Part shown: piece by piece, positions 1 through 64,000 of the stretch
Layout of the letters: each line of letters opens with the position of its first letter
Numbering within the stretch: the stretch's first letter is position 1
From: Candidatus Binataceae bacterium
GTDB taxonomy: Bacteria > Desulfobacterota > Binatia > Binatales > Binataceae
NCBI GenBank assembly: GCA_035308025.1
Contig: DATGHL010000026.1
Span: 62,001-126,000 of the forward strand
Reading direction: 5' to 3'
DNA: 64,000 bases
Position numbers and translations under genes: made by a program
Notes under the pieces: model-generated
The model's input: only the letters and a program-made list of their open reading frames with translations
The model's database searches: none
Told to the model about the DNA's origin: nothing

Positions 1-2
1 GA

Positions 3-731
3 ATCATCGCGGCGGGCTGCGGCCAAATTACGATCATCCCGATGTTAACTGCGAACGACCTCAGCGTGAAGCTGCCGATATTCCGTGGTCTCGGCCTGAT
101 CACGCATCTGGTCAAGCCGATCCGGCGCGCGGAGCTAGCTGGCGCCCTCCAAGCCGTCGCCGAGGAACGCACCGTCGCCCGGTTGGAAAAGCCCGCCGCG
201 TTTGCTGCGAGCGGCGCGGCCCTGGCGCTCGGCGCGGCGCCGGATCGCGAAACTGCACCGCGTTTGCTCTCCCGGCCGGCGGTCTTATCTGACTTCGTGG
301 GCTCGCTCCGCATCCTGGTGGCTGACGATTCCCCGGATAATCGTCTCCTGATCGAAGCGTTTACGAGGAAGACCGGGTGTAGTCTCGATCAGGCCGCTGA
401 TGGAGCGGCCGCGCTCGGGAAATTCATGGAGCACCGCTACGACATCGTCCTGATGGACATGCATATGCCGGTGATGGACGGCTACATGGCAGTCAGGCGG
501 ATTCGCGAATGGGAGAAGCTCCACGGCCTCAGGCGCACTCCGATAATCGCCCTGACGGCCTCGGTGCTCGACGGGGCGGTGGGCAAGACGCTCGAAGTGG
601 GCTGCGATAGCCATGTCAGCAAGCCGGTCCGGCGCGAAATTCTGATCGCTGCGATCCGCGAACTGGTAGACGCTCCCGCCGTCAGGATGAGTCGCCCAGA
701 CGATTCCGTGATTGCCGTTGCGCCTGCTTGA
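3..731 (+). CDS. Two-receiver response regulator or hybrid kinase, C-terminal part
   Basis: The reading frame is open from base 3, so the gene begins left of the window. The first ~40 codons match the end of one receiver domain (a TAND stretch, then LVKPIRR, the usual conserved Lys-Pro). After an Ala-rich linker a complete second receiver follows from about base 306 (RILVADDSPDN, acidic pocket) through VLMDMHMPVMDG at 447-482, whose Asp codon (456-458) is the likely phosphoacceptor, to TAS and SKPVRR. Two tandem receivers are typical of the C-terminus of hybrid histidine kinases, with phosphotransfer inside the cytoplasm. No kinase domain is visible because of the window edge, so a stand-alone double-receiver protein cannot be excluded. 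It has no obvious functional link with the convergent catabolic genes to its right. Confidence 0.85.
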   Translation: MIAAGCGQITIIPMLTANDLSVKLPIFRGLGLITHLVKPIRRAELAGALQAVAEERTVARLEKPAAFAASGAALALGAAPDRETAPRLLSRPAVLSDFVGSLRILVADDSPDNRLLIEAFTRKTGCSLDQAADGAAALGKFMEHRYDIVLMDMHMPVMDGYMAVRRIREWEKLHGLRRTPIIALTASVLDGAVGKTLEVGCDSHVSKPVRREILIAAIRELVDAPAVRMSRPDDSVIAVAPA

Positions 732-788
732 GCGGGTAACGCCCAGGATTCATTCAGCCTAGGCGCGGCGCCAGGAGATTCTCAAGAC

Positions 789-970
789 CTACAACAAGAA
801 CGTATTAGTGACGGCGGTCATGAGAAACGGATCGCGCGTCAGGCCGAGTGCAACGAGCTAAAAGAGCGTATCGCGAGCGGTTGGTCCGGCACTGTCACAT
901 TAGCGTGTTCGAGGGCGACGATATTGCCCAGGTCTCCGGCGGTTCGATCAAATTCGCATTCCATACTCAT
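789..970 (-). pseudogene. VOC-family (glyoxalase/dioxygenase-like) gene remnant
   Basis: A gene start lies right behind the SDR stop codon: a GAGGAG ribosome site, then ATG at 970-968, followed by ECEFDRTAGDLGNIVALEH and NVTVPDQPLAIR, a typical opening of a VOC-superfamily protein. The frame then breaks near base 865. In another frame the family sequence continues as LVALGLTRDPFLMTAVTN before a stop at 789-791. So the 5' end looks normal, one frameshift has occurred and the rest of the gene is missing. It was probably the third gene of the acyl-CoA dehydrogenase/SDR operon. What I see is the two-frame continuity; family membership is by pattern recognition. Confidence 0.6.
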
Positions 971-974
971 CTCC

Positions 975-1766
975 TCATTCATAGAGCGTTCGCACGATCG
1001 GATTCGACGAGCCGCCGTCGATGGTGAGAATCGCGCCGGTGGTGAAGCTCGAGGCCGGGCTCGCGAAGTACATCGCGGCCCCGGCGACCTCTTCGGGATC
1101 GCCCGCGCGCTGGAGCGGAAAGGTCTCGCGCGCGCGCCGGGTAAAATCGTCGGTGCGCGACCAGCCTTTGCTGATATCGGTATGGAACGGGCCGCACATG
1201 ATGCAATTGACGCGCACCTTCGGCCCATACTCCTTGGCGAAGGTGACGGTCAGGACATTGAGGCCGGCCTTGGCGGCGCCATAGATCGCCATCTCGGCGC
1301 TGGGCCGCGCCGCCGCCGTCGACGTGATGTTGACGATCGCCCCGCCCGGCCCTGCGGCCATCCGCGCGCCGAACACCGCCGACAGCCGGTAGGGTCCTTT
1401 GAGGTTCACGGCGAGGATCTTGTCGAACAGCTCCTCGCTGGTCTCGAGCGCCGAGGGCGCCAGCGGCGAGATGCCGGCGTTATTGATCAGAACGTCAGCG
1501 CGGCCCCACTTCGCATAGACCTCGTCGGCGAGGCGATTGCAATCTTCCCACTTGCCGACATGGATCGCGTGGGCCGAGCCGTCGCCGCCGAGCGCGCGCA
1601 GTTCCTTGACCGTGGCCTCGCAGGTTTCGAGCTTGCGACTCGCCACTGCGACCTTGGCGCCGGCCGCCGCAAACGCCAGGGACATCGCGTGGCCGATGCC
1701 GCGGCTGCCGCCCGTAATAACGACGACCTTGCCGGTGAAATCGTAATGCTGTGTGGCCGGGTTCAA
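975..1766 (-). CDS. SDR-family NAD(P)-dependent oxidoreductase
   Basis: This 263-residue classical short-chain dehydrogenase/reductase has the Rossmann motif TGGSRGIG near residue 18, NNAG near residue 95 and the catalytic YGAAK (Tyr-x3-Lys) near residue 165, and ends with the usual IDGGSS. It would oxidise or reduce an alcohol/ketone or a hydroxyacyl-CoA in the cytoplasm. The start is TTG at 1766-1764, overlapping the TGA stop of the acyl-CoA dehydrogenase by the four bases TTGA, so translation is likely coupled. Pairing with an acyl-CoA dehydrogenase suggests a beta-oxidation-like step, but the substrate is unknown. Confidence 0.9.
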   Translation of the reverse strand: MNPATQHYDFTGKVVVITGGSRGIGHAMSLAFAAAGAKVAVASRKLETCEATVKELRALGGDGSAHAIHVGKWEDCNRLADEVYAKWGRADVLINNAGISPLAPSALETSEELFDKILAVNLKGPYRLSAVFGARMAAGPGGAIVNITSTAAARPSAEMAIYGAAKAGLNVLTVTFAKEYGPKVRVNCIMCGPFHTDISKGWSRTDDFTRRARETFPLQRAGDPEEVAGAAMYFASPASSFTTGAILTIDGGSSNPIVRTLYE

Positions 1767-3061
1767 TTGGCCGCGACCTCGCGCTCGATGAGCTCGCCAT
1801 ATTTCTTGATGGCGGCCTCGCGCAACGCCGGAATGTGACCGCTCGGGAAGAGTCCCTTGGTGCCCTTGTATTCGCGCAGGATTTGCCGCGCCAGCGTGAT
1901 CTTATGGACCTCGGTCGGACCGTCAGCCAGACCCATCACGAAACTTTCCATCACCTGATCGACAAAGGGCATCTCGGGCGTGACGCCGAGCGAGCCGTGG
2001 AGCTGCAACGCGCGCACCGCGACATCGTGAAAGACCTTCGGCATCTGCGCCTTGACCGCGGCGATATCCTTGCGAACTTTCAAGTAATCCTTGAACTTGT
2101 CGATCCGCCACGCGGTGCGCAGCACCAGCAACCGGAACTGCTCGATGTCGATCCAGGAATCCGCGATCTTTTCCTGCACCATCTGCTTGTCGGCGAGCGC
2201 CGAGCCTTGCGTGGTGCGCGAGAGCGCCCGTTCGCACATCAGATCGAAGGCTTTGCGCACCTGCCCGATGGTGCGCATCGCATGATGGATGCGGCCGCCG
2301 CCCAGGCGGGTCTGCGCCACCGCAAAGCCGCTGCCGCGCGGCCCGAGCAGATGATCTTTCGGGATCTGCACATCCTTGTAGCTGACGTAGGCGTGGGCGC
2401 CGGCGCCCTCGGGCTCCTGGCCTACTCCGACATTGCGCTTGATCGTGACGCCCGGAGTTTCCATCGGGACGATGAATGACGATTGGCGCAGATAGGGGGC
2501 GGCGTCGGGCTCCGATACTGCCATCACGATCAGAAACGACGCCCAGCGCGCGTTGGAGGAAAACCACTTCTCGCCGTTGAGCACCCAGTTGTCGCCCTTG
2601 AGCTCGGCCCGGGTGGTGAAGACCTTGGGATCGGCGCCGCCCTGCGGTTCGGTCATCGAGAAGCATGAAACGATCTCATTGGCGAGCAGTGGTTCGAGGT
2701 AGCGTTTCTTCTGCTCGGGCGTGCCGTATTTGGCGAGAATCTCGGCGTTGCCGGTGTCCGGGGCCTGGCAGCCGAAGACCGTCGGGGCGAAACGCGAGCG
2801 CCCGAGAATCTCGTTCATCAGGGCAAGCTTGACCTGTCCGTAACCCCGGCCGCCGAGTTCGGACTCGAGATGGCAGGCCCAGAGCTTTTGCTTGCGCACG
2901 GTCTCCTGCAGCGGACGGACCAAGCGGTTGCGTTTGGGATCCCGCACGTCGTAGGGCGATTCCAGAACATAGTCGAGCGGTTCGACCTCTTCACGGACAA
3001 ACCTTTCCATCCAGTCGAGCTGCTGTTGAAATTCCGGTTCGGTCTCAAAATCCCAACTCAC
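1763..3061 (-). CDS. Acyl-CoA dehydrogenase (ACAD10/11-like)
   Basis: An FAD-dependent acyl-CoA dehydrogenase of 432 residues that would introduce a double bond into an acyl-CoA, passing electrons to ETF. Visible are the FAD-binding CFSMTEPQGGADP near residue 135, the LNGEKWFSSNA strand, and the C-terminal LHGSLGVTPEMPF. The catalytic-base segment reads ADGPTEVH instead of the usual YEGT, which puts Asp in the position of the catalytic Glu, as in the ACAD10/11 branch. I chose GTG at 3061-3059 because GGAGGAA lies 7 bases upstream; the TTG at 3076 would place that ribosome site inside the coding region. It is followed, overlapping, by an SDR. Confidence 0.9.
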   Translation of the reverse strand: MSWDFETEPEFQQQLDWMERFVREEVEPLDYVLESPYDVRDPKRNRLVRPLQETVRKQKLWACHLESELGGRGYGQVKLALMNEILGRSRFAPTVFGCQAPDTGNAEILAKYGTPEQKKRYLEPLLANEIVSCFSMTEPQGGADPKVFTTRAELKGDNWVLNGEKWFSSNARWASFLIVMAVSEPDAAPYLRQSSFIVPMETPGVTIKRNVGVGQEPEGAGAHAYVSYKDVQIPKDHLLGPRGSGFAVAQTRLGGGRIHHAMRTIGQVRKAFDLMCERALSRTTQGSALADKQMVQEKIADSWIDIEQFRLLVLRTAWRIDKFKDYLKVRKDIAAVKAQMPKVFHDVAVRALQLHGSLGVTPEMPFVDQVMESFVMGLADGPTEVHKITLARQILREYKGTKGLFPSGHIPALREAAIKKYGELIEREVAAN

Positions 3062-3213
3062 GTTGATTTCCTCCAATGCCGGGCCGTCGTAGCTCCATCG
3101 CGGTTCGAGCGATGGCGACCAGGGTATGCCGTAAGGCGAGAGTGCCTCAGCCCGCGATGGTTCTCAAGGGTTGCGATCAGCGACGCGTTGGTCACAGTTT
3201 GATAAAAACCAGT

Positions 3214-3236
3214 TGACTGGTCGAAACGACCAGTCA
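3214..3236. promoter_or_regulatory. Perfect inverted-repeat operator candidate
   Basis: Two perfect 10-base arms, TGACTGGTCG and CGACCAGTCA, are separated by AAA. This is the size and symmetry typical of operators for dimeric TetR-family repressors. The site lies 153 bases before the acyl-CoA dehydrogenase start on the minus strand and 11 bases before the Phd-like remnant on the plus strand. On the plus strand TTGACT (3213-3218) and AGAATT (3236-3241), 17 bases apart, could form a promoter covered by the site. No regulator gene is adjacent, so the binding protein is unknown. Confidence 0.6.
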
Positions 3237-3246
3237 GAATTGAGCA

Positions 3247-3488
3247 ATGATTCGTGAATTTCAAGCCTCCGAGGCGAAGGTTCGTCTGTTGCGAATTCTC
3301 CACGAAAGTCGAGCGCGGCGACACGATCATCATCACGCGCCGCCGCCGGCCAATCGCGCGCCTGATACCCGAAGCCGCGCGCCGTCAGGACGAAAGCGAT
3401 TGAGACTCTCCGTGGGTTTGGCCGGCGGACGGGCCGGATCTCGCTGCGAGAACCCCTTGCGTCGCGCCACGAAGGCCACAAGTACTGA
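3247..3488 (+). pseudogene. Phd/YefM-type antitoxin, broken by two frameshifts
   Basis: The first 20 codons (MIREFQASEAKVRL...HE) match the start of Phd-family antitoxins. The family sequence then continues in a second frame as VERGDTIIITRRRRPIARL, and in the third frame as GRISLREPLASRHEGHKY before TGA at 3486-3488. Each break is cured by removing one A from a GAAA run (bases 3304-3307 and 3391-3394), giving an intact 79-residue antitoxin. No VapC/Doc toxin follows. It is either a decayed orphan antitoxin or a gene with two homopolymer sequencing errors. Confidence 0.75.
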
Positions 3489-3636
3489 TTAAAATGGTAA
3501 GCGGCTGGAAGCGATTTCTATTTTCGGGCAGCGCGGTCGTTGATTTATCGCCGCATTGATGTAGTAAGCTCCGGCATGAATGCGCGGTCCTCGCCCGACG
3601 GTGTATCAACTCCAACAACGAAAAGGAGCCCGACCA

Positions 3637-4839
3637 ATGCCGGCACAGCACTTTTTTGCGGATTCCCCGACCGCAATCGGACTTGATCCCGACAAAGTTC
3701 AGGCACTCTTTGATCGCGCGCGACGCGACGTTACCGAAGGCGTGCTGCCCGCCTGCCAGTTGGCGATCGCGCGCAGCGGAAAGATCGGCGCGATGGGAAC
3801 CTTCGGCCGCGCCGTGCAGGGCGGCGTCGAGCAGCCGGCGACCGACGCCACCGTCTTCGACGCGATGTCGGCGACCAAGGCGATCACTTCGTCGGCGCTG
3901 TGGCTCCTGATCCAGGAGGGCAAGATCGATCCGGCCGAGCGCATCGTCAAGTATGTGCCCGAATATGGGACCAACGGCAAAGAGTCGACGACGATCGAGC
4001 ATCTGCTGATTCATACGGCTGGCATCCCGGTCGCGCCGGGCGCCTGGAAGGATTGGGGCGACCATAAGCGGCGGCTGGAACGGTTTGCGCAATGGCGCCC
4101 GGAGCATCCGCCGGGTGAGCGCTTCGCGTACCATATCCACGCGAATTACTGGCCGATTGCCGAGGCGATCGAGCGCATCACGGGAACCCGCCTCGGCGAT
4201 TTCATCCGCGATCGCATCGCCGCGCCGCTGGGTTTGCCCGACCTGCGGATCGGCTTGCCGCGCGCGATTCAGCCGCGGATGGCGGACGTGAAATGGGTCG
4301 GCGAGCCGGCCGCCGCCGAAGAATACAAGAAACTCGGCGTGACGCCGCCGCGCGCCAACATGGGCTCGATCAACGAGGCGGTGGTGCTGGAGATGAACGA
4401 CCCGGAGCTGCGCGAGATGGATTTCCCGGCAGGCGGCCTGATGACCACCGCAGCGGACATCGCGCTGTTCTATCAGGCGCTGCTCAACGACGGCTGCGCG
4501 CATGATGGCCGGCGCATCTGGGATTCCGCGATGCTGCGCGAGGCCCGGCGGATCCGCAGCGGCGACCTGATTGATCCGGCGCGCGGGATGACGGCGAATC
4601 GCGCCCTCGGAATCGTGATCGCTGGCGGCGACGGCAAGGCCAATCTGCGCGGCTTCGGGCGGACCAACTCGGCCGAGGCGTTTGGCCATCCGGGCTTCGG
4701 CGGGCAGCTCGCGTGGGCGGACCCGGCGAGTGGGATTTCGTTCAGTTATCTGACCAACGGCTTCGACCGCAATGACTTGCGCGAGGGCCGCCGCAGCGTG
4801 GCGCTCGCCAGCCTCGCGGGGGCCTGCGCCGCCCAGTGA
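3637..4839 (+). CDS. Beta-lactamase-fold serine hydrolase (class C/EstB-like)
   Basis: This 400-residue protein has the beta-lactamase/transpeptidase-like fold (PF00144 type). The nucleophile motif is S78-A-T-K81 (SxxK) in DAMSATKAITSSALW, and the C-terminal HPGFGG replaces the KTG triad. The YxN motif is atypical: the aligned segment reads FAYHIHANYW. No signal peptide is visible, which favours an intracellular esterase or amidase over a true beta-lactamase. I chose ATG at 3637 because AAGGAG lies 8-13 bases before it; an upstream in-frame ATG at 3580 has no such site. A NIPSNAP gene follows after 16 bases, so the two are probably co-transcribed. Confidence 0.88.
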   Translation: MPAQHFFADSPTAIGLDPDKVQALFDRARRDVTEGVLPACQLAIARSGKIGAMGTFGRAVQGGVEQPATDATVFDAMSATKAITSSALWLLIQEGKIDPAERIVKYVPEYGTNGKESTTIEHLLIHTAGIPVAPGAWKDWGDHKRRLERFAQWRPEHPPGERFAYHIHANYWPIAEAIERITGTRLGDFIRDRIAAPLGLPDLRIGLPRAIQPRMADVKWVGEPAAAEEYKKLGVTPPRANMGSINEAVVLEMNDPELREMDFPAGGLMTTAADIALFYQALLNDGCAHDGRRIWDSAMLREARRIRSGDLIDPARGMTANRALGIVIAGGDGKANLRGFGRTNSAEAFGHPGFGGQLAWADPASGISFSYLTNGFDRNDLREGRRSVALASLAGACAAQ

Positions 4840-4855
4840 CCGGAGAGTAAATCTC

Positions 4856-5182
4856 ATGATTCACGAATTGAGAATCTATCACGCGATGCCCGGCCGGCTG
4901 CCGGACCTGATCAGCCGCTTCGAGAAGGTCACGGTGCGGCTCTTCGAGAAACACGGCTTCAAGCAAATCGGCTACTGGACGGTCGCGATAGGCGAGTCGA
5001 ATCAGGACCTGATCTATATGCTGCAATGGGAATCGATGGCCGAGCGCGACGCCAAGTTCGCGGCCTTTCAGGCCGATCCCGAATGGATCGAGGCGCGCCG
5101 CAAGAGCGAAGAGAACGGCCCGATTCTGGCGTCCCTGGCCAACTCGATCCTGCGGCCAACGAACTTTTCCGCATTGCGCTAA
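4856..5182 (+). CDS. NIPSNAP-family protein
   Basis: A 108-residue single-domain protein of the NIPSNAP / dimeric alpha-beta barrel type: it opens with MIHELRIYHAMPGRLPDL, a strand plus helix typical of the family, and carries YWTVAIGE and LQWESMAERDAKFAAF. Small NIPSNAP proteins often sit beside catabolic enzymes and are thought to bind hydrophobic substrates, but a reaction is not established. The start is ATG 4856 with GGAGAG upstream. It lies between a serine hydrolase and an extradiol dioxygenase in the same direction. Confidence 0.85.
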   Translation: MIHELRIYHAMPGRLPDLISRFEKVTVRLFEKHGFKQIGYWTVAIGESNQDLIYMLQWESMAERDAKFAAFQADPEWIEARRKSEENGPILASLANSILRPTNFSALR

Positions 5183-5189
5183 TGTTTAT

Positions 5190-5237
5190 TGTCATCCTGA
5201 GCGAAGTGAGCAACGCGAACGAAGTCGAAGGATCTCG
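5190..5237 (+). repeat. Intergenic repeat with GTCATCCTGAGCGAAG core
   Basis: The stretch starts with GTCATCCTGAGCGAAG and ends with GAAGTCGAAGGATCTC. This is a widespread type of intergenic element in soil bacteria, and a second, palindromic version lies at 15352-15422 in this window. It occupies the gap between the NIPSNAP and dioxygenase genes. It holds no coding sequence. Confidence 0.55.
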
Positions 5238-5308
5238 GACAGCTTCGCGCCAGCGAAGCCGATACCGGTTTTCCGGGTAGACCTATGCACGGCGACACGG
5301 AGGAAAAT

Positions 5309-6196
5309 ATGGTTCAGGTGACCGAGTTGGGCTACATGGGAATCGGCGTCAAGCAAGTCGCGGAATGGCGGCGCTTCGCCACCGAGATCCTCGGAATGGA
5401 GTTGGCGGACGACGGCGAAGGCGACCGCTGCTACCTGCGCACCGACTACTGGCATCATCGAATCGTACTGCACGACAACGGCAGCGACGACCTCGAGTAT
5501 CTGGGCTGGCGCGTGGCCGGCGCCGAGGAGTTCGCCGCGATGCAGCGTCAGCTCGCCGAGGCCGGGATCAAGTTCCGCGTCGGCGCGAGCGAGGAAGCGG
5601 CTGAACGCCGCGTTCTCGAAGTGCTCAAGCTGAACGATCCCGGCGGTAATCCGATCGAAATTTTTCACGGCCCGGAGATTCACTTCAGCAAGCCGTTCCA
5701 TCCGGGCCGCCGGATGCACGGACGGTTCAAGACCGGCAGCGGCGGCATCGGCCACTGCATCCTGCGCCAGGACGATCCGGCCGCGGCGCAACGCTTCTAT
5801 ACCGCGCTCGGAATGCGCGGCGGCGTCGAGTACCGCATCCGCCTCGGCAGCGATCGCGTCGCCACGCCGATCTTCATGCACTGCAACGATCGCGACCACT
5901 CTATCGCATTCGGCGTCGGTCCACAGAAGCGGCGCATCAACCATCTGATGCTCGAAGTCGAAAACTTCGACGACGTCGGGCTCGCCTATGATCTGGTGCG
6001 CAAGCACAAGGTGCCGGTCGCGATCACGCCGGGCAAACACTCGAACGACCATATGTTCTCTTTCTATCTGCGCAATCCTTCCGGATGGCTCTTCGAGTAC
6101 GGCCACGGCGGGCGGCCGGCGACTCATCAGTCGGAGTACTACGTCGAGGACATGTACGGTCATCAGATGGAGGGTGGCGGCTTCAACGTTGACTAA
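5309..6196 (+). CDS. Extradiol ring-cleavage dioxygenase, BphC/HsaC type
   Basis: A 295-residue type I (vicinal oxygen chelate) extradiol dioxygenase, which cleaves a catechol ring beside the hydroxyls using Fe(II) and O2. It has the two-module layout, and the metal ligands of the active second module are visible as H149 (GIGHCIL), H212 (INHLMLE) and E263 (WLFEYG), close to positions 146, 210 and 260 of BphC. The start is ATG 5309 with GGAGGA 4 bases upstream; ATG 5285 lacks this. It would act in cytoplasmic degradation of biphenyl-, steroid- or other polycyclic-derived catechols; the exact substrate cannot be read. A repeat element follows at its stop codon. Confidence 0.9.
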   Translation: MVQVTELGYMGIGVKQVAEWRRFATEILGMELADDGEGDRCYLRTDYWHHRIVLHDNGSDDLEYLGWRVAGAEEFAAMQRQLAEAGIKFRVGASEEAAERRVLEVLKLNDPGGNPIEIFHGPEIHFSKPFHPGRRMHGRFKTGSGGIGHCILRQDDPAAAQRFYTALGMRGGVEYRIRLGSDRVATPIFMHCNDRDHSIAFGVGPQKRRINHLMLEVENFDDVGLAYDLVRKHKVPVAITPGKHSNDHMFSFYLRNPSGWLFEYGHGGRPATHQSEYYVEDMYGHQMEGGGFNVD

Positions 6197-6294
6197 CACT
6201 AGCGGAGCCGAAGGCGGAGCGAGCACAGGGGGCGGCCAAGTCCGCGAGGCGCGGCCACGGTCAGACGTCCGCGAGCTGCGTCCAGATTCTTGAC
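6195..6294 (+). repeat. Stop-adjacent dispersed repeat, copy 1
   Basis: Starts with AACACTAGCGGAGC at the dioxygenase stop codon and continues with GGAGCGAGCA and CGCGAGCTGCGTCCAGATTC. It is followed in tandem by copy 2. Related copies lie at 15143, 43603 (minus) and 51860. Confidence 0.7.
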
Positions 6295-6397
6295 TAGCCG
6301 AGCGCGGCTGCTGCACGAAGCGAGCACGGGGGGCGGTGGAGTCTGCGACGCGCGGCTAAGGTCAGAAGTCTGCGAGTTGCGTCAAAATTCTTGATCA
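6295..6397 (+). repeat. Stop-adjacent dispersed repeat, copy 2 (tandem)
   Basis: A diverged tandem copy of the preceding element (GAAGCGAGCA, then GGTCAGAAGTCTGCGAGTTG and CGTCAAAATTCTTGATCA). Its last bases contain the only plausible start codon (TTG 6391) of the MFS gene. The internal GGTCAGAxGTC segment is shared only by copies 1 and 2. Confidence 0.65.
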
Positions 6398-7656
6398 GCC
6401 CAACGCCGCAGAACAAGCAGGACGGTCCGCGAGCCGCATCGAGCGCCGGAGTCGACTACAAGGCGATCGCGCTGCTCTCGGCCGCCCATCTCTCGGACGA
6501 CGTCAATCAGGGCGTCGTGCCGGCGATGTTGCCGTTCTTCATCGCCGCCAACCACCTGACCTACGCCGCTGCGGCTGGGCTCGTGCTCGCGCAGACGTTG
6601 TCGGCGTCGGTCGCGCAACCTGCCTTTGGGATGCTCGCCGATCGGCGGCCGTCGCCGTGGTTGATTCCGGCCGGCCTGATGCTCGCCGGCGTCGGCGTCG
6701 CGATCAGCGGCCTCGCGCCGAGCTATGCGCTGATCTTCGCCGCGATCGCACTGAGCGGTCTCGGCATCTCGGCCTTTCATCCCGAGGCGGCGCGTCGCGT
6801 CCGCTACCTGAGCGGCTCGCGGCAGGCGACGACTATGAGCCTGTTCACGGTCGGTGGGATGGTCGGTTTCGCCCTCGGACCGTTATTTATCACCCCGACC
6901 CTGATTGCCTTCGGGACGCGCGGTGCGCTCGTGCTGGCAGCTCCCGTCATCGCCATGGGCGCGGCGGTGACGTGGCAACTGCCGCGCATCACGACGGTGC
7001 ATGAATCCAATCGCCACAATGCGCGTGCGCTCGCTGAGGCGCCCGAGCGCTGGAGCGACTTCGTCCGGCTGACCGCGGTCGTAATCTCCCGCTCGATCAC
7101 ATTTTTTGGCCTAAACACCTTTGTGCCGCTCTATTGGATCCATGTCCTGCACGGCTCGCAGAGCGGCGCCGGCCTCGCTCTCACTACGATGCTCTTCGCC
7201 GTCGCCGTCGGGACGCTGATCGGCGGCCGGCTCGCCGACAGCTACGGACGGCGGATCGTGATCGTGGTCTCGCTCGCCGTCGTGGTTCCTTTGATCATGC
7301 TGTTTCTCAGCCTCAATAACCTGATCGCGGCCGGTGCGATGCTTATTCCCGTCGGAATCGTACTGGCGGCGTCGAACAGCGTCGTCGTCGTGATGGCGCA
7401 GGAATATCTGCCCAATCGCGTCGGCCTCGCCGCGGGCGTGACGCTGGGGCTTTCGATGACCATCGGCGGGCTCCTGATGCCGCTCTTCGGGACGATCGCC
7501 GACCACTACGGCTTGGCGCGCGCGCTGTTTGTGCTGGGGCTGCTGCCGGCGATTGGCTTCGTCCTGAGCCTCGGTCTGACCGAAAGCACCGGCTCGATCG
7601 ATGAAATCAGCGCAACAGTTGCCACAAAATCAACGCGTTCAATGCTGCGACGTTGA
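6391..7656 (+). CDS. MFS transporter, fosmidomycin-resistance (Fsr) type
   Basis: A 421-residue integral membrane protein with about 12 hydrophobic segments. The opening HLSDDVNQGVVPAMLPFF and the loops GMLADRR and GGRLADSYGRR place it with the Fsr branch of the major facilitator superfamily, proton-driven drug or metabolite exporters in the inner membrane. The only upstream start in frame is TTG at 6391, lying in the end of a repeat element and without a clear ribosome site, so the start is uncertain. The last 50 bases overlap the convergent VKOR gene. Confidence 0.85.
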   Translation: MISPTPQNKQDGPRAASSAGVDYKAIALLSAAHLSDDVNQGVVPAMLPFFIAANHLTYAAAAGLVLAQTLSASVAQPAFGMLADRRPSPWLIPAGLMLAGVGVAISGLAPSYALIFAAIALSGLGISAFHPEAARRVRYLSGSRQATTMSLFTVGGMVGFALGPLFITPTLIAFGTRGALVLAAPVIAMGAAVTWQLPRITTVHESNRHNARALAEAPERWSDFVRLTAVVISRSITFFGLNTFVPLYWIHVLHGSQSGAGLALTTMLFAVAVGTLIGGRLADSYGRRIVIVVSLAVVVPLIMLFLSLNNLIAAGAMLIPVGIVLAASNSVVVVMAQEYLPNRVGLAAGVTLGLSMTIGGLLMPLFGTIADHYGLARALFVLGLLPAIGFVLSLGLTESTGSIDEISATVATKSTRSMLRR

Positions 7657-8239
7657 TACACTTCATGCACAGGCTTTTGATCCTGATCACCATTACATAG
7701 CTTAAATAGGCGCTGATCAGGACCGCGGTAAGTGCAAACAGTAGCGCCGCTCCCGGCGCTTTCACGTAAATCAGAAATAATAACGTAACGTAGAGCGCAA
7801 CGCCGAACGCGGAATTCGGAATCCCGAAAGTCGCGCTTTCCGGACTTTGCAGCACAGCCTCAGTATGGTCATTGCGGGCTCCGCTACACCGGCACCGCGG
7901 TATCTTGTAATCGGGATCCGCCGAGAGTCTGTATTTGTAGTAGGTAGTCTGCAGCGAATAGATCAGGCCGAACGCCGCCAGTACGTACAGTGGATTTGCG
8001 TGGATGGTGTGCGTCAGCAACTCGGTCAGAATCCAAAAGCCGAGAATCGACCCGGTTACCATCTTGAGAAACTCCAGCAACAAGGCTGGGACCCGGCCTG
8101 GGACGTAACTCTCAAGGAAATTGCCCGAAACCACAGCTTGTCGGATACGCTCCGATACAACCTGACGCCGCACTTCCCGCTCGCGCACCCGATTCGAAAT
8201 CACGCTCAACCACGTGGTCCCAGCCGTATTATGAAACAT
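7607..8239 (-). CDS. VKOR-family disulfide-bond-forming membrane protein
   Basis: A 210-residue integral membrane protein of the vitamin K epoxide reductase family, which oxidises protein thiols (usually through a thioredoxin-like partner) and passes electrons to quinone. Visible are about five membrane segments, the family stretch LQSPESATFGIPNSAFG (conserved Ser 132) and the C-terminal redox pair C191-M-K-C194. In the loop, C118 matches the first family cysteine, but the second (expected at 126) is Thr; an extra C116 sits beside C118. The start is ATG 8239, preceded by GGAGAGG; TTG 8254 is less likely. It directly follows the Cys-rich metzincin gene, 18 bases after its stop, which suggests that protein is its substrate. 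Confidence 0.85.
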   Translation of the reverse strand: MFHNTAGTTWLSVISNRVREREVRRQVVSERIRQAVVSGNFLESYVPGRVPALLLEFLKMVTGSILGFWILTELLTHTIHANPLYVLAAFGLIYSLQTTYYKYRLSADPDYKIPRCRCSGARNDHTEAVLQSPESATFGIPNSAFGVALYVTLLFLIYVKAPGAALLFALTAVLISAYLSYVMVIRIKSLCMKCINVAALNALILWQLLR

Positions 8240-8257
8240 TTTATTCCTCTCCAATCC

Positions 8258-9922
8258 TCATCGCGGCGGCTGCGGCGGCTGGGTTTCCGAGTCTGGCAAC
8301 TCCGGCGCCTGCACAAAAGCCGCCAGATCACTGGAAGTCACATACGGGCTCAGCCGGATCATGCACCACTGCAGGCGGGTGTAGGCCCGGCGAATGTTAC
8401 CGCTCGGGTCCATCACCTTGCTGATGTGCAGCGTCGTGTCGTTCTCACAATTCGGCTTGTCACTGTCGTGGAGCAGGCCGCACTGATGCCCGCATTCGTG
8501 CAGGTAGGTCTCAGCGACCCGCACGATGTTTTGGTTCGCGGCGGAAATATTCTCGACCACCAGCGCCATCATGCGGTTCGTGTCCGCCTCGAACGGCAGC
8601 ACCGCCTTTTGCACGAACACCAGCTTGCGGCTCCCGCGAAACGTGACGATGGTATAGCCGAGCAGATCGTTGCAGCCGACCGACGAGTCGTCCATGTTGT
8701 ATTCCGACACGAAAAAGGTCGTGACCGCAGAGGTGTCGCCGTCCTTGTTCAGTAAAAGGAAGTTGGTCTCGTCGAAGGTAAGTGTCTGGCCCGATCCGCA
8801 CTTCATATTTTCGGCAACCGCGGTGTTGGGCGGCGTGAATTCGATCTCGCCATTTACCAGATTCAACGAGGTGTTGGTCGGATGGCTGCAGGTCGAATCC
8901 GTATCAACGCGCATACCCATATCGGGCAGCGACCGATCACCGAAATAATCCTGAGAAGCCTTGTTGGTGTATTTATTGTTCCAATCGTTATAGTTATTGC
9001 TCGCCAATATGGCATCGCCAGCGAGCCATGCCTGGACGTTGGGATTATAGGTGAGCAAATTCTTGTGAAAGTCCGTGCCAGTTCCGTCGTCCGCTGGTGC
9101 GCTCGCAAAGATATCGCTGAACAGATGGCTGGCGATCTCCATCACCTTATACGGGTAATAGAGCAACGGCCGGCCCGGCACGTACCCGCCGCCCTGCTCT
9201 CTGATGAAATGGCCGGTGATCAGATTACCGCGCGTGGCGACTTCGTAGTATGAGATTGCTCCCGATGCCGCATCAACTATCGGCGCCAGCGGCTTCCCGC
9301 TATCGCTCAATATGTAGCCTCGAACGTTCTGGTCCGCTGCTCCGTCGGCATTCGCGTTGTTCACATAGACAAACCAGTCGGAATAGCCGTCATTGTTGCG
9401 GATAATTTTCGGGGCAACCCGGAAGCGGCGCGGATCGGTGTTGTTGAAGATCTCGGCGAGGTACGTCCAACATAGGAACCAGCGGATCACAATGTCGATC
9501 AGCGTGCAGACCCACGTCAGGATCATCGTGACGATCGCTTCGATTAGGTTGAGTAGCTGGATTATGGCCTGAACGATATAATTGCATACGAGCCGAGTGA
9601 TAAACTGAACAACAACTTGTAAAACGTACGTCCAGGCACAGATAATATTTGTAACAACGCCGCAGACGTTGTTGCAGACGTTCTCACACCCGCAATCACA
9701 GCCGAAAATCCCGCAGAAGAAGTCGCAAATGCCGCAGATGACGCTGCAGACCGCATTGCATACGGTCTGGACCACGCTGTTGCAGAGCCACTCGAGGACC
9801 TGGGTGACGACGTTTACAGCTTCCTGGATGAGCTGGCAGAGCTGAACCAGGATATATTCAACGACGGAGACGACGATCTGGATGAGCCTGATGACAGGCT
9901 GAAAGACGAGTTGGCAGAGCAC
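8258..9922 (-). CDS. Cys-rich membrane-type protein with C-terminal metzincin protease motif
   Basis: A 554-residue protein of no family I recognise. Residues 1-155 are almost entirely hydrophobic or amphipathic with 17 cysteines (C3 to C151), many at four-residue spacing (55, 59, 63; 66, 70; 75, 79, 83, 87). Residues 160-554 are a polar, Asn/Asp-rich globular part with the zinc motif H475-E-C-G-H479-Q-C-G-L-L-H485-D and a Met-turn-like KVMDP at 502-506, which together define metzincin metalloproteases. No ordinary signal peptide is present. The start is GTG 9922 with GGAGGT 8 bases upstream. Base composition is visibly less GC-rich than in neighbours, which may mean transfer. The VKOR gene follows in the same operon, so disulfide formation in this protein is the likely link. 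The proteolytic role is inferred from the motif only. Confidence 0.75.
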   Translation of the reverse strand: MLCQLVFQPVIRLIQIVVSVVEYILVQLCQLIQEAVNVVTQVLEWLCNSVVQTVCNAVCSVICGICDFFCGIFGCDCGCENVCNNVCGVVTNIICAWTYVLQVVVQFITRLVCNYIVQAIIQLLNLIEAIVTMILTWVCTLIDIVIRWFLCWTYLAEIFNNTDPRRFRVAPKIIRNNDGYSDWFVYVNNANADGAADQNVRGYILSDSGKPLAPIVDAASGAISYYEVATRGNLITGHFIREQGGGYVPGRPLLYYPYKVMEIASHLFSDIFASAPADDGTGTDFHKNLLTYNPNVQAWLAGDAILASNNYNDWNNKYTNKASQDYFGDRSLPDMGMRVDTDSTCSHPTNTSLNLVNGEIEFTPPNTAVAENMKCGSGQTLTFDETNFLLLNKDGDTSAVTTFFVSEYNMDDSSVGCNDLLGYTIVTFRGSRKLVFVQKAVLPFEADTNRMMALVVENISAANQNIVRVAETYLHECGHQCGLLHDSDKPNCENDTTLHISKVMDPSGNIRRAYTRLQWCMIRLSPYVTSSDLAAFVQAPELPDSETQPPQPPR

Positions 9923-10177
9923 AGGATGCTACCTCCGGCTTTTTCCCCCGCGGTAGCTCTCCGCAAGAATTAGACCGGCTTAGTAGTAACCTTATTGCGA
10001 TGCTATTGCCCTCCCGTGCCAAGCGCTCTTGGCAGTCTGCTGCAAAGGAGTTGCTTGAGGCGCCAGATTAGCCGAGCCCGTAGCCCGGGGTGCTGCCCGT
10101 TGCGGGCGGTTCCTCGGATAGTTCTCTCTACGCCGGGCGTCGCTCTCAGATTTCTGACGCATCGCCGGAAAGATGAA
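9923..10177. other. Intergenic stretch upstream of the metzincin gene
   Basis: No credible gene is present. The minus-strand promoter of the metzincin/VKOR unit must lie here; I see its ribosome site (GGAGGT, 9932-9937) but no convincing -35/-10 pair. Confidence 0.4.
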
Positions 10178-10193
10178 ATGTTTCACTTTGCGC
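10178..10193 (+). promoter_or_regulatory. parS half-site
   Basis: TGTTTCAC (10179-10186) equals the left half of the parS consensus, but the right half (TTTGCGCA) does not match. It lies 34 bases from the perfect site and may only be a weak ParB contact. Confidence 0.3.
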
Positions 10194-10219
10194 ACATCGC
10201 TCGCACAAAGTTGTTAGAA

Positions 10220-10235
10220 TGTTTCACGTGAAACA
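10220..10235. promoter_or_regulatory. parS chromosome-partitioning site (perfect 16-mer)
   Basis: TGTTTCACGTGAAACA is the canonical bacterial parS sequence, bound by ParB as the chromosomal centromere and usually located near the replication origin. It lies in the gap between the metzincin operon and mrp. A near-copy follows at 10291. No parA, parB, dnaA or gidAB gene lies in the window. Confidence 0.88.
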
Positions 10236-10290
10236 TTTTTTTCGACGCGTACTCCGTTGTCACGCGCTTGCGGGGGTCTGGCGTTGAAAA

Positions 10291-10306
10291 GGTTTCGCGT
10301 GAAACA
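10291..10306. promoter_or_regulatory. Second parS site, 14 of 16 bases
   Basis: GGTTTCGCGTGAAACA differs from the perfect site in two positions (1 and 7). It is 56 bases from the first, and clusters of parS sites with small deviations are usual for ParB loading regions. Confidence 0.65.
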
Positions 10307-10377
10307 TTTTGCGGAGCGATCGTGCAAGAGCGCGACAGCAGAGCGCGGACTCTCCGGACGCTAAAAAAGCAGTGAAA

Positions 10378-11427
10378 ATGAAAGAAATCTCGACAGCGGA
10401 TGTCCTGACGGCGCTGGCGCGGGTGAGTTACCCGGGTTATTCCATCGATCTGGTCGCGCTCGGAATCATCGAGGAGGTGACGCCCAACGACGCCGGCGGC
10501 TTTGCCGTCACCCTCCGTAATGCAGGCGACAAAGAGGCCACGCTCAAGGAAATTGCGCGGCGGGTCCACGAGGCGCTCGCCCACGATCTTGGCGTCGCCA
10601 AGATCGAATTCAAGGTCCATAAGATCGAGCCTGAGCTCGGCGAGAAGACCGGACGGACGCGGCTTGCCGGGACGCGCTGGGTGGTGGCCGTGGCTAGCGG
10701 CAAAGGCGGCGTCGGCAAGTCCACGGTCGCGGCGAATCTCGCGGTGGCGCTCAGCCGCCTCGGCTACAAGGTGGGTTTGCTCGACGCCGATATCTACGGC
10801 CCGTCGGTCCCGATGATGTTCGGGGTCGCGGGCGAGAAACCCCGCTCGGCGGGTGGGCAGAGTTTTTTCCCGATCGAAAAGTTCGGCATCAAGCTGATCT
10901 CGATCGGATTTTTTCTCACCGACAAGACGCCGGTTATCTGGCGCGGCCCGATGGTGATGAGCGCGGTGCGCCAGTTCTTGCAGGACACGCTCTGGGGCAC
11001 CCAGGATTTTCTCATCGTCGATCTGCCCCCGGGCACCGGCGACGCCCAGCTCACGCTCGCGCAGTTGGTGGAACTCGATGGCGTCGTGATCGTGACGACG
11101 CCGCAGGACGTTGCGCTCGCGGACGCCCTCCGCGCCGTCCGGATGTTCCGCCAAGTGCATTGCCCACTCCTCGGCGTGGTTGAAAACATGAGCTACTTCA
11201 CCTGTCCCGACTGCGGTGAACGCGAAGATCTGTTCGGCCATGGCGGCGGCGAGAAGATGGGCCGCGCAGAGGCTCTGGAGCTTCTGGCGGCGCTCCCGCT
11301 TTACGCAGAAATTCGCGCGGCGGGAGACAGCGGTACGCCAATCACGCTGCGCCAGCCCGAGCATCCGTCGAGCCTCGCCTTCGTCGAACTCGCGCGCCGC
11401 GTCGCCGCCGCGATGCCGGAGCATTAG
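10378..11427 (+). CDS. mrp: Mrp/NBP35-family iron-sulfur cluster carrier ATPase
   Basis: A 349-residue cytoplasmic P-loop ATPase that carries or inserts Fe-S clusters. Residues 4-80 form the MIP18/DUF59 domain; the deviant Walker A SGKGGVGKST is at 107-116, followed by DADIYGPSVP and DLPPGTGD; a metal-binding CPDC pair lies near residue 275. The start is ATG 10378, which fits the usual N-terminus; an upstream TTG at 10309 would add about 23 unusual residues. A two-cluster ferredoxin gene follows 41 bases downstream, in line with an Fe-S role. It belongs to the wider ParA/MinD superfamily but is not the partner of the parS sites. Confidence 0.93.
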   Translation: MKEISTADVLTALARVSYPGYSIDLVALGIIEEVTPNDAGGFAVTLRNAGDKEATLKEIARRVHEALAHDLGVAKIEFKVHKIEPELGEKTGRTRLAGTRWVVAVASGKGGVGKSTVAANLAVALSRLGYKVGLLDADIYGPSVPMMFGVAGEKPRSAGGQSFFPIEKFGIKLISIGFFLTDKTPVIWRGPMVMSAVRQFLQDTLWGTQDFLIVDLPPGTGDAQLTLAQLVELDGVVIVTTPQDVALADALRAVRMFRQVHCPLLGVVENMSYFTCPDCGEREDLFGHGGGEKMGRAEALELLAALPLYAEIRAAGDSGTPITLRQPEHPSSLAFVELARRVAAAMPEH

Positions 11428-11468
11428 GCGAAGCCGATCTTTCCGAATACCCTGCAAGCGTATCCAGC

Positions 11469-11813
11469 ATGGCAACAATAATAACTGAGGAGTGCATCAA
11501 CTGCGGCGCCTGCCTGCCGCGATGCCCAAACAACGCAATCTATGTCGGCGGTGCGCCGTGGGAGAGGGACGGCACGAGCCATCCGCCGATCGCTGAGGAC
11601 ATCTATTATATCGCGCCGGAAAAATGCACCGAGTGCGTCGGCTTCTTCGACCATGAGGAATGCGCCGCGATCTGTCCGGTCGATTGCTGCATCCCCGATC
11701 CGCAGATTCCCGAAGCTGAAGCGGCGCTGCTCGAGCGCGCCCGCAGCCTTCATCCGGACGTCCGCTTCGCGACGCCCTTCCCTTCCCGGTTCAGCGCCAC
11801 CGCGAAGTCCTGA
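11469..11813 (+). CDS. Ferredoxin with two [4Fe-4S] clusters (YfhL/Alvin type)
   Basis: A 114-residue ferredoxin. Cluster ligands are CINCGACLPRCP (CxxCxxCxxxCP) near residue 9 and, in the second motif, CTEC followed by an insertion before CAAICP, the CxxCx8CxxxCP spacing of Alvin-type ferredoxins. A C-terminal helix of about 35 residues follows. It would carry low-potential electrons in the cytoplasm. It lies directly downstream of mrp, which may supply its clusters. Confidence 0.92.
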   Translation: MATIITEECINCGACLPRCPNNAIYVGGAPWERDGTSHPPIAEDIYYIAPEKCTECVGFFDHEECAAICPVDCCIPDPQIPEAEAALLERARSLHPDVRFATPFPSRFSATAKS

Positions 11814-11857
11814 AAAGGGTGGGTCAGGACGCGGGCCCTGGCCGGGGACTGGTTATT

Positions 11858-13144
11858 CTAGAAGGGATAGTTGATGCCGGAGAAGACCGCGGCGCCCTCG
11901 CCCCCATAGCCGACATCGACGTAGCCAGCCACGAACGGCTCGGCAATCCCGCGAAAGCCGATGCCGCCGACCGGATGGAGATCGGTTGCGGGATCCTCAG
12001 AGAGCTTACGGAAGACGCGGCCGGCTTCGGCAAACGGCGCGATTTCGGCGATAGCATGAGTGCCGACTATATCGGTGTCATAGACCCGCGTACGGAACTC
12101 GAAATTAGCGACTGAAAGATTGTTGTCGGTGAAGCGGCCCACGCCATAGCCACGCAAGGTTTCCTGATCGTAGAGCAGGCTGTCCTCACCGCCGAGTCGC
12201 GCCATTGACCAGAACGGCGTCTCGCGGCCGGCCGGCGTGTACTGGATATACGCGTGCGCCGCGATCGTCAGACGCGGCATGACGGTCCAGTAATGGCGGA
12301 AGTCTGTGCCCATACGGTTGTATGAGACGGAGCTCAGAAATCGCCGATCAGCGTTACCCTCATAGAGCGTGATGAGGCCGCCTGCGCGCGGGATGTCAAC
12401 CGAGTCGCGCGTATCATAGGTGGCGCGGATTTCGTTGTAGATTTCGGAGCCGCCGTTGATGCCCTTGACCTTGGGATAGAGCGCGGTGGTTTGGGGGAGG
12501 GAATTAAAGGCGCCCTTCAGAATCCTGACGTAGCGCGGGCGCGCGACGATGGCGAGTTGCAGGTTCTTCGTAATGTTCCAGCCGAACTTGCCGCTCACGT
12601 AGACCTGCTGAGTGGTGTAGTTGCTCTGGCCGCTTTCGCGGGAATCGTTGCCAATCCCGAAAAAACGTTCGGTAGGATCGCGCTCGAAGAAGATGCGGCC
12701 CTCGAACGACCACCATTTCTCCAACGTCCTGCCGGTGGCGTAATCCAAATCCACTTGACGCTGGATAGTCTGGTGCGCCTCCGCGAGCGCGTACCACTGG
12801 GTATCGGCCGAAGGGTAAGCGAAGTAGCGCACTGCGCCGCCGGGTCCGAGGTCGGTATTGTCGTTGATGTCGGGGGCAAAGATGCTGGTGATCTCTTTAT
12901 GTTGATTCTCGAAAAGCGCGGCGAACAAGACACCGAAGGTGACGCCGCCGTTGGGATCGGTTGCGACCTCAGGAATCGGAATCAGCGTAAAGGGCCAGTT
13001 AGCCGGATTGAGCGGCGCGGGCCACGACGACGGATTATAAGGCGGCGGCCACGATTGCGGTTGCATCAAGCTGAACGCAAACACCGGAAGGGTTGCGCCA
13101 AAGAAAATCAGCGCAACCAGGACCGCTCGGTAAAAGCGCTTCAT
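11858..13144 (-). CDS. Outer-membrane beta-barrel protein (Omp85/surface-antigen type)
   Basis: A 428-residue protein with a clean signal peptide (MKRFYRAVLVALIFFGATLP, then VFAFS). The mature part begins with a Pro/Trp-rich stretch (SWPPPYNPSSWPAPLNPANW), followed by alternating amphipathic strands and a terminal Phe (INYPF), the outer-membrane insertion signature. The pattern GGVTFGVLF, ATYDTRDS.DIPRAGG and FE.R resembles the D15/BamA C-terminal barrel without POTRA domains. The start ATG 13144 is chosen by the signal peptide; the frame stays open upstream but gives unlikely sequence. Its cargo or function is unknown. Confidence 0.8.
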   Translation of the reverse strand: MKRFYRAVLVALIFFGATLPVFAFSLMQPQSWPPPYNPSSWPAPLNPANWPFTLIPIPEVATDPNGGVTFGVLFAALFENQHKEITSIFAPDINDNTDLGPGGAVRYFAYPSADTQWYALAEAHQTIQRQVDLDYATGRTLEKWWSFEGRIFFERDPTERFFGIGNDSRESGQSNYTTQQVYVSGKFGWNITKNLQLAIVARPRYVRILKGAFNSLPQTTALYPKVKGINGGSEIYNEIRATYDTRDSVDIPRAGGLITLYEGNADRRFLSSVSYNRMGTDFRHYWTVMPRLTIAAHAYIQYTPAGRETPFWSMARLGGEDSLLYDQETLRGYGVGRFTDNNLSVANFEFRTRVYDTDIVGTHAIAEIAPFAEAGRVFRKLSEDPATDLHPVGGIGFRGIAEPFVAGYVDVGYGGEGAAVFSGINYPF

Positions 13145-13450
13145 CAAGCGAGAGCGAGCTCCATCACGCGGTGTTGAAGCCCGATGCGTTTCGGCATTCG
13201 ATGGTTCTTCGGCACGGCCTAACAAGATACAAGTTACGGCCTCAGGATCAACTACCTTACGACGGATTGGCGTCAGGGTTGTTCGGTCGAACGATTTCGT
13301 CCACGCGCCGGCTCGCGGTTTTCGCTCGCCTGGGAAATGTGTCAAGATTCCCTCGAAATCCAAGCGGCGCGCACGCCCGGTAGCCCCAGCCCTACGGCGC
13401 GGCATCCCAAAGTGTCTGTGACCGCACGGCATTACCCAGGAGGACTTCCG
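13145..13450. other. Divergent intergenic region
   Basis: Between the barrel gene (minus) and the ThDP enzyme (plus). I see no gene here, only the AGGAGG ribosome site at 13438-13443 for the plus-strand gene. Promoters for both directions should be here, but no consensus pair stands out. Confidence 0.4.
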
Positions 13451-15142
13451 ATGGCCAAAGCAGACGGCGGCGAACTAGTCGCGCGAATTATGCGCGAGAA
13501 CCGCGCGCGCTATTGTTTCGCGATCAACGGCGGGCATCTGTTCCCGATTCTCGCGCAATTGCGCAGCCACGAGATCAAGCTCATCCATATGCGTCACGAG
13601 CAGGCAACGGCCTACGCTGCCGACGCCTATGCGCGGATGACGGGAGAACCCGGTATCTGCATGGTGACGGCAGGATGCGGATTGACCAACGCGGTGACCG
13701 GCCTCAGCCTCGCCGCGATGACCAACAGCGCCGTGGTCTGCGTCTCCGGGCAGCATCCGAACACGGAGGATCATCAGGGCTCATTCCAGGAGGCCTACGG
13801 TTCCGACATTCTGCGCAGCTTCGCGAAGTATACGAAGCGCGTCACCGACTGGAGCACGATCGAGTTCGACATGCGGCTGGCCTTCCGCGAGGCGATGACA
13901 CCGCCACAGGGCGTCGCTCTGGTGGAGATTCCGCAGAACATACTTTATGCGGGCGGCGAGGACTCGAAGCAGCGTGCGGGCGGAATGCCGTTCACGCTCG
14001 ACGACACGCGCTCGGCGGGCGATCCGGCGAAGATCGACAAAGCGGTCGAGATGCTGCATGCGGCCGAGCGGCCGCTGATCGCCGGCGGCGACGGACTGTT
14101 CTGGTCGCAGGCCGCGGCAGAACTTAAAGAGTTTGTTGAACTTACGAATATTCCGGTCTATGCGCGCCGCGCCGGACAGGGTTCGGTCTCGGAAGAGCAT
14201 CCGCTGGCGATTCGCGGCGCCTTCAAGAAGCCCTTCACCGGCCGCGCCGACGTCGTCCTGACGCTGGGCTTCCGCTTCTGGAGCGGCGAGCATTTCGGCC
14301 GTCCGCCGACCTGGAATGACAAGGCCAAGTACATCCAGGTCGATCCGACCGCGAGCCGGATCGGCTGGCAGGTGCCGGCGGAGATTCCGATCGTGGGCGA
14401 TCCGAAGTTGGTGCTGCGCCAGATGATCAATCGCATCAAAGAGGCGAAGCTCGACTTCTCGAAGAACCGCAACTCGAGCTGGGTCAAGGAGCTGGCGGAG
14501 GTGCGTGGAAATTTCGACCGCCAGGTGGTCGAGGGGGCGAAGAAATTTGCAACCAATCGGCCGATTCATCCGGCGCGGCTGACGCGTGATCTGGTTTCGG
14601 TGCTCGACAAGAATGCGACGGTAGTGATCGACAGCTTCACGCTCTCGGGCTGGATGTCGCAGAGTTTCGTCTGCCGCTTTCCGGGCTCGGTGATTGATGC
14701 CGGACCGCTGGCCCCGGTCGGCCACGGCTTCGGGATGGGTATCGGCGTGCAGTTGGCGCGGCCCGGAGCGCAGGTCGCACTGGTGATGGGCGACGGCGGC
14801 CTCGGGATCGGCGGCTGGGATATGGAGACGGCGGCGCGCTACAAGCTGCCGATCGTCTGCGTCTTGTGGAACAACAGCTCGTGGGGCCCGAGCTTCGAGG
14901 CGATGCCGATGCTCAAGGATCGCACCGACCCGTTCAACATGCTTCAGGAGATTCGCTACGACAAGATCTTCGAGGAGATGGGCTGCCACGGCGAGCACGT
15001 GACGAATCCCGACGACATCACACCGGCGCTCGAACGGGCCTTCAATTCGGGCAAACCGGCGGTGGTGAGTATCGTCGGCGACAAGACGGTTGGCCATCCG
15101 ACCCTCGGCGGCAATCTACTGGGCTCGACCGGCTCGAACTAG
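13451..15142 (+). CDS. ThDP-dependent lyase/decarboxylase (acetolactate synthase-like)
   Basis: A 563-residue thiamine-diphosphate enzyme with the three-domain layout of acetolactate synthase, oxalyl-CoA decarboxylase and 2-hydroxyacyl-CoA lyase. The cofactor-activating Glu is E50 in RHEQATAYAADAYAR; the ThDP/Mg motif GDGGLGIGGWDME followed by NN lies near residue 450. The start is ATG 13451, with AGGAGG 7 bases upstream. No small regulatory subunit is adjacent, and the nearby abundance of CoA-transferases makes an acyl-CoA substrate plausible, but the sequence alone does not decide between these enzymes. Its stop is followed at once by a repeat element. Confidence 0.85.
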   Translation: MAKADGGELVARIMRENRARYCFAINGGHLFPILAQLRSHEIKLIHMRHEQATAYAADAYARMTGEPGICMVTAGCGLTNAVTGLSLAAMTNSAVVCVSGQHPNTEDHQGSFQEAYGSDILRSFAKYTKRVTDWSTIEFDMRLAFREAMTPPQGVALVEIPQNILYAGGEDSKQRAGGMPFTLDDTRSAGDPAKIDKAVEMLHAAERPLIAGGDGLFWSQAAAELKEFVELTNIPVYARRAGQGSVSEEHPLAIRGAFKKPFTGRADVVLTLGFRFWSGEHFGRPPTWNDKAKYIQVDPTASRIGWQVPAEIPIVGDPKLVLRQMINRIKEAKLDFSKNRNSSWVKELAEVRGNFDRQVVEGAKKFATNRPIHPARLTRDLVSVLDKNATVVIDSFTLSGWMSQSFVCRFPGSVIDAGPLAPVGHGFGMGIGVQLARPGAQVALVMGDGGLGIGGWDMETAARYKLPIVCVLWNNSSWGPSFEAMPMLKDRTDPFNMLQEIRYDKIFEEMGCHGEHVTNPDDITPALERAFNSGKPAVVSIVGDKTVGHPTLGGNLLGSTGSN

Positions 15143-15245
15143 AACACTAGAGGAGCCAAAGACGGAGCGAGCAGGCGAGTCTTTACCTTGGCCGCGCCTC
15201 GCGGACTCGGCCGCCCCCCGGAGCTGCGTCAAGATTCTTAATCAG
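15143..15245 (+). repeat. Stop-adjacent dispersed repeat, copy 3
   Basis: Begins at the ThDP-enzyme stop with AACACTAGAGGAGCC, then GACGGAGCGAGCAGGCGAGTC and a GAGCTGCGTCAAGATTCTTA end. The CACTAG end abuts the stop codon, as in copies 1, 4 and 5. Confidence 0.7.
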
Positions 15246-15351
15246 GCGGCGGGATACGTGGAATGCGCATCCCGCCGCAACTTTTAGAGATTCCCCAGTT
15301 CTACTTCCGCTGCGGCCGAGATTCGTCACGCAGCAGCTTGCAGACTCCCCT

Positions 15352-15422
15352 CGTCATTGTGCTTCTCAGCGGATTGAAGGATCCGGGATTCTTCGCTGCG
15401 GCAGCCTTCGCTCAGAACGACA
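15352..15422. repeat. Palindromic intergenic element
   Basis: A left arm GTCATTGTGCTTCTCAGCGG...GAAGGATCC faces a right arm GGGATTCTTCGC...CTTCGCTCAGAACGAC, so the two halves are an imperfect inverted repeat. The arms belong to the same family as 5190-5237. It could fold as a long hairpin in RNA at the 3' end of the glycosyltransferase or ThDP gene. Confidence 0.5.
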
Positions 15423-15452
15423 GAAGTGGCTTGTGCAAAGAATCCCTATGGT

Positions 15453-16961
15453 TTAGCGGGCGCGGACCTCGACCAGGCGGAAGCGCTTGAGCAGACGTGG
15501 ATAGCAGGAGCTGATCTGCTGCAGCGAAGCCGACGGCAATGCGGAATCCGCAATCAGAATCGGTTCCGGTCCGCAGGCGATCGTCCATACGCGCGAAGCC
15601 GGATCGAGCTGTGCGCGCGCGCCGACGAGGCGTAGACGCTGCGGCTGATCGAGGTAGTAACGCAGGACCATCAGGGGCTCGAGCGGGACCACGGCGACCT
15701 GCCGACCCGCGGGCGTCGCAGCGACGGCGAAGCGCGCCGCCTCGCGCCATTGGACGTCCTCGGGATTGCGCCAGTGATGATGTAAATGCGCGAGCGATTG
15801 TCCGACGACCAGTATCGCGATCGCGTAACGTAAAGCTGCGCCGCGCACCGAGGCGATCCCGATCGCAGCCAGCACCAGAAAGGCGACGAGGCTCGGCAAG
15901 ACGTAACGCTCGACCATCAGCGGTGTGATCGCATACGACACGATTTCAATCAGGCCAAACGGAATCACCAACCAGCACAGAATGAACAGGACGCCCAAGC
16001 GATGCGTACTGCGCTGACGCCAAGTCGCATACAGCGCCATCAGGGTCAGCGGCCAAAAGGCCGCGTTGCCCGTCAGCACCATCAAGGCTCTGACGGGCCA
16101 CCACGGCGGCTGCGGCTCGATCGTCCCCAGGACGCCGGCATGAAGGGCGCCCAGCGCGGCACGCACGTCAACGATGCCAAGCGGGATAAACATCGCCGCC
16201 GCCAGAATCAATGCAGCCCCAGGCCGCGTCACGGAAATCCGGCCGAGCACTTTGCGAGATTGCGATGGCAGCCATAGAAGAGCTAGCCAGAGCGCTTCGG
16301 CGGCAAAAAAGCCGAGCACAATGAAATTGCAGGCGGTCGCAAGCGCCGTGAAAAAACCTGCGGCAATAACATTGGCGGCGCCGCGACGGCGAGATGATCG
16401 AATGAAAAACCAGATCTGCGCGAGCGTCGCGATCAACATCAATGGGTACATCCGGGCAGTGCGGTCAGTCGTGATCATCCGGAGATTGCAGGCGAACAGC
16501 AGGGCCGCGAAGGCCGCGGCCAACTCAGGGCTGAGGCTGCCGTCAGCGTCGTCGAGCGCGGCGAGAAGCTCGCGCACTGTGATGAAGAGCACAAGAATCG
16601 TCAGGGTGCCGAGCAGAGCGGAGAGCGTTCGCATCGCCCCGACACGATCACCCACTGCGTCGATCCAAAGATGCAGCGCAACGTCATAGATTCCGGCCTT
16701 GCCCGGATTGAGCTGCTGGCTGAGCGCGAAGCTGCCCGCGACGGTCGGCGCCGCGGCGGCGGTCCATGACGCCGCCTCGCCCCGGCTCATTTCGTCGGCG
16801 CCAAGCCGATAGAAGCGCAGGCTGCCGCCGAGAATCACGGCGACGATCAGGATCGCCAGCGTCGCGCGGCGGTCGGAGTCGGCGCGCGGAGCGGGAGACG
16901 CGGAAGTATCGGCGAGCCTCGGTAGTTGCAGGCGGCGCGCAAGCGCTTCGCGGATCGACAT
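15453..16961 (-). CDS. Membrane glycosyltransferase, PMT/ArnT-like (GT39/GT83 type)
   Basis: A 502-residue integral membrane protein with roughly 11 hydrophobic segments. The first periplasmic loop contains RFYRLGADEMSRGEAASW, matching the Asp-Glu containing loop of lipid-linked-sugar-dependent glycosyltransferases, and a conserved arginine segment DRTARMYPLML follows. It would transfer a sugar from a polyprenyl-phosphate donor to a protein or lipid on the outer face of the inner membrane. The acceptor is unknown. ATG 16961; it diverges from the MORN lipoprotein gene. Confidence 0.82.
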   Translation of the reverse strand: MSIREALARRLQLPRLADTSASPAPRADSDRRATLAILIVAVILGGSLRFYRLGADEMSRGEAASWTAAAAPTVAGSFALSQQLNPGKAGIYDVALHLWIDAVGDRVGAMRTLSALLGTLTILVLFITVRELLAALDDADGSLSPELAAAFAALLFACNLRMITTDRTARMYPLMLIATLAQIWFFIRSSRRRGAANVIAAGFFTALATACNFIVLGFFAAEALWLALLWLPSQSRKVLGRISVTRPGAALILAAAMFIPLGIVDVRAALGALHAGVLGTIEPQPPWWPVRALMVLTGNAAFWPLTLMALYATWRQRSTHRLGVLFILCWLVIPFGLIEIVSYAITPLMVERYVLPSLVAFLVLAAIGIASVRGAALRYAIAILVVGQSLAHLHHHWRNPEDVQWREAARFAVAATPAGRQVAVVPLEPLMVLRYYLDQPQRLRLVGARAQLDPASRVWTIACGPEPILIADSALPSASLQQISSCYPRLLKRFRLVEVRAR

Positions 16962-16996
16962 GGGCGTTGATGCTACTATCGCAACGATCTCATTTC

Positions 16997-17494
16997 ATGT
17001 TACCGGCACGGTTTTCCTCATGCGTTCGCGCTGCGGCTCCCTTGTGCTGCGCGGTGTGGTTGGCGTTAGCCGGCTGCCGTCACACGACACATGAAACTGC
17101 CGTCATCTGTCCGGCGGGGGCGACTCTGAAGGGCGCCGCGCCGCCCAACGGGCGCGAGCTTTGGTGCGAGAAGATCGTCGATGGCGCGCCGGTCAAGGAC
17201 GGACCGTTCATCGTCTACGCTGACGGCGGCGGAAAGCTGATCGAAGGAACCTACCGCGACGGTGTGCAGGAAGGCGAATGGACCACCTGGTACGAAAACG
17301 GCCAGCGCTCGGCGGTGGATTATTTTCATCGCGGCCTGCAGGACGGTCCACATCTGAGCTGGTACGCCAACGGGCAGAAGGCGATCGAGGGTAATTACCG
17401 CGCGGGCAAACGCGAGGGCGTCTGGACCCGTTGGGATCCGTCCGGGCTCACCAGCAGACGCGAGAGGTACGCGGCCGACAAGGTTGAGCGTTAG
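16997..17494 (+). CDS. Lipoprotein with MORN-type repeats
   Basis: A 165-residue protein with a lipoprotein signal peptide ending in LALAGC (lipobox Cys near residue 26). The mature part carries three or four MORN_2-like repeats (EGTYRDGVQEGEWTTWYENGQ, DGPHLSWYANGQKAIEG, GKREGVWTRWDPSG), often labelled YwqK-family. Such proteins are anchored in an outer or inner membrane with no known reaction. I took ATG 16997 because it gives a normal signal peptide; ATG 16970 is also possible. Confidence 0.8.
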   Translation: MLPARFSSCVRAAAPLCCAVWLALAGCRHTTHETAVICPAGATLKGAAPPNGRELWCEKIVDGAPVKDGPFIVYADGGGKLIEGTYRDGVQEGEWTTWYENGQRSAVDYFHRGLQDGPHLSWYANGQKAIEGNYRAGKREGVWTRWDPSGLTSRRERYAADKVER

Positions 17495-17526
17495 TGGTCG
17501 GGCGGAGCGGGTTCGGCTGGATCCGG

Positions 17527-19053
17527 CTAGTGCGGATTGACGGCGGATAGCGTGAGACCTTCGACCGCGATCGCGGGCATGAAATAGGCTTCGGGCGCGC
17601 CCCAAACGATCGCCGCTTCGGACTTTTTTCCAACCGCCAGCGGCTTCGAGAAGATCTGCTCGATATTCGCATTGATGCGCAGGCAGTTGGGCGCCAGCGG
17701 CGCCGCGAGCTTGCCGTCGCGGATGACCCAGGAATCGCCGCTGATCGTGCAAGTGAAATCGCCGGCGCGCTGCCCGTTGATCGGATAGGTGTACCAGACG
17801 CGGCCGACGTAGATGCCGTCGCGGACGGAGGCGATCAGTTCCTTTTCATCGACGCCGCCGCGCGTGCGCATGATCACGTTGGTGCCGGCGGCGCCCGGAT
17901 GGGCGTCGAAACGGCGCGCGCCGCCTTCGCCCAGGCGATAGGCGCTCACGGGCGGAAAGTCGAGATTATCGATGGCAGCCGCGGTACCGAGTTTTTCGGC
18001 GCGATGCTCGTCGGAGAGCAGTCGGTGACGATCGTAATAGTTCGAGAGCAGCCCGATCAGTTTGCCTTCGCGGATGATCTCGGTGGGAGACGCGGGCAGA
18101 CCCTCGCAGGTGATGCGGCGGCGGACGGGTCCGATTTTCGCCTGCGGATCATCGATCAGGTTGAGGCGGGCGTCCATCACCTGAGCGCCGAAGCGGCCGT
18201 GAAAGGCTGAATTCGCCGCGTGGAAAGCGCCGGTGGTAACAGAGCCCATCACGACATAATTGACGATTTCGGCCAGCGGCTGCGGCCCCAGCACGACACG
18301 ATAACTGCCGCCCGCAAGCCGTTCGCCGTGACGCAGGTCGAGCGCGCGCAGCACGGCGTCGCGTCCCAGGTGCGCGCTTACAAGTTCCATCGCGGCTAAC
18401 GTCGTCCCGATCGCGGTGGCGGTGCCTTTGGCTTCGAGCGATTCGATCAGGGCCGTAATCGAAGAGAGGAAAAAGGCGTTCTCGTCGGCCCGCACGTCGG
18501 CAAAGGCCGAGCTGGCGAGCGCTACGCGATCGCGAATCAACGATAGGTCGCCGCCGATAATCAGTCCAGGATGGGCGAGCTTCAAGGGCGCGCGTTGATC
18601 AAAAGTCGCGAGCGCGCCGGCGAGGATGCTCCAGGCAGCGTGTGCGATTTGGCCATCTCCGGTCGTGATCAGATCGCTTGCGACGCCGGCGGCGCCGGTG
18701 GAAAAGCTGCGCGGCTCGGCGGGCAGGCCCGGGAAATGCGGATCGACCAGCAACGAATTACGCGCCTTGGCCAGCGCGTCACGCACCGATGCCGGACTGA
18801 AATCTCCGGCGATGGCGGCGAAGCCGGCTTCGTGCGCGTCCCGCCGCATAACGATTCGTATGGCGAAGCCGCCCGCGTTCAGCGATTTCAACTCCTCGAC
18901 CCCGCGCGAAGGTATATCGGAGGTGTAATTGAGGCGGGCGACACGATGCTCGGCGCTGGAACAATAGACCTCGTGTGCGGCGATCTCCTTGTCGCGCGCG
19001 ATTAGTGCAGAAGCCGTGTGTGCGAACTGCTTCAGCTCGTTGAGGCTGTGCAT
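17527..19053 (-). CDS. tldE: TldD/PmbA-family protein, inactive-type subunit (TldE-like)
   Basis: A 508-residue member of the TldD/PmbA family. It has the family fold and the C-terminal pattern (TNVIMRTRGGVDEKEL, GDFTCTISGDSWVIRDGK) but no HExxxH zinc motif, so it is the TldE-like, non-catalytic partner of the TldD encoded just upstream. The heterodimer degrades unfolded peptides and matures some ribosomal peptides in other bacteria. The gap to the TldD gene is 24 bases, so they form one operon. Confidence 0.87.
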   Translation of the reverse strand: MHSLNELKQFAHTASALIARDKEIAAHEVYCSSAEHRVARLNYTSDIPSRGVEELKSLNAGGFAIRIVMRRDAHEAGFAAIAGDFSPASVRDALAKARNSLLVDPHFPGLPAEPRSFSTGAAGVASDLITTGDGQIAHAAWSILAGALATFDQRAPLKLAHPGLIIGGDLSLIRDRVALASSAFADVRADENAFFLSSITALIESLEAKGTATAIGTTLAAMELVSAHLGRDAVLRALDLRHGERLAGGSYRVVLGPQPLAEIVNYVVMGSVTTGAFHAANSAFHGRFGAQVMDARLNLIDDPQAKIGPVRRRITCEGLPASPTEIIREGKLIGLLSNYYDRHRLLSDEHRAEKLGTAAAIDNLDFPPVSAYRLGEGGARRFDAHPGAAGTNVIMRTRGGVDEKELIASVRDGIYVGRVWYTYPINGQRAGDFTCTISGDSWVIRDGKLAAPLAPNCLRINANIEQIFSKPLAVGKKSEAAIVWGAPEAYFMPAIAVEGLTLSAVNPH

Positions 19054-19077
19054 TTTCAGTGACTGGGCGCGCGGGCG

Positions 19078-20586
19078 TCAGCCGCCGCCGAGTCGCGCGC
19101 GCGAACGCAGCGTCGGGCCGCCGTTGGACATGCGCTTGACCTGCATCGGCTGACCCTTGCCGCAATTCGGGATGGCGAAGAGGCGGAGGTCGTTGCCGAC
19201 CCCGTCGATATTCATGAAGTAGCGCTTCGAATCGCTCATCAGGCTGCCCGCGCGATAGAGCCGGCCCAGGCGGCCATGCTCGATCGCGTACACGCGGCGG
19301 GCGGAGATGCGGAAATTCTCGCGCGATTCCGCGATCGAGGGAATCTGGTTGCCGCAGACGTAATAGCCGCGCTCGACGTCGGCGATCATCGCCGCGGGAT
19401 CGCTCGCGCCGGGCATAAAGAAAGTGTTTGACATCCGGATGAGTGGCATATGCCAGGCTTCGCTCGCGCGCGACGAACCGTTGGGTTCGACGCCGAGCGC
19501 CGCGGCGGTGGCGCGCGAATTCAGAAAGCCGCGGAAGACTCCGGCCTCGACGTGCAGCTTGCGGCGCGCGCGAGTGCCCTCGTGGTCGTAACGATAGTGA
19601 CCGAACCCGGCAAGAGTCGGATCGGAACAGGCCCATAGCAGCGGTGAACCGATCGGACGCCCGATTTCGTTCGCCGCGAGCGAGCGCAGCAGCCAACTGC
19701 GGCCGGCGTAGGCGGCTTCCATCTTGAGCGCGCGGTCGGCCTCGCAGGGATGGCCGATGATCTCGTGAGCGACCAGGGCGTTGAAGTGCGGATCAGTGAC
19801 GACGACCACTTCATCGTCGGGCGGCTTGAGCGCGGGTGCGGCGGCAAGCTCACGGGTTTCCTTGCCCAACTCCAGCGCGAAGGTGTGCAAATCCGGATGG
19901 GGCGATAACTCGTCGCGCGAGCCATCGGCGAGGGTCTCGAAGCCGCGCTGATCGCCGATCACATCCCAAGTCTCCTGATGGCCGTCCGCAGTCTGCGCCA
20001 CAATGTAACAATCACCCTGCGAGAAGGCGAAGGCCTGCGAGATGATCGACCCGGCAGAGTTGACGAAAAGCTCGTGGCGGAGTTCAGCGAGCGCCGAAAC
20101 TGCATTGAAGGCGATCTCGTTGCCGAGACCACAGACTGCGGCGGAAGCCTCGCGGCAGGCGCGATCCAGTTCGCCGTGGTCGAGGCCGCGCGGATCGCAC
20201 ACATAGGTCGCGGCGGCGTTGTCGCACTTGGTGGAGGGCTCGACGAGATCTAGCGCCATCAGGTTCGCGGCCTTAGCGCCGAGAAGTTTCAGCGTCGCGC
20301 TTTTTTCACGCAGGTCGGCACGCGCGCGCTCCAGGGCTTCGTTGAGGGCGCTGTTCAAGGCCGCAGCCAGCTTGGTTTTGCTCAGCGCGAGACGCCCGAT
20401 CTCCACACCGGTAAAGCCGCGGCCGACGACGCTGTCGCGGCCGGCGCAATGCACGCGCACACCGAAGGCGGCGGCTTCGCTCGCCGAACTGTCGCGCGCA
20501 TCGCCGTCGCTGGCGGTAGCGGTGCGGGCGAACATTGCCTCGAAACGCATCTCGGCGTAGGTCGCGCCGCGATGGGTCGCGACCAA
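19078..20586 (-). CDS. tldD: TldD-family zinc metalloprotease subunit
   Basis: This 502-residue protein carries the catalytic H274-E-I-I-G-H279 motif in FNALVAHEIIGHPCEAD, and a conserved C-terminal NCGKGQP. It pairs with TldE (see the following gene) as a tunnel-like protease with one zinc site. The only standard start is TTG 20586, but the frame is open up to 20682 and the upstream residues (PPDIFAAIEFLK..LRRL) look like the normal first helix. A CTG at 20658, overlapping the CoA-transferase stop, is a possible real start. The 5' end should be regarded as uncertain. Confidence 0.87.
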   Translation of the reverse strand: MVATHRGATYAEMRFEAMFARTATASDGDARDSSASEAAAFGVRVHCAGRDSVVGRGFTGVEIGRLALSKTKLAAALNSALNEALERARADLREKSATLKLLGAKAANLMALDLVEPSTKCDNAAATYVCDPRGLDHGELDRACREASAAVCGLGNEIAFNAVSALAELRHELFVNSAGSIISQAFAFSQGDCYIVAQTADGHQETWDVIGDQRGFETLADGSRDELSPHPDLHTFALELGKETRELAAAPALKPPDDEVVVVTDPHFNALVAHEIIGHPCEADRALKMEAAYAGRSWLLRSLAANEIGRPIGSPLLWACSDPTLAGFGHYRYDHEGTRARRKLHVEAGVFRGFLNSRATAAALGVEPNGSSRASEAWHMPLIRMSNTFFMPGASDPAAMIADVERGYYVCGNQIPSIAESRENFRISARRVYAIEHGRLGRLYRAGSLMSDSKRYFMNIDGVGNDLRLFAIPNCGKGQPMQVKRMSNGGPTLRSRARLGGG

Positions 20587-20654
20587 ACGGCGCAGAGCGG
20601 AAGGCGCGGCCCCCTTGAGGAACTCGATTGCGGCGAAGATATCCGGCGGCGGGC

Positions 20655-21854
20655 TCAGATGACGCCCTGCTGACTCAACTGATCAAGGTCCGCGGCGGTC
20701 ATGCCGAGCATCTGTCCATAAATTTCGGAGTTGTGCTGACCCAGCAACGGAGCGCTTTTGACCTCGACCGGGGAATCCTCAAGCCGCACCGGACATCCGG
20801 GCATCGTGAATTTGCCGCGCACCGGATGGTCGATCGTAACGACCATCCCGCGTTCCCGCATGTGCGGATCGTTGAGCAGCTCGACGGTATCGAACACCGC
20901 GCCGCACGGGACACCCGCTTCGCCCATCATCCGCATCACGTCATGCTTGGTGTGCTGACTGGTCCAGCCTTCGAGGATGGCGGTAAGCTCGTCGAAGTGC
21001 TGGATGCGTTCCTTGCGATCGCTGAAGCGCGGGTCAGTAAGCACATCGGGGCGGCCGATCGTGTTCCACATCGCGTTCCACATCTCGGGCGAAGTGGCGA
21101 GCATATAGACGTAGTCGTTGGGACCGCCGGGCGCGCATTTGAAGGTATCGCCGATGATGCCGGCGCCCACGCGGCTGCCGTTGCGGACGACCGGCTCGTG
21201 GGTCAGATGGGTGGCCATCATGGGGACGCGGACGAAATTGAAGACCGCTTCCTGCATCGCGAGTTCGACCTTTTGCCCCTTGCCGGTGGCTTGGCGCTGT
21301 ATATACGCGGCAAGGATGCCGATCGCGGCGTGCATCCCGGTGCCGGTGTCACCGATCGTGGGACCGGGCCGCAGTGGCGGCGAATCGGGATAACCGGTCA
21401 GTGAAAATGCACCACCGGTCGCCTGCGCGATCATGTCGAAGCTCTTGTACTTGCTGTAGGGACCGAAGGTGCCGAAGCCCTTGATCGTCAGGTAGATCAG
21501 GCGCGGATTGATCTCGCGCAAGCGATCGTAGCCGAGGCCGAAGCTTTCTAGGGTGCCCAGCGAGTAGTTCTCGCTCAAAATATCGACTTGCTTGACCAGC
21601 GCGATCAGCATATCGCGACCGCGTTCGGATTTGAGATTGAGCGTGATGCTGCGCTTGTTCGCATTGAGCAGCATGAAGTAATGGGAATCGACGCCGGGCT
21701 TCTCGGTCAGCATCCAGCGGCCCTGCTCGCCCATCTTGGGCGGTTCGACCTTGATCACCTCCGCTCCCAGCCACGCCAGCATCTCGGTGCACGAGGGCCC
21801 GGCCTCGAATTGCGTCAGATCAAGAACCTTCACTCCCGCAAGTGCTTTTTCCAT
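20655..21854 (-). CDS. Class III CoA-transferase (CaiB/BaiF, formyl-CoA:oxalate type)
   Basis: A 399-residue CaiB/BaiF family protein that would move CoA between carboxylic acids by aspartyl-CoA anhydride chemistry. It opens with LAGVKVLDLTQFEAGPSC and carries the glycine-loop GFGTFGPYSKYKSFD; the catalytic Asp is expected in IGDTGTGMHAAIG near residue 170. The start is ATG 21854 with GGAGGAG 5 bases upstream. It precedes tldD with an overlap or very short gap. It is the first of five such enzymes in the window. Substrate unknown. Confidence 0.9.
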   Translation of the reverse strand: MEKALAGVKVLDLTQFEAGPSCTEMLAWLGAEVIKVEPPKMGEQGRWMLTEKPGVDSHYFMLLNANKRSITLNLKSERGRDMLIALVKQVDILSENYSLGTLESFGLGYDRLREINPRLIYLTIKGFGTFGPYSKYKSFDMIAQATGGAFSLTGYPDSPPLRPGPTIGDTGTGMHAAIGILAAYIQRQATGKGQKVELAMQEAVFNFVRVPMMATHLTHEPVVRNGSRVGAGIIGDTFKCAPGGPNDYVYMLATSPEMWNAMWNTIGRPDVLTDPRFSDRKERIQHFDELTAILEGWTSQHTKHDVMRMMGEAGVPCGAVFDTVELLNDPHMRERGMVVTIDHPVRGKFTMPGCPVRLEDSPVEVKSAPLLGQHNSEIYGQMLGMTAADLDQLSQQGVI

Positions 21855-21945
21855 TTCCGCTCCTCCAGGCTGAACAAATATCCGTCGGCGCCGCTTCGAT
21901 CTTGTACCGCCATCCATGAGTAACGGCAAGGCGACCGACTGCGGT

Positions 21946-22755
21946 CTAGGTCGAGGTTTTGGGATCGATGCTGACGATGGGCGGTGGCGGTACGGCTGCG
22001 GGCGTCGAGCCGGCGGCGAATCTGCGGAAAGGCTCGAACAAATCGATCGGCAGCGGAAAAATGGTCGTCGAGTTATGCTCGGTCGCGATCTCGGCGAGCG
22101 TCTGCAGATAGCGCAACTGCAGAGTGATCGGATTATGGCTCATGATCTCGGCTGCCTCCGCCAGGCGTTGCGCAGCCTGATATTCGCCCTCGGCGGCGAT
22201 CACTTTGGCCCGGCGCTCGCGCTCGGCTTCGGCCTGCGCCGCGATCGCGCGCTGCATGTCCTGCGGCAAATCGATGTTCTTGAGTTCGACCAGCATCACC
22301 TTGATGCCCCAGGGTTCGGTGTTCAGATCGATAACTGATTGAATCTGGGCATTCAGCCGGTCACGCTGACTCAACAGATCATCGAGATCCGTCTGGCCGC
22401 CGACCGAGCGCAGCGTGGTCTGCGCGAGTTGCAGGGTCGCATACAGATAATCCCGCACCTCGGTCACGGCCTTTGACGGATCGATCACGCGAAAGTAGAG
22501 CACCGCGCTGACTTTGACCGTGACGTTGTCTTTGGTGATCACATCCTGGGAGGGGATTTCCAGCGTGACGGTGCGCAAATCGATGCGCACCGTGCGTTCG
22601 AGGATCGGCACGATAAAGACGACGCCCGGTCCGCGATAGGCGCTTAACCGCCCGAGACGAAAGATCACGGCGCGTTCGTATTCATTGAGAATTTTGAGTC
22701 CGCTTAAGACCACGATGATAGCGATGAAGGCAACTACGCCTGCGCCGATTGGCAT
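21946..22755 (-). CDS. SPFH/stomatin-like membrane protein
   Basis: A 269-residue protein with one N-terminal membrane helix ([16 protein letters not shown]) followed by an SPFH (band 7) domain: [38 protein letters not shown]. The second half is a helical coiled-coil ([19 protein letters not shown]). Stomatin homologues form ring-shaped membrane scaffolds and are clipped by their partner NfeD protease, encoded immediately upstream with a 14-base gap. The last 30 residues are Pro/Thr-rich. Confidence 0.92.
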
Positions 22756-22769
22756 TTTAGCTTTCTCCC

Positions 22770-24083
22770 TTAGCGCTCTGCGCTGACCACGAGTTCGAGG
22801 CCGTGCACGGCCGTTACACGCGCGCGGGCGCCTGCTGCAATCGACACATCCGAGACCGCGCGCCAGAGTTCGCCATGCACGAACATGCGCCCGGGCGCTC
22901 CCGGTGCGATCGCTTCGCGAACCACGCCGATCTCGCCGATCAAGCCCTCGCGACCAGTCTGCGCGCGTCCGCGCCGCTGAGCTATCGCGATGTAGCCGAC
23001 GCCCAGGATGACCGCGCTCATCGCCACCGCCGCCCCCCAGATAATCCCGCCGTTGATTCCGAGATTAGTCTCCGAGCGATCGACCAGCAGGAATGATCCA
23101 ATTACGAACGCGGCCACGCCGCCCATCCCAAGAACGCCGTAGCTGGTCAGGAAGACCTCGGAGATCAGCAGTGCGACGCCGAGAATCATAAGGAGCAACC
23201 CCGCCGCATTGATCGGGATTACGTCGAAAGAAGCGAGCGCCAACAACAGGCAAATCGCGCCGAGCACGCCCGGTAGAAAAACCCCCGGATGAGCGAACTC
23301 GAAGTACAGGCCGAGCAAGCCGGCGATCATCAGGATGTACATCAGATTCGGATCGGCGAGGTGGCTCAGGAGCCGATCGCCGAGGCCCATCTCGCGGCGG
23401 CGCACGAGCGCGTCGGCGAGTTCGAGCTTGACGGTTTGGCCGCCGGCAAGCTTGACCTGCCGCCCCGAAGCTTGCTGCAGCAGGCTGTCCAAATCCGGCG
23501 CGACGATATCAATCACGTGCAGCTTGAGCGCTTCGTTCTCGCCAATCGCGACGCTCTTGCGGACGGCGTCCTCGGCCCAGGATTCGTTGCGACCGCGCTC
23601 GCGCGCGATCGTTTTGGCGAACGACGCGGTGAAGTTCTCGAGCTTCTGGCCCATCGCGCCCGGCACGTCGTCTCCACCCATCTCGACCGGATGGGCCGCG
23701 CCGATCGTCGTCCCGGGCGCCATTGCGGCCAGGTTCGCCGCCTCCGTGATGAAGGTGCCGGCGGAGGCGGCGCTGGCGCCGGCTGGAACGACATAGACGA
23801 TCACGGGGACAGGAGAATTGAGTAGGCTCTTCACGACGGTCCGCGCCGAAGTCAGCAGTCCGCCCGGCGTATCGAGCTCGATAACCAATGCGGCGGCGTG
23901 GTCAGCAGACGCGCGATTGATCGAGTCGTTGATAAAGTCGGCAGAGGCTGGGTTGATGGCGCCGTCTACTACGATCAGATCAACCACGACCGGCGAGGCG
24001 GCCTGCGCAGCACCGCTGACAAAGATGATTGTAAGGAACCCCAGGACCAGGGCGAGCGCTCGCACATGAAGTAATCGCTTCAC
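22770..24083 (-). CDS. nfeD: NfeD long-form membrane serine protease
   Basis: A 437-residue protein with a signal peptide ([20 protein letters not shown]), a ClpP-like 1510-N protease domain, four to five membrane helices and a C-terminal NfeD OB-fold domain ([24 protein letters not shown]). The catalytic Ser lies in [11 protein letters not shown] near residue 107, with a Lys about 40 residues on as dyad partner. The family cleaves hydrophobic segments of stomatin. The start is GTG 24083. It is followed by the stomatin gene in one operon. Confidence 0.93.
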
Positions 24084-24125
24084 GTCGATGTCAGGTCGCG
24101 CTTCATTTTCGCATCGCGCCCCGCA

Positions 24126-24935
24126 TCAGGATCGCGCACCGCGCCCTGGAAGCGCAAGTTCGAGGGCTTTCATAACCTCTTGAATGTCCCCCCACACGAG
24201 TCGTTTGTCGGCGGGGTTGCGGAGCAGATAGGACGGATGAAACGTCGGCATCATGCGCACGCCGCGCACGCTCTGCCAGACGCCGCGCAGCTTGCTAATC
24301 GGTGTCTTGATCTTGAGCAGCGAGTGCACGGCGAAGGCGCCGAGACCGACGATGACGCGAGGCCGGACCAGATCGATTTGGCGGAACAGAAAAGGCTCGC
24401 AGGCCGCGACTTCGTCGGGCTCGGGATTGCGATTCTCCGGCGGCCGGCACTTGATCACATTGCAGATGTATACCTGCGCGCGCGTCAGGCCCATGCCGCG
24501 CTCGATGATATCGGTGAGCAGTTGGCCGGCGCGGCCGACGAAGGGCTCGCCCTGCGCGTCTTCGTCAGCACCCGGCGCCTCGCCGACGAACATCAGCTCG
24601 GCCTTGGGATCGCCGACGCCAAAGACCAGATTGGTGCGCAAGGGCGCCAGCTTGCAGCGCCGGCAATCGCCGATAAACTCGCGCAATTCGCCGAGGTCGG
24701 CGGCACGCGCGAGTCCCGGATAGAGCTCGGCCGCAGCGGGCACTGTCTCAAACATGACTGGCGGCGATGGCGGTGCTTCGGCGCGGCGCGGCTTCAGCGG
24801 CATCGGGAGAGGAGCGGCCGGGACGAATCGACCTGCGGGCACGCCTTCCAGCCCTTCTTCGCGCAATTGCTCGAGGTAGTCACGGAGCGAAGCGAGGATC
24901 GTCGCGCGATCAGACGGGCACCCAGAGCTGTTCAT
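24126..24935 (-). CDS. Uracil-DNA glycosylase, family 4 (Fe-S type)
   Basis: A 269-residue DNA repair enzyme that removes uracil from DNA. Motif 1 is [20 protein letters not shown] near residue 119 and motif 2 is HPSYLLR. Four cysteines hold a [4Fe-4S] cluster: C91-R-R-C94, C in IKCRPPENR and C in AACEPF. The N-terminal ~60 residues are a Pro-rich extension often seen in this family. ATG 24933-24935. Possible co-transcription with coaBC upstream (39-base gap). Confidence 0.93.
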
Positions 24936-24974
24936 TACCTGTGTTTCGCGCTCACCGATAGTAGTTGCGAAGAA

Positions 24975-26216
24975 CTACTTTTGCCGCGCGGCGCGAGGAG
25001 GATTTTTTATCTCAGCCTTCGCCGCGCGCAGAGCATTCAAGCGGTCAAGAATCACGTCGGCGACGTCATCCTTCAGCAGTTTGGGAGTTGTTTCAATCTG
25101 GCCGTTCGCACTAAGCATCGTCACGATATTAGTATCGACGGCGAAGCCCGCATCGCTGCGCGAAACATCGTTGCCGACAATCAGATCAAGCCGCTTGCGC
25201 CGGAGCTTGTCGAGAGCATTGACTTGAAGATCCTCGGTTTCCGCGGCGAAACCAATCAGGATGCGTCCGGCCTTCTTCGCGGCCAAGAGTGGCAGCTCGT
25301 CGGTGATAGGCGCGAGTTCGAGTGTCATGCCGGCCGGGTTTTTCTTGAGCTTGCGCAGCGCGGGTGCCTTCGGGCGAAAGTCCGCGACCGCGGCGGCCAT
25401 GATCAGGACGGAGCTCCAGGGAAAGTTGCGCGAGGTTGCACCGAGCAGCTCAGCGGCGCTGGTGGTATCGATCCGCTCGACCCCATGCGGCGTCGCCTGC
25501 GCCGACGGTCCCGCCACCAGCCGCACCTGCGCGCCGCGTCGCCACGCGGCGCGCGCGATCGCGAAGCCCATCTTGCCGGTCGAGCGATTCGAGACGAAAC
25601 GCACCGGATCAATTGCTTCCTGAGTCGGCCCAGCGGTCACTAAAATACGCTCCGCCGCGAGGTCGTGTGGGGTGAGCATCCGCGCGAGTTCCTCGACGAT
25701 CACCGCAGGATCGGTCAGCCGACCCCGGCCTTCGTAGCCGCAGGCGAGCGCGCCCGCGCCGGGTTCAATAATCGTGGCCCCGCGTGCGCGCAGCTTATGC
25801 AAATTATCGATGACCGTCGGATGCGCATACATGTTGAGATTCATCGCCGGCGCGAAGGCCACCGGGCAGCGCGCCGCGAGCAGCACAGTGGTTACGATAT
25901 CGTCAGCGATTCCGACGGCGGCCTTTGCAATCAGATTCGCGGTTGCGGGTGCGATCACCAGCGCGTCGGCGCCGTCGGCAAGCCGGATATGTCCGATCTC
26001 GGATTCTTGCGTCAGGCTAAAAGTTTCAGTTGCGACCGGATTCAGGCTGAGAGTCTGCAAGGTCAACGGCGTGATGAATTCGGTTGCGTTGCGCGTCATC
26101 ATGACGCGGACCCGCGCGCCGGCCGTGACGAGCAGGCGGATCAGTTCCGCCGATTTGTAGGCGGCGATGCCGCCGCAGACTCCCACCACGACGGTCTTGT
26201 CTCTGAGGGCGCGCAT
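24975..26216 (-). CDS. coaBC: Bifunctional phosphopantothenoylcysteine synthetase/decarboxylase
   Basis: A 413-residue CoaBC, catalysing two consecutive steps of coenzyme A synthesis. Residues 1-185 are the FMN-dependent decarboxylase (GGIAAYKSAELIR, PAMNLNMY, GALACGYEGRGRL with the active Cys); residues 190-400 are the synthetase (TAGPTQEAIDPVRFVSNRSTGKMG, AAAVADFRP, VGNDVS). Length is normal for the fused form. ATG 26216. CoA supply is relevant to the many CoA-dependent enzymes around, but the gene is a housekeeping one. Confidence 0.96.
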   Translation of the reverse strand: MRALRDKTVVVGVCGGIAAYKSAELIRLLVTAGARVRVMMTRNATEFITPLTLQTLSLNPVATETFSLTQESEIGHIRLADGADALVIAPATANLIAKAAVGIADDIVTTVLLAARCPVAFAPAMNLNMYAHPTVIDNLHKLRARGATIIEPGAGALACGYEGRGRLTDPAVIVEELARMLTPHDLAAERILVTAGPTQEAIDPVRFVSNRSTGKMGFAIARAAWRRGAQVRLVAGPSAQATPHGVERIDTTSAAELLGATSRNFPWSSVLIMAAAVADFRPKAPALRKLKKNPAGMTLELAPITDELPLLAAKKAGRILIGFAAETEDLQVNALDKLRRKRLDLIVGNDVSRSDAGFAVDTNIVTMLSANGQIETTPKLLKDDVADVILDRLNALRAAKAEIKNPPRAARQK

Positions 26217-26375
26217 TTCACGATTTTAGCCAAGGGATTGGGCGAAAAGAAGAGACCATGCTTAGGACTTGGACCGCACGGAGCTTGTGAAAATGCGCCT
26301 GACTCGCGATACTGCGCGCAACTTCGGTCTGGGGCCGTTACGCCCCCACGTCAGTAATTTTGGGATGGTGCTTCA
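26217..26375. promoter_or_regulatory. Divergent intergenic region before the DUF1329 gene
   Basis: This gap holds a small hairpin (GGGGC CGTTAC GCCCC around 26333-26347) 30 bases ahead of the DUF1329 start. No confident promoter motif is visible. It could be an attenuator or a chance stem. Confidence 0.3.
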
Positions 26376-27749
26376 ATGATCGGAAAGTCCAAATTCCTAG
26401 CGACCCTTATGAGCCTGTGGGCTCTCACGTTGTCGTCTGCGCTTGCATCCGCCGAGTCCGCGAGCCAAGTCACACCGGGTGCTGGCGGATCATTCAAAGG
26501 CGTTATCGTGCAGAGCCCGGCCGATAGCGGCACAACGAATCAAACGATTCCCCCCGGCACCAGTATCACGACGCAGAACTGGCAGCAGTACCACGGCTTC
26601 ATGTCGGACGGCTTGCAAGCGCTGTTCGCCGGAAAATACTTCTGGAAAATTAGCGACGGGATGCAACTCAATCTAGGCCCCACACACATCAATCCGCCGC
26701 CGCGCAGCTACATTGACGCGACCGAGAAATACTCCAGCCAGGTCAAACTTGTCGAGTTGCCTAACGGCGGCTTGACGCTGGAGAATTATCAAGGCGGAGC
26801 GCCATTCCCTAATCCTGAGGATCCGCACAAGGGCTGGAAAATCCTGGCGGACCTCTGGTACCGCTACTTCCCGAATACGTCAGTGATCATGCACGGCGGT
26901 GGATGCTCGATTGACCGCGCCGCCGATGTCAATTGCACCGCGGGTGATATTGTCTATCGGCAACTGAATTACAATACCGATCCGGGCGTGCCGATGGCGG
27001 TTCCCGGCGGCGTCGACAAATTCTATACGCAGTGGTACATGCTGGTCGAGCCTGAACAGCAGCGCTACACGGCATCCCTTCAGATCGTATACACAGACTT
27101 AAAGAAAGATGAGGACATCTACGCGTTTGTCCCAGCGTTGCGGCGCTATCAACGGGTGTCGACGCTCGGACGGTGCAGCATGGTTTCGGGCGTCGATATT
27201 ACAGAGGAAGATTATCGTTCCGGGTTCGACTCTAACCTGACGCAACTCAAAGTTGACTACTTGGGCGAGAAGAAGATTATCGCGCTGATTCTTCCCAAGA
27301 TGCCGGACGGGAAATTTCCGGACTATCTAGACCTACCTCTCGGATGGCCGAAGCCGTCGTGGGCGCAGTGGCAATTGCGCGATACCTATGTAATCAGCGT
27401 CAGCAAGTTGCCGTCGGAGAGCAGCAACTACTGTTACGGCAAGCGCGTCATGTACGTTGACAAGACCACTTTTGCGCCGCTGTGGGAAGAACTGTACGAC
27501 GCGAAGCTGCGGCCGTGGAAGATCGTTGGGCTATTTCTGGCGACGACCGACGTGCCCGGAGTAGGCAAGGTCGAAACCTCAGGATCTATTATATATGCTT
27601 TCTGGGATATTCAGAACGATCACGCTTCCTTCGTTGCTGACCCGACGGAGATTCGCTATCCATACTATGCAAACAGCCAGGTGCCGCACGAATATCTGGA
27701 TCTCGACCGCTATACGACACCCGGCGGGCTTGGCATGATCATGCGTTAG
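26376..27749 (+). CDS. DUF1329 periplasmic/outer-membrane-associated protein
   Basis: A 457-residue protein with a signal peptide (FLATLMSLWALTLSSALASA). It matches the DUF1329 family: WYRYFPNTS, PALRRYQRVSTLGR, CYGKRVMYVDKTTFAPLWEELYD and a terminal VPHEYLDLDRYT. DUF1329 proteins share a LolA/LolB-like fold and are often found with RND exporters or hydrocarbon-degradation genes, probably binding lipids, but a reaction is not known. Base composition is a little lower in GC than neighbours. No RND partner is adjacent here. Confidence 0.85.
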   Translation: MIGKSKFLATLMSLWALTLSSALASAESASQVTPGAGGSFKGVIVQSPADSGTTNQTIPPGTSITTQNWQQYHGFMSDGLQALFAGKYFWKISDGMQLNLGPTHINPPPRSYIDATEKYSSQVKLVELPNGGLTLENYQGGAPFPNPEDPHKGWKILADLWYRYFPNTSVIMHGGGCSIDRAADVNCTAGDIVYRQLNYNTDPGVPMAVPGGVDKFYTQWYMLVEPEQQRYTASLQIVYTDLKKDEDIYAFVPALRRYQRVSTLGRCSMVSGVDITEEDYRSGFDSNLTQLKVDYLGEKKIIALILPKMPDGKFPDYLDLPLGWPKPSWAQWQLRDTYVISVSKLPSESSNYCYGKRVMYVDKTTFAPLWEELYDAKLRPWKIVGLFLATTDVPGVGKVETSGSIIYAFWDIQNDHASFVADPTEIRYPYYANSQVPHEYLDLDRYTTPGGLGMIMR

Positions 27750-27771
27750 CGAGCGATTGCGGGGCGTTGCT

Positions 27772-28317
27772 TCAGTCGCGTCGGGCGCGGGTGATCAGTT
27801 GATTCGAGGGCAGCGAGGAATCAACGGCCTTGCGGGCGGATTCGATGCCAGCAACCGGCAGGTGGGCCGAATCGAGCAAGCCGATCTGGACCAGCACAGA
27901 AGCTTGATCCCAGTAGATATGCTCGTGGGCGATCAGGCCGTCGCGAAATTCAACGATCACCACGAGCGGAACTTCGACGCGGCGGTGGGTGGGAGCGACT
28001 CCCGGCAGCATCCAATCCATCTCGAGGGTGTGGGTGAACTTGAAGATCATCTCGTCAACGATCCGGTCATCGCCGATCGTGCGCGAAAGCGGCGTGATCG
28101 TCGTGTCAGGGGGCATCCGCGGGATGAACCGCCGCGAGTAGAACTCGCGCAGCGCCGCTTTGCCGTTGCCGCCCGTCAGCACTGGGATGTGATTGACGTA
28201 GGCGTCGGCGGCCATCGTGGCTAGAGTGACTTCAATGTCGCGAGCGGTGAACTCGCCGCCGAGGTGACGCTCCCAGAGTTCGGTGAGACCACCGGGATTT
28301 TTCTGAGAGCTAGTCAT
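27772..28317 (-). CDS. NTF2-like (SnoaL-type) protein
   Basis: A 181-residue protein with the cone-shaped NTF2/SnoaL fold pattern: HLGGEFTARDIEVTLATMAADAYVNHIPVLTGG, then DDRIVDEMIFKFTHT and GLIAHEHIYWDQASVLVQIGLLD. The family includes isomerases, cyclases and ligand-binding proteins. Similar proteins are sometimes annotated as carboxymethylenebutenolidase-linked. No catalytic role can be assigned. ATG 28317; the Kelch gene lies just upstream (9-base gap), so both are in one unit. Confidence 0.78.
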   Translation of the reverse strand: MTSSQKNPGGLTELWERHLGGEFTARDIEVTLATMAADAYVNHIPVLTGGNGKAALREFYSRRFIPRMPPDTTITPLSRTIGDDRIVDEMIFKFTHTLEMDWMLPGVAPTHRRVEVPLVVIVEFRDGLIAHEHIYWDQASVLVQIGLLDSAHLPVAGIESARKAVDSSLPSNQLITRARRD

Positions 28318-28326
28318 TAGCTGAGA

Positions 28327-29523
28327 TCACGGCTGGGGTGTAAAGATTTCGGCAGTCGCCTGAACGGTGAACTTGCCGCCCGTCGTAACGCTCGCACCGC
28401 CGGCCACAAGCACCGTCCCATCCTGGAGCAAGGTGGCAGTATGGCCCTCGCGTGCGAACGCCATAGTCGGTCCCTGCTCGAATTTCTTCGTCGCGATTGC
28501 ATAGGCTTCGGAAGTCGCGAGCGAAAACGCCGGAGTGGTCGGCGGAACATCGTAACCGCCGGTGCGCAGGACGTCGCCGGAACCTAGTAGCGTCGCGGTC
28601 GCGGCGAAACCAGAATGTTTTACGCTCTTGGCCGAGAGAAATTTGTTGGTCGCAGGATCATAAAGGGTGGCGTTGCGCGTGGTTGTGCCATTAACGCCGA
28701 AGCCGCTGGCAAGCAGAACCTCGCCATCGTTGAGCAAGGTCGCGGTGTGGAGCGTGCGCGCGATCGTCATTTTTTTTGCCGTCAAAGTGAAAGTCTGGGC
28801 CGTGGGATCGTAGAGCTCGGCGGTCTTCAGCACCGCGCCGGTCTTATCCTGGCCGCCGGCGATCAGCACCTCGCCGCTTTGCAGCAGAGTCGCGGTATGG
28901 CCGAGGCGTTCGGTGGACATCGTGGCGGCGAGCGCGGTGAAGGTCTTGGTCGTAGGGTCATAGAGTTCGGCGGTCTTGACTGGCTTGAAGGTCAACATAT
29001 CCAGGCCGCCGGTGATAAGGACCTCACCATTCTGCAGCAGCGTCGCGGTATGCTCGGCGCGGGTGTCGGTCATTGGCGTTGTGGTCAAGGTAAAGAGCCC
29101 GGTCGCTGGATTATAGATATCGGCGCTTGCGTAAACCTCGGCCAAGTTGGCGGATTCTCCGCCGGTAATCAGCACGGTGCCATCGTTGAGCAGCGTTGCG
29201 GTGTGCTCGACGCGCGCAATGTCCATCACGCCGGCGGTGAGCGCGAAGGTTCGGGTCGTGGGGTTGTATAGCTCGGCATTGGACTGAGCGACCCCGTTGT
29301 TGTCCTCGCCCCCAGTAATCAGCACGGCGCCGTCGTTGAGCAAAGTCGCAGTGTGCGCGAACCGCGGCGTGGTCATCTGTCCGGTCGTCAAGGCGAACGC
29401 TCCCGGGTAAATAACTTTTTTGGCTATGGCGTCGCTCGCGCGGCCAACGAGGGCGAAGGCGCACAGAGCGATGATCATCGCACTGCCGAGCAGCCGGCGG
29501 CGTGAAACTGGATGAAGCAGCAT
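28327..29523 (-). CDS. Kelch-repeat beta-propeller, Tat-type signal
   Basis: A 398-residue secreted protein. The N-terminus MLLHPVSRRRLLGSAMI followed by a hydrophobic core fits a twin-arginine export signal. The rest is seven Kelch-type repeats with the core HTATLLxxGxVLIxGG, each followed by AELYDPTT.F, making a seven-bladed beta-propeller. The sixth repeat is degenerate (ATATLLGSGDVLRTGG). Probable surface or periplasmic binding protein; ligand unknown. It precedes the NTF2-like gene. Confidence 0.87.
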   Translation of the reverse strand: MLLHPVSRRRLLGSAMIIALCAFALVGRASDAIAKKVIYPGAFALTTGQMTTPRFAHTATLLNDGAVLITGGEDNNGVAQSNAELYNPTTRTFALTAGVMDIARVEHTATLLNDGTVLITGGESANLAEVYASADIYNPATGLFTLTTTPMTDTRAEHTATLLQNGEVLITGGLDMLTFKPVKTAELYDPTTKTFTALAATMSTERLGHTATLLQSGEVLIAGGQDKTGAVLKTAELYDPTAQTFTLTAKKMTIARTLHTATLLNDGEVLLASGFGVNGTTTRNATLYDPATNKFLSAKSVKHSGFAATATLLGSGDVLRTGGYDVPPTTPAFSLATSEAYAIATKKFEQGPTMAFAREGHTATLLQDGTVLVAGGASVTTGGKFTVQATAEIFTPQP

Positions 29524-29533
29524 CGTTATTCTC

Positions 29534-30364
29534 CTAGACGGCGGCGGCGCGGACGCGCCCCAACAGCGCCGCCAGATTCTTCAAGCCGCTGGTCATGTGC
29601 ACGCCGTACCAGTGCAAATCCCGCCCGTTGATCAGTACGACGCGGCGGCTCAGTGCGGGCGGGAGCAGCGGCTTTAACTCCTCGACATCCCTGGCGCCGA
29701 ACTCGTAAGGTTCGTCGGGCAGCATCACGAAGTCCGGACGCAGCGCGATCGCCTCCTCGAGCGTGGTGCGGGGATAGCGTTCGCCGGTTGCGGCAAAGAT
29801 ATTATTGAAACCGAGCATGCGGAGGACGTCGTGGGCGTAAGTGTCGGCGTTAAAAACCATCCACGGGTTTTTCCAGATGGGGCAGAAAGCGCGAAAGCGT
29901 AGTTTGGCCCATACTCCGACCTCGGTTTCGATAACGCTGACGGCGCGCACGATGTCGCGCGCCATCGCGTCGGCCGTGGGTGCGCATCCGAGGAGCGCAC
30001 CGAGCTTGATGATGCTCTCGACCGCGGCGCTGATCTTGCGCGGATAGGTAGTAAAAACCTGGATTTTAGCGGCGCGCAGGGCCTCGATATCCTCACGGCG
30101 GTTTTCTTCCGCATTGGCGATAACGAGATCAGGCGCCGTCGTCAGAATCGCGCGAATGTCGGGATTCTTGGTGCCGCCAATTTTGGCGACGGCGGCCGCA
30201 GCGTCGGGAGCGACGCAGTAGCGGGTGACGCCGACCAGAGCGTCGCCGCGCCCGAGCGCGAAGACGGTTTCCGTCCAGCTCGGCACGAGAGAAACGATGC
30301 GCTCGGGCCGCCGCTCAAGTTCGAGCCTGAAGCCGAGTTCGTCTGCGGTCCGTAGCCAAGCCAT
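29534..30364 (-). CDS. Helical-backbone metal receptor (BtuF-like), no signal peptide
   Basis: A 276-residue protein of the BtuF/TroA-like substrate-binding family: PERIVSLVPSWTETVFALGRGDALVGVTRYC, IGGTKNPDIRAILTTAPDLVIANAEENR, then a second lobe with LRPDFVMLPDEPYEF. These bind cobalamin or iron-siderophores for ABC importers, yet this one lacks a signal peptide or lipobox and has no permease or ATPase beside it. It may be a cytoplasmic member of the family. The Kelch gene follows 10 bases downstream. Confidence 0.82.
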   Translation of the reverse strand: MAWLRTADELGFRLELERRPERIVSLVPSWTETVFALGRGDALVGVTRYCVAPDAAAAVAKIGGTKNPDIRAILTTAPDLVIANAEENRREDIEALRAAKIQVFTTYPRKISAAVESIIKLGALLGCAPTADAMARDIVRAVSVIETEVGVWAKLRFRAFCPIWKNPWMVFNADTYAHDVLRMLGFNNIFAATGERYPRTTLEEAIALRPDFVMLPDEPYEFGARDVEELKPLLPPALSRRVVLINGRDLHWYGVHMTSGLKNLAALLGRVRAAAV

Positions 30365-30403
30365 GCACGATTATAGCGACGCGGCGGTGGCGGCGCATCG
30401 ATG

Positions 30404-30457
30404 CCTGTCAGAGCTTCGCGGCTTGTCAGAGCTTCACGGCTTGTCAAAGCTTCGCGC
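30404..30457 (+). repeat. Three tandem 18-base repeats
   Basis: Three adjacent units (30404-30421, 30422-30439, 30440-30457) share CTTGTCAGAGCTTCGCGG with one or two changes each. They lie between the divergent BtuF-like and ureidoglycolate-lyase-like genes, upstream of both. They could be direct-repeat operator sites or simple slippage expansion. Confidence 0.65.
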
Positions 30458-30522
30458 GACGGCCTAAGCTCGACTGCAGATGGCCCGGCGGGAGCACGAA
30501 AACAGGGTCTGGAGAACGCTCG

Positions 30523-31125
30523 ATGGAAAAACAAAACCTCAGGCTTGCCGAACTAAGCGAGCATCGTGGCGAGAGTTCCCGCGGGGCGCAGAGTATCAAG
30601 CTCAAGCTCCAACCCTTGACGGTCGAGGCGTTCAGACCCTACGGCCAGGTGCTCGAGAATAAGCAGCCGGTGCTACCCGAGGTCGAGCCGGGCGAGGGGC
30701 GCGTCGCGATCGAGCTGCTCAAGTTCAAGCGGCCGGTCAATTCACGGCGGATCAGCATGATGGCCACGCATTTTTCGTATAACCAGACGTTTATCCCGCT
30801 ACGCGGAACCATAGCGTTGGTGGTCGCGCCGCCGCCGCGCAATCGCGGCGCAGGCCATGAGCATTACGAGATCGATTACGAACGGCTCGCGGCGTTTTTC
30901 GTCGAACCTGGCCAAGCCGCGCTCATCGACAAGGGGACGTGGCATTTCGCAGTTGCGCTGGGCGCGGAATGCGATCTGATCAACGTAACGCGCAAGGATC
31001 CCGGCGAGGGCACCAGCAATATCGATGACGAGATGCGGATGGACGACATCCCATCGCAGCGGCCATATGTCGAGGTGCTGGACTTCGCCCGGCGCGACAA
31101 GCGCGTGCTCGAACTCGAAGCCTGA
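30523..31125 (+). CDS. Ureidoglycolate lyase-like cupin protein (AllA fold)
   Basis: A 200-residue protein with the AllA pattern: LTVEAFRPYGQVLE near residue 31, then a cupin-like barrel with FIPLRGTIALVVAPP, a conserved Glu/His region (GHEHYEID) and GQAALIDKGTWHFAVALG. AllA splits ureidoglycolate into glyoxylate and urea. No other allantoin-pathway genes are near, so the actual substrate may differ. The start is ATG 30523 with GGAGAAC upstream. An amidohydrolase gene follows 6 bases later. Confidence 0.78.
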   Translation: MEKQNLRLAELSEHRGESSRGAQSIKLKLQPLTVEAFRPYGQVLENKQPVLPEVEPGEGRVAIELLKFKRPVNSRRISMMATHFSYNQTFIPLRGTIALVVAPPPRNRGAGHEHYEIDYERLAAFFVEPGQAALIDKGTWHFAVALGAECDLINVTRKDPGEGTSNIDDEMRMDDIPSQRPYVEVLDFARRDKRVLELEA

Positions 31126-31131
31126 GCATAC

Positions 31132-32241
31132 ATGACGACGCAGCGGATTATCGACGCGGACGCGCATATGTTCGAGCCGCCCGGCCTGTGGACGGAGGGC
31201 CTTGAGCGGCGCTTCCGCGAGCGCGCGCCGCGGATCGTCAAAGATCCTGGCGGACGCAAAGGCTCGTTCTTCGTCTGCGGGGAGTTGCCGCCATTGCGCA
31301 TCTCGGGCGCCTTCGCGGCGGGCAAGAGTTTCGATTCGGCCTTCCTCGACGCCGGACTTGAGAGCGTCCCGGCCGGCGGCTGGGAACCCGCGGCGCGGCT
31401 CAAGGACATGGCGCTCGACGGCATCGACGCCGCAGCGTTGTATACGACGATGGGTTTCGTGCTCTTCTGGATCGATGACGCGGATTTTCAGCACGACTGT
31501 TTTCGCGTCTATAACGACTGGCTCGCCGGCTTTTGCGCATACGCTCCTGAGCGCTTCGCCGGGCTCGCTCTAATCTCGCTGTATGATCCTGAGCGCGCGC
31601 GCCGCGAACTCGAACGGTGTGTGAAGCTGGGCTTAAAGGGTGCGTTGATCTGGGCCTCGCCGCCGGACGATCGGCCTTACAGCACGAAGCAGTACGATCC
31701 GTTCTGGGCGGCGGCGGCGGAACTCGGGATGCCGTTGTCGCTGCATACGCTGACGGGCAAGACCAAAGCCGCGCAGCAGGATGAAGCCGATATCGGCGAG
31801 CTCTATGCGCGGATGGTAATTCGCACGCACGAAACCCAGCACTCGCTTTGCACGCTGATTTTTTCCGGGATCTTCGAGCGCTTTCCGCAACTCAAGATCG
31901 TCTCGGCGGAGAATGATATCGCGTGGGTCCCGCATCTGCTCGAGCGGGCCGACAAATACTACCGGCGCTTCAAACAGGCCTACGGCAGTGCGCTTTCGCT
32001 GAAACCGAGCGAATACTTCAAGCGGCAGGTTTATGCGACCTTCATCGACGACCCGATGGGCCTCAAAACCTATCATCTGGTGGGCGCTGACAATTTCATG
32101 TGGTCGACAGACTATCCCCATCAGGCGGCGACGTGGCCCCATTCGCGGGAAGTGCTCGCGCGCGATTTTGCCGCCTTGCCAGAGGCCGATCGGCAGAAGA
32201 TAGTGTGTGACAACGCGGCCCGGCTCTATGGCTTCGTTTAG
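31132..32241 (+). CDS. Amidohydrolase 2-family metal-dependent hydrolase
   Basis: A 369-residue TIM-barrel hydrolase of the amidohydrolase-2 (ACMS decarboxylase-like) family. The metal ligands begin with DADAHMFEP (D-x-H), further His in LSLHTLTG, and the C-terminal catalytic Asp in FMWSTDYPHQAATWP. This family decarboxylates or hydrolyses aromatic and heterocyclic acids. It sits 6 bases after the AllA-like gene, probably one operon. The substrate cannot be read from sequence. Confidence 0.87.
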   Translation: MTTQRIIDADAHMFEPPGLWTEGLERRFRERAPRIVKDPGGRKGSFFVCGELPPLRISGAFAAGKSFDSAFLDAGLESVPAGGWEPAARLKDMALDGIDAAALYTTMGFVLFWIDDADFQHDCFRVYNDWLAGFCAYAPERFAGLALISLYDPERARRELERCVKLGLKGALIWASPPDDRPYSTKQYDPFWAAAAELGMPLSLHTLTGKTKAAQQDEADIGELYARMVIRTHETQHSLCTLIFSGIFERFPQLKIVSAENDIAWVPHLLERADKYYRRFKQAYGSALSLKPSEYFKRQVYATFIDDPMGLKTYHLVGADNFMWSTDYPHQAATWPHSREVLARDFAALPEADRQKIVCDNAARLYGFV

Positions 32242-32277
32242 TACGTTGGTCAGTAAACAGGCGAGGAACCACAGGCT

Positions 32278-33642
32278 ATGAACGAACCGCTGGAACGCAA
32301 AGAGGAATTGGTTCGCTATTTCCAGTCGGGCGCGAAGCCGCGCGCGCAGTGGCGGGTTGGCACCGAGTACGAAAAGGTCGCGGTCTCGGCCGCTAGTGGC
32401 CGCGCCCTACCCTTCTCGGGTCCGCGCGGCGTCGAGGAGATTCTGCGGCGTCTGGTGGATCATTACGGTTACGAGCCTGACGACGAGCACGGTCGGCTGA
32501 TCGCACTCAAGGGCGAGCGCGCGCCGATCACAATCGAACCGGGCGGGCAGATCGAACTCTCGGGCGAACAGTGCGACTCAATCCATTGCGCCCATCAGGA
32601 GTTCACGAAACATATGGAGCAGTTGATCGAGATCGGCCACGAGCTGGGAGCGACGATCCTCGGCCTCGGGATGCAACCGATCAGCCGGATCGACGAGATC
32701 GAACTCCTGCCGAAGGACCGCTATCGCATCATGTATCCTTATATGGCGCGCAAGGGGCAGCTCGGACAGCGGATGATGAAGCAGACCGCGGGCGTTCAGG
32801 CTAACCTCGACTATAGCGACGAAGCCGACGCGATGCGCAAACTGCGCGTGAGCATGGGAATCGTGCCGTTGGTCTATGCGATGTTCGCAAATTCGCCACT
32901 CTCGGATGGCCGTCTCAACGGCTATCAGAGCTATCGCGGGCATATCTGGCAGGACACCGATCGCGATCGCAGCGGGATGCTCGAATTTGTCTTTCGCGAC
33001 GATGCCGGGTTCGACGACTATGTCGAGTATGCGCTGGACGTGCCGATGTACTTCCTCGGCCGCGACCACCAGTATCTCGACCTGACGACACCGCCGGGAC
33101 TGACCTTCCGGCAGTTCATGGAACATGGCTACGGCAAGGAGCGTGCAACCCTCGACGATTGGGCGGCGCACCTCACGACAATTTTCACCGAGGTGCGGTT
33201 GAAGAAATATATCGAGGTGCGGACCGCGGACAGTCAGCCGCCGCTGCTGATGCTGTCGCTGCCGGCGCTCTGTAAGGGCCTCCTCTACGATAACGATTGC
33301 CTGAGCGGGGCCTGGGATCTGGTCAAACGCTGGTCCTTCGCGGAGCGGCTGGAACTGGCGGACGCGGCGCAAAAAATCGGCCTTGAAGCTCGCGCCGGGC
33401 GGATCAAGCTTCAGGAGATAGCGCTCGAACTAGCCAACGTCGCGATGGTTGGCCTGGCGCGGCAACGCAACCTTAACGAACGCAACGACGACGAGACGAT
33501 CTATCTAATCCATATGCTCGACCAGGTGCGGATGGGTCATAATCAGGCGAGCCTGACGATCGAGCGCTGGAAGGGCCGCTGGAATTACGATGTGCGACGG
33601 CTGGTCGAAGGCTGTTCGTATGAGGCCGAGGCGACGCTTTAG
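32278..33642 (+). CDS. gshA: Glutamate-cysteine ligase, plant/proteobacterial type
   Basis: A 454-residue ATP-dependent ligase making gamma-glutamylcysteine, the first step of glutathione synthesis. Family marks are WRVGTEYEKVAV near residue 24, TIEPGGQIELSGEQ, the substrate loop QTAGVQANLDYSDE and EVRTADSQPP. Length is normal. No glutathione synthetase is adjacent. Glutathione fits with the GST-like protein at 59.7 kb. Confidence 0.93.
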   Translation: MNEPLERKEELVRYFQSGAKPRAQWRVGTEYEKVAVSAASGRALPFSGPRGVEEILRRLVDHYGYEPDDEHGRLIALKGERAPITIEPGGQIELSGEQCDSIHCAHQEFTKHMEQLIEIGHELGATILGLGMQPISRIDEIELLPKDRYRIMYPYMARKGQLGQRMMKQTAGVQANLDYSDEADAMRKLRVSMGIVPLVYAMFANSPLSDGRLNGYQSYRGHIWQDTDRDRSGMLEFVFRDDAGFDDYVEYALDVPMYFLGRDHQYLDLTTPPGLTFRQFMEHGYGKERATLDDWAAHLTTIFTEVRLKKYIEVRTADSQPPLLMLSLPALCKGLLYDNDCLSGAWDLVKRWSFAERLELADAAQKIGLEARAGRIKLQEIALELANVAMVGLARQRNLNERNDDETIYLIHMLDQVRMGHNQASLTIERWKGRWNYDVRRLVEGCSYEAEATL

Positions 33643-33659
33643 GTCCCGGTAAATAATCG

Positions 33660-34574
33660 ATGTCCGGTTTCAATCTGCTCGAGCGCTACGTTCTGCTGAT
33701 CAACCTGCTGATTGGCGTGGTGATAATCCCGTATTTTCTCGCGCTCGGCGTGACGGACGCGGCCAAACTTTACCTTGCGCGAAATATTGTGCCAGCGGAA
33801 ATGCGGTCTCGTAATGACTCCGCACAATCGGCGGCGACGGCGGTGAGGGGACGCGCGGCTTACGCGGCAATCGAACGCCGCGACATCTTTAATCTCGCAC
33901 CGCCGCCGGTCGATGCGGCGGTCGAGAATGAACCGCTGACGGTCAAGCTCGTCGGCACGTCACAGCTCAGCAGCGGCAAGCCCTACGCGATTATCCAGAA
34001 CGCCAGCGCCGAGCAATCGGTTTATCGGGTCGGTGAGATGATTCCGGACGCCGGGCAACTGCTGGAGGTGACGGCGAATCGTGCGGTGATAATGCACAAC
34101 GGGCATCGCGCCGCAATAGAAATCCCGCATGACGCGGCTGGGTCCGCCCAGCCGTTTGCGCAGCAGCCGGGCGCATTCCGCGGAGCGCCGCCGGTTAGTC
34201 CCGGAATGCCGCTGAATCTGCGCCGCCATGCTGCGGGAGTCCGGCGGCTGAGCGCAAATCGCTTCTTGCTGGATCGATCAACGGTGAGCAGTAATTTGCA
34301 AAATATGGCGCCGCTGTTCAGTCAGATTCGCGCTATACCCAATGTGCAAAACGGCGCCGCCAACGGCTTTCGGCTCTCCGAGATCCAGCCGAATTCGATC
34401 TTCCAGCAGATCGGTCTGCAGGACGGCGACCTGCTGAGGGCAATCAATGGGCAGCCGGTCGGCGACCCGACCAAGGCGCTGGCCATGATGCAGTCATTGC
34501 AAAATCAGTCGTCAATCACCCTGAGTGTCGTGCGCAACGGCTCGCTGACGCAGCTCCATTACACTGTCCGCTAA
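33660..34574 (+). CDS. gspC: Type II secretion GspC-like inner-membrane protein
   Basis: A 304-residue protein with an N-terminal membrane helix (LLINLLIGVVIIPYFLALGV), a homology-region domain (KLVGTSQLSSGKPYAIIQN..., residues 95-155) and a C-terminal PDZ domain (NGFRLSEIQPNSIFQQIGLQDGDLLRAING). This is the GspC architecture, linking the inner-membrane platform to secretin GspD. No other gsp gene is near; it starts 17 bases after gshA. Its partners must be elsewhere. Confidence 0.85.
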   Translation: MSGFNLLERYVLLINLLIGVVIIPYFLALGVTDAAKLYLARNIVPAEMRSRNDSAQSAATAVRGRAAYAAIERRDIFNLAPPPVDAAVENEPLTVKLVGTSQLSSGKPYAIIQNASAEQSVYRVGEMIPDAGQLLEVTANRAVIMHNGHRAAIEIPHDAAGSAQPFAQQPGAFRGAPPVSPGMPLNLRRHAAGVRRLSANRFLLDRSTVSSNLQNMAPLFSQIRAIPNVQNGAANGFRLSEIQPNSIFQQIGLQDGDLLRAINGQPVGDPTKALAMMQSLQNQSSITLSVVRNGSLTQLHYTVR

Positions 34575-34610
34575 AGGCTGCGCGGCGCTGCGCCCGGCGG
34601 TTTGAGAGCG

Positions 34611-35618
34611 TCAGCTTTCGCGATCGATTTGATCTTCGATGAGGAGCTTCAGGCCGTCGCGGTAGGGGGACTCGTCGAGCTGGTCGAGGAGCTGGTGTGC
34701 GCCGGCGATCTCGGCGGTAATCATGGCCTTGGCCCGCCGCATCACGAGGGGGCCCCTCATCAGTTCGAGGGCGCGCGCCAAGGCGCCGTTATCGGTTACG
34801 GCGCCGTTGGCGAAGATGGCGTGCAATTCAGGAATCTCGTTCATCCCGATTACCGCGGGCAGCGACAGCACTCCCGCGCGCAGATCGGAGCCGACCGGCT
34901 TGCCGATCTTCTCCTCGGGGCCGGCGATGTCGAGCAGATCATCGACCATCTGAAAGGCGCGCCCGACGGCGAGGCCGAGCCGTTCCATAGCGTCGATGCG
35001 CGCAGGCGTAGCGCCCGCGAGGTCGGCGGCGACGCGACCGCCGGCAGCGAACAGCGAGGCGGTCTTGCGGGTGATGATCGCGAGATAGTCATCCACGGTC
35101 GCGGCGGTCTGATGGCGCAGCCGGCCTTCCATCACTTCGCCCTCGGTGAGCTGGATGCAGGCGCGGGCGGCCGTGCGCACCAGCCGCTCGTCGAAGCGGC
35201 CGCATAACTCGAAGGCCCGGCTGAAAAGAAAATCACCGGCGATCAGCGAGCCCGCCACGCCATAGCGCGCATAGGCCGAGGGCTTACCGCGCCGCAGCAT
35301 CCCAGTATCGATAATGTCGTCGTGCAGCAGGGTCGCAGAGTGAATAAGTTCGAGCGCGATCGCGGAATCGATCGCGTCGGCTACCGCGTGATCGCTGCCC
35401 CCACAAGCGCGATAGACCAGCATCACGAACAGCGGCCGCAGACGCTTGCCCGCGCCGTCGACCAGGTAATGGCAGATCTCGCTGATCAGCGACTCGCGGG
35501 AATCGAGCAGGCCGGCGAGCCGATGCTCTGCGCGACTCAGATCATCGCGGACGTAGTGGGCCGGATCGGATAATGCGGCCGCCGGGACCTTGATTGCGGC
35601 AGCTTTCAACGATTTCAC
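34611..35618 (-). CDS. Polyprenyl diphosphate synthase (IspB-like)
   Basis: A 335-residue trans-prenyltransferase. The first Asp-rich motif is in LLHDDIIDTGMLRRGKPSAY (DDxxD), the second in MVDDLLDIAGPEEKIGKPVGSDL. It extends FPP/GPP with isopentenyl diphosphate to the long chain used in quinones. The start GTG 35618 lies 11 bases after cofE, so it is the last gene of the cof operon on the minus strand; a prenyl synthase in that position is unusual. Chain length cannot be told from these motifs alone. Confidence 0.92.
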   Translation of the reverse strand: MKSLKAAAIKVPAAALSDPAHYVRDDLSRAEHRLAGLLDSRESLISEICHYLVDGAGKRLRPLFVMLVYRACGGSDHAVADAIDSAIALELIHSATLLHDDIIDTGMLRRGKPSAYARYGVAGSLIAGDFLFSRAFELCGRFDERLVRTAARACIQLTEGEVMEGRLRHQTAATVDDYLAIITRKTASLFAAGGRVAADLAGATPARIDAMERLGLAVGRAFQMVDDLLDIAGPEEKIGKPVGSDLRAGVLSLPAVIGMNEIPELHAIFANGAVTDNGALARALELMRGPLVMRRAKAMITAEIAGAHQLLDQLDESPYRDGLKLLIEDQIDRES

Positions 35619-35629
35619 CTAAGACAACT

Positions 35630-36385
35630 CTAGCGAAAAAGGTCAGACGATGCTGGACGGATCAAGGCTTTGGCGCTGACGCCCTCGGCCGGCTGATATT
35701 GGTATCCGCGCACCAGCACGGCGGGCGTCGCTCCGGCCTTCGGCATCAAGAGGCCGGCGGCGGCGGCGATCTGATCGGCGATTGCAATTACCGTATGGTG
35801 GAGCTCGCGGCCGCCGAGGTCGGCGGTGCCGCGCAAATCGAGCATCGGGTCGATCCCGGCGACGCCCAGACAGACCTCGGTCAGGCCGTCGCGCCAGGGC
35901 CGGCCGAAGGTATCGGTAATGAGCACGGCGATCTGCGCTCCGGTTAGCCGCTTGAGCCCGGCGCGGAGTCTGACCGCTGAGGCGTCGGCGTCTTCGGGCA
36001 GCAGAATCGCGCGGTCGTCGGCGAGGCTGTTGGATTCGTCGATGCCGGCGTTGGCGCAAACCCACCCCGGGCCGGTTTCGACGATCAAGACAGCGTTATC
36101 CATTCGCACGATGCGGCTGGTCTGGCGCAAAACCAGCTCAACCGCGCGTGGATCTTTATCCCAGCGTGCGGCGAATTTACGAGCCATCTCAGACGGCTCG
36201 ACCCTAGTAAGATCGACAATCCGGCCTTCGGCCTTCGAGACGATTTTCTGGCAGACGGTAAGGATGTCGCCGTGCGCGAGGGTCAATCGCATCGCGTCGA
36301 GCGCAAGGGCAATCAACTCGGCGAGGTTATCGCCCTCCCGCACTATCGGGATACCTTCAAGGGCGGTCAGCGTCAGCGAAGCCAT
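35630..36385 (-). CDS. cofE: Coenzyme F420-0:L-glutamate ligase
   Basis: A 251-residue CofE, which adds gamma-linked glutamates to F420-0 using GTP. Family marks are EGIPIVREGDNLAELI, DILTVCQKIVSKAEGR, DESNSLADDRAILLPEDAD and ITDTFGRPWRDGLTEVCLGVAG. Length is that of the single-domain form, without the C-terminal nitroreductase of actinobacterial FbiB, so the last biosynthetic step must be done elsewhere. ATG 36385; 12 bases after cofD. Confidence 0.95.
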   Translation of the reverse strand: MASLTLTALEGIPIVREGDNLAELIALALDAMRLTLAHGDILTVCQKIVSKAEGRIVDLTRVEPSEMARKFAARWDKDPRAVELVLRQTSRIVRMDNAVLIVETGPGWVCANAGIDESNSLADDRAILLPEDADASAVRLRAGLKRLTGAQIAVLITDTFGRPWRDGLTEVCLGVAGIDPMLDLRGTADLGGRELHHTVIAIADQIAAAAGLLMPKAGATPAVLVRGYQYQPAEGVSAKALIRPASSDLFR

Positions 36386-36397
36386 AATCGACTGATA

Positions 36398-37363
36398 CTA
36401 TACCTCGAGTGCGTTGAGCACGACGGTGGCGAGGCGCTCCGCGCGGGCGGGTGTGCCCATGATGGTGTCGGTCGCGATGGCATTGAGACCGAGATCGCGA
36501 ATCGGCTCGAGATAGCGGCTGTCGATCTTATCGAGCACGAAGAGACCCGCAAAATCCCGGTAGAGCCGCGCGACGCCGAGTGGCGAAACCTCGTGGCCGA
36601 GACCGCGCATCATCTTGTCGGCCGGCCCCTTGACCGGTTTGCCGCCGACGATCGGGCTAATCGCGGCGACACGGTCACGCACCGAGCAGAGCGCGTCGCG
36701 GACGCCGTCGAGTTGCAGGATCGGTCCGAGCGAGACGAAGGGATTCGACGGGGCGAGAATGATCGCGTGCGAGCGCACGATGGTGGGAATCACGTCCGGC
36801 GCGGGGGCGGCGCGTTCGATCCCGCGCAGCTCGATACTTTCGACGGCGCCGCGCGCGCGCCCGCGCACGAAGTATTCCTGGAACGGGAGCGCGGATTTGC
36901 CCTTGAGCTTGACGTGGGTATGAACCCGATCGTCGCTCATCGGCAAGATGCGCGATTTGACGCCGAAGCATCGCGCTATTTCCGCTGTGACCTCAGTGAT
37001 GGTCGCGCCGGCGCGCAGCCGCTCGGTGCGGTATAGATGGGTCGCGATATCGCGATCGCCCAGATTGAACCAGGGCTTGCCGAAGAAGCGGCCGAGCGCA
37101 TCGAGGGCATGGAAACTCTCGTCCGCGAGGCCCCAACCGTTGGCGCGATTCACGACGCCGCCGAGCGTGTAGATGATCGTGTCAACGTCGGGCGAGACGT
37201 GCAGTCCGTAAAACTGCTCGTCGTCTCCCGTGTTGACGATGATGTTCAGCAGCCGCGGGTCGAAGCGGCGGACCAACCCGCGGATAAACTTAGCGGCCCC
37301 CACCCCCCCCGCAAGCGTGGTTATCGTGGTTCGTGAAGGACTCGGAGATCGGCCGCGCGCCAT
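36398..37363 (-). CDS. cofD: 2-phospho-L-lactate (or related) transferase of F420 synthesis
   Basis: A 321-residue CofD that joins the deazaflavin Fo to the phospholactate-type side chain. It opens with TLAGGVGAAKFIRGLVR, then NTGDDEQFYGLHVSPDVDTIIYTL and RVHTHVKLKG, all typical. The start ATG 37363 overlaps the cofH 3' end by 74 bases; no later start codon precedes the conserved glycine motif. That motif is encoded by a run of eight G (37303-37310), a possible slippage point. Whether the side chain is lactate- or phosphoenolpyruvate-derived cannot be read. Confidence 0.94.
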   Translation of the reverse strand: MARGRSPSPSRTTITTLAGGVGAAKFIRGLVRRFDPRLLNIIVNTGDDEQFYGLHVSPDVDTIIYTLGGVVNRANGWGLADESFHALDALGRFFGKPWFNLGDRDIATHLYRTERLRAGATITEVTAEIARCFGVKSRILPMSDDRVHTHVKLKGKSALPFQEYFVRGRARGAVESIELRGIERAAPAPDVIPTIVRSHAIILAPSNPFVSLGPILQLDGVRDALCSVRDRVAAISPIVGGKPVKGPADKMMRGLGHEVSPLGVARLYRDFAGLFVLDKIDSRYLEPIRDLGLNAIATDTIMGTPARAERLATVVLNALEV

Positions 37364-38543
37364 TGGGTGCCCTTTTGCCGTACAGCTTCTTGTAGGTGGT
37401 AGTACGTTCGACGGCCACGCGGCCCATCGCGCGCGCCTTTTCCTCGATCAAATCAACCGGGACGAACTCGCCCGCGGTGCCGCCGGCCTCGGCGGTGATG
37501 CTCTCTTCCATCAAAGTGCCGGAGAAATCGTTGCAGCCGGCTTTGAGCGTGACCGCGGCGCAATCGACGCCTAGCTTGACCCACGAGGTTTGCAGGTTGT
37601 CGATCTGTCCCCGCAGGAACAATCGGGCAAAAGCGTACATCTGCAGGTCCAGCGTGCCGAGCGGTTGCGGCGAGACCAATCCCTTGCGAAACAGGACGGT
37701 GTTTTCGTGAATGAAGCGCAGCGGCACGAACTCGGTAAAGCCGTGCGTATCCTTCTGAATATTACGCAGGAGATTTAGGTGATTGATGACGTGGCGCGGG
37801 TGCTCGAGATGGCCGTACATGATGGTCGAAGTGGTCGGCACGCCGAGTGAGTGTGCGGTCGTGATGATATCGACCCAAGCGGCGACATCGACCTTCTTGT
37901 GACTCAAGATTTCGCGGATGTCGTCGTCGAGAATTTCCGCCGCAGTGCCCGGAATCGAGCCGAGCCCGTGGTCACGCAGCATCGCGATATATTCACGATA
38001 TGGCAGGTTGGTGCGGCGCGCGCCGTACATGATCTCCATCGGCGAGAAGGCGTGAATATGCAGATCGGGATATACGGCCTTAATCGTGTCGAGGATGTCG
38101 CGATATTTGAACGGCGGCATCTCCGGGTTGATCCCGCCCTGGATGCAGACCTCGGTGGCGCCGCGCGCGATAGCGTCGGCGATTTTAGCGAGGATGGTTT
38201 CGTCGGAATGGTCGTAGGCGTCGGATTCCCATTTCTGGCGCTTGAAGCCGCAGAACTGGCAGCCGACGAAGCAGATGTTGGTGAAGTTGAGATTGCGATT
38301 GACGACGTAGGTGACTTCGTCGCCGACATCCTCGGCGCGCGCCAGGTCGGCGCACTTGACGACGGCGCGCAGATCGTCGCCGTCTGCGGTGTAGAGCGCC
38401 AAGCCCTCCTCGGGCGTGAGTTCCTGGCGATCGAGGCTGCGCTTCAATGCAGTTCGGACCTCGGCGGACGCCCGGTCGATCAAGCGACCCAATGGCGCCG
38501 CCTCGACTTCGTTGACGAAGCCGAGCATCTCTTCGAGGTTCAT
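37290..38543 (-). CDS. cofH: Fo synthase subunit 2, radical SAM
   Basis: A 417-residue radical SAM enzyme that with CofG makes the 5-deazaflavin Fo from tyrosine and 5-amino-6-ribitylamino-uracil. The cluster ligands are C91-x3-C95-x2-C98 (NICFVGCQFC). The last ~26 residues, after TYKKLYGKR, go beyond the usual family end and overlap cofD. The start is ATG 38543, two bases after the cofG stop; the frame stays open upstream but into cofG. Separate cofG and cofH, rather than a fused fbiC, is the non-actinobacterial layout. Confidence 0.95.
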   Translation of the reverse strand: MNLEEMLGFVNEVEAAPLGRLIDRASAEVRTALKRSLDRQELTPEEGLALYTADGDDLRAVVKCADLARAEDVGDEVTYVVNRNLNFTNICFVGCQFCGFKRQKWESDAYDHSDETILAKIADAIARGATEVCIQGGINPEMPPFKYRDILDTIKAVYPDLHIHAFSPMEIMYGARRTNLPYREYIAMLRDHGLGSIPGTAAEILDDDIREILSHKKVDVAAWVDIITTAHSLGVPTTSTIMYGHLEHPRHVINHLNLLRNIQKDTHGFTEFVPLRFIHENTVLFRKGLVSPQPLGTLDLQMYAFARLFLRGQIDNLQTSWVKLGVDCAAVTLKAGCNDFSGTLMEESITAEAGGTAGEFVPVDLIEEKARAMGRVAVERTTTYKKLYGKRAPNGARPISESFTNHDNHACGGGGGR

Positions 38544-38545
38544 AC

Positions 38546-39733
38546 TTAGACCTCCGCGGTGAGCTGAGCGGCGAGGCGGTTGATATGCGGCATCATAGCC
38601 GGATCGACCCACTCGCCATCGATATAGTCGGGGTAAATCGCGAGCCGCTGAATTAGGTGAAAGCCGGCGCGCGCGCATCGATTCGCCAGGGCTTCAAGGT
38701 GAGGCCAGGGCGCTTCGGGGTTGACGTAGTCCTTGCTGAGCGGCGAAATCCCGCCCCAGTCGTTGATTCCAGCGTCGAGGAAGAGTTCGATTTCGTGCGG
38801 CGAGAGATTGGGCGGCGCCTGCACGTTCATCGTAGGGCCGAGCACGAGCCGCGCGGTCGCGATCGCCCGCGCCATTTCGAAGCGATCGGGCTCGGGGGCG
38901 TCCGCCAGCGGAATCTCGGGCTTGGCGCGGAAATTCTGGATAATCACTTCCTGAATATGACCGTAGCGCTCGTGCGAGTCGCGAATCGCTATCAAACTCT
39001 GCGCACGTTCCATCGGAGTCTCGCCAATACCGAGCAGGATTCCGGTCGTGAATGGGATCTTGAGCGCGCCCGCTTCGTCGATCATGCGCATCCGGATCGC
39101 CGGATCCTTATCGGGCGCCCACTGATGAACGCCGCCGCGCCGGCGCAGGCGCGGCGAGATACTTTCGAGCATCAGGCCCATGCTGGCGTTGAACGGCCGC
39201 AATATCGCCATCTCGTCGCGGGTCATGATGCCGGCGTTGGTATGGGGCAGAAGTCCCTGCTCCAGCGCGGCGCCGCAAGCCTGCCCGACATACTCGATAG
39301 TGCTGCTGGCGCCGCGCTCGCGCAGCGTTTCCCGATACTCCTTGAAGGCGAGCTCGGGCTTGTCGCCGAGGCACATCAGCGCTTCCTTGCATCCGAGCTC
39401 GAGGCCGCGCTTCGACCAGGCGGCGATTTCATGCAGGGTCATGGTCCAGGCCCCGGGATCACCGGGATCGCGGCGGAAAGTGCAGTAGCTGCATCGGTCG
39501 CGGCACAGATTGGTGACGGGCAAAAAGACTTTGCGCGAATAGCTGACCTCGCGACCCTTGCCGCGATCGCGCAACGCGGCCGCCGCGGCCATAACCTCCG
39601 GCAGCATGTCGTCGGGACACTCAATAAGCGCGATCGCGTCGGCTTCGTCGAGACGGGCGCCCGCGAGCGCTCGGTCGAGGATGTTGCGGAGCGGCGCGAG
39701 CCGTGGAGTACTGACCGCTAGCTCAGGCATCAC
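38546..39733 (-). CDS. cofG: Fo synthase subunit 1, radical SAM
   Basis: A 395-residue radical SAM enzyme (7,8-didemethyl-8-hydroxy-5-deazariboflavin synthase, subunit 1). Cluster ligands are C77-x3-C81-x2-C84 in NLCRDRCSYC; further marks are CLGDKPE, HTNAGIMTRDE, GILLGIGET and NDWGGISPLS(K)DYVNPE. GTG 39733 and ATG 39730 are adjacent and both plausible starts. It is the first gene of the cof operon (cofG-cofH-cofD-cofE-prenyl synthase). Confidence 0.95.
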   Translation of the reverse strand: MMPELAVSTPRLAPLRNILDRALAGARLDEADAIALIECPDDMLPEVMAAAAALRDRGKGREVSYSRKVFLPVTNLCRDRCSYCTFRRDPGDPGAWTMTLHEIAAWSKRGLELGCKEALMCLGDKPELAFKEYRETLRERGASSTIEYVGQACGAALEQGLLPHTNAGIMTRDEMAILRPFNASMGLMLESISPRLRRRGGVHQWAPDKDPAIRMRMIDEAGALKIPFTTGILLGIGETPMERAQSLIAIRDSHERYGHIQEVIIQNFRAKPEIPLADAPEPDRFEMARAIATARLVLGPTMNVQAPPNLSPHEIELFLDAGINDWGGISPLSKDYVNPEAPWPHLEALANRCARAGFHLIQRLAIYPDYIDGEWVDPAMMPHINRLAAQLTAEV

Positions 39734-39804
39734 AATCTGGGGTGGTTATAGGCGATCAAGCCGGGTGAGGCAAACGTCGAGTTTCAGATCGATGGGTCGC
39801 GCGC

Positions 39805-40512
39805 TCATGTGCCCTGGATGGGACTTGCCCAGCGGCCAAAGACCGTGGCACCGATCTGGCCTAGTTGCGGCAGATGGCGCGGCGCGGCGGCGAGGATCGC
39901 GTTCCCATCGAGGCCGACACGCTTCAGACCGTCGCCGAACTCTGCGACCAGAGCGGTGAGGATCTCCTCGGTCATCTCGGCATGAAACAGGAAGCCGTAG
40001 GCCTTTTCGCCGTAGCGATAGCCCTGGAGGGCGGTCTTTTCCGATGACGCGAGCGCGGTCGCGCCTGCGGGCAGATCAAACACGTCGCTATGCCAGTGGG
40101 CGGCGGTAAATTCGGTCGCGACGCCGCGCAGGAGGCGATCGTCGCGGGCGTCATCGGTGAGCCGCACCGGGTACCATCCGATCTCGCGGGTCGCGCCGCG
40201 ATAGACCTTGGCGCCGAGGGCGGCGGCGAGCAATTGGCTGCCGAGGCAGACGCCGAGGATCGGTTTGTTCTCCTTGAGCGCCGCCTCAATCAGCCGCATC
40301 TCGTCGCGCAGATAGGGAAAACTGTCGAGCTGATAGACGGTCTGCGGACCGCCCATGACGATCAGGCCGCCGGCGCCGCGGATCGATTCGGGAATCGGCT
40401 GGCCCTCGTGGACGCGGATGTATTGCCAGGCGAGCGCGGCAGTTTCGAGCGCATCCGCGATCGCGCCCAGAGTCTCAGCCGGATGATGCTGGAGGACAAC
40501 TATCTTCGCCAT
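39805..40512 (-). CDS. Class I glutamine amidotransferase-like protein
   Basis: A 235-residue stand-alone glutaminase-fold protein of the GMP-synthase-like type. The nucleophile is Cys in PILGVCLGSQLLAAALG near residue 89, with His/Glu in FLFHAEMTEEIL. These enzymes release ammonia from glutamine for a partner or hydrolyse gamma-glutamyl compounds. No synthetase partner is encoded next to it. It may be co-transcribed with the FAD oxidase gene 58 bases upstream. Confidence 0.88.
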   Translation of the reverse strand: MAKIVVLQHHPAETLGAIADALETAALAWQYIRVHEGQPIPESIRGAGGLIVMGGPQTVYQLDSFPYLRDEMRLIEAALKENKPILGVCLGSQLLAAALGAKVYRGATREIGWYPVRLTDDARDDRLLRGVATEFTAAHWHSDVFDLPAGATALASSEKTALQGYRYGEKAYGFLFHAEMTEEILTALVAEFGDGLKRVGLDGNAILAAAPRHLPQLGQIGATVFGRWASPIQGT

Positions 40513-40570
40513 CGATACCCCGCGACCAATTTCGCTTCGTGAGTGTTACCTTGCCAACAAGCATCATGAA

Positions 40571-41692
40571 TCAGGCAGATTTTATGTCGGATATGCCCCA
40601 CGACGGTAGCGGCGCGCCGTCGACGATCGCCGCAGCCATCAGCGCCCCGGCATGAACGCTGAAAGCAACGCCGTGCCCGGCGTAGGCGCCCGCGATCAGC
40701 ACGCGCTCGGCCTTGGGATGGCGCATCAGGAGCGGTATGAGGCCCTCGCGAAAAGCGATCGGCCCAGCCCATCGCGCGACAATCGGTACTCTCGCGAGCG
40801 CGGGGTTGAGCGCGCGGACGCGGCCTTCGAGCCACTCGAGAATAGCGACCGAATCACTGCCTGAGATCTCAAGGCGTTCGAGCTCGTCGGGTTCGCTGAA
40901 GCTCAGCCCGGCGCCGAAGACAATACTGCCATCGCACACACGCCCCCACAAATAGGGCGTATCAGCGGTATAAAAAGGCATCCGCTCATCGAGGCCGAGG
41001 CTCGTGAGTGTCGCGTCATCGAGCGGCGCGGTCAGGCAGGCATAGGTCAGCGCGCTGCGTAGGGCCGGCATTCGCGGAATCAGCGTGGCAGTCCAGGCGT
41101 TGAGCGCGACGATCACGTAGCCGGGATGGATTTCCTCTCCTTCGACTTCGAGCGCAGGCGCTGCGGAAAGTTTCAGCGCGGCGACGCGCCGATGTTCGAA
41201 CACGATTGCGCCCGCGGCGATCGCGGCCTCGGCGAGTCCGGCGACCATCGCGCCGGGCTCGATCGAGCCGCCCGCGACCGTGCGCGCGACGCTGATCGCA
41301 GCGCCATCGTCGAACCAGGGCAAGCGGCGGCCTCCGCCGCGCGCCTGATGAACGATCTCCCAGCATCCGGGCAGGCGCAGGTCGCATTCAATTCCGAGAT
41401 CGGTGACGAGTCGTTCGAGTTGCGGAACACAGTCACGCGCGCCGGGACGTGGTCCGGTCGCGGTGCCTTCGAGCACGATACCGCCGGTGCGTCCGCTGGC
41501 GCCGGAACCCACGCGATCGGCCTCGAAGACGACGGCGCGCAGGCCGCGCCGTGCAAGGTGGTAGGCTGCCGACAGGCCAGTCGCCCCGCCGCCGATGATC
41601 GCAACGTCGGGCGTTGCCGGAATCGAAGCGCCTGCGGGAATCAGCTTGGCCCGCCGCCAAAGAGCCTCGCCCCAATGGCGCGATAACTTCAT
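40571..41692 (-). CDS. FAD-dependent amine/amino-acid oxidase (DAO family)
   Basis: A 373-residue flavoprotein. The N-terminal FAD motif VAIIGGGATGLSAAYHLARRG followed by GSGASGRTGG near residue 63 is typical of the DAO/PuuB family; the C-terminal VLIAGAYAGHGVAFS completes the flavin site. It would oxidise an amine or N-methyl amino acid to an imine, producing hydrogen peroxide or reduced carrier. With the adjacent glutaminase-like protein it resembles gamma-glutamyl-polyamine catabolism (PuuB/PuuD), but this is only a suggestion. Confidence 0.86.
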   Translation of the reverse strand: MKLSRHWGEALWRRAKLIPAGASIPATPDVAIIGGGATGLSAAYHLARRGLRAVVFEADRVGSGASGRTGGIVLEGTATGPRPGARDCVPQLERLVTDLGIECDLRLPGCWEIVHQARGGGRRLPWFDDGAAISVARTVAGGSIEPGAMVAGLAEAAIAAGAIVFEHRRVAALKLSAAPALEVEGEEIHPGYVIVALNAWTATLIPRMPALRSALTYACLTAPLDDATLTSLGLDERMPFYTADTPYLWGRVCDGSIVFGAGLSFSEPDELERLEISGSDSVAILEWLEGRVRALNPALARVPIVARWAGPIAFREGLIPLLMRHPKAERVLIAGAYAGHGVAFSVHAGALMAAAIVDGAPLPSWGISDIKSA

Positions 41693-41700
41693 GAAACTCC

Positions 41701-42414
41701 TTAACGTTTCATTGGTTCGTGGAACTCACCTTTGAGAATCGGTGAACTGAGTGGATTGCCGTCGGCGTTGCGTTCCAGCATCAGCACCGCCGCAATCGTA
41801 TCGATGGGTGGGGCGGATTCCTCGACTGCGATTCCGTTATGCTCCTTTTCCGCCGGTATCGCGGGCTGCGCGGGGACCATCGGGCCGTGACGTTGCACCC
41901 ACCAAAGGCGGTACTGCTGATCCGGTGCGAGGGCGGGCAATCCAGTAACTTCCAGCACCGCTGCAGCCAGCCGCCGGCTCGTCACGATCACAGCCGCCGG
42001 ACCGGGCGCCCGCTCGGCGGGCCACAGGTGAATGATTCGGCAGTCGGGGGTGGCGAGGACGCGGGTGAACTCGCGGCGCGCTGCGGCCTGATCGCGCAGT
42101 CCGGCAATCTCACGATTTGCGACCAGCAGATGAGCCTGCATCAGGCTGATCCGCGACTGCAGCAGGTCGAGATGACGTCGCAGTTGACCGGCGCGATGAC
42201 CCGATTGCGCGCCGAATTCCACCGCGACGACCGCGCAGGCGAGTGCCAGGGCTAACCCCATCCCGGCTATGGCGTTCCAGAAAGCCGGTTGGCGCAGGCG
42301 GGACGTCCGCTGGGCGCGACGTTTGATCGCGGCCTGCGGGTTAACTGCCTGAGTGCCCCTCGAAGAACTTGTCGAGGGACCTGTCGCGGAACTTGCCGAC
42401 GAATTCTTCACCAT
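41701..42414 (-). CDS. RskA-like anti-sigma factor C-terminal domain protein
   Basis: A 237-residue single-pass membrane protein. A polar N-terminus of about 45 residues is followed by one helix (AIAGMGLALALACAVVAVEF), a coiled coil (RAGQLRRHLDLLQSRISLMQ) and a domain with the RskA pattern (VLEVTGLPALAPDQQYRLWWV...GP). The N-terminal zinc/sigma-binding domain of RskA is absent and no sigma factor gene is adjacent, so it may not act as an anti-sigma factor. Confidence 0.7.
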   Translation of the reverse strand: MVKNSSASSATGPSTSSSRGTQAVNPQAAIKRRAQRTSRLRQPAFWNAIAGMGLALALACAVVAVEFGAQSGHRAGQLRRHLDLLQSRISLMQAHLLVANREIAGLRDQAAARREFTRVLATPDCRIIHLWPAERAPGPAAVIVTSRRLAAAVLEVTGLPALAPDQQYRLWWVQRHGPMVPAQPAIPAEKEHNGIAVEESAPPIDTIAAVLMLERNADGNPLSSPILKGEFHEPMKR

Positions 42415-42534
42415 TTCTAACGACGCTTGCGCCTGCCGTCCTGATTATCGCTCTTTCGCGCGGGTGAAAAGAGACCCTCAGTGGGAACTGCGCTTTGTCG
42501 CAGCGCCGCGTTCGGCTAAGAATATGAGTCCCTT
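42415..42534. promoter_or_regulatory. Divergent promoter region for the RskA-like and DAHP synthase genes
   Basis: This 120-base gap separates two divergent genes. I see no strong -35/-10 pair, and no leader peptide rich in aromatic codons that would suggest attenuation. Confidence 0.35.
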
Positions 42535-43602
42535 ATGACGCGGCAGATTCAGGATATTCGCATCCGTGGCACGGAACCTTTAACGGCGCCGCGGATTCTC
42601 AAGGCAGAATTGCCGATCGACGAGGCGATTGTGGACACGGTCTTCGGGGCCCGCGAGACGATTCGCGCGATGCTCCGCGGCGCGGACCGGCGGCTGCTGT
42701 GTATCGTCGGTCCGTGCTCGATTCATGATCCGGAAGCCGCGATCGATTATGCACGCCGGCTCGCCGATCTGAAGCGCCGGCTCGAGCGGCAGCTCTTCAT
42801 CCTGATGCGCGTGTATTTCGAGAAGCCGCGCACCACCGTGGGCTGGAAGGGGCTGATCAACGATCCTCACATGGACGACAGTTGCGACGTGCAGGCCGGG
42901 CTGCGAATCGCGCGGCGGCTGCTGCTTGAGATTACGCGGCTGGGGCTGGCGGCGGCGACCGAGATGCTCGACCCAATCACGCCGCAGTACACCGCCGATC
43001 TGATCGCGTGGTCGGCGATTGGCGCGCGCACGACCGAGTCGCAAACCCATCGCGAGATGGCGAGCGGGCTGTCGATGCCGGTGGGTTTCAAGAACACGAC
43101 GGACGGCAATCTACAAGTCGCGGTCAATGCGATTGAATCGGCGCGGCGTCCGCACGCCTTCCTCGGGATCAACCAGGATGGCGTCACGGCGATCGTGCGC
43201 ACCGCGGGCAATCCCGACGCCCACGTCGTATTGCGCGGCGGCAAAACACCCAACTTTGACGCGGCGAGCATCGCGGAGTGCGGGCGGATGCTCGCGAAGG
43301 CCTCCCTCGCGCCGCGCTTGATTGTCGATTGCTCGCACGCGCAAACCGCGAAGGACTTCACGCGTCAGCCCCTCGTGCTTGAGGCCCTGGTCGAGCAGAT
43401 TTGTGCGGGCGAACCGGCGATCATGGGCGTGATGCTCGAGAGTAATCTGGAGGCGGGCAACCAGCCGCTGACCGGCGACCGCGCCGCACTGAAATACGGC
43501 GTCTCGATCACCGATCCGTGTATCGATTGGCTGGCGACTGAACGGTGTCTCGTGAAGGCGGCCGAACGTCTAGATCGGCACGCTGGCGCCGCCGAGGGCT
43601 GA
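42535..43602 (+). CDS. 3-deoxy-7-phosphoheptulonate (DAHP) synthase, type I
   Basis: A 355-residue enzyme of the AroF/AroG/AroH type that starts the shikimate pathway by condensing phosphoenolpyruvate and erythrose 4-phosphate. Recognisable are CIVGPCSIHDPEAA (metal Cys), MRVYFEKPRTTVGWKGLINDP, GARTTESQTHREMASG, and the metal ligands His in DCSHAQTAKD, Glu in LESNLEAG and Asp in SITDPCIDW. Length is typical of the feedback-regulated forms. The stop is followed by repeat copy 4 in the opposite orientation. Confidence 0.95.
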   Translation: MTRQIQDIRIRGTEPLTAPRILKAELPIDEAIVDTVFGARETIRAMLRGADRRLLCIVGPCSIHDPEAAIDYARRLADLKRRLERQLFILMRVYFEKPRTTVGWKGLINDPHMDDSCDVQAGLRIARRLLLEITRLGLAAATEMLDPITPQYTADLIAWSAIGARTTESQTHREMASGLSMPVGFKNTTDGNLQVAVNAIESARRPHAFLGINQDGVTAIVRTAGNPDAHVVLRGGKTPNFDAASIAECGRMLAKASLAPRLIVDCSHAQTAKDFTRQPLVLEALVEQICAGEPAIMGVMLESNLEAGNQPLTGDRAALKYGVSITDPCIDWLATERCLVKAAERLDRHAGAAEG

Positions 43603-43704
43603 CTTGCAATCTTGACGCAGCTCCAGGTGTCAGCGGTGTCTGTAATTCTGAACGCAGCTCGCAGACTCGCCTGCTCGTTCCGCTCCGCTCCACTAGCGTT
43701 CTTG
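43603..43704 (-). repeat. Stop-adjacent dispersed repeat, copy 4
   Basis: Read on the minus strand: CGCTAGTGGAGCGGAGCGG, AACGAGCAGGCGAGTCTGCG, AGCTGCGTTCAGAATT and finally GGAGCTGCGTCAAGATT. The TAG in its first bases is the nicotinate phosphoribosyltransferase stop codon. It fills the whole gap between two convergent genes. Confidence 0.7.
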
Positions 43705-45099
43705 ACGGCGCGCGCTGCGCATCCGTTCGCTGATCACCAGCGCGTCAAGCGCCGCAGTCTGGCGCACCGGGTAAGAATCCGGCTTTTCGAGATCCTTGTA
43801 GCACTGTTCCAGATGCGCCAGCGACTCGAGCAGGTGTGCGCGCGACTCAACCAGCACAGGAGGCGCGCCGATTCTATGGCCGCCAGTCATGACACGCTGC
43901 AAGAGCGGGATCGTCTCGGACGGTGCGGGTTTGAATTCGTGGGCGACACTGACCGCGCCCTCCTGCGCCAAGGCGATCAGATCAGAGTAGAAGCCGCCTT
44001 TGGGATTGAGCGCACGGAAAATCTGCCTACGCCCCGGCGCTGAGGTTTTACCAATCGAAATTTTCATCCTTGGCGCACCGGCATACTCGGCCAGCTTGTA
44101 AACCATATCTAGCGACGGCGCGTCGCCGCTGACCGCGGTCTCAGCGCCGACCCCGAACGCATCGATCGGCGCGCCGGCGCGGAGCAATTGATCGATGCGG
44201 TATTCGTCGAGGTTGCCGGTCGCGAAGATCGCGACCTCGCGCAGCCCCTCGCGATCCAGAACGCGGCGCGCGGCAAGGCTGAGTGCGGCGAGGTCGCCGC
44301 TGTCCAGACGAATCGCCTGAAGTTTATGACCTTTACGTTTGAGCTCAAGCGCGACCCGCGCGGCATTCTCCACGCCCGCGAGCGTGTCGTAAGTATCCAC
44401 GAGCAGCGCGCTGAGGTCGGGGAAGAGTTGCGTGTAATGCTCGAAGGCGGCGCGTTCGCCGTCATGCGCCATCACGTAACTGTGGGCCATAGTGCCGTAG
44501 AGCGGGATCCCGTAGCGGCGGCCGGCGAGAACGTTCGACGTGCCGATAAAGCCGGCGAGGTAACTCGAACGCGCGGCGAGCAGACCGGCGTCCGCGCCGT
44601 GCGCGCGACGCAAGCCAAAATCGATCAGGCTGCGGCCGCGCGCCGCCAGCATCACGCGCGCTGCCTTGGTCGCCAGCAAGCTTGCCGGTCCGAGCTGGTT
44701 GAGCACGAGCGTCTCGAGCAGTTGAGCTTCGATCAGCGGGGCGGTGATCTCGAGGATCGGCTCGTCGGCAAAAAAAACTGTCCCCTCGGTGATCGCGCAG
44801 ATCTCGCCGGTGAAACGCATCGTTCCCAGCCACGTGAGAAACTCGGGCGCAAAGAGCTTGAGCGAACTGAGGTAATCCAAGGCTGACTGATCGAAGTGAA
44901 AGGCCTCGACCGCCTCGAGCAGGCGCTCCAGCCCGGCCGCGACGAGAAAGCCCCGCCGCAACGGCATCCGCCGTACGCTCACGGCGAAGGTCGCGGGCTG
45001 ATTGAAGCCAAGCTGGAAGTAACTCGCCGCCATCGTCAGCTCATACAGATCGATGAGCAGCGGCATTTCGGCAGGATCGAGGCGCAGGTCAATCTTCAT
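43693..45099 (-). CDS. pncB: Nicotinate phosphoribosyltransferase
   Basis: A 468-residue NAPRTase that joins nicotinate and PRPP in NAD salvage. Marks are LYELTMAASYFQLG near residue 18, DFGLRRAHG.DAGL near residue 160, GIPLYGTMAHSYVMAH, LVDTYDTLAGVENA and RLDSGDLAALS. ATG 45099. Its stop codon lies in a repeat element shared with the convergent DAHP synthase gene. No other NAD genes are adjacent. Confidence 0.95.
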   Translation of the reverse strand: MKIDLRLDPAEMPLLIDLYELTMAASYFQLGFNQPATFAVSVRRMPLRRGFLVAAGLERLLEAVEAFHFDQSALDYLSSLKLFAPEFLTWLGTMRFTGEICAITEGTVFFADEPILEITAPLIEAQLLETLVLNQLGPASLLATKAARVMLAARGRSLIDFGLRRAHGADAGLLAARSSYLAGFIGTSNVLAGRRYGIPLYGTMAHSYVMAHDGERAAFEHYTQLFPDLSALLVDTYDTLAGVENAARVALELKRKGHKLQAIRLDSGDLAALSLAARRVLDREGLREVAIFATGNLDEYRIDQLLRAGAPIDAFGVGAETAVSGDAPSLDMVYKLAEYAGAPRMKISIGKTSAPGRRQIFRALNPKGGFYSDLIALAQEGAVSVAHEFKPAPSETIPLLQRVMTGGHRIGAPPVLVESRAHLLESLAHLEQCYKDLEKPDSYPVRQTAALDALVISERMRSARRQER

Positions 45100-45150
45100 G
45101 ATCTGGCGCCATAGGCTAGAGGCTTCCGGCGAAGCGCCGCATCGGATCGC

Positions 45151-47682
45151 TCAACGCTGCGGTTCGGGCGGGACCGGCGCGCCCGGCGGCGCGGGCGGCG
45201 CGGACGCCGCTTCGTGAATTACGCGCGTCTCCGACGGATGCTGCTCGCACAGCCGGTCGCCCATCTCGCGCAGCCGTTTGGCGGCCAGATAAAAGATCGT
45301 TCCGGGTTCATCGATCGTGCCCGCACGCACGCCGGTGAGTAACTCGATTCCATGCTCGATCGTGTCGGCGGTGTAGATGTGAAACCTGCCCGCCTCGACC
45401 GCGGCGATCGTCTCGTCATCGAGCATCAGATTGCGCACATTTGCGCGCGGCGCCATCACGCCCTGGCGGCCGGTAAGCCCGACCGCTTTGCAGACGCGAA
45501 AGAAGCCTTCGATCTTCTGGTTGACCCCGCCGATCGCCTGCACGGCGCCGAACTGATCCACCGATCCGGTCACCGCAAGATCCTGGCGAAGCGGGACGCC
45601 ACTAAGCGCGGAGAGCAGCGCGTAGAGTTCCGTCGAGCTGGCGCTGTCGCCGTCGATACCGGAATACGACTGCTCGAAGCAGATGCTGGCGGAGAGCGTC
45701 AGCGGCCGTTCCTGCCCGAAGCGATTTCGCAGAAAACCGCTGAGGATCATAATGCCTTTGTCGTGAGTGGAGCCGGAAAGACGGGCTTCGCGCTCGATAT
45801 TGATGAGGCCCGCCTGACCGACGGCAACGGTGGCGGTGACGCGCGACGGCCGCCCGAAGCTGTAGCCGCCGACATCGAGCACCGCCAGCCCGTTGATTTG
45901 ACCGACGGCCGCGCCCTCCAGTTCGACGATGATCGTGCCTTCGGCGATGAGCCGCCGAATTTCCTCTTCGATAAAGTTGAGGCGGAGGGCATGCTCCCGC
46001 AGCGCGCGTTCGACGTGCGCGCGGATGACGAGCGCGGCCTGCGCGGCGCGGGCGAAGTAGGCCGCCTGACGCGCCAGGTCCTCGATCGGCTCGAGGCTGC
46101 TGGCGACGCGGCCGCGATTACCCGTCAGGCGCATCCCATACTCGACGATCGCGCTCAGCGCCTGACCGTCGAAGGGCGGCAAGTTTTCTCGCCGCGCCAG
46201 CATCCCGATACGCGCGGCGTAGTGCAGCGCCGCCGCTTCAGTGGCGTCGATCACCGGCCGGACCTCGGCCTTGATCTTGAACAGTTGCGCGAATTCGGGA
46301 TCGTAAAAATAGAGCAGGTTGTAGAGCTGAGCCCCGCCCAGGACCGCGAGCTTGTTGCGCACTTCGATCGGCTGCGGCTTGATTCCGCTGAGCGAGAAAA
46401 ACGGCATCGGCTCGAAGGTCTCGACTGTCAGGCGACCGCTCCGGAGCGCGCGCTTGAGGGTCTTCCAGACGCCGGGCTCGACGACGGCGTCTTCGAGGTC
46501 CAGCAGCAGAAAACCGCCGTGAGCCTTCAAAAACGAGCCGGCGATGATGCGTGTGAAGTCGGTGGCGGAACGGCCCATCGGATCGATAACGCGGTCGATC
46601 GTGCCGAACAGGTTGCGGTAGCTCGGCGCGTCTTCGCTGATCACTGGCGCTCCGCTGCGGCCAGAATTATCGACCAGCACGTTAATCTGGTAGTCGCCAA
46701 AGCGCTCGGCGCCGGGGCGTTGCGGCGGACGCCCGGGGAGCTCGCCGTCGTCCGACCCGTCGGGCTCGCTTTCGCGGAAGCGCTCGAGGCGGCTCAGCAT
46801 GTGCTCGGTCACCTGATCGAGATAGCTCGCCACCGCCGGGTTCTTGAAGAAGTCCTTCAGCGCGGTGATCGCCGGACTAATCAGGCGGCTCGCGAAAGCG
46901 CGCTCGATCGCGCGAATATCCGCAATCAGCTCGCGCGTGATCTCCTGCTGGCGCATCATCAGCGTCGCGAGTTCGCCCTGGAGCTCGCCCTGCGCTTTGC
47001 CCAGTGCGTCGCGCTCTGCCTCGGATAGCGCTTGCATTTCGCGCTGCAACTCCTCGGGCGACTCCGGCTGCTTGCCGCGAATCAACGGGATAAACATCAT
47101 CTGTCCGCCCGGGCCGGCGCGCAGGCCGAGGCCGCGCTCGCGCGCGCGATTCTCGAACGCGCCGAACAGCTCCTGTGCGCGCTTGCTGTACTTCTCACGC
47201 AAGGCGGTGCGCTCCTGGTCGAAATCCTCACGGCGAAAAGCCTTGGGGAGCTGATCGAGGATGTAGCTGATCAACTCCTGCATGCGGCTGCGCAGTGCGA
47301 CGCCCTGCCCCGCCGCCAGATAGATCGCGACCGGCTCTTCGGGATTGCGGAAATTGTTGACGTAGACCCAATCGCCCGGCGTCGGCATCGCCGCCGCCCG
47401 CTCCTCGAGCAGCCGCACGACGGATTGGCGTTCCTCGCGCGAGCGCATGCCGCTGACAAAGACGTTGTAGCCCGGCGCGTCGATTCCCAGCGCCAGCCGA
47501 ATCGCCTCGAGCGCGCGCTCCTGGCCGAGCAATTCATTGCCGTCGCTCACGCGGAAGGCCTGCTCGAGTTCGTCGGGCTTCGCGGGAGATGCGTGGCGCA
47601 GCTCGGCGACGGCTAGTTCCGGGTGCGGCGGGGCCGGCCGCAGCGCGGTCCGCAAGCCCTCGCTCTCACTATTCTCAGCCAT
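45151..47682 (-). CDS. Lon-family protease with AAA_32-type domain and degenerate P-loop
   Basis: An 843-residue protein. The C-terminal Lon protease domain is intact: Ser680 in DGDSAS and Lys723 in NQKIEG, 43 apart as in E. coli Lon. The N-terminal part is of the AAA_32 type (LLGQERALEAIRLALGID), with a long coiled-coil insertion (residues 120-290). Where a Walker A is expected the sequence is SGMRSREERQS, without the GxxGxGK lysine; the later GGFLLLDLEDAV resembles Walker B. So ATP binding is doubtful although proteolysis should work. The C-terminus is Pro-rich. A small heat-shock protein gene lies upstream, 41 bases away. Confidence 0.9.
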   Translation of the reverse strand: MAENSESEGLRTALRPAPPHPELAVAELRHASPAKPDELEQAFRVSDGNELLGQERALEAIRLALGIDAPGYNVFVSGMRSREERQSVVRLLEERAAAMPTPGDWVYVNNFRNPEEPVAIYLAAGQGVALRSRMQELISYILDQLPKAFRREDFDQERTALREKYSKRAQELFGAFENRARERGLGLRAGPGGQMMFIPLIRGKQPESPEELQREMQALSEAERDALGKAQGELQGELATLMMRQQEITRELIADIRAIERAFASRLISPAITALKDFFKNPAVASYLDQVTEHMLSRLERFRESEPDGSDDGELPGRPPQRPGAERFGDYQINVLVDNSGRSGAPVISEDAPSYRNLFGTIDRVIDPMGRSATDFTRIIAGSFLKAHGGFLLLDLEDAVVEPGVWKTLKRALRSGRLTVETFEPMPFFSLSGIKPQPIEVRNKLAVLGGAQLYNLLYFYDPEFAQLFKIKAEVRPVIDATEAAALHYAARIGMLARRENLPPFDGQALSAIVEYGMRLTGNRGRVASSLEPIEDLARQAAYFARAAQAALVIRAHVERALREHALRLNFIEEEIRRLIAEGTIIVELEGAAVGQINGLAVLDVGGYSFGRPSRVTATVAVGQAGLINIEREARLSGSTHDKGIMILSGFLRNRFGQERPLTLSASICFEQSYSGIDGDSASSTELYALLSALSGVPLRQDLAVTGSVDQFGAVQAIGGVNQKIEGFFRVCKAVGLTGRQGVMAPRANVRNLMLDDETIAAVEAGRFHIYTADTIEHGIELLTGVRAGTIDEPGTIFYLAAKRLREMGDRLCEQHPSETRVIHEAASAPPAPPGAPVPPEPQR

Positions 47683-47723
47683 CTGGGATTTCCTTTGATG
47701 AAGCGAACTGAGGAAGGAAACGA

Positions 47724-48137
47724 CTATGCCAGTTGAATTTTGCGGCCGGGCCTCTTCGGCAGGACGATCGTCAGCCCCCGATCCTCGAAGCGCGCGGTTA
47801 CCGCCTCCGGCTCAATCAGATGCTTGAATTCGACGACGCGCTCGGTGGGGCCGGTCGCCATGACACTCCGCACCACGAGCCGGCGCTCGCTCGCCTCGAT
47901 ATCGATTTGATCGCGATCGGCCGCAAGCTGCGCCATGCGAACTTCGTAGCGGTCTCGGTGCTCGATAACCTCGGTTCTCGGCGGATGGCGGAGTCCGGGG
48001 GGTGTCTGAATGCGGTCATCGACGCGGGCACCCGCACCTCGCCAGCGAGTGATCAGAAGGTCGTCGAAGAGATTGTCGAGGTCGCGCTCGAAGGCGTCGA
48101 GTACGTCGAACATATCTGACCGCGAACGCTGTGCCAC
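47724..48137 (-). CDS. Small heat-shock protein (Hsp20/alpha-crystallin)
   Basis: A 137-residue protein with the alpha-crystallin core: TEVIEHRDRYEVRMAQLAADRDQIDIEAS followed by RLVVRS, and EAVTARFEDRGLTIVLPKRP near the C-terminus with a terminal IQLA in place of the usual IxI. These chaperones hold unfolded proteins. GTG 48137 and ATG 48113 (FDVLDAFERDL) are both possible starts. Placed upstream of the Lon-family gene, it suggests a protein quality-control operon. Confidence 0.85.
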   Translation of the reverse strand: MAQRSRSDMFDVLDAFERDLDNLFDDLLITRWRGAGARVDDRIQTPPGLRHPPRTEVIEHRDRYEVRMAQLAADRDQIDIEASERRLVVRSVMATGPTERVVEFKHLIEPEAVTARFEDRGLTIVLPKRPGRKIQLA

Positions 48138-48281
48138 GAGATCATCCTAGCCGCTATGCTCGCGCCGCGTCGAGAGCAGCCCAAATTCGGCGGCTCTTCG
48201 CCCAACAGCAGTGCTTATTGCACCGCCCCAAGGTGCTGTATAATGTTGCCTAACCTTTCGGACAGGCGCGGAGAACCCTGC

Positions 48282-49742
48282 ATGGATTACATGAAAACGC
48301 TTTTCCTCAACCCGCCATCCTACGACGACTTCGACGGCGGCGCGGGCTCGCGTTACCAGGCGACACGCGAGGTCTGGTCCTTCTGGTATCCGACCTGGCT
48401 GGCCTATCCGGCGGGATTGATTCCGGGCGCACGGTTGCTTGATGCGCCGCCGCACAATTTCACCCCCGAAATGACCGTGGCCGAGGCCAAGAACTACGAT
48501 CTTGTAGTCCTGCACACCTCGACCCCCTCGCTGACTATGGACATCCGCACGGCGGAATCGATCAAAGCCGCGAACCGCAACTGCACGATTGCTTTCGTCG
48601 GCGGCCATCCGACGGCGCGGGCCGAAGAGACCCTCAAGCTCTCGCAGGCGATCGATATCGCCGCGCGCAAGGAGTTCGATCACTCGATGGTCGAGGTTGC
48701 TCAGGGGATGGATTGGGGCAAGGTTAACGGGATCAGCTATCGGCGCAACGGGATGCTCCATCACAATCCGGATCGCTCGATCCTGAGTAACGAAGAGCTC
48801 GATGCGCTGCCGTTCGTCACCGAGGTCTATGCGCAGAACCTCGATTACCTGCGCTACAACAGCCCCTACTGCAATTATCCCTACGTCTCGATGTACACCG
48901 GCCGCGGCTGTCCGGCGCGCTGCACTTTTTGCCTGTGGCCACAGGTCACCCAGGGTCACAAGTACCGCGTGCGCAGCCCCGAGAATGTTTACGAAGAAGT
49001 CGCCGCGATGAAGGCGAAGTTCCCCAAAATGAAGGAGTTGTTCTTCGACGACGACACCTTCACCGCCGACGCGATGCGCGCGCGCAAAATCGCGCAGTTG
49101 CTCAAACCGCTCGGGATTACCTGGTCAACCAACTCGCGCGCTAACGTCGATTACGAGACCCTTAAGATCATGAAGGATGGTGGGTTGCGCCTGTTCGTCG
49201 TCGGCTATGAGAGCGGCAATGCCGAAATTCTCAAGAACATCAAAAAGGGCGTGCGCATCGACCGCGCCCGCCGCTTCACCAAAGACTGCCATGACGTCGG
49301 CATCCTGATTCACGGAACTTTCATCCTCGGGCTGCCGGGCGAAAGCCGCGCGACGATCGCCGAATCGATGCAGTTTGCGCGCGAGATGGATTGCGAGACC
49401 ATCCAGGTTTCGCTGGCCTCGCCCTACCCGGGGACGGAGCTGTTCGAGTACGTGAGCGCCAATGGCTATCTGGCGATTGACCCGCTGCTCGACGCCTCGG
49501 GCTATCAGAAGTGCTCGGTGCAGTATCCAGGTCTCAGCGCTGACGAGATCTATCAGTCGGTCGAGCGCTTCTACCGCAGCTTTTACTTCCGCCCGAAATA
49601 TATTTTCAAGTCGGTGCGCAAGATGCTGAGCTCGTCCGAGGAGTGCAAGCGCCTGCTGAAAGAAGGGGCGCAATTTCTCTCGACGATGCGCCAGCGGCGC
49701 GCGCAAGTGCGCAATTCGCCGCAAAGTGCGCAGGCTGCCTAG
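48282..49742 (+). CDS. hpnJ: Hopanoid biosynthesis radical SAM protein HpnJ
   Basis: A 486-residue B12-binding-type radical SAM enzyme. The opening (KTLFLNPPSYDDFDGGAGSR, then YQATREVWSFWYPTWLAYPAG) is characteristic of HpnJ; cluster ligands are C210-x3-C214-x2-C217 (GCPARCTFC). HpnJ turns the glucosamine head group of bacteriohopanetetrol into the cyclitol ether by ring contraction. The start is ATG 48282 with GGAG 8 bases before; a longer frame upstream gives implausible residues. hpnI follows 62 bases later. Confidence 0.93.
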   Translation: MDYMKTLFLNPPSYDDFDGGAGSRYQATREVWSFWYPTWLAYPAGLIPGARLLDAPPHNFTPEMTVAEAKNYDLVVLHTSTPSLTMDIRTAESIKAANRNCTIAFVGGHPTARAEETLKLSQAIDIAARKEFDHSMVEVAQGMDWGKVNGISYRRNGMLHHNPDRSILSNEELDALPFVTEVYAQNLDYLRYNSPYCNYPYVSMYTGRGCPARCTFCLWPQVTQGHKYRVRSPENVYEEVAAMKAKFPKMKELFFDDDTFTADAMRARKIAQLLKPLGITWSTNSRANVDYETLKIMKDGGLRLFVVGYESGNAEILKNIKKGVRIDRARRFTKDCHDVGILIHGTFILGLPGESRATIAESMQFAREMDCETIQVSLASPYPGTELFEYVSANGYLAIDPLLDASGYQKCSVQYPGLSADEIYQSVERFYRSFYFRPKYIFKSVRKMLSSSEECKRLLKEGAQFLSTMRQRRAQVRNSPQSAQAA

Positions 49743-49804
49743 CGACGGCTCGCGAGGGGCGGCGCAAAGTGTGAGTAGCACGGCGCCGCCCGGTCCGATC
49801 TCAA

Positions 49805-51007
49805 ATGTCTGTTCTCGCCATAGTTGCTCTGATCGGCGTTGGTACCTCGCTGACGTACTATGCCGTTGCGGCGATTGCGGCGATGCGCTTTGCGCACCGC
49901 GCGCACGAAGCTCGGCCGTCGCTTCCGAAAATTGCGCCGCGCGTCGCCGTGCTGAAGCCGCTGCGCGGCCGTCCCGAAGGTCTAACGGCCAACCTGACCA
50001 GTTATCTCGAAGCTGACTATCCCCGCATCGAATACTACTTCGCGGTCTCCAGCTACGAGGATTCCGCCACTGAGGTTCCGGTTTCGCTGCGCGCTCAATA
50101 CAAGTTCAAGCCCATTACACTGATCGTCGGCGAAGCGCCCGCCTGCACCAATCGCAAGGTCGGCAAACTCATCCGCATGGCCGAACGGGCTGAGCGCGCC
50201 GAAATTTTCGTCCTGAGCGACGCCGATATCGCAATCTCACGCGATCACCTGCAACACATCGTCGGCGAACTCATGGCCGACGAAAAGCTCGGCATCGTGA
50301 CCTGTATCTATCGCGCCAGGCCGCTCGGCTCTCTGGCCTCGCGGCTCGAAGCCCTCTGCGTCAACACCGACTTCGCTCCGCAAGTGATGATCTCGGCGGC
50401 GATCGAGCCGATTCACTACGCGCTCGGCGCGACGATCGCGATCAAACGGGAAGCGCTCGCCGCGACCGGCGGCTTCACCCGGCTCAAGGACGTCCTCGCC
50501 GACGACTATTATCTCGGCAACCTCGTGGCCAAGGCCGGCTATACCGTGAAACTCTCGAGCTCGATCGTGACCACGGTCTGCGCGGAAAAAACTTTCGCCG
50601 ATTTCTGGCATCATCAGATGCGCTGGGCGCGCACCTACAAAACCACGCGGCCGGCCAGCCTCGCAACGATTCTGGTGCACGGGCCCTTTTGGGCGATCCT
50701 GTTTCTGCTCGCGATGAAGTTCAGCTTGCTTGCAACCGGGGTTTTCGCAGTGGTTATTCTCGCCCGCGTCGCGATGGCGCGCCTGATAATCCGGCGGGTG
50801 CTCGCGATGCCCGAGCTGGGCCGCGACGCCTGGCTCGCGCCGCTCAAGGATCTCGTCATGACCGCTATTTGGTTCGCCTGCCTGACGGGCAACGAAGTCC
50901 GCTGGGGGGAGCGACGGCTCAAGATCCTCGCTGGCGGCGTGATGCGCGAAGTGCCGGCTGACGCAGGGTCAGTAACCGGCTCGAAGGCAATGGCTGACGC
51001 CGAGTGA
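49805..51007 (+). CDS. hpnI: Hopanoid glycosyltransferase HpnI
   Basis: A 400-residue membrane GT2/GT21 glycosyltransferase, ceramide-glucosyltransferase-like. It has an N-terminal helix, VAVLKPLRGRPEGLTANLTS, the DAD-type motif VLSDADIAIS near residue 140, D(D) in LADDYYLGN and HHQMRWARTYKTTRP, then C-terminal membrane helices. HpnI adds N-acetylglucosamine to bacteriohopanetetrol. The deacetylase HpnK, acting between HpnI and HpnJ, is not in this window. The stop TGA is followed at once by the ATG of the next gene. Confidence 0.93.
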   Translation: MSVLAIVALIGVGTSLTYYAVAAIAAMRFAHRAHEARPSLPKIAPRVAVLKPLRGRPEGLTANLTSYLEADYPRIEYYFAVSSYEDSATEVPVSLRAQYKFKPITLIVGEAPACTNRKVGKLIRMAERAERAEIFVLSDADIAISRDHLQHIVGELMADEKLGIVTCIYRARPLGSLASRLEALCVNTDFAPQVMISAAIEPIHYALGATIAIKREALAATGGFTRLKDVLADDYYLGNLVAKAGYTVKLSSSIVTTVCAEKTFADFWHHQMRWARTYKTTRPASLATILVHGPFWAILFLLAMKFSLLATGVFAVVILARVAMARLIIRRVLAMPELGRDAWLAPLKDLVMTAIWFACLTGNEVRWGERRLKILAGGVMREVPADAGSVTGSKAMADAE

Positions 51008-51859
51008 ATGGCTGATCGGACTGCGCTGTTTCTGCTCATCGGGACGGCCGCCAGCGTCTTGCTTGGAGTTGGTCTCGTGATTATGAAAAGCCGCAGCGCC
51101 GCGCTGCCGGCCGCGGAGGGCCGGCGCAGCCTGCGCATCGCTATTCGCTGGCTGCGCGACCCGCTGTGGGCCGCCGGGATTGCGATCCAAACCGCCGGTT
51201 TCGCGCTCTACATGATCGCTCTGAGTGGCGCGCCGGTCTCGATGCTCGCTGTGATGATGCAAGGTAATGTCGCCGTGTTTGTCCTTTTCGCCGCGCTTTT
51301 CCTGCACGAGCGCGCGGGCGCGGGCGAGTGGTTCGCGATCAGCGCAGTGGTGGCGGCGATCCTTTTGCTCGCCCTGTCGTTGCATGGCGGCGCGGCCGAA
51401 CGCCCCGGCGATCGGCGCATGCTCGGGATCCTCCTGTTTGCTGGAATTCTGCTCGCCGCGGCGCCGCACTTGAGCGCGCGGCTGCGTACGAGCGGCATCG
51501 CGCCGGCGCTTGCATCAGGCGTCGCTTTTGGCCTCGGCAGCCTCTACGCCAAGGCGCTCACGGACGCCTACGCGGCGGCGCCGCACGCGCCGGTCGCCGC
51601 GATCTTCGCCAGCCCATGGCTCTATCTGACGATTGCGACGAATCTGGGCGGACTCGTGCTGCTGCAGAATGCTTTCCACTCGGCGCGCGGGATTATCGCG
51701 ATGCCGTTGTCGTCGGCCTGCTCCAATCTGGTGCCGATCATCGGCGGCATCCTCGCTTTCGGCGAACGCCTCCCGACCGACATTCCCTCCGCAGTGCTGC
51801 GCATCTCCGCTTTCGCCCTGACGATTGTGGCCGGCGGCTTCCTCGCGACCTCGGAATAA
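51008..51859 (+). CDS. EamA/DMT-family transporter linked to hopanoid genes
   Basis: A 283-residue protein with nine or ten hydrophobic segments in two EamA-like halves (GIAIQTAGFALYMIALSGAPVS, ... NAFHSARGIIAMPLSSACSNLVPIIGG). The ATG comes directly after the hpnI stop with no gap, implying coupled translation. In this context it may flip or export hopanoid or its head-group precursor, but the DMT superfamily is broad. Its stop is followed by repeat copy 5. Confidence 0.82.
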   Translation: MADRTALFLLIGTAASVLLGVGLVIMKSRSAALPAAEGRRSLRIAIRWLRDPLWAAGIAIQTAGFALYMIALSGAPVSMLAVMMQGNVAVFVLFAALFLHERAGAGEWFAISAVVAAILLLALSLHGGAAERPGDRRMLGILLFAGILLAAAPHLSARLRTSGIAPALASGVAFGLGSLYAKALTDAYAAAPHAPVAAIFASPWLYLTIATNLGGLVLLQNAFHSARGIIAMPLSSACSNLVPIIGGILAFGERLPTDIPSAVLRISAFALTIVAGGFLATSE

Positions 51860-51930
51860 GGCACTAGCGCAGCGCGGTTGCCGTGCGGAGCGAGCAGGAG
51901 AGTCTGCAAGGTGCGTTCGAGGAAAATCCC
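51860..51930 (+). repeat. Stop-adjacent dispersed repeat, copy 5 (short)
   Basis: Starts right after the transporter stop: GGCACTAGCGCAGCGCGG, then TGCGGAGCGAGCAGGAGAGT and CTGCAAGGTGCGTTCGAG. The 3' half of the longer copies is absent. The rest of the gap to 52149 holds no gene that I can see. Confidence 0.65.
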
Positions 51931-52149
51931 GACTCGGAATCCTTTCGCTTGGCGGCCTTGCCAAAGCGCCCCTTACTGGATTAGTTTCTCTTGTTGGTTG
52001 CTTAAGGAAAGATTTCACTTTTTCACCGTTTCCCGCTTTGGCCAGAGGATGCGGAACTGCATCAAGGCGCCGTCCGCAATCCGCCGGGAGTTCTAGTGAC
52101 GACTCTCAAGGCCATTCCCCGGCGCTGATTTAAGCGAAGGAGGTTCTCG

Positions 52150-53832
52150 ATGTCCTACGATCTTCTCATCAAAAACGGCACGGTGGTCGACGGTACCGGT
52201 GCTAAACCGCGCCGCGCTGACGTCGCGATCGCGGACGGCAAAGTCGCCGAGATCGGTCAAGTCACCGACAGCGCCAAAAAAGTGATCGACGCGTCGGACC
52301 TGATCGTCGCGCCCGGGTTCATTGATCCGCACACCCATTACGATGCGCAGATCTGCTGGGATCCCTACATCACGTCGTCGTCGTGGCATGGCGTCACCAG
52401 CGTGGTGATGGGTAATTGCGGCGTCGGTATCGCGCCCTGCAAACCTGACGCGCACGCGATTGCGGCCTGGGATCTGGTCAACGTCGAAGCCATACCTTTC
52501 GACGTTTTGAGCAAAGGCGTGACCTGGGACTGGGAAACCTTTCCGCAATATCTCGACGCCGCCGAACGGCGCGGCAGCGGAATCAACCTCGGCTTCCTGG
52601 CCGCGCTGACCCCTTTCCGTCATTACGTGATGGGCGAGGAATCGATGGAGCGCGCCGCCAACGTCGACGAGACCGCGAAGATCAAAGCTCTGCTGAAAGA
52701 AGCGGTCGCCGCCGGTGCGATGGGTTTCACCACCACGGCGGTCCCGCAGCATATCGGTTACAAGGGCCGTCCGATCGCCTGCCGCAACGCCAGTCGCGAC
52801 GAATTCAAGGCCTACGCCAACGCCCTCAAGGAGTTGGGCAAGGGCTCGATGGAGCTCGCGTTGACCAAATCGGTCAGCGAACTCACCGACGAGGAATACG
52901 AATTCCTCGACCTCCTGCTGACCGAAAGCGGCCGCCCGGTCACCTGGCTGGCCGTGCTCAACCGCGACGACATGCCTGATGCCTGCATGCAGACCCTCAA
53001 GAAGGCCGAACCGCTCATCCGCCGCGGCGGCATCCCGCAAGTCACCTGCCGCCCGCTACTGATTCAGATCAACCTCCGCGCGCCGTTCATCTTCGCAAAC
53101 CTCGACTGCTGGAATCCGGTCTTCAATCAGCCGCCGGAGGCCCAGAAGGCGGTCTATCGCGATCCGCAGTTCCGCGCCGCCTTCCGCGAAACGCTCAAGC
53201 GGCCGGCCGTCTTCAACGGCAAGTGGGAACGGCTCGAAATCAAGGAAGTGAAAAACCCGGCCTTCGCGCCGCTAGTGGGCCGCAGCGTCGCTGATGTCGC
53301 CCGTGAACGCGGCTGCGACGGCGTCGACGCCTTCCTCGACCTCGCGCTCGAAGACGACCTCGGCGTCGAGTACACGATGGAGCTCTTCAACGCCAACGAA
53401 GAGCGCATCCCCGAACTGATCACCGATCCGCGCGTGATGGTTGGACTCAGCGACGGCGGCGCGCACGTCGATATGCTCTGCGACGCCGGCTATTGCACCT
53501 ACCTGCTCGGCCGCTGGGTGCGCGAAAAGCAGGTGATGACCCTGGAACACGCGATCAAGCGGATCACCTCGGAGCCCGCAGATTTCTTCGGGATCAAAAA
53601 CCGTGGCCGTCTGATGCCCGGCATGGCCGCCGATGTCGTCGTTTTCGATTACAACACGGTTGGCTCGAACAAGCGCGGCGAGATGCGCGATGATCTTCCC
53701 GGCAGCGGCCGCCGTCTCGTGATGCCCGCCCGGGGTATCGAGAACGTGATCGTAAACGGCCAGGAGCTCTACCACGAAGGTAAGCTGAGCGGCGCGATGC
53801 CCGGACAGGTCCTGCGCTCCGGCACCTGCTAG
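52150..53832 (+). CDS. N-acyl-D-amino-acid deacylase-like amidohydrolase
   Basis: A 560-residue amidohydrolase-3/D-aminoacylase-like enzyme. It opens with YDLLIKNGTVVDGTGAKP, has the metal motif GFIDPHTHYDAQICWDP near residue 58, and ends with the composite beta-sandwich (NRGRLMPGMAADVVVFD). The catalytic Asp is probably in VGLSDGGAHVDML. It would hydrolyse an N-acyl amino acid or a cyclic amide. The start is ATG 52150 with AAGGAGG 7 bases upstream. A strong hairpin follows. It leads the CoA-transferase cluster. Confidence 0.87.
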   Translation: MSYDLLIKNGTVVDGTGAKPRRADVAIADGKVAEIGQVTDSAKKVIDASDLIVAPGFIDPHTHYDAQICWDPYITSSSWHGVTSVVMGNCGVGIAPCKPDAHAIAAWDLVNVEAIPFDVLSKGVTWDWETFPQYLDAAERRGSGINLGFLAALTPFRHYVMGEESMERAANVDETAKIKALLKEAVAAGAMGFTTTAVPQHIGYKGRPIACRNASRDEFKAYANALKELGKGSMELALTKSVSELTDEEYEFLDLLLTESGRPVTWLAVLNRDDMPDACMQTLKKAEPLIRRGGIPQVTCRPLLIQINLRAPFIFANLDCWNPVFNQPPEAQKAVYRDPQFRAAFRETLKRPAVFNGKWERLEIKEVKNPAFAPLVGRSVADVARERGCDGVDAFLDLALEDDLGVEYTMELFNANEERIPELITDPRVMVGLSDGGAHVDMLCDAGYCTYLLGRWVREKQVMTLEHAIKRITSEPADFFGIKNRGRLMPGMAADVVVFDYNTVGSNKRGEMRDDLPGSGRRLVMPARGIENVIVNGQELYHEGKLSGAMPGQVLRSGTC

Positions 53833-53847
53833 ACTTCTAGCCTGAGT

Positions 53848-53879
53848 GGGCGGGGCGGCGTCATCACGCCGCCCCGCCC
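53848..53879 (+). terminator. Strong GC hairpin after the amidohydrolase gene
   Basis: Perfect 14-base arms (GGGCGGGGCGGCGT and ACGCCGCCCCGCCC) around a 4-base loop CATC start 16 bases after the stop. There is no following T-run, so it may terminate weakly or protect the mRNA 3' end. Confidence 0.7.
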
Positions 53880-53995
53880 GCTTCCCGTGCAGTTCTGGAA
53901 AAAATCCCGGCCCGTCTTCTTCAAGCGATCAGAGTTGTGTTACCGACGGGCAACGCGATAAGAAATCTGCATATCCAGCTCACAAGGAAGCCAAC

Positions 53996-55213
53996 GTGGA
54001 CAAGCAAACGCGATCGCCTTTCAGCGCGATCAAAGTCGTCGAGTGCGGCGAGGGTATCTCGGCCGCCTTCGCCGCCAAGATGCTCGCCGATATCGGCGCC
54101 GAAGTCGTCAAGGTCGAGTCGCCGGGCGGAGATTTGACGCGCCGTCGTGGTCCCTTTCCGGACGACAAGCCTGATTCTGAGAAAAGCGGCCTCTACATCT
54201 ATCTCAATGCGAACAAACGCGGCGTCGTCGCCGACCTCACCCGGCCCGAAGGACGCGAACTGCTCGGCAAGCTGCTCGCGAGCGCCGACGTCCTGATCCA
54301 TAACGTCGCGCCCGCCGACCGCGCCGCGCAGGGACTCGACGGCGCGGCCCTCTCAGCCAAGTATCCGAAACTGATCATCGCCGGCATCTCGATGTTCGGC
54401 GACTCCGGCCCTTATGCGAATTACAAAGGCTACGAGCTGACGGCAGCCAACGCCTCCGGTTGGGCGAATCTCAGTCCGGGCGCGTCGCCCTATGCCGACT
54501 TACCGCCGCTCAAGGCGTTCGGCAGCCAGTGCGATTTCCAGGCGGGCGCGCACGCCGCATTCACCGTTATGGCCGCGCACTTCAGCCGGCTCACTTCGGG
54601 CAAAGGGCAGGTGATCGAGGTCTCGGAGCAGGAGACCGTCACTGCGATGCTCGAGAACAACCTGGTCCATTACACATACGCCGGCCGCGAAACCTCGCGC
54701 CTGGGCGCGCGCATAATCGGACCCTGGTTTATCGCCGACGCCGCCGACGGCCAAATCTTTGTGCTCGCGGTCGAAGAAGACCAGTGGAAGCGGCTGGTCG
54801 AGCTGATGGGCAATCCCGAATGGGCCGCCGACGATCTCTTCAAGGACCGCCTGAGCCGCGGCGCGAACATGGACGCCCTCAAAGCCCTGATGTCAGACTG
54901 GATCGCCGGATGGAAAGTGCAGGACCTCTATCAGGCCGCCCAGAACGCCCGCGTCCCCTTCGCGCCGATCAACACCATGCGCGACCTCTTCGACAATCCG
55001 CATTTGAAGGAACGTGATTTCTTCGTGCAACTCGATCAACCCGGCGTCGGCAAATTGACCCTGCCCGGGATGCCGTCGCGCTACGGCGCGACGCCGTGGG
55101 CGCTCCGGCGTCCGGCGCCGCGACTCGGTCAGCATAGCGAGGAAGTTTACTGTGCCGAACTGGGCATGACCAAAGATCAGCTAAGGGCTTTGCGCCAGGC
55201 GGGCGTGGCCTGA
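53996..55213 (+). CDS. Class III CoA-transferase (CaiB/BaiF), island copy 1
   Basis: A 405-residue CaiB/BaiF protein. It opens with FSAIKVVECGEGISAAFAAK and DIGAEVVKVE, has LYIYLNANKRGVVADL and MFGDSGPYANYKGYE, and the probable catalytic Asp is in SQCDFQAGAHAA near residue 180. The start is GTG 53996, preceded by AAGGAAG; the frame stays open upstream only as improbable residues. The next CoA-transferase begins 17 bases after its stop, so the two are in one operon and may form a pair. Substrates unknown. Confidence 0.88.
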   Translation: MDKQTRSPFSAIKVVECGEGISAAFAAKMLADIGAEVVKVESPGGDLTRRRGPFPDDKPDSEKSGLYIYLNANKRGVVADLTRPEGRELLGKLLASADVLIHNVAPADRAAQGLDGAALSAKYPKLIIAGISMFGDSGPYANYKGYELTAANASGWANLSPGASPYADLPPLKAFGSQCDFQAGAHAAFTVMAAHFSRLTSGKGQVIEVSEQETVTAMLENNLVHYTYAGRETSRLGARIIGPWFIADAADGQIFVLAVEEDQWKRLVELMGNPEWAADDLFKDRLSRGANMDALKALMSDWIAGWKVQDLYQAAQNARVPFAPINTMRDLFDNPHLKERDFFVQLDQPGVGKLTLPGMPSRYGATPWALRRPAPRLGQHSEEVYCAELGMTKDQLRALRQAGVA

Positions 55214-55230
55214 TTCCGGAGGAAATTGCG

Positions 55231-56445
55231 ATGGCAAATGCGCCACTTGATGGAATCCGCGTACTCGACTTCACCTGGGCCTGGGCTGGTCCTTTCTGCA
55301 CGATGCAGCTCGCGCATCTCGGCGCCGAAGTAATTCGCGCGGAATGCACCCTGCGCCCCTGCGTGACGCGCTACCTTCCGCCCTTCGCCGACGACGTCCC
55401 CGGGCACAATCGCGCCGGCTACTTCAATCAGTATAGCCAGGGCAAGAAGAGCATCCTGCTCAACCTGGCTAAGCCCGAGACCGTCGAACTTGTCTGCGAG
55501 ATGGTCAAGCAATGCGACATCGTCGTGGATAATTTCGCCGCGGGCGTGATGCAGAAGCTCGGGCTCGGCTACGACAAGCTGCGGAAATTCCGTCCTGATC
55601 TTATCCAGATCTCGATGTCCGGCTACGGCCAGACCGGACCCTTCAAGGGCTTCGTCGGCTATGGTCCGCCCGCTTCCGCTGCGGCCGGGCTATTCTTCGG
55701 CACCGGCTATCGCGGTCTCGAACCGGCCGAAATCGGCATCTCCTATCCCGACCCCAACGCCGGCGTCTTCGGCGCCTTCGCGCTGCTCGCCGCCTTAAAT
55801 CAGCGCGCGATGACCGGCGAGGGCCAGTATATCGATCAGTCGCAACTCGAGGCCGTACTGGTCTTGATGCCCGAGGGACTGATGCAGTACGAGATGACCA
55901 AGCGCGAGCCGGTGCGCGCGGGTAATCGCGACATCGTGATGGCGCCGCACGAATGCTATCGCGCGGCGGGCGACGACCAGTGGGTTTCGATCGCGGTCGG
56001 CAGCGAGGAGGAGTGGCGCGCGCTGTGTGGTGTGATGGGCAATCCCGCCCTCGCGGATGACGCTCGCTTCAAGACTGCACCGCTGCGCAAGCAAAACGAG
56101 GACGCGCTCGATGAGCTGGTTACCGCGTGGACAATCAAGCAGGATCGCTGGGAGGTCGCGCGCAAACTGCAGGCCGTCGGTGTCGCGGCCTTTCCCTCGC
56201 TCAGCAACAAGGACGTTGCCGAAGACCCGCATCTGAGCGAGCGCGGCTACCTCGTGCAGCTCGATCATCCGGAAATTGGCAAGCGCAAACATGCCGGGAT
56301 TCCGTGGAAGATGTCGGGCACACCCTGTGCGGTCCGTTCATCCGCGCCCATTCGCGGCGCCGATACCGAGCAGGTCTTGAAGTCTTTGCTCGGCTATACC
56401 AGCGACCGCGTCGAGCAACTGCGCAAAACCGGCGTCCTCGTCTGA
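55231..56445 (+). CDS. Class III CoA-transferase (CaiB/BaiF), island copy 2
   Basis: A 404-residue CaiB/BaiF protein: LDGIRVLDFTWAWAGPFCTM, LAHLGAEVIRAE, NLAKPETVELV, MSGYGQTGPFKGFVGYGP. The likely catalytic Asp is in SYPDPNAGVFGAF near residue 172. It has a GGAGGAAA site 8 bases before ATG 55231. The WAWAGP motif and the loss of the usual charged GYxxxR region distinguish it from copies 1, 3 and 4. Its partner may be copy 1. Confidence 0.9.
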   Translation: MANAPLDGIRVLDFTWAWAGPFCTMQLAHLGAEVIRAECTLRPCVTRYLPPFADDVPGHNRAGYFNQYSQGKKSILLNLAKPETVELVCEMVKQCDIVVDNFAAGVMQKLGLGYDKLRKFRPDLIQISMSGYGQTGPFKGFVGYGPPASAAAGLFFGTGYRGLEPAEIGISYPDPNAGVFGAFALLAALNQRAMTGEGQYIDQSQLEAVLVLMPEGLMQYEMTKREPVRAGNRDIVMAPHECYRAAGDDQWVSIAVGSEEEWRALCGVMGNPALADDARFKTAPLRKQNEDALDELVTAWTIKQDRWEVARKLQAVGVAAFPSLSNKDVAEDPHLSERGYLVQLDHPEIGKRKHAGIPWKMSGTPCAVRSSAPIRGADTEQVLKSLLGYTSDRVEQLRKTGVLV

Positions 56446-56528
56446 GGGTATCGCATCTCTACACCCCGCTCCCTGAACCGGGAGAGGGCAGGCGCGCCTC
56501 ACGCCACGCGCGTGGGTTAGGTTAATCG

Positions 56529-57725
56529 ATGAAACCACTGCCCCTCGACGATCTGCGAGTCCTCGATCTGACGCATTACTACAATGGCCCCTACGCCACG
56601 ATGCTGCTCGGCTACCTCGGCGCCGACGTCATCAAAATAGAAGCTCCGCCGTATGGCGACGGGATTCGCGCGCTCTATCGCTCTCCGGGCAAGCCTTTCG
56701 GCATCCCGTTCGCACTGGTGAATTCCAACAAACGCGCGATCACCCTCAACCTCAAGAGCGAAGAGGGCCGCGCACTCTTCAAGCGGCTCGTCACCAGGGC
56801 CGATATAGTCGTCGAGAATTTCGCTGCCGGCACGATGGACAAGCTGGGCGTCGGCTGGGAGACGCTACGCGCGCTCAACCCGAAACTGATCTACGCCTCG
56901 GGCACCGGCTACGGCCTGACCGGGCCCAATCGCAATCTGCCGGCCTTCGATCCGGTCGTGCAGGCCAACACCGGCGTGATGGCGGTGACCGGCGAGATCG
57001 ACGGCCCGCCCTTGAAAGCCGGTCCCGCCGTCGTCGATATTCTCGGCGCAACCCATCTGTTCGCCGGAATCCTCGCGGCGGTGCGTCAGCGCGATCGCAC
57101 CGGCACCGGGCTGATGGTGGAGCTCTCGCTGCAGGAATCGACTATCCCGAGCCTCTCATCGCATATCGGCGCACGCGGGATGGGTATCCAACAACTTCGC
57201 GACGGCAATCGGTCACCGGGTGGCTACGTCGTGCCTTACAATACCTACCCGGCCGCCGACGGCTGGGTGATGATCCTGGCATCGGATAACCCGCGCTGGC
57301 GAAAGCTGTGCACGCTGATGGGTCATCCCGAACTGGGTGATGACGCGCGCTTCGCCACCCTCGCGGCGCGACGCCAGCGGCAGGACGAAGTTGATCAGAT
57401 CGTCGCGGCGTGGACGCAGCAGCAAACTCGTCAGGAAATCATGGATATGCTCGCCGCCAACGACGTCCTCGGCGGAATCGTCAACGACCTCGACGAGGTG
57501 ATGGCGGACCCGCATCTGCACGAGCGCGGCTCGTTGCGCAAAATCGACCATCCGGAACTCGGCACGATGACGATCTTCACCTCGCCGCTCCGCCTCGACG
57601 GCGAGCCCAACGTTCCGCGCTCGCCGGCGCCTACGCTAGGCAAGGACAATGATCAGTTCTACGCGACTGAGCTTGGTCTCAACGCTGGCGAAATCGCGTC
57701 ACTGCGCGATCGCAAAGTGATCTGA
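56529..57725 (+). CDS. Class III CoA-transferase (CaiB/BaiF), island copy 3
   Basis: A 398-residue CaiB/BaiF protein: LDDLRVLDLTHYYNGPYATM, FALVNSNKRAITLNLKSEEG, SGTGYGLTGPNRNLPAFD, with the probable catalytic Asp in AVVDILGATHLFAG near residue 165. ATG 56529 has only a weak ribosome site. An 83-base gap with a small inverted repeat (CTCCC/GGGAG around 56469-56484) separates it from copy 2, so it may have its own promoter. Confidence 0.89.
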   Translation: MKPLPLDDLRVLDLTHYYNGPYATMLLGYLGADVIKIEAPPYGDGIRALYRSPGKPFGIPFALVNSNKRAITLNLKSEEGRALFKRLVTRADIVVENFAAGTMDKLGVGWETLRALNPKLIYASGTGYGLTGPNRNLPAFDPVVQANTGVMAVTGEIDGPPLKAGPAVVDILGATHLFAGILAAVRQRDRTGTGLMVELSLQESTIPSLSSHIGARGMGIQQLRDGNRSPGGYVVPYNTYPAADGWVMILASDNPRWRKLCTLMGHPELGDDARFATLAARRQRQDEVDQIVAAWTQQQTRQEIMDMLAANDVLGGIVNDLDEVMADPHLHERGSLRKIDHPELGTMTIFTSPLRLDGEPNVPRSPAPTLGKDNDQFYATELGLNAGEIASLRDRKVI

Positions 57726-57767
57726 CCCAGTTCCGTCGGAGTGCTAAAGCGCTTGAGCGGCCGCCTG

Positions 57768-59024
57768 CTAGGCGATTTGGCCGTCGGCGCGCAGCTCGGC
57801 GACGTGCGGCTCCTGTACGAGAATCCCGGCCTTCGTCAGCGCCGCGATCTTGTCGGCTGAGTATCCGAGATAGCCACCCAGAACCTTTTCGTTGTGCTCG
57901 CCCAGAAGCGGCGTCCGCGCACGGATCATCGCCGGCGTTTCCGACATGCGAAATGGCGACTTCGGCAGCGCGATCGGCCCGATCCCCGGATGATCAATCT
58001 TCTGCATCGCGCCGCGCTCCGTAATCACCGGATGGTTGGCGATCTGGGCGATATCCAGGACCGGCGCACTCAGAATGCGCGCCTTTTCCAGTATCGCCAG
58101 CGGTTCTTCGCGCGTCGCGAAGGATTGCAGCCACTGCTCGATCAGCGTTGCCAGCTCCATCCGGTTGGCCGCCCGATCATCGCGATCGGCGAAGCGTGGA
58201 TCAGTCATCCATTCGCGACGCCCGAGCGCGTCGCAGAAGCGCTCCCAATGATGGTCCACGACCGTGATCACGACATAGCCGTCACGCGCCTTGAAAATTC
58301 CGCAGGGCGCGAGCAGGTAGTGATGCGAACCGAAGCGGTTCGGATTCAACTTGCCTTCGCTCATCACGTAGTACTGCAGCGCCGTGTCGTGCAGATGAAA
58401 CATGCATTCGAGCAGCGAAAGATCGATATACTGGTCGACGCCGGTTCTTTCGCGATGGTAGAGTGCGGCGCAGACTGCGGCGAGTCCGTGCACGCCCGCG
58501 TTCTCGTCCGCGATGAAGAGCCCCACATAGACTGGCGGGCCGTCCGCATTTCCGGTCAAATGCATCAGGCCGCTCATCGCCAGCGCGACGGTGTCATTGC
58601 CCATCCGATCGCGCATCGGCCCATCCTGGCCGAAGCCCGAAATCGAGCACATGATCAGGCGCGGATTCTCCTTGCGCAAATCCTCGTAGCCGAGGCCGTG
58701 CTTGGGCAGGACGCCGGGGCTGTAATTCTCGGTCACCACGTCGCATTGGCGCGCGAGTGTGCGCACGATCTCGACGCCTTCCGCGGTCTTGATGTCAACG
58801 CAGATACTCTGCTTGCCGCGATTGTGCTGGATGAACCCGCCGCTGTAGCCCTCGCGCATGTAGGGCATGAAGCGCGTCAGATCGCCGAGCGGCGCAGCTT
58901 CGACCTTGATCACTTCCGCGCCCAGGTCGGCCATCATCCGCGTCAGGATCGGAATCGCGATGTAATGACCGAGGTCCAGCACGCGGATTCCGGCCAGCGG
59001 TCCAGGTTTGATCGGGCTCTCCAT
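57768..59024 (-). CDS. Class III CoA-transferase (CaiB/BaiF), island copy 4
   Basis: A 418-residue CaiB/BaiF protein on the opposite strand, convergent with copy 3. It opens with LAGIRVLDLGHYIAIPILTRMMADLGAEVIKVE and carries FIQHNRGKQSICVDIKT and SISGFGQDGPMRDRMGND; the probable catalytic Asp is in IADENAGVHGLAA near residue 175. Its N-terminal GHYIAIP differs from the other copies. It diverges from the FMN reductase gene. Confidence 0.9.
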   Translation of the reverse strand: MESPIKPGPLAGIRVLDLGHYIAIPILTRMMADLGAEVIKVEAAPLGDLTRFMPYMREGYSGGFIQHNRGKQSICVDIKTAEGVEIVRTLARQCDVVTENYSPGVLPKHGLGYEDLRKENPRLIMCSISGFGQDGPMRDRMGNDTVALAMSGLMHLTGNADGPPVYVGLFIADENAGVHGLAAVCAALYHRERTGVDQYIDLSLLECMFHLHDTALQYYVMSEGKLNPNRFGSHHYLLAPCGIFKARDGYVVITVVDHHWERFCDALGRREWMTDPRFADRDDRAANRMELATLIEQWLQSFATREEPLAILEKARILSAPVLDIAQIANHPVITERGAMQKIDHPGIGPIALPKSPFRMSETPAMIRARTPLLGEHNEKVLGGYLGYSADKIAALTKAGILVQEPHVAELRADGQIA

Positions 59025-59120
59025 CAGCGTCGCCTCCGAGGGCGACCATAGCGCATACCTGCGCTACCGCAACAACGATCGGCTTGCTCGACTCCGCGTT
59101 GACGATTACGACATTGGAGC

Positions 59121-59693
59121 ATGGTAACACTGGTTGGAATCCTGGGTAGTGTGACGCCGCCGGGGCGCTCGTTGCGCGCGCTCGAATATACGCTCGAGGC
59201 GGCGCGCGCGGCCGATCCGGCGCTCGCCTGCGTCGGCCTCAATCTCGCCGATTACAAACTTGCGTTCGCTGACGGCCGGCCGCCCGAAGCCTTCCGCGAC
59301 GATACCGCAACCGTCGTCGCGCGCATCACGCTCGCCGAGGCGTTGCTGCTCTTCAGTCCGGTCTATCGCGGCTCGTTCTCGGGCTCACTCAAGAATCTGC
59401 TCGACCATCTGCCGGTGGAGGCGCTGCGCGGCAAGCCCTGCGGGATCGTCGCGATCGGCGCCACGCCGCATCATTATCTCGGCGTGGACTGGCATCTGCG
59501 CGACGTTCTGACCTGGTTCGGAGCGCTGATTGCCCCGACCAGCGTCTATCTCTCATCGAGCGATTTTGTGGAGGGCGCGCCGAACGAAGCCGCGCGGCGC
59601 GAGCTGCGGGAATTGGTGAACACGCTCCTGACCTTGCGCGTGGCGCGCGCCGCCGGAGTATTGGGTCCCGCGCCGCTCGCCGCCCGCCGCTAG
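59121..59693 (+). CDS. NADPH-dependent FMN reductase (SsuE/MsuE-like)
   Basis: A 190-residue flavodoxin-fold flavin reductase: the phosphate loop LGSVTPPGRSLRALEYTLEAA near residue 8, LLLFSPVYRGSFSGSLKNLLDHL near residue 75, and IGATPHHYLGVDWHLRDVL. It would supply reduced FMN to a monooxygenase. It is divergent from CoA-transferase copy 4 and lies in the same region as a Baeyer-Villiger-type monooxygenase, although that one uses its own FAD. Confidence 0.87.
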   Translation: MVTLVGILGSVTPPGRSLRALEYTLEAARAADPALACVGLNLADYKLAFADGRPPEAFRDDTATVVARITLAEALLLFSPVYRGSFSGSLKNLLDHLPVEALRGKPCGIVAIGATPHHYLGVDWHLRDVLTWFGALIAPTSVYLSSSDFVEGAPNEAARRELRELVNTLLTLRVARAAGVLGPAPLAARR

Positions 59694-59720
59694 AAAAGCT
59701 CTGCCGCCGTATCCCGACGG

Positions 59721-60386
59721 CTATTCCGCGTCGAGCACCGCCGTGATCCGATCCATCCGATCGTAGAAGGCGTGTAGATTAACCAGCGGCCCCAGATCGA
59801 GCTTTCCGCCGATCGCGAAACTGGCTAGCTGTCCGTACAGCGCAAAGTCCGCATAGCCGATCCGGCCGAGGATAAACGCGCGCCCGCTCAAATCCTCGTC
59901 GAGCGGCGCGAGCATCGACGCCGCGCGCTCGCGATTTTGCGCATGATCGCGGACCATTTGGTCGCAGAAACCCGCGCCGTATTTGCGCTCGCGGATTAAT
60001 CGCCACAGCGCCTCGTAGCCACTACCGCGCTGCCTCCAATAAGCAAGCATCGCCGGAATCGCGGCGCGAAATAGTGCATCTTCGAGTTCGCTGTCGAAGT
60101 AGCGCGCGAGCGCACGATGGATTCCGCGCCACTGTGCCGGGAAAATCGTCGGCTCCGGATATTCCGTCTCGAGCCGTTCAGCGATCCGATCGGAATCCGC
60201 GATCGTCTCGCCACTCTCAAGCGTCAGCGCCGGCACCATCAGTTGCCCGGAAGCTTCGAGCAACTCCGCGCGATTGAGATAGTCCACCTCGACGAGATCG
60301 TACGGGGCACCCTTGTAATCGAGAATTTTGCGCACCTTTGCGCAGAAGGGGCTGTCCGCGAACTGATAGAGGCGTAATCTTCCCAT
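59721..60386 (-). CDS. Glutathione S-transferase-like protein
   Basis: A 221-residue GST-fold protein: an N-terminal thioredoxin-like domain (YQFADSPFCAKVRKILDYKG, VPALTLESGETIADSDRI) and a helical C-terminal domain. The active position would be Ser or Cys in SPFC. It could conjugate glutathione or act as a reductase or isomerase. ATG 60386 is preferred over TTG 60407, which would overlap a DUF72 remnant upstream. Confidence 0.85.
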   Translation of the reverse strand: MGRLRLYQFADSPFCAKVRKILDYKGAPYDLVEVDYLNRAELLEASGQLMVPALTLESGETIADSDRIAERLETEYPEPTIFPAQWRGIHRALARYFDSELEDALFRAAIPAMLAYWRQRGSGYEALWRLIRERKYGAGFCDQMVRDHAQNRERAASMLAPLDEDLSGRAFILGRIGYADFALYGQLASFAIGGKLDLGPLVNLHAFYDRMDRITAVLDAE

Positions 60387-60396
60387 CGGGTTCGGC

Positions 60397-60606
60397 TCAA
60401 CGCTCAAGCATCCGGCTCATCGTGGTGGCGTTCATCACACCGAAGTTACTGTAACAGTTGTTGAAAATCACGAAGGCTCGCCGCACTCCCCGTATCCGCT
60501 TCAGGCGGCCCGCCCATTCGGCGAGTTCGCGTTCAGCATAGAGGTGATCAAAACCCCGCAGGTGCGAAGAAGGGACATACGAAGCGCAGATCTTGCGGGC
60601 CTTGCG
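60397..60606 (-). pseudogene. DUF72 (YecE-like) gene remnant, C-terminal part
   Basis: On the minus strand 69 codons give GFDHLYAERELAEWAGRLKR, then AFVIFNNCYSNFGVMNATTM and a TGA stop at 60399-60397. The YxEEELxEWA and FFNNxxxxxAxxNA blocks are the end of DUF72 proteins. The frame is closed by a stop at 60607, and the first two-thirds of the gene are not recognisable. It lies just upstream of the GST-like gene. Confidence 0.6.
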
Positions 60607-60834
60607 TCAGGCGGAGGGCCAGAGCGGCCGACATCTGCCGCGAACACGGAATCAGCGAAGCCACGGACGCGACCTGCTTGCGATAGTTATCGGCGCATCC
60701 CGATTCGACGAGGCGCCGACAGCCGCAATTCTGACACTCGCAGCCGGTCGGCGCTATTACACAAACCGCGTCGTGCAATCGCGCCGTTTTTGCGGTATCT
60801 GTTGCTCAATCTCGACGGCAGAAAGAGGCGCGGG
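60607..60834. other. Intergenic stretch without a recognisable gene
   Basis: Between the DUF72 remnant and the SDR gene. It may hold decayed DUF72 sequence and the SDR promoter; no consensus promoter is evident. The plus strand is open through it in the SDR frame but the encoded residues do not look like protein. Confidence 0.35.
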
Positions 60835-61647
60835 ATGGGACGACTTGACGGAAAAATCGCGCTGGTCATGGGCGGCGGCGCTAACGGTCCACCCAATCCG
60901 GGCGAACCGCTCTCGATCGGCAATGGGCGCGCAACTGCGATTATGTGTGCGCGCGCGGGCGCGGCGGTAATGGTCGCCGATCTTGACGCCGCGCTCGCGC
61001 ATCAAACCGCCGCGGCGATTCGCGCCGAAGAAGGCCGCGCGGATTCTTTCGCCGCAGACGTTGCCAGGGAGGAGGATTGCCGGCGCGCGGTGGAAGAAGC
61101 GGTGCGGCGCTTCGGCGCACTGCATCTGTTGGTCAACAATGTTGGAATCGCGATCGGCCGCTCGCTGCTTAACACCACGATCGACGAATTCAACACGATG
61201 TACGAGGTCAACCTGCGCAGCCAATTCCTGATGATGCGATGCGCGGTGCCCGAAATGATCAAGGCGGGCGGCGGCGCGATCGTCAATGTATCGTCGGTGG
61301 CGGCGATTATGGCGGGCAGCGGAATCGCCTACGAAGCGACCAAGGCCGCAATCCTCGGACTCTCGCGCTCCGTCGCGGTGCGTTACGCGCGCGATGGCGT
61401 GCGCTGCAACACGATCCTGCCTGGATTGATCAACTCTTCGATGGTCCGGCGGGAGATCGGCGACCGTGAGGCGCGTGTCGCCCCGCGAATCCCGATGGGG
61501 CGCCAAGGGACGCCCTGGGAAATTGCCAAGGCGGTGGTTTTTCTGCTTTCAGACGACGCCTCGTACATCACCGGCACGACGCTCATCGTCGACGGCGGCA
61601 TCAGCGCCGGCGAAGGTATGAGGCGGTCGCGGGACGGTCAACGCTAG
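60835..61647 (+). CDS. SDR-family oxidoreductase with extended glycine-rich loop
   Basis: A 270-residue SDR. The cofactor loop is lengthened: VMGGGANGPPNPGEPLSIGN then GRATAIMCAR, so that about 10 residues are added relative to TGxxxGxG. Otherwise normal: NNVGIAIG near residue 100, catalytic YEATK near residue 163 and IVDGGISAGEG at the end. The start is ATG 60835 (GRLDGKIALV) with AGAGG upstream. It precedes the monooxygenase gene, and together they could interconvert an alcohol, ketone and ester. Confidence 0.88.
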   Translation: MGRLDGKIALVMGGGANGPPNPGEPLSIGNGRATAIMCARAGAAVMVADLDAALAHQTAAAIRAEEGRADSFAADVAREEDCRRAVEEAVRRFGALHLLVNNVGIAIGRSLLNTTIDEFNTMYEVNLRSQFLMMRCAVPEMIKAGGGAIVNVSSVAAIMAGSGIAYEATKAAILGLSRSVAVRYARDGVRCNTILPGLINSSMVRREIGDREARVAPRIPMGRQGTPWEIAKAVVFLLSDDASYITGTTLIVDGGISAGEGMRRSRDGQR

Positions 61648-61876
61648 TGATCGAGCCGCGCCGCAATGCTAAAGTTCATTCGGCGGCCGCTACAGAAGCT
61701 GACGCCTCGCGAGACGGCTTCGTAATCCTGCTCACAGAATTCATTCCGATCGTCGACGCCTTGTGTATAATGCCTTTTGCGAAGTGATGCGCTGCCGGTA
61801 GCGACCTGCACCGGACATGACTGACGCTGGAACCAAAAAACAGCGAATCTAAGTTGCACGCATCCAGGGAGCAAGC
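61648..61876 (+). promoter_or_regulatory. Promoter region of the monooxygenase gene
   Basis: A perfect -10 box TATAAT lies at 61767-61772, about 105 bases ahead of the start, preceded by TG. The best -35 candidate is weak. An AGGGAG ribosome site lies 6 bases before ATG 61877. No gene is seen in this gap. Confidence 0.45.
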
Positions 61877-63649
61877 ATGGAAAAGCCGGACAATCTGTCC
61901 AAGCCCGCCGCTCCGATTGGGTTCGCCGCGAGACCTACGCGCTCGCAGGAGTTCTACGATCGGATCAAACAAAAATTCGCCGAAGAACGCGATTTGCGCC
62001 TCGGCTATCGACCCGAGGGTACCGCACAGTACCTCACTGAGTTTGAGGGCGATCTCGCGAGGTACGAGATCGACACCTACGCCAGCGAGCCGACGCCGCG
62101 CGCGCCGATTAACGATACGGTCGAGTGCCTGTTCATCGGCGGCGGCTTCTCTGCCCTGCTCACCTCCGCCCGCTTGCGCGAGCGCGGCGTCGAAAGCATT
62201 CGCATCGTCGAGCGCGGCGCCGATGTCGGCGGCACGTGGTATTGGAATCGCTACCCCGGGGTCGCCTGCGACGTCCCCTCTTATGACTATTTGCCCCTGC
62301 TCGACGAGCTCGACTACGTGCCGAAGGATCACTATGCCCGCGGCCCGGAGATCTTTGCCCATTGCCAGGCGATCGCGCGCAAGTACAATCTCTACGAGCT
62401 CGCGGTCTTCCAAACTACCGTCACCTCAACTGTGTGGGATGAGGCCGACGGGATGTGGCATCTCACCACCGATCGCGGCGATCATATGAAGGCGCGTTTC
62501 GTAATCTGCGCGAACGGCACCCTGTCCAAACCCAAGCTCGCCAAAATCCGCGGTATGGAGTCGTTCAAGGGCCATTCCTTCCACACCTCGCGATGGGACT
62601 ACGCTTATACGAAGCCGGACCTGTCGGGGCTCGAGGAGAAGGTTGTCGGCATCATCGGCACGGGCGCGACGGCGGTTCAGGCTGTCCCCGATCTCGGCGC
62701 CGCGGCCAAAGAATTGTACGTATTTCAGCGCACGCCCTCCTCTATCGATATCCGCGACGATTGGCCGACCGATCCCAATTGGGCGCGGAGGCTGGCGCCG
62801 GGATGGCAGACCGAGCGGCGCTTGCGCGCGCGGATGCAGCCGCAGATGCAGTTGAACGAAGCCCAAAAGGCCAAGCTTGCCGCGATGTCGCGCGAGGAGA
62901 AGATCCGCCAGCAGGAGAACGCGAACATCGAAGCCATGATGCGGATTCATCAGCGCATCGATCAGATCGTCAAGAACAAGCAGACCGCTGAGGCGCTCAA
63001 ACCCTGGTATATGTTGATGTGCAAGCGCCCCTGCTTTCACAACGACTACCTGCCGACGTTCAATCGCCCTAATGTCCATCTGATCGATACGCACGGCGCG
63101 GGTATCACTGAAATCCGCGAGCAGGGACCTGTTTTCAACGGCAAGCAGTATGAGCTCGACGTCCTCATCTACGCCACCGGCTTCGAGGTGCAGAAGACCG
63201 GTATCTACAACCAGATCAAGGGCGCGCAGGGCCTCGACCTTAACGACAAATACCGCGACGGCATTCGCACACTGCTGGGAATCCATTCGCAAGGCTATCC
63301 CAACCTTTTCATCATGGGCGGTTATCAGGCCTCCTTCCAGTTCAATCTGACGGATATGCTGCAGGCGCAGGGCGATCACATCGCCGCGTGCATCGACTAC
63401 GCGCGCCGCAATGACTATCGCACCCTCGACGCTGCTCCGGACGCGGAGGAGTGGTGGGTGCAGGAGGTCATCCGGCATCGCGGCAAGACCGGGCGTAATC
63501 AGGAATGCACCCCCGGTTACTACAACTTCGAGGGTGAGTCGCAGCGACGGCAGGACGGCAACTACAACGGCGGCTTCTATCAATACTGCAACAACCTGAC
63601 CGAAGTGCAGGCGCGGATGCGCGAGCACTTCGTCTTCACGCGGCAGTAA
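61877..63649 (+). CDS. FAD-dependent Baeyer-Villiger-type monooxygenase
   Basis: A 590-residue flavoprotein. Residues 1-75 are an N-terminal extension; the FAD loop IGGGFSALLTS is near residue 88, GGTWYWNRYPGVACDVPSYDY near residue 117, the NADPH loop IGTGATAVQ near residue 258, and the Baeyer-Villiger fingerprint FKGHSFHTSRWD near residue 232 (the family end is usually W-P or W-D). Long members of this type act on cyclic or aryl ketones, including steroid ketones. Substrate unknown. A VOC gene follows 27 bases later. Confidence 0.9.
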   Translation: MEKPDNLSKPAAPIGFAARPTRSQEFYDRIKQKFAEERDLRLGYRPEGTAQYLTEFEGDLARYEIDTYASEPTPRAPINDTVECLFIGGGFSALLTSARLRERGVESIRIVERGADVGGTWYWNRYPGVACDVPSYDYLPLLDELDYVPKDHYARGPEIFAHCQAIARKYNLYELAVFQTTVTSTVWDEADGMWHLTTDRGDHMKARFVICANGTLSKPKLAKIRGMESFKGHSFHTSRWDYAYTKPDLSGLEEKVVGIIGTGATAVQAVPDLGAAAKELYVFQRTPSSIDIRDDWPTDPNWARRLAPGWQTERRLRARMQPQMQLNEAQKAKLAAMSREEKIRQQENANIEAMMRIHQRIDQIVKNKQTAEALKPWYMLMCKRPCFHNDYLPTFNRPNVHLIDTHGAGITEIREQGPVFNGKQYELDVLIYATGFEVQKTGIYNQIKGAQGLDLNDKYRDGIRTLLGIHSQGYPNLFIMGGYQASFQFNLTDMLQAQGDHIAACIDYARRNDYRTLDAAPDAEEWWVQEVIRHRGKTGRNQECTPGYYNFEGESQRRQDGNYNGGFYQYCNNLTEVQARMREHFVFTRQ

Positions 63650-63676
63650 CGACTGTACTCGGCAGGAGAGTACCCG

Positions 63677-64000
63677 ATGATTAAGTCAGTTTTTCACGTC
63701 AACGTAAACGTGACCGATTTCGATCGCTCGCTGGCCTTCTACAAGATGCTCGGCTTCAAGGTCGTGCTCGATATCGGCGAAGGGCCGAATAAGGGCAACG
63801 ACATCGGTCTGAATATTCCAAACAGTGTCGCCCGCGCCGCGCTCCTCTCTTTGAGTGACGACCCGCGGGCGACGCGGATCGATTTGATCGAATGGAAGGA
63901 ACCGCGCACCGCGGGCGCCGCCTACCCTCATCTGTACCACGCCGGGATCGCGCGGATCGCGCTCTTTACGAAAAATCTCGACGAGGAATACCAGCGTCTG
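63677..64000 (+). CDS. VOC-family protein, cut by the right edge
   Basis: The first 108 codons of a vicinal-oxygen-chelate protein: MIKSVFHVNVNVTDFDRSLA, FYKMLGFKVV, and YHAGIARIALFTKNLDEEY. His8 is the probable first metal ligand. The start is ATG 63677 with GGAGAG upstream. Could be a ring-cleavage dioxygenase, glyoxalase or epimerase. In operon with the monooxygenase. Confidence 0.85.
   Translation, partial: MIKSVFHVNVNVTDFDRSLAFYKMLGFKVVLDIGEGPNKGNDIGLNIPNSVARAALLSLSDDPRATRIDLIEWKEPRTAGAAYPHLYHAGIARIALFTKNLDEEYQRL

What the first reader, a model, noticed from the sequence alone, without database searches (positions are those of the whole stretch)
7607..9922. Cys-rich metzincin-like protein paired with a dedicated VKOR enzyme
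The upstream gene encodes 17 cysteines in a hydrophobic N-terminal 151 residues, then a large polar domain with HExxHxxGxxHD and a Met-turn-like VMDP. The next gene, 18 bases after its stop, encodes a VKOR, an enzyme that makes disulfides. I recognise neither the N-terminal architecture nor this operon as a described system. The simple model is a membrane-inserted or secreted protease whose cysteines are cross-linked by its own VKOR, possibly an activation mechanism or an export/pore-type system. Lower GC than neighbours hints at acquisition.
Basis: partly seen in the sequence, partly recalled or inferred. Interest (0 to 1): 0.82.

Follow-up and report, generated by a model that had tools for sequence, protein, structure and literature searches.

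The report
Cysteine-zippered protease with private disulfide enzyme
A rare, apparently mobile two-gene bacterial cassette pairs a protease-like protein, whose front end looks like two long helices zipped together by mirror-image cysteines, with its own unusual disulfide-making enzyme that seems to face the cell interior, where bacteria normally keep cysteines unlinked.

Summary
The 554-residue ORF (8258-9922, -) has 17 cysteines in a hydrophobic N-terminus and HExxHxxGxxHD plus a Met-turn-like Met. A VKOR gene (7607-8239, -) follows 18 bases after its stop. I found two full-length homologues (67% and 59% identity, Gemmatimonadota). Both are followed directly by the same VKOR, so pairing is 3 of 3. 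No homologue turned up in roughly 40 same-family genomes, and GC is low, so recent acquisition is likely. Three further points emerged. (1) Twelve N-terminal cysteines are spaced as an exact mirror image (26-18-8-4-4 | 4-4-8-18-26), invariant in all three and unlikely by chance. They lie along one flank of two amphipathic helices that AlphaFold draws as a hairpin, so I read this as a disulfide-zipped helical hairpin. (2) These VKORs lack the second loop cysteine reported as fully conserved in the family and have CxC instead; all 40 comparable VKORs keep a C-x4-7-C pair. (3) They carry an extra N-terminal helix, and their charge pattern is opposite to ordinary VKORs, predicting active-site cysteines facing the cytoplasm. 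That fits a substrate without a recognisable signal peptide. Best reading: a private oxidase-substrate pair resembling mitochondrial Mia40/small-Tim. The metzincin fold and the protease's target remain unshown.

The parts
8258..9922 (-). 554-residue Cys-rich helical hairpin + metzincin-like protein (GTG start)
   Evidence: ORF; full-length homologues L004 67% and L006 59% identity; coding substitution pattern
9446..9919 (-). N-terminal domain, residues 2-159: two long amphipathic helices with 17 invariant Cys
   Evidence: AlphaFold2 helices 2-72 and 78-158 (553 numbering), pLDDT about 80; hydrophobic moments exceed all of 2000 shuffles in each helix
9506..9916 (-). Mirror-spaced Cys set 3,29,47,55,59,63 | 79,83,87,95,113,139; every pair sums to 142
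   Evidence: Chance 44/200000 (uniform null), 1/200000 (flank-restricted null), 1120/200000 (gap-order shuffle); invariant in three homologues
9689..9733 (-). 15-residue Cys-rich loop between the zipper arms (Cys 66,70,75,77)
   Evidence: Sequence; AlphaFold places the turn at residues 74-78 in 554 numbering
8261..9427 (-). Polar C-terminal domain with 5 invariant Cys (345,375,417,492,520)
   Evidence: Alignment; fold not predicted (pLDDT about 30)
8468..8500 (-). HExxHxxGxxH zinc-site motif, residues 475-485
   Evidence: Ligand positions invariant in three homologues; sub-threshold Reprolysin_5
8411..8413 (-). Met504, Met-turn candidate, 19 residues after the third His
   Evidence: Invariant Met followed two residues later by Pro in all three
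7607..8239 (-). Dedicated VKOR, 210 residues, start ATG 8239
   Evidence: Pfam PF07884 75 bits; RBS and start; follows the partner in all three loci
8009..8062 (-). Extra N-terminal transmembrane segment (TM0) of the VKOR
   Evidence: Hydropathy peak in all three VKORs
7886..7894 (-). Loop CxC (Cys116, Cys118) replacing the canonical spaced Cys pair
   Evidence: Present only in the three module VKORs
7658..7669 (-). CxxC redox centre (Cys191, Cys194)
   Evidence: Invariant

Best explanation
This is a self-contained oxidase-substrate cassette. The first gene makes a metzincin-like protein with no recognisable signal peptide. Its N-terminus is two long antiparallel amphipathic helices. Mirror-placed cysteines face each other across the seam and are stapled by up to six inter-helix disulfides, with more in the loop and the C-terminal domain. 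The second gene makes a divergent five-helix VKOR, predicted to sit in the membrane with its loop CxC and its CxxC facing the cytoplasm. It oxidises the hairpin at the inner membrane surface, where the greasy faces of the helices can dock, and passes electrons through CxxC to quinone. Oxidation would lock the hairpin rigid and complete an otherwise unfoldable protease. Shown: genes, conserved pairing, invariant Cys, mirror spacing, amphipathic Cys flank, CxC and loss of the second loop Cys. Predicted: hairpin, VKOR orientation. Inferred: substrate relationship, disulfide pairing, protease activity and its use. The protease's target is unknown; my guess is a membrane-docked or lysis-released effector.
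For: Pairing 3/3 with gaps of 18 bases, an ATGA overlap and 3 bases. No other shared neighbour is evident: genes around the pair differ by inspection, and in one homologue the assembled downstream gene is convergent. The VKOR subfamily scores 363-387 bits against its profile; the next VKORs reach at most 41 bits and all measurable ones have C-x4-7-C. This VKOR is the only Pfam-level VKOR in the genome and DsbB is absent. Mirror spacing: 44/200000 uniform null, 1/200000 flank-restricted null. Cys lie on one flank of both helices; the six pair angles are symmetric near +92 degrees, the geometry of facing antiparallel helices. Charge test: catalytic-side minus other-side K+R is +8 to +10 in the three, median -5 (range -10 to +1) in 40 other VKORs. 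The VKOR family survey PMC4555120 reports Cys43, Cys51, Ser57, Cys132 and Cys135 fully conserved; here the Cys51 position is Thr or Ser.
Against: Only three sequences, all from a limited sample. Orientation rests on the positive-inside rule with approximate helix borders. The AlphaFold turn lies about five residues after the mirror centre and would favour another register with five pairs (sums 153-154). The mirror was noticed after seeing the data, and the gap-order null gives 0.6%. Three inner Cys and Cys151 are not placed in pairs. The bacterial cytoplasm normally reduces disulfides. Ten DSBA-family domains exist in the genome, so another oxidation route is possible. The metzincin fold is unconfirmed.
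Confidence: 0.5

Rival explanations
1. The pair works outside the cytoplasm: the first hydrophobic helix acts as an uncleaved export signal, the VKOR has ordinary orientation, and the Cys hairpin is oxidised in the periplasm of a membrane-anchored or surface protease.
For: Metzincins with many Cys are usually secreted (general knowledge). Canonical VKORs face the periplasm. Ten DSBA-family domains in the genome could act as the shuttle.
Against: No n-region or signal-peptide pattern at the N-terminus by inspection; K/R cluster directly after the hairpin in all three. The VKOR charge pattern is opposite to canonical ones. The VKOR loop lacks the canonical pair used with DsbA-type shuttles.
Confidence: 0.3
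2. The N-terminal cysteines bind metal (zinc or Fe-S) or remain thiols for redox sensing; the VKOR reduces or regulates them rather than building disulfides.
For: CxC, CxxC and CGC clusters could bind metal; reduced small Tims bind zinc through twin CX3C (PMC3759932).
Against: Six exact mirror pairs spread over 137 residues suit pairwise staples better than metal sites. VKORs of bacteria normally oxidise.
Confidence: 0.12
3. Toxin-like protease with a membrane immunity or processing partner: the VKOR-fold protein protects or releases the protease and its redox chemistry is secondary.
For: Downstream membrane gene, sporadic distribution, low GC.
Against: Four redox Cys positions in the VKOR are invariant, which immunity alone would not need.
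Confidence: 0.08

Closest known systems
VKOR family (Pfam PF07884)
   Same: Homologous over about 120 residues, 75 bits; CxxC, first loop Cys and the Ser57-equivalent kept.
   Different: Second loop Cys (Cys51 equivalent) replaced, CxC instead; extra basic N-terminal region and TM0; no thioredoxin domain; charge pattern predicts reversed orientation.
Inverted archaeal VKOR of Aeropyrum pernix (Hibender et al. 2017, seen only as a citation in PMC12453122; paper not held)
   Same: From title and recollection: a VKOR reported to promote disulfides in two compartments; I predict cytoplasm-facing activity here.
   Different: Archaeal housekeeping use, not a one-substrate cassette. Detailed comparison not done.
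Mitochondrial Mia40/CHCHD4 relay and small Tim / CHCH hairpins
   Same: Works-alike: a CxC (CPC) active site oxidises helical hairpins with twin CX3C or CX9C cysteines (PMC11832770, PMC3759932). Here a CxC enzyme is paired with a twin CX3CX3C hairpin, 15 residues between the arms.
   Different: No detected sequence relationship; the oxidase is a VKOR, and the hairpin is far longer, with six candidate pairs rather than two.
Metzincins, reprolysin/M12B type
   Same: HExxHxxGxxH and a Met 19 residues later, invariant.
   Different: Matches below Pfam cut-offs (14.9 against 27 bits); best PDB profile match E 0.016 over the motif region only; fold not predicted.
Dedicated Dsb pairs such as DsbL/DsbI with arylsulfate sulfotransferase (general knowledge)
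   Same: Oxidase encoded beside its client.
   Different: Periplasmic DsbA/DsbB-type enzymes and a different client.

Membership tests
VKOR family | Profile match to PF07884 over the curated cut-off | tested here: met
   75.1 bits against 27.5
VKOR family | CxxC in the last helix (Cys132/135 equivalents) | tested here: met
   Invariant in three
VKOR family | Spaced loop Cys pair (Cys43, Cys51 equivalents) | tested here: not met
   Cys51 position is Thr/Ser/Thr; CxC instead; all 40 comparable VKORs have C-x4-7-C. It is a divergent relative by homology, not a canonical VKOR.
VKOR family | Catalytic cysteines on the non-cytoplasmic side | tested here: inconclusive
   Charge bias predicts the opposite; experiment needed
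Metzincin metallopeptidases | HExxHxxGxxH/D zinc motif | tested here: met
   Invariant ligands in three
Metzincin metallopeptidases | Met-turn methionine downstream | tested here: met
   Invariant Met 19 residues after the third His
Metzincin metallopeptidases | Metzincin fold / family profile over cut-off | tested here: inconclusive
   Sub-threshold Reprolysin_5; AlphaFold pLDDT about 30
Mia40/small Tim type relay | Sequence homology to CHCH, small Tim or Mia40/ALR proteins | tested here: not met
   No Pfam match to any of them in the scans of either protein at E up to 1; the comparison is by mechanism only

The most novel reading that the evidence does not exclude
A horizontally moving bacterial cassette carries its own disulfide relay on the cytoplasmic side of the membrane: an inverted VKOR with a Mia40-like CxC that zips a signal-less, mirror-cysteine helical hairpin attached to a protease, letting one protein become heavily disulfide-bonded in a reducing cytoplasm.
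Probability: 0.4. Interest if true: 0.85.

Novelty: new variant of a known kind. Interest (0 to 1): 0.72.

Why it matters
It would be a bacterial convergent counterpart of the mitochondrial disulfide relay in two genes. It would show that VKOR can work with a CxC loop and reversed orientation, and offer a compact tool for forming many disulfides in the cytoplasm. The mirror-spaced cysteine hairpin is also a protein architecture I could not match to any described family.

Tried and rejected
Relatives in IMG/VR, plasmids and phages: none. Viral scan with the 8-Cys spacing pattern returned low-complexity DNA, no credible hairpin; the 6-Cys pattern over 161 genomes related to the Gemmatimonadota homologue returned mostly simple repeats and the known gene. 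N-terminal profile search over 247 genomes gave only weak composition-like hits. L013 is a different HExxH protease. A second VKOR hit in the own genome is an unrelated membrane protein by inspection. A remembered family of Cys/Val/Trp-rich N-termini fused to reprolysin-like domains was tested by one plasmid search with a consensus from memory and found only an unrelated protein; it stays an untested lead. PHROGs tape-measure matches are weak and cover the hydrophobic helices only. PADLOC: nothing. The alternative Cys register (sums 153-154, five pairs) is not better than chance. Fold search was not run because the protease model is low-confidence.

Full report
Numbering is for the 554-residue protein and the 210-residue VKOR unless stated.

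Observation. The ORF at 8258-9922 (-) and the VKOR ORF after it exist as described. The VKOR matches Pfam PF07884 with 75 bits; the first protein has only sub-threshold reprolysin matches. GC of the two genes is 0.555 and 0.531 against 0.597-0.668 for the seven neighbouring genes measured.

Homologues and pairing. A scan of GTDB genome contigs gave one full-length relative, in a Gemmatimonadetes MAG. A profile search of 395 genomes of that phylum gave it and one more. In the window's own phylum, 1 of 297 genomes, the own one, has it, and none of about 40 same-family genomes in a further sample. All three copies are followed directly by the VKOR: 18 bases, an ATGA overlap, 3 bases. By inspection no other neighbour is shared. 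In the MAG a second contig overlaps the first by 97 bases and shows that the next downstream gene is convergent, so the operon ends with the VKOR there. Differences among homologues fall on third > first > second codon positions in both genes.

N-terminal domain. All 17 cysteines are invariant. AlphaFold2 with two sequences draws two helices of about 70 and 80 residues, pLDDT about 80, and leaves the rest unfolded. Each helix is amphipathic with a period of about 3.7 residues; no shuffle of 2000 reaches the moment. The cysteines of both helices lie on the same-handed flank of the polar stripe, which in an antiparallel hairpin can make them face each other (the handedness argument is mine). Twelve cysteines are spaced 26-18-8-4-4, 16, 4-4-8-18-26, so six pairs all sum to 142. 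Six or more pairs at one sum occur in 44 of 200000 uniform placements; with cysteines restricted to the observed flank, all six pairing occurs once in 200000; shuffling only the order of the gaps gives 1120 of 200000. I noticed the mirror after looking, and the AlphaFold turn is about five residues later than its centre, so the exact pairing is a prediction. The counted total of invariant cysteines is 22; one homologue has exactly 22.

C-terminal domain. The zinc ligands, Gly and the Met-turn candidate are invariant. A three-sequence profile against PDB sequences finds snake-venom metalloproteinase at E 0.016 over the motif region only. AlphaFold fails on the domain. The metzincin assignment is therefore probable, not shown.

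The VKOR. CxxC, the first loop Cys and the Ser57-equivalent are kept. The second loop Cys, reported as fully conserved in a 327-sequence survey (PMC4555120), is Thr or Ser, and a CxC has appeared. Of the VKORs pulled from 395 and 298 genomes of the two phyla, all 40 that could be measured have C-x4-7-C; only the three module VKORs have CxC and they score 363-387 bits against 41 or less. The three have an additional hydrophobic segment before the canonical first helix and a basic N-terminus, and their loops on the catalytic side are rich in K and R: catalytic minus other side is +10, +10, +8, against a median of -5 and a maximum of +1 in the 40 others. By the positive-inside rule the active site should face the cytoplasm. 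Helix borders were assigned by simple rules, so this is a strong hint, not a proof.

Host context. No DsbB and no other Pfam-level VKOR were found in the genome. Ten DSBA-family domains exist; several may be unrelated isomerases of the same fold.

Mechanism. I think most likely that the VKOR oxidises the hairpin at the cytoplasmic face of the membrane. The nearest working analogue is Mia40, whose CPC motif oxidises twin CX3C/CX9C helical hairpins (PMC11832770; PMC3759932). The likeness is of mechanism only; no homology was found. An inverted archaeal VKOR has been reported (cited; paper not held).

Verdict. Observation confirmed; the dedicated-VKOR idea is strengthened; secretion and zinc-protease activity remain unproven; the cysteine mirror and the reversed-charge CxC VKOR are the new points.

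Noticed in passing
10220-10235 and 10291-10306 (+): An exact parS-type palindrome TGTTTCACGTGAAACA and a two-mismatch copy lie about 300 bases upstream of the protease gene, next to an Mrp-like ATPase gene; expected by chance 0.01. This may mean the cassette sits near the chromosome origin.
   Followed up: partly
7607-7656: The VKOR and the convergent MFS transporter gene overlap tail to tail by 50 bases.
   Followed up: no
L010 1-100 and L082 3217-3313: Two contigs of the Gemmatimonadetes MAG overlap by 97 bases inside the end of the VKOR gene, so they are adjacent.
   Followed up: yes
L013 252-734 (-): A different HExxH protease (HEIGHAVGLFHEQSRP, astacin-like by eye) in a same-class genome; chance hit, not a relative.
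   Followed up: no
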